A stretch of 20,456 nucleotides of DNA from a virus. The notes beneath the pieces are model-generated. The model searched no databases. It worked only from the letters and a program-made list of their open reading frames with translations, and had not been told where the DNA came from. The stretch spans positions 1 through 20,456 of the IMG/VR virus record IMGVR_UViG_3300027486_000247; one strand, 5' to 3'. Made by a program: the position numbers and the translations under genes. Of this stretch, positions 1-20,456 are shown piece after piece. The stretch's first letter is position 1. Each line of letters starts with the position of its first letter.

Positions 1-859
1 CGGTTGCAGCGGCAGCGGTGGATGCTTTCTTGACGGTGGCCGCGCGCCATGGGAACGCGGGGTCGCACACGCCTTGCGCGTTCTTGCCGGTGTCGCCCAC
101 GCCGATGGCAATCGCGTCGATGGTTGCCGATACACCGGGAGGGGTTGCACCTGCCACCGACATGATCGAGATCGGCAGGGTTTGAATGTCGGGGTTCTTG
201 TACTGGGCCGAAGCAACGGGCACGTCTGTCGAGCCGACGTAGAAGAACGCCAGATCTGCGCGCAGCACCAGCAGGAAACGACTGTAGGATCCGTCGGCAG
301 GCTTGTACGCGGTCAGGTCTTGGCTGAATGTCTCGACGCCGTTTGCGTAGACCTTCGCGTACAGGTTGCCCGAGCCATCGAGCAAGAAACCCGTGCCGTT
401 GACGATGATCGACGACGTGGTGGGTGAGGCCTGCACCGAGCCCTGACCAAACCAGCGGGCCGAGTTGGCGATTGCGCTGTTGGTGAACTTCAGTGCGGCA
501 CCAATGGGCAGGAAGTTCAGGCCACGGTTGGCAAACGTCGGCTGGCTGAACAAACCGCCGTAAGCGCTCGCAGTGGTCGAGCTGGCCACGGTCAGCACGC
601 CAGCGGTCACGGTTGCCGTGCCGGTGCTGTTCTTGGCCGTCCAGCGGTCTGTTGTATCGAGCGAGTCCAGCGGGTCAAAGAACTGTGCTGTGGGCTCGTC
701 CGTCACGCGTGCGTAGCCATACGCAGCCACACCTGCAACCAAGCCACCAGGCCCGGCGGGGATCGATGCCGTGGCCGGTGCAAACGTGCCGTCGCCCAGG
801 TCGACGTACTTGAGTGCGACACTGCCGTCGTCTTCGTGCTTGATGGATGTGTTGCTCAT
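1..859 (-). CDS. Partial phage structural (tail-associated) protein
   Basis: An open frame runs from an ATG at 859 to the window edge, so at least 286 residues are seen and the C-terminus is missing. It begins MSNTSIKHEDDGSVALKYVD and continues without a stop. The composition is rich in Ala, Thr, Ser and Gly with alternating beta-type stretches, as in virion and tail proteins. Around residues 60-170 there is a stretch (FFDPLDSLDTTDRW, then VTAGVLTVASS) resembling the beta-sandwich (concanavalin-like) parts of phage particle proteins. I do not recognise a named family. It is the last visible gene of the leftward structural block, 63 bases after the glycosidase stop, with no strong ribosome binding site. 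The structural role is inferred from position and composition. Confidence 0.7.
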   Translation of the reverse strand, partial: MSNTSIKHEDDGSVALKYVDLGDGTFAPATASIPAGPGGLVAGVAAYGYARVTDEPTAQFFDPLDSLDTTDRWTAKNSTGTATVTAGVLTVASSTTASAYGGLFSQPTFANRGLNFLPIGAALKFTNSAIANSARWFGQGSVQASPTTSSIIVNGTGFLLDGSGNLYAKVYANGVETFSQDLTAYKPADGSYSRFLLVLRADLAFFYVGSTDVPVASAQYKNPDIQTLPISIMSVAGATPPGVSATIDAIAIGVGDTGKNAQGVCDPAFPWRAATVKKASTAAAAT

Positions 860-922
860 GGCGGTGTGTCCGGTTTCGTTGGGGTCAGATTGTCCTGAAC
901 ATCCGCACCAGCACGGGCACAG

Positions 923-2335
923 TCACACCGATATGGAAATCGGGGCGTTTGCATATACGACTTTTGCAGTGTCGCTCAACGCCACATTTACGCTATTTGC
1001 ACCAGCCACGATTCCTTGTGTAGCGGTTGACCCGCCGATTGTTTGTATAGACAACGTGCCGGGTGATGATGCGGTGACGGTCAGCGTCGTCGTGCCTGTG
1101 GCGTTGGTGGCCCAACACGCAGCGCGTTGCCCGTTCGCTGTGTTGGTGTCCATGATGACAACTCGACGCGTCAGGCTAAAGTCGGTGTAGTGCTTGCCCG
1201 ACGTTGCGACCTTGATGTGAGCTAGAGCAGCTGCGACCGTGGCGGCCTGAGCCTTCTGCGCACCTAGGTTGTTCGTGTAGAGCCCGAAGTTTTCCTCTTT
1301 GGCCCCCGTCGCGCCGTCGTTTGCCAGGTCGTAGAACGTGACAGCCTCCAGATCGAGGCAGCGCAGCAGAAACGGATAGCGCGAATAGCGTGCGGCGGCC
1401 TCTGCTTCGGTGATGTTCGATGCGTCGGAGCCGTTGAACCATCCTGTTTCGCTCATGCGAACCGGCATGTTCGGCGCTACCGCGCGAACTTTGTTGATGG
1501 TGTCTTGGATCTGGTCGTGCCAGCGCTCAGGGATGGCAAATTTGTGATAGTGGTGAAAGCTAAAAACATCACAATACTGGTGCCAGTTGGTCGCCAGGAA
1601 AGCGTTGAACCACGGCTCGTTTTTCGTGGCGGTATCGTATGGTTCACCAATCACGCCACCGATCAATTTAGCGTTTGGGTTTGCGGCTTTCGCCGCCGTG
1701 TACGCAAGCTGCATCACTTCTACATAAGCTGCAACACTAGAGCCCGCGTTATCGGTCACCTCTTGAGGTGTGCCGCCGAGGTTTAAGTTCCACTCGTTCC
1801 AGATTTCCCAGTGGTTGCACTTGCTGCCGATCTGGCCGACGATGTACGAGCAAAAGGTCGAGTAACCGGCCTTCTCATCAGCATCCAGAACTAGGCCGCC
1901 CTTGTAGCCAGATGGAATATCAGAGCCGTAAGCGGCGTTCCCGTAGTTCAGCCCAAGCTGCGGGGTGATTCCGTAGGAATTTGCCGTATCAATCGCGTCC
2001 TTCGCTCGCTGTAGGTATGGGCTGGCGCCTGGGTAAGCCAATGAACCACGCGATGCCTCAACGTAACTCCATTTAACCTCATCGCGCCACACCGTACCGT
2101 TAAGCGTCTGAATCGCTGTTAGAACCTGCGTTGCTGTGTATGTCGGATGACTCATGCCCAAGTGGGCGCAGAACCCGATTGGTAGAGGTGCACCGGTACT
2201 ATTTGAAGAAACCAGATTGAACGATGCGATGTCGCGATCTGTGTCATAGACATAGATCCGATAATGATCGTTGACCATTGCGGTCTGCCGTTGTGCGCTC
2301 GCCTCGGCAATCTGGCTTTTTAAGTAGACTTTCAC
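923..2335 (-). CDS. Clan GH-A glycoside hydrolase, probable tail depolymerase
   Basis: 470 aa with a GTG start. It has the hallmarks of the (beta/alpha)8 glycosidases of clan GH-A, closest in feel to GH39/GH5-like enzymes. HWEIWNEWN places the likely acid/base Glu at residue 181 after strand 4. FSFHHYH at about 258-264 fits strand 6. PVRMSETGW places the likely nucleophile Glu at 296 on strand 7. Residues about 400-470 look like a separate small beta domain. There is no signal peptide, as expected for a virion enzyme. The gene lies 9 bases after the preceding tail gene and among other host-recognition genes. I infer that it cleaves a host surface polysaccharide during adsorption; the substrate cannot be read from sequence. 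Codon 20 is an ATG but has no better ribosome binding site than the GTG. Confidence 0.75.
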   Translation of the reverse strand: MKVYLKSQIAEASAQRQTAMVNDHYRIYVYDTDRDIASFNLVSSNSTGAPLPIGFCAHLGMSHPTYTATQVLTAIQTLNGTVWRDEVKWSYVEASRGSLAYPGASPYLQRAKDAIDTANSYGITPQLGLNYGNAAYGSDIPSGYKGGLVLDADEKAGYSTFCSYIVGQIGSKCNHWEIWNEWNLNLGGTPQEVTDNAGSSVAAYVEVMQLAYTAAKAANPNAKLIGGVIGEPYDTATKNEPWFNAFLATNWHQYCDVFSFHHYHKFAIPERWHDQIQDTINKVRAVAPNMPVRMSETGWFNGSDASNITEAEAAARYSRYPFLLRCLDLEAVTFYDLANDGATGAKEENFGLYTNNLGAQKAQAATVAAALAHIKVATSGKHYTDFSLTRRVVIMDTNTANGQRAACWATNATGTTTLTVTASSPGTLSIQTIGGSTATQGIVAGANSVNVALSDTAKVVYANAPISISV

Positions 2336-2344
2336 AGCGGGCCC

Positions 2345-3055
2345 TTAATAGGCGAACTTCACACCGATAGCCACGCGCTCCAGCGTGATGAGGTTGGAAC
2401 CCGCACCAGCGGTGCCCCACTGACCAGTCAGGTTGATGGCGATGTCGCTGTTGGTGTCGATGGTTGCGGTCGATGGTGCGGCACTTGATGTCTGGCCCTC
2501 CTGCCAACCAAGCGAAGACGTTGCGTTAGAGAAAATCTGGGCCGTCTTGCTGTCGCGCATATAGATGTGCGTTGTTCCGCGACCTGACGCTGTCGTTGTT
2601 GCTGCAAGCGAGAAAATCGCCGTGCCGCCAAATTTCCCGCGGACCGTCTTCGTGGTTGCAGAGTTTGGCCACGACCACAAGTGGTCGATATACCAGTCGT
2701 CTGTTGGGCCGATTAACCCAGCGGGGATGACGATCGAGTAAGCATCCTGCTCACTCGTGCCCGCGTCGGTGACACTGCCCGCCGTGTTTTTCATGGCGAT
2801 GATGCCGCTGCGAGGGCGCCAGCGCACTCCGTTGCTGAACCATTCGGAGTACTGCCCGTTTGCGTCCGGCCCTACGTGAACCGTTACGCCGACCGGGTAA
2901 GCAGTCGGCGACAGGGCTGCCAAAGCTGCCAGAGAGGCGACTTGGTTTATGCTGAAAGCGGACTGCTCGCGTCCGAACAAATCCAAAGTTCCGACCCGCG
3001 CCCCCGTTGCAGGGTCAAACAGGTCAGACGTCTCGCGTGCGATGTAGTTACCCAT
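2345..3055 (-). CDS. Tail fibre/spike-associated protein with adaptor N-terminus
   Basis: 236 aa, starting at an ATG with a good ribosome binding site (AAGGA, 7 bases upstream). The first 31 residues (MGNYIARETSDLFDPATGAR...) closely match the start of the neighbouring SGNH protein (MGDYILGETADLFERSSGRW...). Such shared N-termini usually dock alternative receptor-binding proteins to the same place on the particle. The remainder (about 60-236) is beta-rich, with Thr/Ser/Gly-rich segments and a hydrophobic C-terminal strand ending VAIGVKFAY. No catalytic motif was seen. It lies 25 bases after the SGNH gene, in the same direction. The role as a short tail fibre, decoration or anchoring protein is inferred from the shared N-terminus and the neighbourhood. 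Confidence 0.7.
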   Translation of the reverse strand: MGNYIARETSDLFDPATGARVGTLDLFGREQSAFSINQVASLAALAALSPTAYPVGVTVHVGPDANGQYSEWFSNGVRWRPRSGIIAMKNTAGSVTDAGTSEQDAYSIVIPAGLIGPTDDWYIDHLWSWPNSATTKTVRGKFGGTAIFSLAATTTASGRGTTHIYMRDSKTAQIFSNATSSLGWQEGQTSSAAPSTATIDTNSDIAINLTGQWGTAGAGSNLITLERVAIGVKFAY

Positions 3056-3080
3056 TTAATTTTCCTTAGTGCGTGACGGT

Positions 3081-4811
3081 TTAAACCAGCTCCCGCAGTA
3101 CAGAATCGACTCTCGCCGAGACCGCTGCGGCAATCAGCCCGCACACGGGTCCGTTCGGGTGCAATCCGTCCGGGTAATAAGCGGAGTTAGAGGGGGACGC
3201 GATTGGTGTCAGCCCCCACACGTCAACAACCTCGTCGGCGAGGCACGCCCCCGAATTGATGAGCGTATGCAACTCGTCAGTCTTGGTGTTTGCGCCATTG
3301 GTCGCTGTCACGCAACGCAGCTCGGCAACGACAATTGTGTAATAGCCTGCTGTTTTTAACGCTGAGATGTTCGCGTTGAGCGCGGTGAAACTTTGCGCGG
3401 CTGTCAAATTGCTTACGATGAAATCATTGACCCCAATCAGCACCACGGCCACGTTCCCGACACCACTTTTAACCGTTGCAACCAGGCCGGGGATTGACTT
3501 GGCGGCGTGGTCGGCGTTTGTCCACCCCGACGAGGAGGCGTTTACCACTTGGCAATCCGCGCTCAACTTCTCCGCCAACTGCACGCCGATGTTGGCGCCA
3601 AACTGGCCGATAGATGCTGAGGTTGCATTTTGATTGCTGTAGACGAGCGTTCCGCGAGAATCACCAACGAACACAACGCGGTCACGGGCTTGCGGGAGGG
3701 CGTCGAACTTCGTGTAAAACCAGTTGCGAATCTTTGTTTGTTGTACTGCTGTTGCGTTTGCGTTGGCAATCGCAAAACCAACGAAACGCATCGCAGGGAA
3801 TTTGCCCGATGCAAGATCCCAATTGCCCAAATAACCGCCCGTTCTTGCTGTAGAGAGTGCCGACGCTGCGGTGTACGAATCCTCGTTGACCCCCATTGCC
3901 ACAGAAGATGCGCCACCAACATACCAAGCTACGCATGGTTTGCAGTCAAGCGGTGTGCATTGATTTGCCGTTACTGGACGACGGCTTGCCCCATTCCATG
4001 CTGCAAGGGTAGGGCCAACCGAGCCTTCCCCTGTGTGAATTGAAAGCGCAGTCGCCCCTGTTCCGAATGTCGCCACGATCTGGCTGTTTACGTCACCCTG
4101 TGAACCAACACCACGACCGAAGAAGAACGCAGACATGCTGGTTTCTTGGACGCTCATTGTTGCGTCAAACGCAAGGCCCTGTCCGTCTGTGCCATAGCCT
4201 TGATCGGCGGCAATGACGTAGCGGTTCATCAGCACGTCCCACACTAGGTAAAAGCCTCGCGTGATTTTCCCGGCTGATGTAATCATTGTGAGGTGTTTGG
4301 CACCACCGCTTTGATCGAAAATCTTCGTAACGTATATCTGAGTGCCAGCATCAGCAGATGCAAACACCTTGCGCACAGCGTCAACATCCAGTTCACCACC
4401 AGCCAGAATGTTGATGTCAGTAGTGACAGGCGAGCTAGAAACGGTCGCTGTTAACGTAATCGCGGGACCAGTGAATCCGGCCTTCATCGCAACCACGCCA
4501 CCAGCGCAGATCGCAGATACCCCCATCACATCGCATGGAGCCGCGCCTGTTGGCTGTTGTTGCAGCCAAGTTGCGGCGGTTGTGTCTGGAGCGGCTGTAG
4601 GTTGGTAAACGCTACCGTTGTACTGCCACACGCTACTTGCCGTGTAACCGCTTGCGGCGTTGTCCCTGACCGAAGGTGCGCGACGATACGAACGCGGCTT
4701 ACTGTACTGCGTTACAAGCTGCTCTTTGCCGTTCTTGTCGAGCACGCCAACCCATCTCCCGCTTGATCGTTCAAACAGATCAGCGGTTTCGCCTAAGATG
4801 TAGTCACCCAT
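3081..4811 (-). CDS. Tail protein with LamG-like and SGNH esterase domains
   Basis: 576 aa in three parts. Residues 1-35 are an adaptor shared with the next gene. Residues about 95-365 look like a concanavalin/LamG-type beta-sandwich; IYVTKIFDQSGGAKHLT (159-175) resembles the IYDQSGNGNHLT signature of alpha-L-arabinofuranosidase B-type domains. Residues about 376-576 are an SGNH/GDSL hydrolase: FVGDSRG with the nucleophile Ser385, LIGVND with Asn462, and YPDGLHPNG with Asp548 and His551. SGNH enzymes on phage tails commonly remove acetyl groups from surface polysaccharide, which is the role I infer here. The gene starts 4 bases after the portal stop, so it is probably translated from the same message. 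It has no signal peptide. Confidence 0.85.
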   Translation of the reverse strand: MGDYILGETADLFERSSGRWVGVLDKNGKEQLVTQYSKPRSYRRAPSVRDNAASGYTASSVWQYNGSVYQPTAAPDTTAATWLQQQPTGAAPCDVMGVSAICAGGVVAMKAGFTGPAITLTATVSSSPVTTDINILAGGELDVDAVRKVFASADAGTQIYVTKIFDQSGGAKHLTMITSAGKITRGFYLVWDVLMNRYVIAADQGYGTDGQGLAFDATMSVQETSMSAFFFGRGVGSQGDVNSQIVATFGTGATALSIHTGEGSVGPTLAAWNGASRRPVTANQCTPLDCKPCVAWYVGGASSVAMGVNEDSYTAASALSTARTGGYLGNWDLASGKFPAMRFVGFAIANANATAVQQTKIRNWFYTKFDALPQARDRVVFVGDSRGTLVYSNQNATSASIGQFGANIGVQLAEKLSADCQVVNASSSGWTNADHAAKSIPGLVATVKSGVGNVAVVLIGVNDFIVSNLTAAQSFTALNANISALKTAGYYTIVVAELRCVTATNGANTKTDELHTLINSGACLADEVVDVWGLTPIASPSNSAYYPDGLHPNGPVCGLIAAAVSARVDSVLRELV

Positions 4812-4814
4812 TGG

Positions 4815-6500
4815 TCAACCCCCGGTGGGACCTGGGCTGTTATAGCCCTGAAACATACTCAACACGTCGCGCATCTGACCTGGGTCGATGCTGCTGACGT
4901 CCTTGGCTGCGCCGGCCATTGCGGGCGCGGCTGCTGCCATCTGCTGGGCTTGCGCGGCTTGCGCCTCGGCTGCCAGCTTTTCCTTGACGGTGTCGTCGGC
5001 CACGATGGCTTTAGGGTTGACCCCGTACATCTCGGCGTAGTCGTCGACCACCTGCATGGCGTCGATCTTGTGGCGCACCTCAGGCCACAACGCGGCCATC
5101 TGCCCCACCGTACCGATGACCCGGTCCATACCAGCCGAGGCGACAGCGCGCTGTGCCTGAGCCAGTGTCGAGACGAACTCGATGTTCAGCTCCACGCCCT
5201 CCAGCTCTTTGGGTGGCACAGGCAAGATGCCGGCCTCAGAGCATCGGTCATAGGTGATGTCGATCAGCGGCGACAGCAGCTCGTTGTGCAAACGCTCCAG
5301 CACAGGGCCGAGCATGAGCAGCTTTTCCTCGTGGCGTTCGGCGATCTCGGTGGCCGTGGTGCCCGAGCGCATGTCGTTGGCCAGCATCAAGAACAAGTCG
5401 GCGTAGTACGCCTGCTGGATGCGGCGTCGCGTGTCCTCGATGTCCATCGACAAATGCTGCAAGTTGATGTTGACGTCGTACGCAGAACGCACACCGCCAC
5501 CGGGAGAGGTGGCATCGACGAACATCACACCGCCAGGCAGGCGTTTGTGGGCCTGGTCCTTGTACTGCGTGGGCACTTGCAGGGGTGGGTTGACCATGTA
5601 GTCAATGGCCTGCGCCTTGCGCAACTGCTCAAGCTGCAGCTGCTTGACGTCACCGAGGCAATCCATGCCGGGGCTACGGCCGTAGACGTCGTTACTTGTG
5701 ACCACCCAGCGGGGGCACAGGGCCGGGAAGCGCTTGAACCCTGACTCGCTGAGGAATTGGTCGTTGCCCCGGTCGCTGCCAGGCTCGTAGTAGATCGAAG
5801 CAAACGGCATGTTCTTGCCGTCGCGCTTGGTCTTGTCGAAGTCTGCACGCGGCTCGATGGCGTGGTGCACGCGCACCCATGCGTCAAGGTTGTGTCGGTC
5901 GTACAGGTTCTTGACGGCGTTGGAGCAGTTCTCACGCCCAAACTGCTTGACCATCTGCCCCACGGTCATGTTCAGCTCACGGTGCAACGTGTCCACGATG
6001 CCCTTGTCGTTGGTGGCCAGGGCGTACTCGCCAACGGTCATCGGGTAGTGGTGGATGACGTTGTCGAAGTCTGGGCGCACGAAGTTGGCCCAAGTGCCAA
6101 ACGCACCCAGCTCCTCGTAGCACTGATGCAGCGCGTTGTAGGTGTTGCTTGCAGCAAAGACCGAGCGCATGGTCTGCGCGACGTTGTGCAAGTACTCGCG
6201 GACGGCGGGGAATTCTTCCAGATCCTTGTCACGCAAGCCCAGACGGAACCATGGGCGGGCAGGGCTCGTCATGCCGCTCATCATGCCCGCCGCTAGCGTG
6301 CGGTGGGAAAAGATGGGCGTGTTGTCGTAGATGTTGCTGTTGCGCTTCAGACCCTTGTTGACATCGCTAACGATAAAGCGCGACGCACGCGGCAGCTGCA
6401 ACGTGGCAATCTCGCGCCAGTGGGAATCCCAACTTGCGCGTTCACTCCACATCGCAGTCTTGCGACGCAGCAGCAGGTTGCGTTTGCTATCGCCGTTCAT
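4815..6500 (-). CDS. Portal (head-to-tail connector) protein
   Basis: 561 aa. It matches the podovirus head-to-tail connecting protein family (PF12236-like). The N-terminus (RRKTAMWSERASWDSHWREIATLQLPRASRF) is typical, followed by an early segment with TLAAGMMSGMTSPARPWFRL (about 70-89) that is characteristic of these portals. The middle part contains DVYGRSPGMDCLGDVKQLQLEQ (about 272-293), another family landmark. The C-terminus is Ala/Gln-rich (about 505-535) and probably flexible. Twelve copies of such proteins form the ring at the capsid vertex through which DNA is packaged and ejected. The ATG overlaps the stop of the preceding small gene (TGATG), suggesting coupled translation. The length is normal for the family. 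Confidence 0.93.
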   Translation of the reverse strand: MNGDSKRNLLLRRKTAMWSERASWDSHWREIATLQLPRASRFIVSDVNKGLKRNSNIYDNTPIFSHRTLAAGMMSGMTSPARPWFRLGLRDKDLEEFPAVREYLHNVAQTMRSVFAASNTYNALHQCYEELGAFGTWANFVRPDFDNVIHHYPMTVGEYALATNDKGIVDTLHRELNMTVGQMVKQFGRENCSNAVKNLYDRHNLDAWVRVHHAIEPRADFDKTKRDGKNMPFASIYYEPGSDRGNDQFLSESGFKRFPALCPRWVVTSNDVYGRSPGMDCLGDVKQLQLEQLRKAQAIDYMVNPPLQVPTQYKDQAHKRLPGGVMFVDATSPGGGVRSAYDVNINLQHLSMDIEDTRRRIQQAYYADLFLMLANDMRSGTTATEIAERHEEKLLMLGPVLERLHNELLSPLIDITYDRCSEAGILPVPPKELEGVELNIEFVSTLAQAQRAVASAGMDRVIGTVGQMAALWPEVRHKIDAMQVVDDYAEMYGVNPKAIVADDTVKEKLAAEAQAAQAQQMAAAAPAMAGAAKDVSSIDPGQMRDVLSMFQGYNSPGPTGG

Positions 6501-6697
6501 CAGCCGCCCAGCAGTGTGCTGCCGCCTGTGTTAGACGCGCCAGGGGCAAGGCCACCTGCACCGGTCAGGATCGTGCCGCCCGCAGTCATGCCCGAGGCTT
6601 TGCGCTTCTTGTTGCGCTCCAGCGGTGTGTCAGGCGTCTGCACCTCCTGTGGCGGGGGTGTTGGCTCTGGCATATCAGGTGTGGACATGACGCACAT
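6500..6697 (-). CDS. Small conserved phage protein between terminase and portal
   Basis: 65 aa from the ATG at 6697, which has GGAG 7 bases upstream. A second ATG three codons later (6688) is possible but too far from that site. The frame stays open up to 6748. The N-terminal third is proline-rich (PDMPEPTPPPQEVQTPDTP), followed by a basic patch (RNKKRKASG) and a Gly/Thr-rich tail (TILTGAGGLAPGA...STLLGG). Small proteins with this proline-rich start and a TILTG...LLG ending are common between terminase and portal genes of podoviruses. Their function is not known to me. The stop overlaps the portal start. Confidence 0.72.
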   Translation of the reverse strand: MCVMSTPDMPEPTPPPQEVQTPDTPLERNKKRKASGMTAGGTILTGAGGLAPGASNTGGSTLLGG

Positions 6698-6761
6698 GCA
6701 CGTGCTCCGGGTTAGGTGATCGCCGAGATTGTCGCGGCGAACGGCCAAAGCACGGGCACGC

Positions 6762-8354
6762 TCAGGAATACGGGTCGTAGTCCATCACTCGATAGCCGTC
6801 ATCGTGCATGCGGGCAGCCGGGTCGTAGTCGAGCACCATGTGGTGGCCGTGCGCAGCGCGTAGTGCTTTGAGCTTGGGCAAGTCAGGCAAGGCCAGCACG
6901 ACGGCGGTGGCACGGTCTGGCGAACGACCCACACGCTTGACGATCTCCTCGCGTGACTCGACCTTGATGGTCTTGCCTGACAGCGACCAGCGAGGTGCGC
7001 ACAGTTCCGCAAGCAGCGCAGGGTCGGGTGGCAAGGCGATGCCGGTGTCGTTGACTGGGTCCAGTGCTTCGCGCATGTGCCACCACATTTCGCTGCGTAG
7101 GTTCATGAAGCCCAGCGTGCCGGTGCGGTCCATGCCTCGGGCCGCTTCTGCCACGTTCACACCCCACACCTGGGCACCGGCTCGCTTGATGCTGTCGTAT
7201 GGGCTCGCACCCACCCCGATGATGTCGATGTTGATGGGTGCGTCGTCGCGGCGAGCCACAAGCACCTGCGCGGCACACTTGTCGCCGTCGTCGGTGTCTT
7301 TGCCCTTGACCTCAATCAGCGGTGCAAACCACAGGTTGTGGTGCTCGGTCTTGTGGCGCGAGGAGATGATGGTGCTGTCTTGCCCACCACGGGCCACGTC
7401 CACGCCCATCTGCATCATTTCACCCTTGGGTGAGCGATCAACCCAACGAGCCTGCGCAGCCTCCACCCAGCGCGTCGGGATGAGCTGCCAGATGTCGTCC
7501 TCCATGCCGGCCTCAAAGTCACCGTAAAGCATCTGCGAGCGCAGCGGCTCTGGTAGGGATTGCAACGTGCTCATGTAGTTCGTCCCCACCAGGTAAGGGT
7601 TGTCGGTAATGCGGCTTGGGATGAACGTGCGAGACTGCGGGCGGATCAGCTCACCGTTGTGCATGAACGGCTCGCCCGATTCCATCCACGTGTCTTTGCC
7701 GTCAAGCACAGCCACGTAACGCAACTCGCCAGGCTTGGCCCGCTTGCCGGGGAACTTCTTGTCCAGCCACGGGGCGAAGAACGTGATTACCCAACGCCCC
7801 TCAGCCGATGTCGGCGGGTTGAACGTGAGCAGTGTTTGCGTGCGTTGGTTGAGGTCAGTGGTTCGCACCCAGCCCATCAAGAAGCGCACTTGCTGCTCCA
7901 AGAAGTTGGCCGCCTCGTCGATAACCAGCAGATCCTTGGCCCGACCTTGGAACTTTCGCTCGTCGCCCAGGTTGGGGACCGAGCAGAACTCGATGAGCCG
8001 ACACTTGCCGCCGGGTTCTCGCCACACGGGGGGCTTGCCGCCCAAACCGTTGCGGTGGCCCACAATCTCGCTCAGACGGTCGATGATGGCGTTTAGCTCC
8101 GTACCCTCACGGCGGAAGATTTGAACGACCTGGTGCTGCGTTATGGCCTTCCCGCAGGCCAAGTCAGTCTTACCCCCGCCCGCTGCCCCACCAAACCCTA
8201 CCACGTCGGCCTTGCTTTCCCATGCCATCGTTTGGGGGCCGGGCAGGGATGTCCACGGGCGATCAGCAAACTCGGCAGCGATCAGCAGCCGGTACTCGGC
8301 AAGCTCGGCAGGGGTCAGGTACGCCTCAAGGGCGAGCAGGTCATCAGGCTTCAC
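6762..8354 (-). CDS. terL: Terminase large subunit (packaging ATPase-nuclease)
   Basis: 530 aa with a GTG start overlapping the TerS stop (GTGA). The ATPase domain has a Walker A-type loop GFGGAAGGGKT (53-63), Walker B LLVIDEAA (142-149, Asp146-Glu147) and the coupling motif LLTFNP (175-180). The C-terminal RNase H-like nuclease has GVDVARGGQD (317-326, Asp319), DIIGVG (Asp378) and GRSPDRA (Asp480), the expected acidic triad. It powers DNA translocation into the procapsid through the portal and cuts the concatemer. All key residues are present and the length is usual. TerS, TerL, a small linker and the portal follow in the order typical for tailed phages. Confidence 0.95.
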   Translation of the reverse strand: MKPDDLLALEAYLTPAELAEYRLLIAAEFADRPWTSLPGPQTMAWESKADVVGFGGAAGGGKTDLACGKAITQHQVVQIFRREGTELNAIIDRLSEIVGHRNGLGGKPPVWREPGGKCRLIEFCSVPNLGDERKFQGRAKDLLVIDEAANFLEQQVRFLMGWVRTTDLNQRTQTLLTFNPPTSAEGRWVITFFAPWLDKKFPGKRAKPGELRYVAVLDGKDTWMESGEPFMHNGELIRPQSRTFIPSRITDNPYLVGTNYMSTLQSLPEPLRSQMLYGDFEAGMEDDIWQLIPTRWVEAAQARWVDRSPKGEMMQMGVDVARGGQDSTIISSRHKTEHHNLWFAPLIEVKGKDTDDGDKCAAQVLVARRDDAPINIDIIGVGASPYDSIKRAGAQVWGVNVAEAARGMDRTGTLGFMNLRSEMWWHMREALDPVNDTGIALPPDPALLAELCAPRWSLSGKTIKVESREEIVKRVGRSPDRATAVVLALPDLPKLKALRAAHGHHMVLDYDPAARMHDDGYRVMDYDPYS

Positions 8355-8863
8355 ACCAGATCGTCAATTGACGGCTCACCCTCGGCGGAGTCCTTGCGAG
8401 CCTGTGCCTGAGCCATGAGTGCGGCCAAGCGCTTGGCACGTGCGTCAGCGTCAACGGTCAGGGAGCCGTCGCTACTGGTGACGTCAACGCCAGCGCGCAC
8501 GCCGAACTTCTTGGGCATCATCCGCTCGGCCAACCAGCGGCGGGTCTCGATGCGAATCTTGGAGCGCTGCACGTGCTCGCCGTTGAGCTTGTACCCAACA
8601 TCGTCCTGGCCATGCGCTTCCATCCAATCGTTGGTGCCGTCGTCCGAGATATCCAACGTCTCGTCGACCAATGCCTCAATGCCAGCTTCTTTCGCGCGCG
8701 TGTACTCAGACGCAAACTCGGGGTTCTCGATGTACCAACGGCGCACTGTGCGCTCAAGCGGCATATCCGAATCCAAACAGGTGCGACGCAAAGAGCCAAC
8801 CTCGGCTAGCTTCTCGCAAACTTTTGCGCCTAATTCGGGGGTAAAAACGGTGGGTCTTGGCAT
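8351..8863 (-). CDS. terS: Terminase small subunit (Sf6-like)
   Basis: 170 aa from the ATG at 8863 (MPRPTVFTPELGAKVCEKL). The frame is open to 8959, but that extension lies inside the upstream HTH gene, so the internal ATG is preferred. Residues about 8-50 form the helix-turn-helix DNA-binding part (VCEKLAEVGSLRRTCLDSDMPLERTVRRWYIENPEFASEYTRAKEA), arranged as in the phage Sf6 small terminase. Then come a helical oligomerisation region and the RIETRRWLAERMMPKKFG motif (about 102-119) that closely resembles the Sf6-family RxDTRKWxxxRMxPxKYG. The acidic C-terminus may contact TerL. It recognises the packaging site. No strong ribosome binding site was seen, so translation may be coupled to the upstream gene 10 bases away. 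Confidence 0.88.
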   Translation of the reverse strand: MPRPTVFTPELGAKVCEKLAEVGSLRRTCLDSDMPLERTVRRWYIENPEFASEYTRAKEAGIEALVDETLDISDDGTNDWMEAHGQDDVGYKLNGEHVQRSKIRIETRRWLAERMMPKKFGVRAGVDVTSSDGSLTVDADARAKRLAALMAQAQARKDSAEGEPSIDDLV

Positions 8864-8873
8864 GCTAGCCAAT

Positions 8874-9128
8874 CTACCGCCCCTTGCGTTTGCCACGGGC
8901 ACGCCTCTTTCGATACCCCGCCTGCCCACGCCTTTGGCCAGAGCAGATCTTAGCCACACACCCCTTGCTCACCTCCAGCTTCTCAGCGATCCACGCATAG
9001 CTGAACCCCTCATCGCGCAACGCCAGCACCAGCTCCACCTCATGATCGGTGAGCACCGCACGCGGATGCGACTCGCCGATCAGCAACCCCCTGTCGTTTG
9101 TCGTGACGTAATCTGCATCGTTTGACAT
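8874..9128 (-). CDS. Small HTH DNA-binding protein upstream of terminase
   Basis: 84 aa from the ATG at 9128, preceded by AGAAAGAG at suitable spacing. The frame is open up to a GTG at 9161, but that part overlaps a palindromic box and is probably leader. AVLTDHEVELVLALRDEGFSYAWIAEKLEVSKGCVAKICSGQRR (about 24-67) is a clear resolvase/homeodomain-like helix-turn-helix, and the C-terminus is very basic (GYRKRRARGKRKGR). It is likely to bind DNA, either as a regulator of the late/packaging genes or as an accessory packaging factor. The adjacent repeat boxes at 9142-9404 are obvious candidate sites, but that link is inference. Confidence 0.72.
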   Translation of the reverse strand: MSNDADYVTTNDRGLLIGESHPRAVLTDHEVELVLALRDEGFSYAWIAEKLEVSKGCVAKICSGQRRGQAGYRKRRARGKRKGR

Positions 9129-9141
9129 GTTCACTCTTTCT

Positions 9142-9162
9142 GCAAAATTTTGCGTGTTCACC
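9142..9162. repeat. Palindromic box 1 (GCAAAATTTTGC-GTGTTCACC)
   Basis: A perfect 12-bp palindrome, GCAAAATTTTGC, is followed by GTGTTCACC. The same layout recurs at 9344-9365 and 9385-9404 in the same orientation. Position just upstream of the HTH gene start suggests an operator. Confidence 0.55.
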
Positions 9163-9199
9163 AGGGGTTGACCAGTCCTTGCGATTTTTTACTTACAAC

Positions 9200-9333
9200 G
9201 CAACACCTGACCCCGGATCACGAATGCAACGCGCAACACCACCCTATAGGTGTGGTGTTGCGTTGCGTTGCAGTTCGCGCTCTTTCCTGCACACTCACAT
9301 TGCAACGTAACGCCGCGTTGCATACCGTGTTGC
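9200..9333. repeat. Cluster of nine GCAAC/GTTGC pentamers with interrupted cruciform
   Basis: GCAAC begins at 9200, 9226, 9233 and 9302, and GTTGC begins at 9257, 9262, 9267, 9317 and 9329. The centre is an inverted repeat: CGCAACACCAC (9232-9242) pairs with GTGGTGTTGCG (9252-9262) around CCTATAGGT. After a 3-base bulge, TGCAACG (9225-9231) pairs with CGTTGCA (9266-9272), giving 18 pairs in all. This non-coding stretch lies between the primase-helicase gene and the HTH/terminase genes. It could be a replication origin, a packaging site or a multi-site operator; the sequence does not decide between these. Confidence 0.6.
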
Positions 9334-9343
9334 ACGCGTTACA

Positions 9344-9365
9344 TGCAATTTTTTGCAGGTTCGTT
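9344..9365. repeat. Palindromic box 2 (TGCAATTTTTTGCA-GGTTCGTT)
   Basis: Inverted TGCAA...TTGCA arms are followed by GGTTCGTT. It is the most diverged of the three boxes in this intergenic region. Confidence 0.45.
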
Positions 9366-9384
9366 GTCATGGAGTTTTGTTTCC

Positions 9385-9404
9385 GCAAAATTTGCACGTT
9401 CACA
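9385..9404. repeat. Palindromic box 3 (GCAAAATTTGC-ACGTTCACA)
   Basis: GCAAAATTTGC followed by ACGTTCACA matches box 1 closely. It overlaps the stop codon of the primase-helicase gene, so the last codons of that gene are part of the box. Confidence 0.5.
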
Positions 9405-11379
9405 CAACCGTGATGCAGTTGTCGTCGGCTATCCAATAAGGCGCGTTGTCCCCGTTGCACAGGCTTTCCAAGGCGCGCTTCACCCTCAACTTGCGGGTGT
9501 CTCGCTTACCGTTCTCTGGCGGCGGCAAGCGCTTGATTGCCTCCATGATCACGGCGGCAGGCTCAATGCCAGCGGTCTGCGACTGTGCGATCTCTTGGAT
9601 GACCTGGTTGACCACCTCCTCGTTTGGCCCCAAAACACGAAGCGCCCGCACCGCTGTAATCTCAGCCTCGCTGACCACGCATGACGTGATGGGGTCCATG
9701 TCCTCGTCGATACCCAGTTCCACGATGTCCAACTGGAACCCCCACTCCAGTCCGTCCTCGCCGTCCTTGTTCTTGGACAAGCGAAGTGAGCGACCCCCGG
9801 CATCGTTGCGCAAGACCTCGATCTCGGCGTCGGCGGCAGCCCGTAAGCCCGACCAACCGCGCGCGCCTTTGGTGGCGTCTTTGCCGCTGTGGTGGATCAG
9901 TACGACCAAGGCGCCCGTCAGCTCGTGCAAGCGCTTGCAGTGGCCGAGGGCTTTGCCCATGTCCTCACCTGCGTTCTCGTTGGCTCCCGGCGTGGTCTGC
10001 GCTAGTGTGTCAACAACAATGACCGAGGCGCCGCCTGACAGCAGCACGCCGACCGCCAAGTCCTTTGCATCATCGAGCAGCATGAGGTTAGGGGCGCCAT
10101 CGAGCACGGTCATTGGTACCTGCTCAAGATCTACCTGGTGAGTAATGGCATAGGCCGCCAGTCGCTTGCGAAAGCCGTCAGCGCCCTCGGCAGCGATATA
10201 AGCAACCCGGCCCTGCTTAACCTTGCGTGATCGCCACTCAGTGCCGCGAGCGATTGCAAAGGCCATGTCGAGCACGGCAAAGCTCTTGCCTGACCCGCTG
10301 GCGCCGTAGATGACCGCAAGCCCTGCCTGCGGCAGCACGCCCTTGATCACCCACGGCAAAGCCTTGGTCGATGAAAACAGGTGTACGGGCTCAAACCTGA
10401 ACCGTGGGGGTTTGTCCGGGTCCGCTTTGGCCTCCTCGACCGCCGCATCGACCAGCACCTCAAAGTCCTCGGCGCTCGCAGGTGTGTCCAGCGTGATGCC
10501 TGCTAGCTTGAGGGCAGTGCGTACCGTGACGGTGCGACCGTCTTGTTTGCCAAACGAGTCCCAACGCGATTGCAGGGAGTCGGTGCCGGGGTACTTGGAC
10601 CCCTGCGCACTCCAGTTGTCCCAAAACTCAAACCCTGCCCCGTGTGTCTCGTGGTGCAAGCCCATACCGACGTGCAGCCATTGGTCGTGATCGCAGTCGG
10701 GGTCAATTCGCCTGAGCATGTCCTCGATCTGAAAGCGTGTGAGCCCCATGACAGGGGTCTCGCTGGTGACGATCTCAGGTTCCCACTCGGAGGGGCCGAA
10801 TCGCTTTCGATACAGCGCGTGAGCTGCGTCGTTCAGGGGTGCAACGGTGTTCTCGTTGCCCAGCACCTCGGTGATCTCCAGCGTGTTACCCGTGAAGGTC
10901 ACGAAGCCTTTGGTGCTGAAGGTCTCAAACCCAAACGGGTTGCGTTTGTCGAGGTCCTTGTGGTTGCCAAGGTGACCTTGGAAGAACACCCGCACGCCCT
11001 GCCCGCTCGGGCTGAACTCGGCATAGGTGTCGCCAAGCAGCGCTTGGACCTCGGGGTGGATCTTGCCGTCGACCATGCAGTTGTCGAAGTCCAGCGCGCA
11101 CACGCCAAACTGGGGCAGCGTGGCAAACCCGACCCCGTCAAACCCTCGGCGAGAGGCGGCACGACGTGCAGCGTCAAACGTGACCAGGTGCGCAACGTCC
11201 TGCGGTGCCCCTTGCTTGCCGGCACGCTTGTTGCCGTTGGCGTAGTACGGAACCTTGCGCGGCTTGGCCTCGCCCTCATGGTGCTCTAGGCGCCAGATGA
11301 CCCAACCGGGTAGGTCGCGGATCGCGGCAGGTGCTTCGACGTTCTTGAGGTAGGGGGTGATCTGGGCGATGTTGGTCAT
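9400..11379 (-). CDS. Primase-helicase (PrimPol-like, PriCT-2, RecA-like ATPase)
   Basis: 659 aa from the ATG at 11379. An upstream extension to 11469 lies inside the preceding gene and is not needed. The N-terminal part (about 1-190) looks like an archaeo-eukaryotic primase/polymerase-type domain: VCALDFDNC carries the DxD pair (Asp97, Asp99), and FSPSGQGVRVFF (122-133) matches the second motif of these enzymes. Residues about 215-295 fit PriCT-2 (IDMLRRIDPDCDHDQW-like, then WDNWSAQGSKYPG). Residues about 340-560 are a RecA-fold hexameric helicase/ATPase: Walker A YGASGSGKS (358-366), Walker B VIVVD (453-457), and VVLIHHSGKDATKGARGWSGL with the His pair 496-497. It should unwind the fork and prime synthesis. 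The start overlaps the stop of the upstream gene (ATGA). It is encoded on the strand opposite to the polymerase. Confidence 0.87.
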   Translation of the reverse strand: MTNIAQITPYLKNVEAPAAIRDLPGWVIWRLEHHEGEAKPRKVPYYANGNKRAGKQGAPQDVAHLVTFDAARRAASRRGFDGVGFATLPQFGVCALDFDNCMVDGKIHPEVQALLGDTYAEFSPSGQGVRVFFQGHLGNHKDLDKRNPFGFETFSTKGFVTFTGNTLEITEVLGNENTVAPLNDAAHALYRKRFGPSEWEPEIVTSETPVMGLTRFQIEDMLRRIDPDCDHDQWLHVGMGLHHETHGAGFEFWDNWSAQGSKYPGTDSLQSRWDSFGKQDGRTVTVRTALKLAGITLDTPASAEDFEVLVDAAVEEAKADPDKPPRFRFEPVHLFSSTKALPWVIKGVLPQAGLAVIYGASGSGKSFAVLDMAFAIARGTEWRSRKVKQGRVAYIAAEGADGFRKRLAAYAITHQVDLEQVPMTVLDGAPNLMLLDDAKDLAVGVLLSGGASVIVVDTLAQTTPGANENAGEDMGKALGHCKRLHELTGALVVLIHHSGKDATKGARGWSGLRAAADAEIEVLRNDAGGRSLRLSKNKDGEDGLEWGFQLDIVELGIDEDMDPITSCVVSEAEITAVRALRVLGPNEEVVNQVIQEIAQSQTAGIEPAAVIMEAIKRLPPPENGKRDTRKLRVKRALESLCNGDNAPYWIADDNCITVV

Positions 11380-11693
11380 CACACCCCCCGGTCGGTCAAC
11401 CATTGCAGCGCTGCCTGCGCACGAGCAGTGTCGCCCAGCAACGGGGCCGCGCGATCTCCACCTGGGCATTCACGCCCTGCCAATTTGAGGTAGTCGTCTT
11501 CAAGGGAAAACGCCAAAGACTCAAGCCGGCGCATCTCGGCAAGCAGGCTATCCATGAACTGGGTTTTGATTTTGCCGCCACATGCGTCAAGCGCTGACGA
11601 CAACGCATCTCTGGCTTGGTAGATCGTGAGGGCAATGGTTGCAACGTCGCGGGCTCTGACACCCCGGTTGCTGCGAACTTTTTTGCATAACAT
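11379..11693 (-). CDS. Hypothetical phage protein, 104 aa
   Basis: Unrecognised. The ATG at 11693 (MLCKKVRSNRGVRARDV) is preferred over an upstream in-frame ATG at 11753, because the latter lies inside a strong RNA stem-loop. The protein has a basic N-terminus, a largely helical middle (about 18-75, IYQARDALSSALDACGGKIKTQFMDSLLAEMRRLESLAFSLEDDYLKL) and a shorter C-terminal helix. It looks like a small helical protein of unknown role. Its stop overlaps the primase-helicase start (ATGA), so the two are probably translationally coupled and may act together. The leader contains a promoter and a terminator-like RNA, so expression could be attenuated. The ribosome binding site is weak. Confidence 0.6.
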   Translation of the reverse strand: MLCKKVRSNRGVRARDVATIALTIYQARDALSSALDACGGKIKTQFMDSLLAEMRRLESLAFSLEDDYLKLAGRECPGGDRAAPLLGDTARAQAALQWLTDRGV

Positions 11694-11718
11694 GGCGACG
11701 TTTTCTTTCTGCTCAAAA

Positions 11719-11815
11719 GCAAAAAACCCCAGGGGTAGGCACGGTGTCGCCAAACACCCCCGCCGAATACGGGGCCGTACCTACTCCTGGGGTTACTCGG
11801 TTTGACGTGTTTGGC
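11719..11815 (-). ncRNA. Candidate small RNA or attenuator with three-way junction and U-tract
   Basis: Reading the minus strand, an 18-nt arm AACCCCAGGAGTAGGTAC (11794-11777) pairs with GTGCCTACCCCTGGGGTT (11742-11725), with one A-C mismatch and one G-U. Inside are two further hairpins, CCCCG/CGGGG around TATTCGG and GTGT/ACAC around TTGGCG, which gives a three-way junction. The closing stem runs straight into a T-tract (TTTTTTGCTTTT). A promoter-like motif lies about 28 bases upstream of the stem, so a transcript of roughly 97 nt is predicted. It could be a phage small RNA or an attenuator of the primase operon. The 5' end is estimated from the promoter position. Confidence 0.6.
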
Positions 11816-11821
11816 CTCTCG

Positions 11822-11839
11822 ACTGTAGCACACCGTAAA
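11822..11839 (-). promoter_or_regulatory. Promoter motif copy E (leftward)
   Basis: The minus strand reads TTTACGGTGTGCTACAGT. TGCTACAGT fits an extended -10 element (TGn + TACAGT). It is one of five related motifs in the window. It lies just after the methyltransferase-like gene and directly upstream of the three-way-junction RNA. No TTGACA-like -35 was seen. Confidence 0.6.
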
Positions 11840-11850
11840 GCGTGTTTTAG

Positions 11851-12387
11851 CTACACGAAGCGAATCCACCAACCCCACTGTTCAGCCATCGCGTCGGCAA
11901 TACCCTGATAGGTCTCGCTGCGGATCTTCCAGCGGTCTGCGCTTGGCGGCAGCTTGTGGATGCGACCCTCACGCCCGTCGACGATGTTGGTGGGCTTCAG
12001 CTTGGGTAGGTTCTTGAGCCACAGGCACGTTGCTTTGGTCTCACCGTGGCCAAACTGCCACGGCTGGATGATCTGGCTATAGGCCACGCCAATGCGCTCG
12101 CGGGCATGCTTGTGCTGGATGGGATTCTCCACCGCAACACAATCAGCATTGACGTTCAGGCACTCGACAAAAAACTCGGCAGCCTCGTCCCACAGGTTGC
12201 GCTCGTTGAGCCAGCGCACACCGCTGTTTGTCAGTCTTGTGCAAGGCGGGTGCATGATGGCCAGATCCCACCGCTCGCGCAGCAACGACCGCACGTCACC
12301 CTGTACGTGGTTTGGGCTACCGTCATCTGCCGGCAGCAGGTCGCAGCTCCACGCATCGAACCCTCTGGCCCGAAAGGCTTCGCGCAC
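11851..12387 (-). CDS. Small methyltransferase-like protein (PC and EN motifs)
   Basis: 178 aa from a GTG at 12387. It resembles short phage proteins annotated as DNA cytosine methyltransferase-like. IMHPPC (45-49) resembles the PC of motif IV, VAVENP (85-89) resembles the ENV motif VI, and IIQPWQFGHGETKATCLWLKNL (about 105-126) is a typical stretch of these proteins, as is RIHKLPPSADRW near the C-terminus. The expected SAM-binding start (VLIGCESSGRVREAF) is encoded in frame just upstream (12417-12388) but outside any ATG-started frame, because the only nearby ATG (12423) is followed at once by TGA. The true start is therefore uncertain, and the gene may be slightly damaged or start at a rare codon. 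No target-recognition domain is visible, so activity on DNA is unproven. Confidence 0.65.
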   Translation of the reverse strand: MREAFRARGFDAWSCDLLPADDGSPNHVQGDVRSLLRERWDLAIMHPPCTRLTNSGVRWLNERNLWDEAAEFFVECLNVNADCVAVENPIQHKHARERIGVAYSQIIQPWQFGHGETKATCLWLKNLPKLKPTNIVDGREGRIHKLPPSADRWKIRSETYQGIADAMAEQWGWWIRFV

Positions 12388-12432
12388 CCGCCCGCTTGAT
12401 TCACATCCGATCAGAACTCACATTGAGGGCTT

Positions 12433-12795
12433 TCAATCCGGCGTCCCGCCCTCGCTGTCAAGGCTCTCACCCGTGACGATGGCAAAGTGCGAGCCGGTCA
12501 CGACCTCCTCACCCAAGCAGCGACGTGCGAAGTCGCAGCCGCGGCAGTGGCTATTGAGGTCGGTGCGGTAGACCACCGGCAAACGCCCCTTGCTGGCGCG
12601 GTTCATGGACTTGGTCTCACGCTCGATGTTGGCCGCTTGCGTGGGGTTGGGCTCACGGGCATACCGTTTGCTATCGTCCGCTGCCAGGTGGTGCAGGTAC
12701 GCGGGGGACTCCAGGCCGATGCGGTCGGCTAGGAGCTTCTTTTCGTCGTTGGTCGATGCACGCATCCACGACTTCAGTGCTGTGATGATGGACAT
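12433..12795 (-). CDS. YdaS/Cro-like HTH regulator with cysteine cluster
   Basis: 120 aa. Residues about 19-60 (KKLLADRIGLESPAYLHHLAADDSKRYAREPNPTQAANIERE) look like the lambda-repressor-type helix-turn-helix of YdaS/Cro-like phage regulators, with the usual PTQAANIE helix. The C-terminal part carries LPVVYRTDLNSHCRGCDFARRC with Cys84, Cys87 and Cys93, which could bind a metal or simply stabilise the fold. The start codon overlaps the stop of the small membrane protein gene (TAAATG). Its place at the head of the leftward block, next to the divergent control region, fits a switch protein. Function inferred from the HTH and position. Confidence 0.65.
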   Translation of the reverse strand: MSIITALKSWMRASTNDEKKLLADRIGLESPAYLHHLAADDSKRYAREPNPTQAANIERETKSMNRASKGRLPVVYRTDLNSHCRGCDFARRCLGEEVVTGSHFAIVTGESLDSEGGTPD

Positions 12796-12951
12796 TTAAT
12801 CGCCCTTTGACCATTCGATGGCCTTGCTTGTGAAAACCCAAGCAGCAGAAAAACCCACTTGTAAAGGTGCCCAGACCATGCCGAAAACAAAACCGATGGC
12901 AAAGGGTACGAGCTGCCCAACAAAAACCACGTTTCCGAAAAACCGTTTCAT
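12796..12951 (-). CDS. Small membrane protein, 51 aa
   Basis: This short gene starts at the ATG at 12951 with AGGA 5 bases upstream; an ATG at 12957 overlaps that site and is less likely. The product begins MKRFFGNVVFVGQLVPFAIG and contains one long or two short hydrophobic segments (about residues 7-40, with Pro14 and Pro28), followed by an amphipathic, charged end (FTSKAIEWSKGD). It is probably an inner-membrane protein, function unknown. It is the first gene after the leftward promoter motif at 12979-12996, and its stop overlaps the regulator start, so it leads the operon. A holin-like role is possible but not supported by any neighbouring lysis gene. Confidence 0.6.
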   Translation of the reverse strand: MKRFFGNVVFVGQLVPFAIGFVFGMVWAPLQVGFSAAWVFTSKAIEWSKGD

Positions 12952-12978
12952 GCTCATCCTAAGAATTCAGATGGACGC

Positions 12979-12996
12979 AGTGTAGCAGATGGTAAA
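12979..12996 (-). promoter_or_regulatory. Promoter motif copy D (leftward early block)
   Basis: The minus strand reads TTTACCATCTGCTACACT, with the extended -10 TGCTACACT. It lies about 28 bases upstream of the small membrane protein start and faces the leftward block. It diverges from copy A at 13110-13127. Confidence 0.62.
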
Positions 12997-13071
12997 GCGC
13001 TTGCAGCACTTGCACATCGTGGAGGGTTGTCTGAGCTTGATGTGATCCGCTGACGGTTTGCGTTTAAACAC

Positions 13072-13096
13072 TTAACCCCACCTCGCGTGGGGTTAA
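13072..13096. promoter_or_regulatory. Perfect 10-bp inverted repeat between divergent promoters
   Basis: TTAACCCCAC (13072-13081) and GTGGGGTTAA (13087-13096) surround CTCGC. It lies between promoter motifs D and A. There is no direct T-tract, and no gene ends into it on either side, so an operator is more likely than a terminator. The YdaS/Cro-like protein is a candidate binder. Confidence 0.55.
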
Positions 13097-13109
13097 TTGC
13101 GTTTTAGGC

Positions 13110-13127
13110 TTTAGCATGTGCTACAGT
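13110..13127 (+). promoter_or_regulatory. Promoter motif copy A (rightward early block)
   Basis: TTTAGCATGTGCTACAGT contains a near-perfect inverted repeat (TAGCA-TG-TGCTA) and the extended -10 TGCTACAGT. It is followed by a leader that is repeated at copy C. It faces the rightward replication block. Confidence 0.65.
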
Positions 13128-13149
13128 TCATCCATTGCAACAACAAAGG

Positions 13150-13332
13150 GTGAACCTGAACCCCATACAGCAACTCATCAACCGTTGCGAGCGCAACCAC
13201 AGCACCGAGACCCTTGAGTCTGCGCTGCGCATCTTGCTGCACGCTCGCAACTGCCCCTCACGCCGCGATATGGTGCGCAACCAGATTCGTCGCAACATCT
13301 CGGCGATTCGCTTGGTGCGTGCAACCGCCTAA
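13150..13332 (+). CDS. Hypothetical phage protein, 60 aa
   Basis: Unrecognised small protein. I chose the GTG at 13150, next to AAAGG; a TTG at 13135 is possible but sits at the expected transcript start. The sequence begins NLNPIQQLINRCERNH after the start and has a basic helical C-terminal half (SRRDMVRNQIRRNISAIRLVRATA), so nucleic-acid contact is conceivable but not shown. It is the first gene downstream of promoter motif A, and its stop codon overlaps the 5' end of promoter motif B, so the next gene can be expressed separately. Coding status rests on position, length and the spacing between two promoters. Confidence 0.5.
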   Translation: MNLNPIQQLINRCERNHSTETLESALRILLHARNCPSRRDMVRNQIRRNISAIRLVRATA

Positions 13333-13347
13333 AGCATCTGCTACACT
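13330..13347 (+). promoter_or_regulatory. Promoter motif copy B (rightward)
   Basis: TAAAGCATCTGCTACACT, with inverted arms AGCA-TC-TGCT and the extended -10 TGCTACACT. It overlaps the stop codon of the 60-aa gene and lies about 38 bases before the next start. Confidence 0.6.
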
Positions 13348-13384
13348 CTCCTGCAATCAACTGCTAAACCCTGAAAGGCTATTC

Positions 13385-13834
13385 ATGTTTCCAGTCACTA
13401 TCACCCTGAACGACGTCGCCCAGCTCAATGCAGTCATGGCTGCGCTGGCTCTGACCCCTGAAGCCCCCAAGGCTGAAGTCGTCAAGAAAGAACCCGCAAC
13501 AAAAAAGCCTGCCGCGACACAGGAAACCCCTGCGTCTGGCCAGCCTACTGCAACGGCGGATGTGGGGACCGCTGCGCCCGAGAAGACGGTCGCCGAGTCC
13601 AACCCCACTGCCGCACCTGCGGAAGTCGCACAGCCAGCCTCGACTGCTGCTGAGAAGTTCGACTACGCGCTGCTGCAAAAAGCGGTCATGAAGCTGCACA
13701 GCATGGACCCGTCTGCACCTGTGCCGATTGCCAAGTCGCTGGGCTTCCCGACATTCAAAGCCCTGCCTGAAGACAAGTGGGCCGAAGCACACCGCCTGGT
13801 GACGGAGGCCATCGCTGCGAAAGAGGTAGCCTGA
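13385..13834 (+). CDS. Hypothetical Ala/Pro-rich linker protein, 149 aa
   Basis: Starts at the ATG at 13385 with AAAGG 8 bases upstream; the frame is open further upstream to 13214, but that part crosses the other gene and promoter B. There are two folded-looking ends: residues 1-24 (MFPVTITLNDVAQLNAVMAA) and about 92-149 (FDYALLQKAVMKLHSMDPSAPVPIAKSLGF, then an amphipathic helix). A long Ala/Pro/Thr/Lys-rich linker (about 25-88) joins them. No family was recognised. The stop overlaps the nuclease start (TGATG), so it probably works with the recombination/replication genes downstream. Confidence 0.65.
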   Translation: MFPVTITLNDVAQLNAVMAALALTPEAPKAEVVKKEPATKKPAATQETPASGQPTATADVGTAAPEKTVAESNPTAAPAEVAQPASTAAEKFDYALLQKAVMKLHSMDPSAPVPIAKSLGFPTFKALPEDKWAEAHRLVTEAIAAKEVA

Positions 13835-15117
13835 TGTCTGAAGCACACAGCTACTGGTCAGCGTCCGGGTTCGCCCGCGACGTGGCCTGCCCCGGCAGCA
13901 AGATCCTGTCCGAAGGCTTGTCCGACAGCGTTGGGGTGCCGGCAGCTTGGGGCACCGTGGCGCACGACTACGCTGACACGTACCTCAAAGCGGGCACACC
14001 CATGCCCGACACGCTGATCGGTGACACGCACAGCCAAGACGGTCACACCATTGAGGTAGACCTTGACATGGTCAACTGCGTCAACACGTACCTCGACAAG
14101 GTGCGCGAGATGACAGCCACCGCCGACTTGGTTGAGTCTGAGCAGCGCGTCAACTACGCCCAGTGGCTCAACGTGCCGACTGAACGCGCATGGGGAACGC
14201 TGGACATGTGCGCGGTGTTCATTGAGGCGCGTGAGCTGATGGTGGGCGACCTCAAGACCGGGCGCGGTGTCGAGGTCTCGGCTATCGAAAACGAGCAGAT
14301 GATGCTGTACGCCGCTGGCAAGTTGCTGGTGCTCGACGAGCTGGGCATCGACATCGACACCATCCGGCTGGTCATTTTCCAGCCCCGCATCAGCAGCGCG
14401 CCGAGCGAGTGGACGATCAGCCGCAAGGATCTGGAGGCGTGGCTGCTCGGTCGGGCACGTTCTGCCGTGGCCACGGTCGAGAACGCACGGGCCACGCTCG
14501 GGCATGCCGAGTGGGATGCGACGTTCTTGCGCCCCGGCGACCACTGCCGCAGCAAGTTCTGCAAGGCCCGCGCAACGTGCCCGGCTTTGCGCGCTGAGGT
14601 TGCCGGGGACGTCTTTGAGGTTGCGCCAGCCACGCCTGACGATTTTGTCAACGTGTGTGCGGCTGACGCCCAAGTGATCCTTGATACAAAAAAGGACGAC
14701 GCAGGTTGGATCGCAGCCGCACTTGCCAAGGTCGACATGATCGAAGATTGGTGCAGCGAGATCCGCAAAGAGGCGTTTCGCCGTCTGGAGTCGGGTGAGT
14801 CTGTACCCGGCTTCAAGCTGGTGCAGGGTAAACGCGGTGCGCGTCAGTGGACCAGTGCCGCAGATGCCGAGGCGACGCTAAAGAAAATGCGCGTCAAGCA
14901 CGACCAGATGTATGACTACAAGATCATCTCGCCCACGACAGCCGAAAAGCTGGCCAAGGCCGAGGTCATCGGACCACGTCAATGGCCTGCGTTGCAGGCA
15001 CTCATCACCCAGGCAGAGGGTAAGCCATCCGTGGCCCCTGTGTCTGACCCCCGCCCAGCGATTGAGGTTCAGCCAATCGATGACGCGTTTGAAATCCAAG
15101 CTGACGACATTTGTTAA
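13834..15117 (+). CDS. DUF2800 RecB/Cas4-like nuclease
   Basis: 427 aa from the ATG at 13834. It matches the phage DUF2800 family of PD-(D/E)XK nucleases. In order: HSYWSASGFARDVACPGS at the start, AWGTVAHDYADTYL with His44, RAWGTLDMC with Asp124, LMVGDLKTGRG with Asp139 and Lys141, and the conserved Gln155-Tyr159 of ENEQMMLYAAG. Cysteines at 20, 238, 243 and 249 (CRSKFCKARATC) resemble the iron-sulphur cluster ligands of RecB/AddB-Cas4-type nucleases. It is expected to process DNA ends during recombination-dependent replication. It lies directly upstream of the SSB gene, as in related phages, and overlaps the preceding stop by one base. Confidence 0.88.
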   Translation: MSEAHSYWSASGFARDVACPGSKILSEGLSDSVGVPAAWGTVAHDYADTYLKAGTPMPDTLIGDTHSQDGHTIEVDLDMVNCVNTYLDKVREMTATADLVESEQRVNYAQWLNVPTERAWGTLDMCAVFIEARELMVGDLKTGRGVEVSAIENEQMMLYAAGKLLVLDELGIDIDTIRLVIFQPRISSAPSEWTISRKDLEAWLLGRARSAVATVENARATLGHAEWDATFLRPGDHCRSKFCKARATCPALRAEVAGDVFEVAPATPDDFVNVCAADAQVILDTKKDDAGWIAAALAKVDMIEDWCSEIRKEAFRRLESGESVPGFKLVQGKRGARQWTSAADAEATLKKMRVKHDQMYDYKIISPTTAEKLAKAEVIGPRQWPALQALITQAEGKPSVAPVSDPRPAIEVQPIDDAFEIQADDIC

Positions 15118-15134
15118 ACCACAGAAAGCAAATC

Positions 15135-15725
15135 ATGAGCACACAAACCACAACTCGTTTCCGCCTGGACAATGTTCGCGTCGACTGGCCTGAGCTGTTT
15201 GTCGGCAAGCAGTTCAACGGCGAGGGCAAGTTCCGCTGCGGCGCTACGCTGATCCTCGGCCCTGACCATCCGCAGCACAAGCAGGTCAACGCTGCCATCG
15301 AAGAAGCTGCCAAGGTCAAGTTCAAGGACAAGGCCGCCGCCGTGCTGAAGGTGGCCCGCGCCAAGGACAACATCTGTCTGCGCGACGGTGACATGAAAGC
15401 TGCCAAGTCCGAGGGCTACGCTGGCAACTTCTACATCTCGGCCAACTGCGCAGGCGGTGACACCGAGGCAGCATGCGCAAAGCCGACCGTGTACGACGCC
15501 CAGCGCAACAAGGTCACTGAGGCCAGCAAGAACCCGATCTATCGTGGCTGCTACGTCAACGCACTGATCGAGGTGTACGCAGACAACCGCTTTGGCGAGG
15601 GTGTGTTCTGCAAGCTGGTCGGCATTCAGTTCAACCGCGACGGCGATGCGTTCGGCTCGGCACCTGCCCGCGCTGACGACTTCGACGATGTGGCCGAGGG
15701 CGCTGACTCTAGCGACTTCGTCTAA
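15135..15725 (+). CDS. Single-strand DNA-binding protein (DUF2815/Enc34-type)
   Basis: 196 aa from the ATG at 15135 (MSTQTTTRFRLDNVRVDWPELF); the frame is open to 15111 but the internal ATG fits the family start. The sequence matches the DUF2815 family, known as Enc34_ssb from the Enterobacter phage Enc34 SSB. Typical elements are KFRCGATLILGPDHP, RDGDMKAAKSEGYAGNFYISAN and NPIYRGCYVNALIEVYADN, which build an OB-fold. The last 20 or so residues are acidic (DDFDDVAEGADSSDFV), as in other phage SSBs that use the tail to contact partners. It should coat single-stranded DNA during replication. It stands 17 bases after the nuclease gene. Confidence 0.9.
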   Translation: MSTQTTTRFRLDNVRVDWPELFVGKQFNGEGKFRCGATLILGPDHPQHKQVNAAIEEAAKVKFKDKAAAVLKVARAKDNICLRDGDMKAAKSEGYAGNFYISANCAGGDTEAACAKPTVYDAQRNKVTEASKNPIYRGCYVNALIEVYADNRFGEGVFCKLVGIQFNRDGDAFGSAPARADDFDDVAEGADSSDFV

Positions 15726-15990
15726 GGGTTTTATGGGACGGTGCCTTTGGGGGTTCCCGAGGGACGATCACGCCGCCCCACCCTACTTTGGGACCCAGCA
15801 CCTTTAACCGTCTAGCGACCCGTTGACCGGCTCCATAGTCGACGATGGTAAGAAGCCACTGCATGCACGCCAATGCCGAGCCCCTCAGGCATCACTTGGC
15901 AGGCGCCTACGACATACCGGGCTGGGTGGAAACGATACCCCGGTCTATGCAGTGGAAAGGGTCGCACCCCTTAACATTTGAAAGTGTGAG
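15726..15990 (+). ncRNA. Structured leader/candidate RNA upstream of DNA polymerase
   Basis: No convincing gene fills this 265-bp gap. By eye it pairs extensively. GGTGC (15740-15744)/GCACC (15798-15802) continues as TGGG/CCCA and TCCC/GGGA. GCGACCC (15815-15821) pairs with GGGTCGC (15959-15965). CCACTGCAT (15856-15864) pairs with ATGCAGTGG (15947-15955), and this last stem closes a three-way junction with GCCAATGCC.../GGCA...TTGGC (15869-15900) and ACCGGG/CCCGGT (15916-15944). The polymerase start has only a weak ribosome binding site next to this structure, so a regulatory leader is plausible. A DNA-level origin is the main alternative. I recognise no known riboswitch or ribozyme. Confidence 0.55.
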
Positions 15991-18069
15991 ATGACCATCC
16001 TGTGGTTCGACTGTGAAACCTACTCAGAGTGCGACCTCAAAGCGCACGGCACACCACGGTACGCCGAACACGAGAGCACTGAGATCACTGTGGCGCAGTG
16101 GGCTGTCGATGATGGTGAGCCGGTGGTTTTTGACGCTACAGACGATGAGCGCATGTACGTCGTCGATCAGGAACTAGTCCACTTACTTCTTGACCCAACC
16201 GTCACGGTTGTTGCTCACAATTCCATGTTCGACCGCACGCTGGTGCGCAAGTGCTGGGGTATCGACGTGCCGCGTGAGCGCTGGTACGACACGATGATTC
16301 AAGCCATGGCCCACGGCCTGCCCGGTTCGCTCGACAAGATCGGCGGCATCGTAGGGCTGGCAGCGGATGAGGCCAAGGACAAGCGCGGGCGCCAGCTCAT
16401 CCAGATGTTTTGCAAACCACAGCCGCGCACCAAGAAGCGCAACACACGACAGACGCACCCCGAGCAGTGGGCCGAGTTCTTGGAGTACTCGCGCCAAGAC
16501 ATCGTAGCCATGCGTGCGATCAGCAAGAAGCTTCCCAACTGGAACTACAAGCCAGGGGCGCCCGAGCTGGCCTTGTGGCACCTGGACCAACGCATCAACG
16601 ACCGAGGGTTCGCCGTCGACGTTGACCTTGCGCGCTCGGCCATTGAGGCCGTGGCGGAAGAACAAGCGCGCCTCAAACAGTTGACCATTGAAACGACAGG
16701 CGGCGAAGTGTCCTCGCCATCAAAGCGCGATCAACTGTTAGCGCACATTCTAATGGAATACGGCGTGAGCTTGCCGGACATGAAAGCCGACACGCTCAAG
16801 CGCCGACTGGAAGACCCCGAGCTGCCCGAAGCCGTCAAGCTGTTGCTGTCCATTCGCTTGGAGGCAACCAAGACCAGCACGGCCAAGTACAAGGCCCTGG
16901 TCAATGCCACAAGCAGCGACCACCGGCTGCGCAACACCTTGCAGTTTGCCGGTGCCCAGCGCACCAGCCGATGGGCTGGGCGGGTGTTTCAGCCGCAAAA
17001 CATGCCCCGGCCCGACATGGAGCAGGACCAGATCGACATCGGCATTCAAGCGCTCAAGCAAGGCTGTGCGCCTCTCGTGTTTGATGACGTCATGCGTCTG
17101 ACCGCCAACACCGTGCGGGGGTGCATCGTTGCACCGCCTGGTAAGAAGCTGGTCGTGGCTGACTTGGCCAACATCGAAGGCCGGGGGCTGGCGTACCTTG
17201 CCGGCGAGGCGTGGAAGATCCAAGCCTTTCGGGACTACGACGCAGGCACAGGCCCCGACCTCTACAAACTGGCCTACGCCCGCTCGTTCAACGTGCAGCC
17301 CGGTGATGTCACCAAGGGCCAGCGCCAGATCGGTAAGGTTATGGAGCTGGGTCTAGGGTACGAGGGCGGCGTGGCTGCGTTCTTGACGTTCGCTGCCGTT
17401 TACCAGATGGACCTTGACGACTTGGCCAAAGCCGTGTGGGCGACAGCCAGCAAAGACGCCATCGATGCCGCACAAGGCATGCTCGCGTGGACCAAGAAGA
17501 AACGCCGCAGCACGTTCGGCTTGAGCGATGAGGTGTACGTCGCTTGTGAGGTGCTGAAGACGGCATGGCGCACCGCGCACCCGGCCACGACCACGTTGTG
17601 GGAGAAAGTTGGCGACGCGGTGCTGCTTGCGATTGCCAACCCCGGCGAGGCTTTCCGCGTGCGCCAGTTGGTGGTGCGCCGTGACGGTGCTTGGCTGCGC
17701 GTGCGCCTGCCGTCGGGTCGATACCTTTGCTACATCAACCCAAAGGTCGAGAGCAAGCAAATCTCCTACTCAGGCGTGAACCAGTACACCCGCCAGTGGG
17801 ACCGCATCAAGACCTACGGCGGCAAACTGGTCGAGAACATCGTGCAAGCCTGGGCGCGTGACGTGTTGGCCTACAACATGGCACCCATCGAGGGCCAGGG
17901 CTACGAGATCGTGCTCACCGTTCACGACGAACTGCTGACCGAAACCCCTGACACTCCCGAGTTCAACGCCGACACGCTCGGCGATTTGATGTCAACGGCC
18001 CCGCAGTGGGCTGCTGACTGCCCGCTGGCTGCGGCTGGCTTTGAAACTTACCGCTACCGGAAAGACTGA
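15991..18069 (+). CDS. DNA polymerase I-like (family A) with 3'-5' exonuclease
   Basis: 692 aa. The N-terminal exonuclease has WFDCETYS (Asp7, Glu9), VVAHNSMFDR (Asn77, Asp81) and EYSRQDI (Tyr166, Asp170). The polymerase domain has motif A VADLANIEGRGLAYLAGE (Asp391, Glu396), motif B RQIGKVMELGLGYEGG (Arg445, Lys449, Tyr457) and motif C TVHDELL (His645, Asp646, Glu647). All catalytic acids are present. The length is typical of the phage T7-like polymerases that work without the bacterial 5'-nuclease domain. It should copy the phage genome together with the SSB, the DUF2800 nuclease and the primase-helicase. The preceding region is strongly structured, and the site upstream (AAAGTGTGAG) is a poor ribosome binding site. 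Confidence 0.96.
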   Translation: MTILWFDCETYSECDLKAHGTPRYAEHESTEITVAQWAVDDGEPVVFDATDDERMYVVDQELVHLLLDPTVTVVAHNSMFDRTLVRKCWGIDVPRERWYDTMIQAMAHGLPGSLDKIGGIVGLAADEAKDKRGRQLIQMFCKPQPRTKKRNTRQTHPEQWAEFLEYSRQDIVAMRAISKKLPNWNYKPGAPELALWHLDQRINDRGFAVDVDLARSAIEAVAEEQARLKQLTIETTGGEVSSPSKRDQLLAHILMEYGVSLPDMKADTLKRRLEDPELPEAVKLLLSIRLEATKTSTAKYKALVNATSSDHRLRNTLQFAGAQRTSRWAGRVFQPQNMPRPDMEQDQIDIGIQALKQGCAPLVFDDVMRLTANTVRGCIVAPPGKKLVVADLANIEGRGLAYLAGEAWKIQAFRDYDAGTGPDLYKLAYARSFNVQPGDVTKGQRQIGKVMELGLGYEGGVAAFLTFAAVYQMDLDDLAKAVWATASKDAIDAAQGMLAWTKKKRRSTFGLSDEVYVACEVLKTAWRTAHPATTTLWEKVGDAVLLAIANPGEAFRVRQLVVRRDGAWLRVRLPSGRYLCYINPKVESKQISYSGVNQYTRQWDRIKTYGGKLVENIVQAWARDVLAYNMAPIEGQGYEIVLTVHDELLTETPDTPEFNADTLGDLMSTAPQWAADCPLAAAGFETYRYRKD

Positions 18070-18070
18070 C

Positions 18071-18346
18071 ATGCACATCGACTACACCCACCTGAACCCC
18101 TTTGAGCCCGCCGCCCGCATCTTCTGCCAGCTCCAGCAGCAAGACGCCGACGAGCCATTACGCGTACCGCACCCGCTGGGCCTGACCGGCGTGGAGTACA
18201 CCCGGCCCGCGTGGCACTTTGCCGCTGAGAACCTGATCAACATCTCGCAGATGTTGACCGCTCTCAAGATGGCCGCCGAGTTGACCAGCACCGAACGGTT
18301 GGACGAGGACGGCAAGCAACTGGACTTGTTTGACAAGACACACTGA
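18071..18346 (+). CDS. Hypothetical phage protein, 91 aa
   Basis: Unrecognised. Starts at the ATG at 18071, one base after the polymerase stop, which suggests coupled translation. The protein begins MHIDYTHLNPFEPAARIFCQ and appears mixed alpha/beta and soluble, with a helix around 50-75 (AAENLINISQMLTALKMAAEL) and an acidic C-terminus (LDEDGKQLDLFDK). The last gene before the terminator at 18365, so it closes the polymerase operon. A role alongside the polymerase is a guess from position only. Confidence 0.65.
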   Translation: MHIDYTHLNPFEPAARIFCQLQQQDADEPLRVPHPLGLTGVEYTRPAWHFAAENLINISQMLTALKMAAELTSTERLDEDGKQLDLFDKTH

Positions 18347-18364
18347 CGGGAATACCCGACTAAA

Positions 18365-18388
18365 ACAAAGGGCCTTCGGGCCTTTTGT
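18365..18388 (+). terminator. Factor-independent terminator with UUCG loop
   Basis: ACAAAGGGCC (18365-18374) pairs with GGCCTTTTGT (18379-18388), with one G-U, around the stable TTCG loop. The 3' arm contains a T-tract and more T follow (CGTTT). It ends the polymerase operon just before promoter motif C. Confidence 0.85.
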
Positions 18389-18390
18389 CG

Positions 18391-18408
18391 TTTAGCGTGT
18401 GCTAAAGT
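18391..18408 (+). promoter_or_regulatory. Promoter motif copy C (second rightward cluster)
   Basis: TTTAGCGTGTGCTAAAGT is a perfect 6-bp inverted repeat (TTTAGC/GCTAAA) that overlaps the extended -10 TGCTAAAGT. It follows the terminator directly and precedes the zinc-knuckle gene, so the downstream cluster has its own promoter. The leader after it repeats that of copy A. Confidence 0.62.
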
Positions 18409-18436
18409 TCTTCCATCGCAACGACGAAAGCCGGAA

Positions 18437-18700
18437 ATGACCGACAAACAATGCACCTACTGTGGCCAAGACGGCCACCGCGCCAGTCAATGCAAGCTGC
18501 GCATCGACAACGCGCTCGCTGGTAACACGCGCCAGTACCCTCGCACGCTTGAGCAAGCGTTCGGCCCGCACACAGACCGCGCCCAACTGGAGCCGATGCG
18601 TGATGCACCCCGCGTGAGCCTTGCCACCGTGGTGTTTTACATGGTCGCGTTTGTGGCCGTGGCCAGCGCTTTGGCAGACGTGTTTGTGTGGAGGCCATGA
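18437..18700 (+). CDS. Zinc-knuckle protein with C-terminal membrane segment
   Basis: 87 aa. The N-terminus carries a CCHC zinc knuckle, CTYCGQDGHRASQCK (Cys6, Cys9, His14, Cys19), as found in retroviral nucleocapsid-type nucleic-acid-binding proteins. The middle (about 22-58) is polar. The C-terminus (about 61-84, SLATVVFYMVAFVAVASALADVF) is one hydrophobic helix, so the knuckle would be held at the inner membrane. Short zinc-knuckle proteins are frequent in phages, but their role is not known to me. Single-stranded nucleic-acid binding is inferred from the motif. The stop overlaps the region where the endonuclease starts. Confidence 0.75.
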   Translation: MTDKQCTYCGQDGHRASQCKLRIDNALAGNTRQYPRTLEQAFGPHTDRAQLEPMRDAPRVSLATVVFYMVAFVAVASALADVFVWRP

Positions 18701-19185
18701 TGGAACTGTCAGCAAGTCTTGCCAGAGAGTGCTTGGGCTACGACCCCGATACAGGGAAATTGTGGCGAAAGCTAAGTCCGCAACTTGGTTTCCGAGTTGA
18801 TTTAGTCGGGAAGGAAATCCGCTCGCAGCACAAAGACGGGTATTTGGTGCTGCAAATCGGGCGTAAGAAGTACCTTGCTCATCGGGTGATCTGGTTGATC
18901 GTAAATGGCGAGTGGCCTACAGGGGAAATCGACCACATAAACCGAGTGCGAGACGACAACCGGATTGAAAATTTGCGCGACGTTACTAAGTCTGTCAACC
19001 AGCAGAACCGAACCGGGGCAACGGGCGTTGATTTTGTAAAGCGGTTAGGAAAGTGGCGCGCCAGGATAACTGTAGCGAAGCGTTGCCGTGAGCTAGGGTT
19101 GTACGACACCGAGAGCGAAGCGAGATCCGTTTACCTAGGCGCTAAGGCCAAATATCACGAAAGGTGCGGCCATGCGGGAGCGTGA
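18700..19185 (+). CDS. HNH homing endonuclease with AP2-like DNA-binding domain
   Basis: 161 aa. The ATG at 18700 has GGAGG 5 bases upstream; an adjacent ATG at 18697 is the alternative. The HNH core runs from GYLVLQIGRKKYLAHRVIWL (His61) to GEIDHINRVRDDNRIENLRDVT (Asp78-His79, then Asn88, Asn91) and VNQQNR. Residues about 107-152 (GVDFVKRLGKWRARITVAKRCRELGLYDTESEARSVYLGAKAKY) fit the AP2-type DNA-binding fold that often follows the HNH in such endonucleases. These are selfish genes that cut at a homing site and spread between phages. The gene looks richer in A/T than its neighbours, which agrees with recent transfer. It is free-standing, not inside an intron. Confidence 0.9.
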   Translation: MELSASLARECLGYDPDTGKLWRKLSPQLGFRVDLVGKEIRSQHKDGYLVLQIGRKKYLAHRVIWLIVNGEWPTGEIDHINRVRDDNRIENLRDVTKSVNQQNRTGATGVDFVKRLGKWRARITVAKRCRELGLYDTESEARSVYLGAKAKYHERCGHAGA

Positions 19186-19498
19186 TATTGAACGGTATTT
19201 GGTCGGGCGGGTAAAGGAGCTAGGAGGGGCATGCAACAAAGTCGCTTGGGTTGGTCGCAAGAACGCACCCGATCGGCTGGTGATGTTGCCGCAGCGGTTT
19301 CGTCAGGGCGCACCCGGCTACTACGCAATCCTGCCAAAGACCATCTGGGTCGAACTCAAGAACCCCGACACCATCAAGACCTTTCCCGCCAACGCACACG
19401 AGCGAGCACAAGACCGCGAGCACAAGCGCATGCGTGCGATGGGTCAGCGCGTCGAGGTGATCGGCACTATTGAACAAGTTGAGGAGTTGCTGCGATGA
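19172..19498 (+). CDS. VRR-NUC domain nuclease
   Basis: 108 aa, overlapping the endonuclease end by 14 bases, with AAGG 8 bases before its ATG. The whole protein is a minimal VRR-NUC (PD-(D/E)XK) domain: an N-terminal helix with RERDIERYLVGRVKELGG, then NAPDRLVMLP with Asp34, then WVELKNP with Glu61 and Lys63. Stand-alone phage VRR-NUC proteins are thought to act on branched DNA such as recombination or replication intermediates. All catalytic residues are visible and the length is usual. The next gene overlaps its stop (ATGA). Confidence 0.9.
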   Translation: MRERDIERYLVGRVKELGGACNKVAWVGRKNAPDRLVMLPQRFRQGAPGYYAILPKTIWVELKNPDTIKTFPANAHERAQDREHKRMRAMGQRVEVIGTIEQVEELLR

Positions 19499-19815
19499 GC
19501 ACTTACAGAAAATGGACCCCGGACGACAAGAAGCGTCTGGTATCCGCCTACCAACGTGGCGGGATCGCCGCAGCGCGTGCTGCTTTCCCCGGCGTGCATG
19601 ACTCCAATCTGCGCTCGCGTTTGCGTGACGAGGGTGTGCGGGTCTTGGTCAACGCGCGCACCGAGGAGCTTTACGCCCGCTTGACACCGCTGGCGCCCGC
19701 TGACGACCGACCCTCGGCCTACGATCAACCGATTGTGGTGCGCAAGGGTGTAGGCCAGTGGTCGGCGGAGATCCCACGCATTCGCTGGGTGTTTGACCTG
19801 GCAGTGGGGGTGTGA
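19495..19815 (+). CDS. Small HTH-like DNA-binding protein
   Basis: 106 aa. Residues 1-48 (MSTYRKWTPDDKKRLVSAYQ...AARAAFPGVHDSNLRSRLRDEGV) look like a homeodomain/resolvase-type helix-turn-helix, with WTPDDKKRLVSAY as the first helix and LRSRLRDEGV as the recognition helix. The second half (about 55-106, with PIVVRKGVGQWSAEIPRIRWVFDL) is of unknown fold. It is likely to bind DNA, perhaps as a regulator; no partner site was seen. ATGA overlaps with the nuclease and TGATG with the next gene indicate one tightly coupled operon. Confidence 0.65.
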   Translation: MSTYRKWTPDDKKRLVSAYQRGGIAAARAAFPGVHDSNLRSRLRDEGVRVLVNARTEELYARLTPLAPADDRPSAYDQPIVVRKGVGQWSAEIPRIRWVFDLAVGV

Positions 19816-20003
19816 TGGGGTCGAACCTCTACACCAACAACAAAGACACCAGCATGCAAACCGGTGGTGCTGGCCCCGGCCTGGTTTATAGCCGCATGTG
19901 CTTTGAGTGCAACCAGCGCAAGCAAGTGCTCGGCGGCAAGACTGACAAGCGCACCCGCGTATGGCGGTGTGCGGGTTGCATTGAACGAAAGGTTGCAAAG
20001 TGA
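19815..20003 (+). CDS. Small zinc-ribbon-like protein
   Basis: 62 aa from the ATG at 19815, which overlaps the previous stop. Four cysteines form two CxxC pairs, Cys29/Cys32 (MCFECNQRK) and Cys52/Cys55 (WRCAGCIERK), separated by a basic loop (GGKTDKRTRV), as in zinc-ribbon or treble-clef folds. The first 25 residues are Gly/Asn-rich and probably disordered; a later ATG at codon 14 could be the true start. Nucleic-acid or protein binding is plausible, but the role is unknown. Confidence 0.65.
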   Translation: MGSNLYTNNKDTSMQTGGAGPGLVYSRMCFECNQRKQVLGGKTDKRTRVWRCAGCIERKVAK

Positions 20004-20293
20004 ACAACAACGACACATTCCACGACGAGCTGTCGGCTCACCTGGCGATGCAGGAACACCCGCTCGCCCATCCCCCCAAGTACGACCACGGCTACGTGCG
20101 TCGTGACATGTTCATCCCCGAGCCCACCAAACCGTTCAAAGACGACGGCATGGATGCACTCGGCCCTGAGCCGTCGCTTGAGGACTCTTGGCCGTGGCCC
20201 TTGGTCACGCTGATCCTGATAGCGATGTCTGCCGGTGGCGCGGGCTACTTGGTGTGGCAGTTGTTCAAGGTTTACCGGGAGATGTTCGCATGA
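20000..20293 (+). CDS. Single-pass membrane protein, 97 aa
   Basis: Starts with a GTG that overlaps the preceding stop (GTGA). The first 65 residues are polar, with His/Pro/Asp-rich stretches (EHPLAHPPKYDHGYVRRDMF, EPTKPFKDDGMD). One hydrophobic helix follows at about 67-88 (PLVTLILIAMSAGGAGYLVWQLF) and a short basic tail (KVYREMFA), so the N-terminal part probably faces the cytoplasm or periplasm by inside-positive reasoning with low certainty. No family recognised. It may act with the other small proteins of this operon. Confidence 0.65.
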   Translation: MNNNDTFHDELSAHLAMQEHPLAHPPKYDHGYVRRDMFIPEPTKPFKDDGMDALGPEPSLEDSWPWPLVTLILIAMSAGGAGYLVWQLFKVYREMFA

Positions 20294-20456
20294 CTGACAC
20301 AGAACAAAAGCTGCGCGAGGCTTTCGAGTCTCGCATGACGGATAACGGCAAGTGGCCGCGAGCAATCGAAAAGGCTCGCAGCGGATGCTACTTGCTCGCC
20401 CAAACTGAAAACGCATGGGCTGAGTGGCAGGCTTGTGCCGAAGCCCTCTCCCTGCC
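20290..20456 (+). CDS. Partial hypothetical phage protein
   Basis: ATG at 20290 overlapping the previous stop (ATGA); 55 complete codons are visible and the rest lies outside the window. The sequence begins MTDTEQKLREAFESRMTDNG and continues KWPRAIEKARSGCYLLAQTENAWAEWQACAEAL, a helical, charged pattern seen in small early phage proteins of unknown function. The coding call rests on the overlap with the operon and the open frame. Confidence 0.6.
   Translation, partial: MTDTEQKLREAFESRMTDNGKWPRAIEKARSGCYLLAQTENAWAEWQACAEALSL

Follow-up and report, generated by a model that had tools for sequence, protein, structure and literature searches.

Results

Organization of the ssb-polA interval

The stretch of DNA that was analysed (the window) is a virus record of 20,456 bases (IMG/VR IMGVR_UViG_3300027486_000247, positions 1 to 20,456), whose left part carries structural genes on the minus strand, including a head-tail connector (Pfam PF12236), and whose right part carries a replication module on the plus strand in the order DUF2800, ssb, gap and polA. 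The product of ssb is an Enc34-type ssDNA-binding protein and belongs to the DUF2815 family, which was shown to be T7 gp2.5-like (PMC5686142). The ssb stop at 15725 and the polA ATG at 15991 are separated by a non-coding gap of 265 nt, which is composed of two independent RNA modules, i.e. a bulged hairpin (module A) and a triple-pseudoknot RNA (module B). The features of the locus are as follows.

15111..15725, plus strand: ssb, Enc34-type (DUF2815) ssDNA-binding protein, 5' neighbour of the RNA (Pfam PF10991, E 9.6e-31)
15734..15780, plus strand: module A, bulged hairpin (tip CCTTTGGGGGTTCCCGAGGG, 3' bulge; fold -24.5 kcal/mol, z -1.5)
15787..15967, plus strand: module B, complete triple-pseudoknot RNA core (37.4 bits, E 3.6e-7 with the held-out covariance model R1; 56.7 bits with model R2, window included)
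15790..15792, plus strand: f, 5' strand, GGG here and GCGGG in most members, forms pseudoknot 1 with f' of the hairpin d loop (f/f' 94.7% paired, 49 distinct sequences)
15793..15799, plus strand: a, ACCCAGC, forms pseudoknot 2 with a' of the hairpin e loop (cognate duplex above all 37 non-cognates)
15807..15812, plus strand: P2 5' strand ACCGTC, partner at 15844-15849 (family P2 93% paired, two-sided changes in 6 of 6 pairs)
15815..15821, plus strand: b, GCGACCC within the P2 loop, forms pseudoknot 3 with b' (91.4% pairing of b with b'; CG-to-GC and AU-to-GC exchanges)
15844..15849, plus strand: P2 3' strand GATGGT (family covariation)
15850..15855, plus strand: linker J2, AAGAAG, with conserved, unpaired A and AG positions (conserved unpaired columns)
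15856..15864, plus strand: stem c 5' strand CCACTGCAT (stem c 93.7-96.6% paired; two-sided changes in 8-9 of 9 pairs)
15869..15900, plus strand: hairpin d, GCCAA/TTGGC and TGCC/GGCA, loop CCCC at 15881-15884 containing f' (covariation, f/f' test)
15916..15944, plus strand: hairpin e, ACCGGG/CCCGGT, loop containing a' and a conserved AA (covariation, a/a' test)
15921-15927, plus strand: a', GCTGGGT in the loop of hairpin e, its first G shared with the end of the stem (a/a' duplex test)
15947..15955, plus strand: stem c 3' strand ATGCAGTGG, pairs with CCACTGCAT
15959..15965, plus strand: b', GGGTCGC, partner of b (P2 loop; b/b' pairing test)
15980..15984, plus strand: GAAAG, weak Shine-Dalgarno-like site 5' of polA, common to many relatives (comparison of downstream sequences)
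15991..18069, plus strand: polA, family A DNA polymerase of 692 aa (Pfam PF00476, E 8e-13)

The stems that the initial annotation had named are all present, namely the bulged hairpin at 15734-15780, the pairing of GCGACCC with GGGTCGC, and the 9-bp stem CCACTGCAT/ATGCAGTGG around two hairpins. The idea of a single leader that pairs nearly end to end had to be given up, since the hairpin at the 5' end forms a module of its own and the remainder adopts the triple-pseudoknot fold. What had been described as a 7-bp "long-range stem" is indeed paired, but it is not a plain stem, because its 5' strand lies inside the loop of another hairpin and the pairing is thus a pseudoknot; two further pseudoknots (f/f' and a/a') had been overlooked.

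The recurring layout of module B was found by reading ssb-polA gaps side by side, the sequences of which are very different. Common to the members is the order of f, a, a linker, P2 with b in its loop, a second linker, stem c around hairpins d and e, and finally b'. The result is a three-way junction, formed by the 9-bp stem c together with hairpins d and e, which is locked by three pseudoknots, and this architecture is unusual for an RNA in that the loops of two hairpins are joined by one uninterrupted 5' strand, and the loop of a third hairpin captures the 3' end. Nearly all members have a motif of about 145-165 nt, whereas it reaches about 181 nt in the window and in one relative (L010), and the boundaries of helices d and e differ between subtypes. 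In the window itself, f/f' amounts to only about 3 bp. Strongly conserved unpaired positions number only about 10 in the family alignment, which is fewer than would be expected of a small-molecule aptamer.

Two additional pairings were considered and dropped after inspection by eye. As a universal switch, a' might pair locally with the 5' side of hairpin e, but such pairing was seen in some subfamilies only; the CCUCC in linker J1 might serve the polA start as an anti-Shine-Dalgarno sequence, but no consistent partner was seen.

Comparative support for the fold of module B

The folding energy of the single sequence does not distinguish the interval from shuffled sequence (265 nt, z -1.06, 28 of 200 shuffles equally stable), which contradicts an expectation of the initial annotation, and the same applies to the core of module B (z -1.58, not significant). 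On the minus strand, 189 of 200 shuffles were at least as stable, i.e. the fold is no better than shuffled there either. Folding energy was therefore not used as evidence for the RNA. A single-sequence descriptor search was only weakly discriminating and was replaced by covariance models.

The covariance model R1 was built from the nested stems only, with the window absent from training, and it returned a single match in the window, at 15787-15967 with the score listed above, whereby the E-values rest on short calibrations. In a plain MAFFT alignment of 26 members from which the window was left out (A3), 81.7% of the cells were paired, compared to 61.7% after shuffling and 37-50% with slid partners, and two-sided changes were found in 40 of 46 pairs; for stem c, the respective values were 96.6% and 8 of 9 pairs. 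Since the structure columns of A3 were picked from parses of the same sequences, the held-out match and the tests on a further alignment (A4) weigh more.

Only the nested stems were used in fitting alignment A4, so that pseudoknot tests on it are free of fitting bias. In A4, 93.2% of the f/f' and b/b' cells were paired, compared to at most 51% when the partners were slid, with two-sided changes in 7 of 10 pairs. For a/a', the cognate duplexes reached a mean score of 18.4 versus 11.1 for non-cognate duplexes, the best of 2000 permutations being 13.6, and the ACCCAGC/GCTGGGT pair of the window outscored all 37 non-cognates. An APC-corrected G statistic over all column pairs of A4 placed predicted pairs at each of the first 17 ranks (16 nested and one pseudoknot pair), followed by other pseudoknot pairs at ranks 19, 21 and 33 and by pairs between strand a and the hairpin e loop at ranks 22 and 32. 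All three pseudoknots are thus supported by comparative sequence evidence.

In the best-aligned helices, G.U pairs outnumbered A.C mismatches on the plus strand by 48 to 15, which favours the plus-strand RNA over a DNA structure as the selected molecule. From the covariation we conclude that selection has favoured the folding of the plus-strand RNA of the ssb-polA interval as one compact domain. As its own refutation test, the initial annotation had named a folding energy no better than shuffled sequence together with a lack of covariation in homologues; only the energy half of this nearly holds, whereas covariation is decisively present.

Distribution among related phages

The homologue set comprised 41 viral contigs from a polymerase search and, partly overlapping with these, 80 viral contigs from a polymerase alignment, as well as 17 loci from bacterial genomes. 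Over 99 loci (710 kb), R1 gave 52 matches, all of which lie on the polA strand and within the ssb-polA interval; the five weakest (E 0.008-0.66) were accepted partly on the basis of their position. Among 50 records that were scanned whole, 25 contain one highly significant copy and 25 contain none, and one of the 25 carriers shows an additional, marginal second match (E 0.08). In total, about 50 related uncultivated phages carry module B, with one copy each, which always lies on the coding strand between ssb and polA. The RNA is therefore single-copy and strictly tied to the ssb-polA interval of one replication module, DUF2800-ssb-RNA-polA.

Two more contigs with the same context were found by a DNA pattern, and a pattern search for one subtype gave no match. 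In a sample of about 400 genomes from the order to which the genome of locus L102 belongs (Ramlibacter, Burkholderiales) and in one of about 400 genomes from its phylum, the same two carriers were found. One of the two was new, a prophage with a polymerase of 43% identity, in which the order ssb, RNA, inserted ORF and polA is kept. DNA searches revealed no similarity of the window to named phages or plasmids, and the RNA is absent from the polymerase regions of the six named phages tested (BPP-1, vB_EcoM-606R2, BcepC6B, SR18, Acinetobacter phage 4316 and 37P2). On the polymerase tree, presence and absence of the RNA require 10 state changes, at least five of which are forced by well-supported branches, and judging from this tree the RNA appears to be ancestral in the main clade with several repeated losses.

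Neighbouring elements and distances to ssb and polA

In 24 of 47 genomes, the RNA starts at most 13 nt after the ssb stop, and in the remaining ones it starts at least 56 nt after it, with a module A-type hairpin or an ORF in between. In about half of the genomes, ssb ends only about 5 nt 5' of strand f. The next start lies between 2 and 182 nt from the 3' end of the RNA, and this variability implies that a simple block of the ribosome site cannot be universal. The initial annotation was right in placing the structure in front of the DNA polymerase gene, but the distance to the polA start is not fixed, and a hairpin, an HNH gene or another ORF may intervene. Many other relatives have a U-rich sequence and GAAAG between the RNA and polA. 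In one group (L002-L005, L011 and L077), the polA start lies 2-6 nt past the end of the model, directly after b', and a recognisable Shine-Dalgarno site is missing; initiation at polA may depend on the RNA fold in these phages.

The tip of module A occurs in 10 contigs (the window, L011, L017, L019, L020, L067, L068, L087, L096 and L116), is confined to the ssb-polA interval, may precede or follow module B and is carried by unrelated outer stems. It recurs as CCTCTGGGGGTTCCCGGGGGAG plus a 3' bulge ending in CAC, with a compensatory change in the tip stem (CCGCUGGG/CCCGGCGG). Module A may represent a second RNA motif that moves between positions.

Intrinsic terminators are present in 13 of 27 intervals without the RNA versus 7 of 49 intervals with it (p 0.002, phylogeny not corrected for), and in the latter seven they lie upstream of the RNA. 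RNA-less relatives with a strong terminator at the same place include L001, L008, L021, L027, L049, L051, L053 and L061, among others. In the interval of the window, neither a GC-rich stem abutting a U run, as in an intrinsic terminator, nor a consensus promoter was found. One subtype (L013, L022, L033, L052, L088 and L098) has a conserved hairpin, CCCCGGAAAGACGGGG, directly 3' of the RNA, the stem of which varies while its loop GAAAGA is constant, and which is sometimes followed by a U run; this terminator-like hairpin is a possible expression platform in this subtype.

Insertions of HNH endonuclease, methylase and other ORFs were observed on either side of the RNA (L012, L014, L016, L050, L054, L065, L068, L069, L073, L074, L087 and L126), and the ssb-polA interval looks like an insertion hot spot. 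At about 2540-2640 of L014, an interval hairpin has an interior that is similar to the T arm of a tRNA (GCGGGTTCAACTCCCGC), with CACCTTCACCA at its end, and ARAGORN called no tRNA there. In Bordetella phage BPP-1 (L127, 1200-1300), ssb is separated from the next gene by a terminator and then a long inverted repeat (GCTTTGGCTGGGGC/GCCCCAGCCAAAGC), and the 5' arm of the repeat overlaps the T run of the terminator, as in environmental relatives.

Discussion

Relation to known RNA classes

The initial annotation had described the leader as highly structured and of no known class, and both parts of this statement were borne out, the first by covariation. In the Rfam search that it had proposed, neither the window nor any of 38 loci (18 and then 20 more), of which 36 carry the RNA, matched one of the 4227 Rfam 15 families at gathering score; sub-threshold matches looked like chance and were dismissed. 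Searches for tRNA and tmRNA were likewise negative. A prior description of the RNA was not encountered in the literature searched, the coverage of which excludes preprints and most subscription journals. The family is accordingly new as a family with respect to Rfam 15, while its mode of action may be of a known kind.

With regard to its context, a related case is the DUF2800 RNA motif, which is associated with the same phage gene family, DUF2800, and lies upstream of this gene in Firmicutes. Module B differs from it in being located downstream of ssb in Burkholderiales-linked phages and in having no Rfam match. The terminators and inverted repeats of relatives, including Bordetella phage BPP-1, occupy the same place between ssb and polA, but these are simple hairpins, and BPP-1 is devoid of the triple-pseudoknot RNA. 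A riboswitch would require a conserved, aptamer-like fold in an mRNA; such a fold is present in module B, which, judging from its position, would be part of an mRNA.

In T4, both the SSB and the polymerase bind a folded RNA in their own message, resulting in autogenous control (PMC3014915). The gene 32 leader pseudoknot and the gene 43 operator of T4 and RB69 resemble the system described here in that phage SSB and polymerase genes, structured message RNA and a pseudoknot are used (PMC3014915). The T4 operators are small, i.e. one pseudoknot and one hairpin of 16-18 nt, respectively, and are located at the ribosome site of the gene (PMC3014915), whereas module B comprises 155-180 nt with three pseudoknots and lies between two genes, 2-182 nt from the next start and often separated from it by a hairpin or ORF. 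Only in the type represented by L002-L005, L011 and L077 is it positioned at the ribosome-binding site of polA. By analogy, module B possibly works like the T4 operators, without being a member of that class, given the differences in size, position and architecture.

Proposed function and alternative explanations

Phages generally need ssDNA-binding protein in much larger amounts than polymerase. The presence of terminators in RNA-less lineages, together with the frequent abutment of the RNA to the ssb stop, suggests that the output of ssb and polA is separated at the level of the transcript, and the fixed ssb-polA interval argues against a free-standing RNA acting in trans. The reading that we prefer, and which we hold with about even confidence, is that the RNA acts in cis, as an autonomous domain of the ssb-polA transcript, to uncouple the polymerase from SSB output, and that it is probably gated by a partner. 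The fold between the cistrons would lead to transcription attenuation, or to cleavage or stabilisation of the message, and the output of polA would thereby become independent of that of ssb. As for the bound partner that probably gates the fold, phage SSB or polymerase would be the obvious candidate by analogy to T4 gp32 and gp43, followed by a nucleotide. Where ssb stops about 5 nt before f, each ribosome that completes ssb would be expected to open strands f and a, and folding would in this simple way be linked to ssb translation.

Alternatively, module B could be a stable RNA that is processed from the message, or transcribed from a promoter inside ssb, and that acts in trans or as a scaffold, similar to ROOL and GOLLD. 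Its autonomous fold, the variable distance to both genes, the tolerance of insertions on both sides and the single copy per genome are all in line with such an RNA, and ROOL and GOLLD are multi-pseudoknot phage or prophage RNAs of unknown function as well (PMC12286853). However, these comprise about 660 to over 800 nt and often lie near tRNA islands (PMC12286853), whereas module B measures about 155-180 nt, lacks an Rfam match to ROOL, GOLLD or OLE and is confined to the ssb-polA interval, away from which it was never found, a linkage that would be needless for action in trans. Moreover, where the ssb stop lies about 5 nt upstream, no space is left for a promoter outside ssb. We therefore consider a stable RNA unlikely.

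The frequent start of the RNA right after the ssb stop and the higher frequency of terminators in RNA-less lineages would also fit a structure that merely makes or protects an mRNA end, either as a 3' stabiliser of the ssb mRNA or as an RNase-resistant domain, without any gating. For this task a plain hairpin would be sufficient, and three conserved pseudoknots with conserved junctions would seem to exceed the need, which makes this explanation quite unlikely.

A self-cleaving ribozyme that separates the ssb and polA messages would tolerate the variable distances, and the interlocked pseudoknots and conserved unpaired A residues are reminiscent of compact catalytic RNAs. Arguing against it, there is no match to an Rfam ribozyme, and an invariant cleavage-site sequence was not found 5' of f. 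Neither does the strand order correspond to the HDV-like nested double pseudoknot (P1-P2-P3-P3'-P1'-P4-P4'-P2'), because stem c encloses both hairpins d and e, with a' in the loop of e. We regard a ribozyme as improbable.

The location in a replication module and the single copy could point to an element acting at the DNA level, for example a replication origin, or to an RNA primer that starts replication. The excess of G.U over A.C indicates selection on the plus-strand RNA, which argues against a DNA element but would be compatible with an RNA primer; neither a strand-symmetric structure nor a turn in GC skew marks the site, and the independent losses do not fit either, so that we consider this very improbable. 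Finally, chance folding of a GC-rich spacer, to which the non-significant single-sequence energy might have pointed, is refuted by the held-out model match and by covariation throughout, and its probability is negligible.

Within the preferred reading of a cis-acting, partner-gated domain, it is conceivable, though we put this forward only tentatively, that module B represents a new class of gated regulatory RNA that senses the SSB or polymerase of the phage, or its nucleotide pool, and sets the SSB-to-polymerase ratio. According to a review from 2010, the T4-type gene 32 pseudoknot was possibly the sole viral pseudoknot known at that time to act in translational autoregulation (PMC3014915). 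If the gated reading is true, module B would be a case of viral pseudoknot control of a replication gene that is far more elaborate than the T4 gene 32 pseudoknot, and the strict linkage to ssb and polA makes the setting of the SSB:DNA polymerase ratio in phages a testable question.
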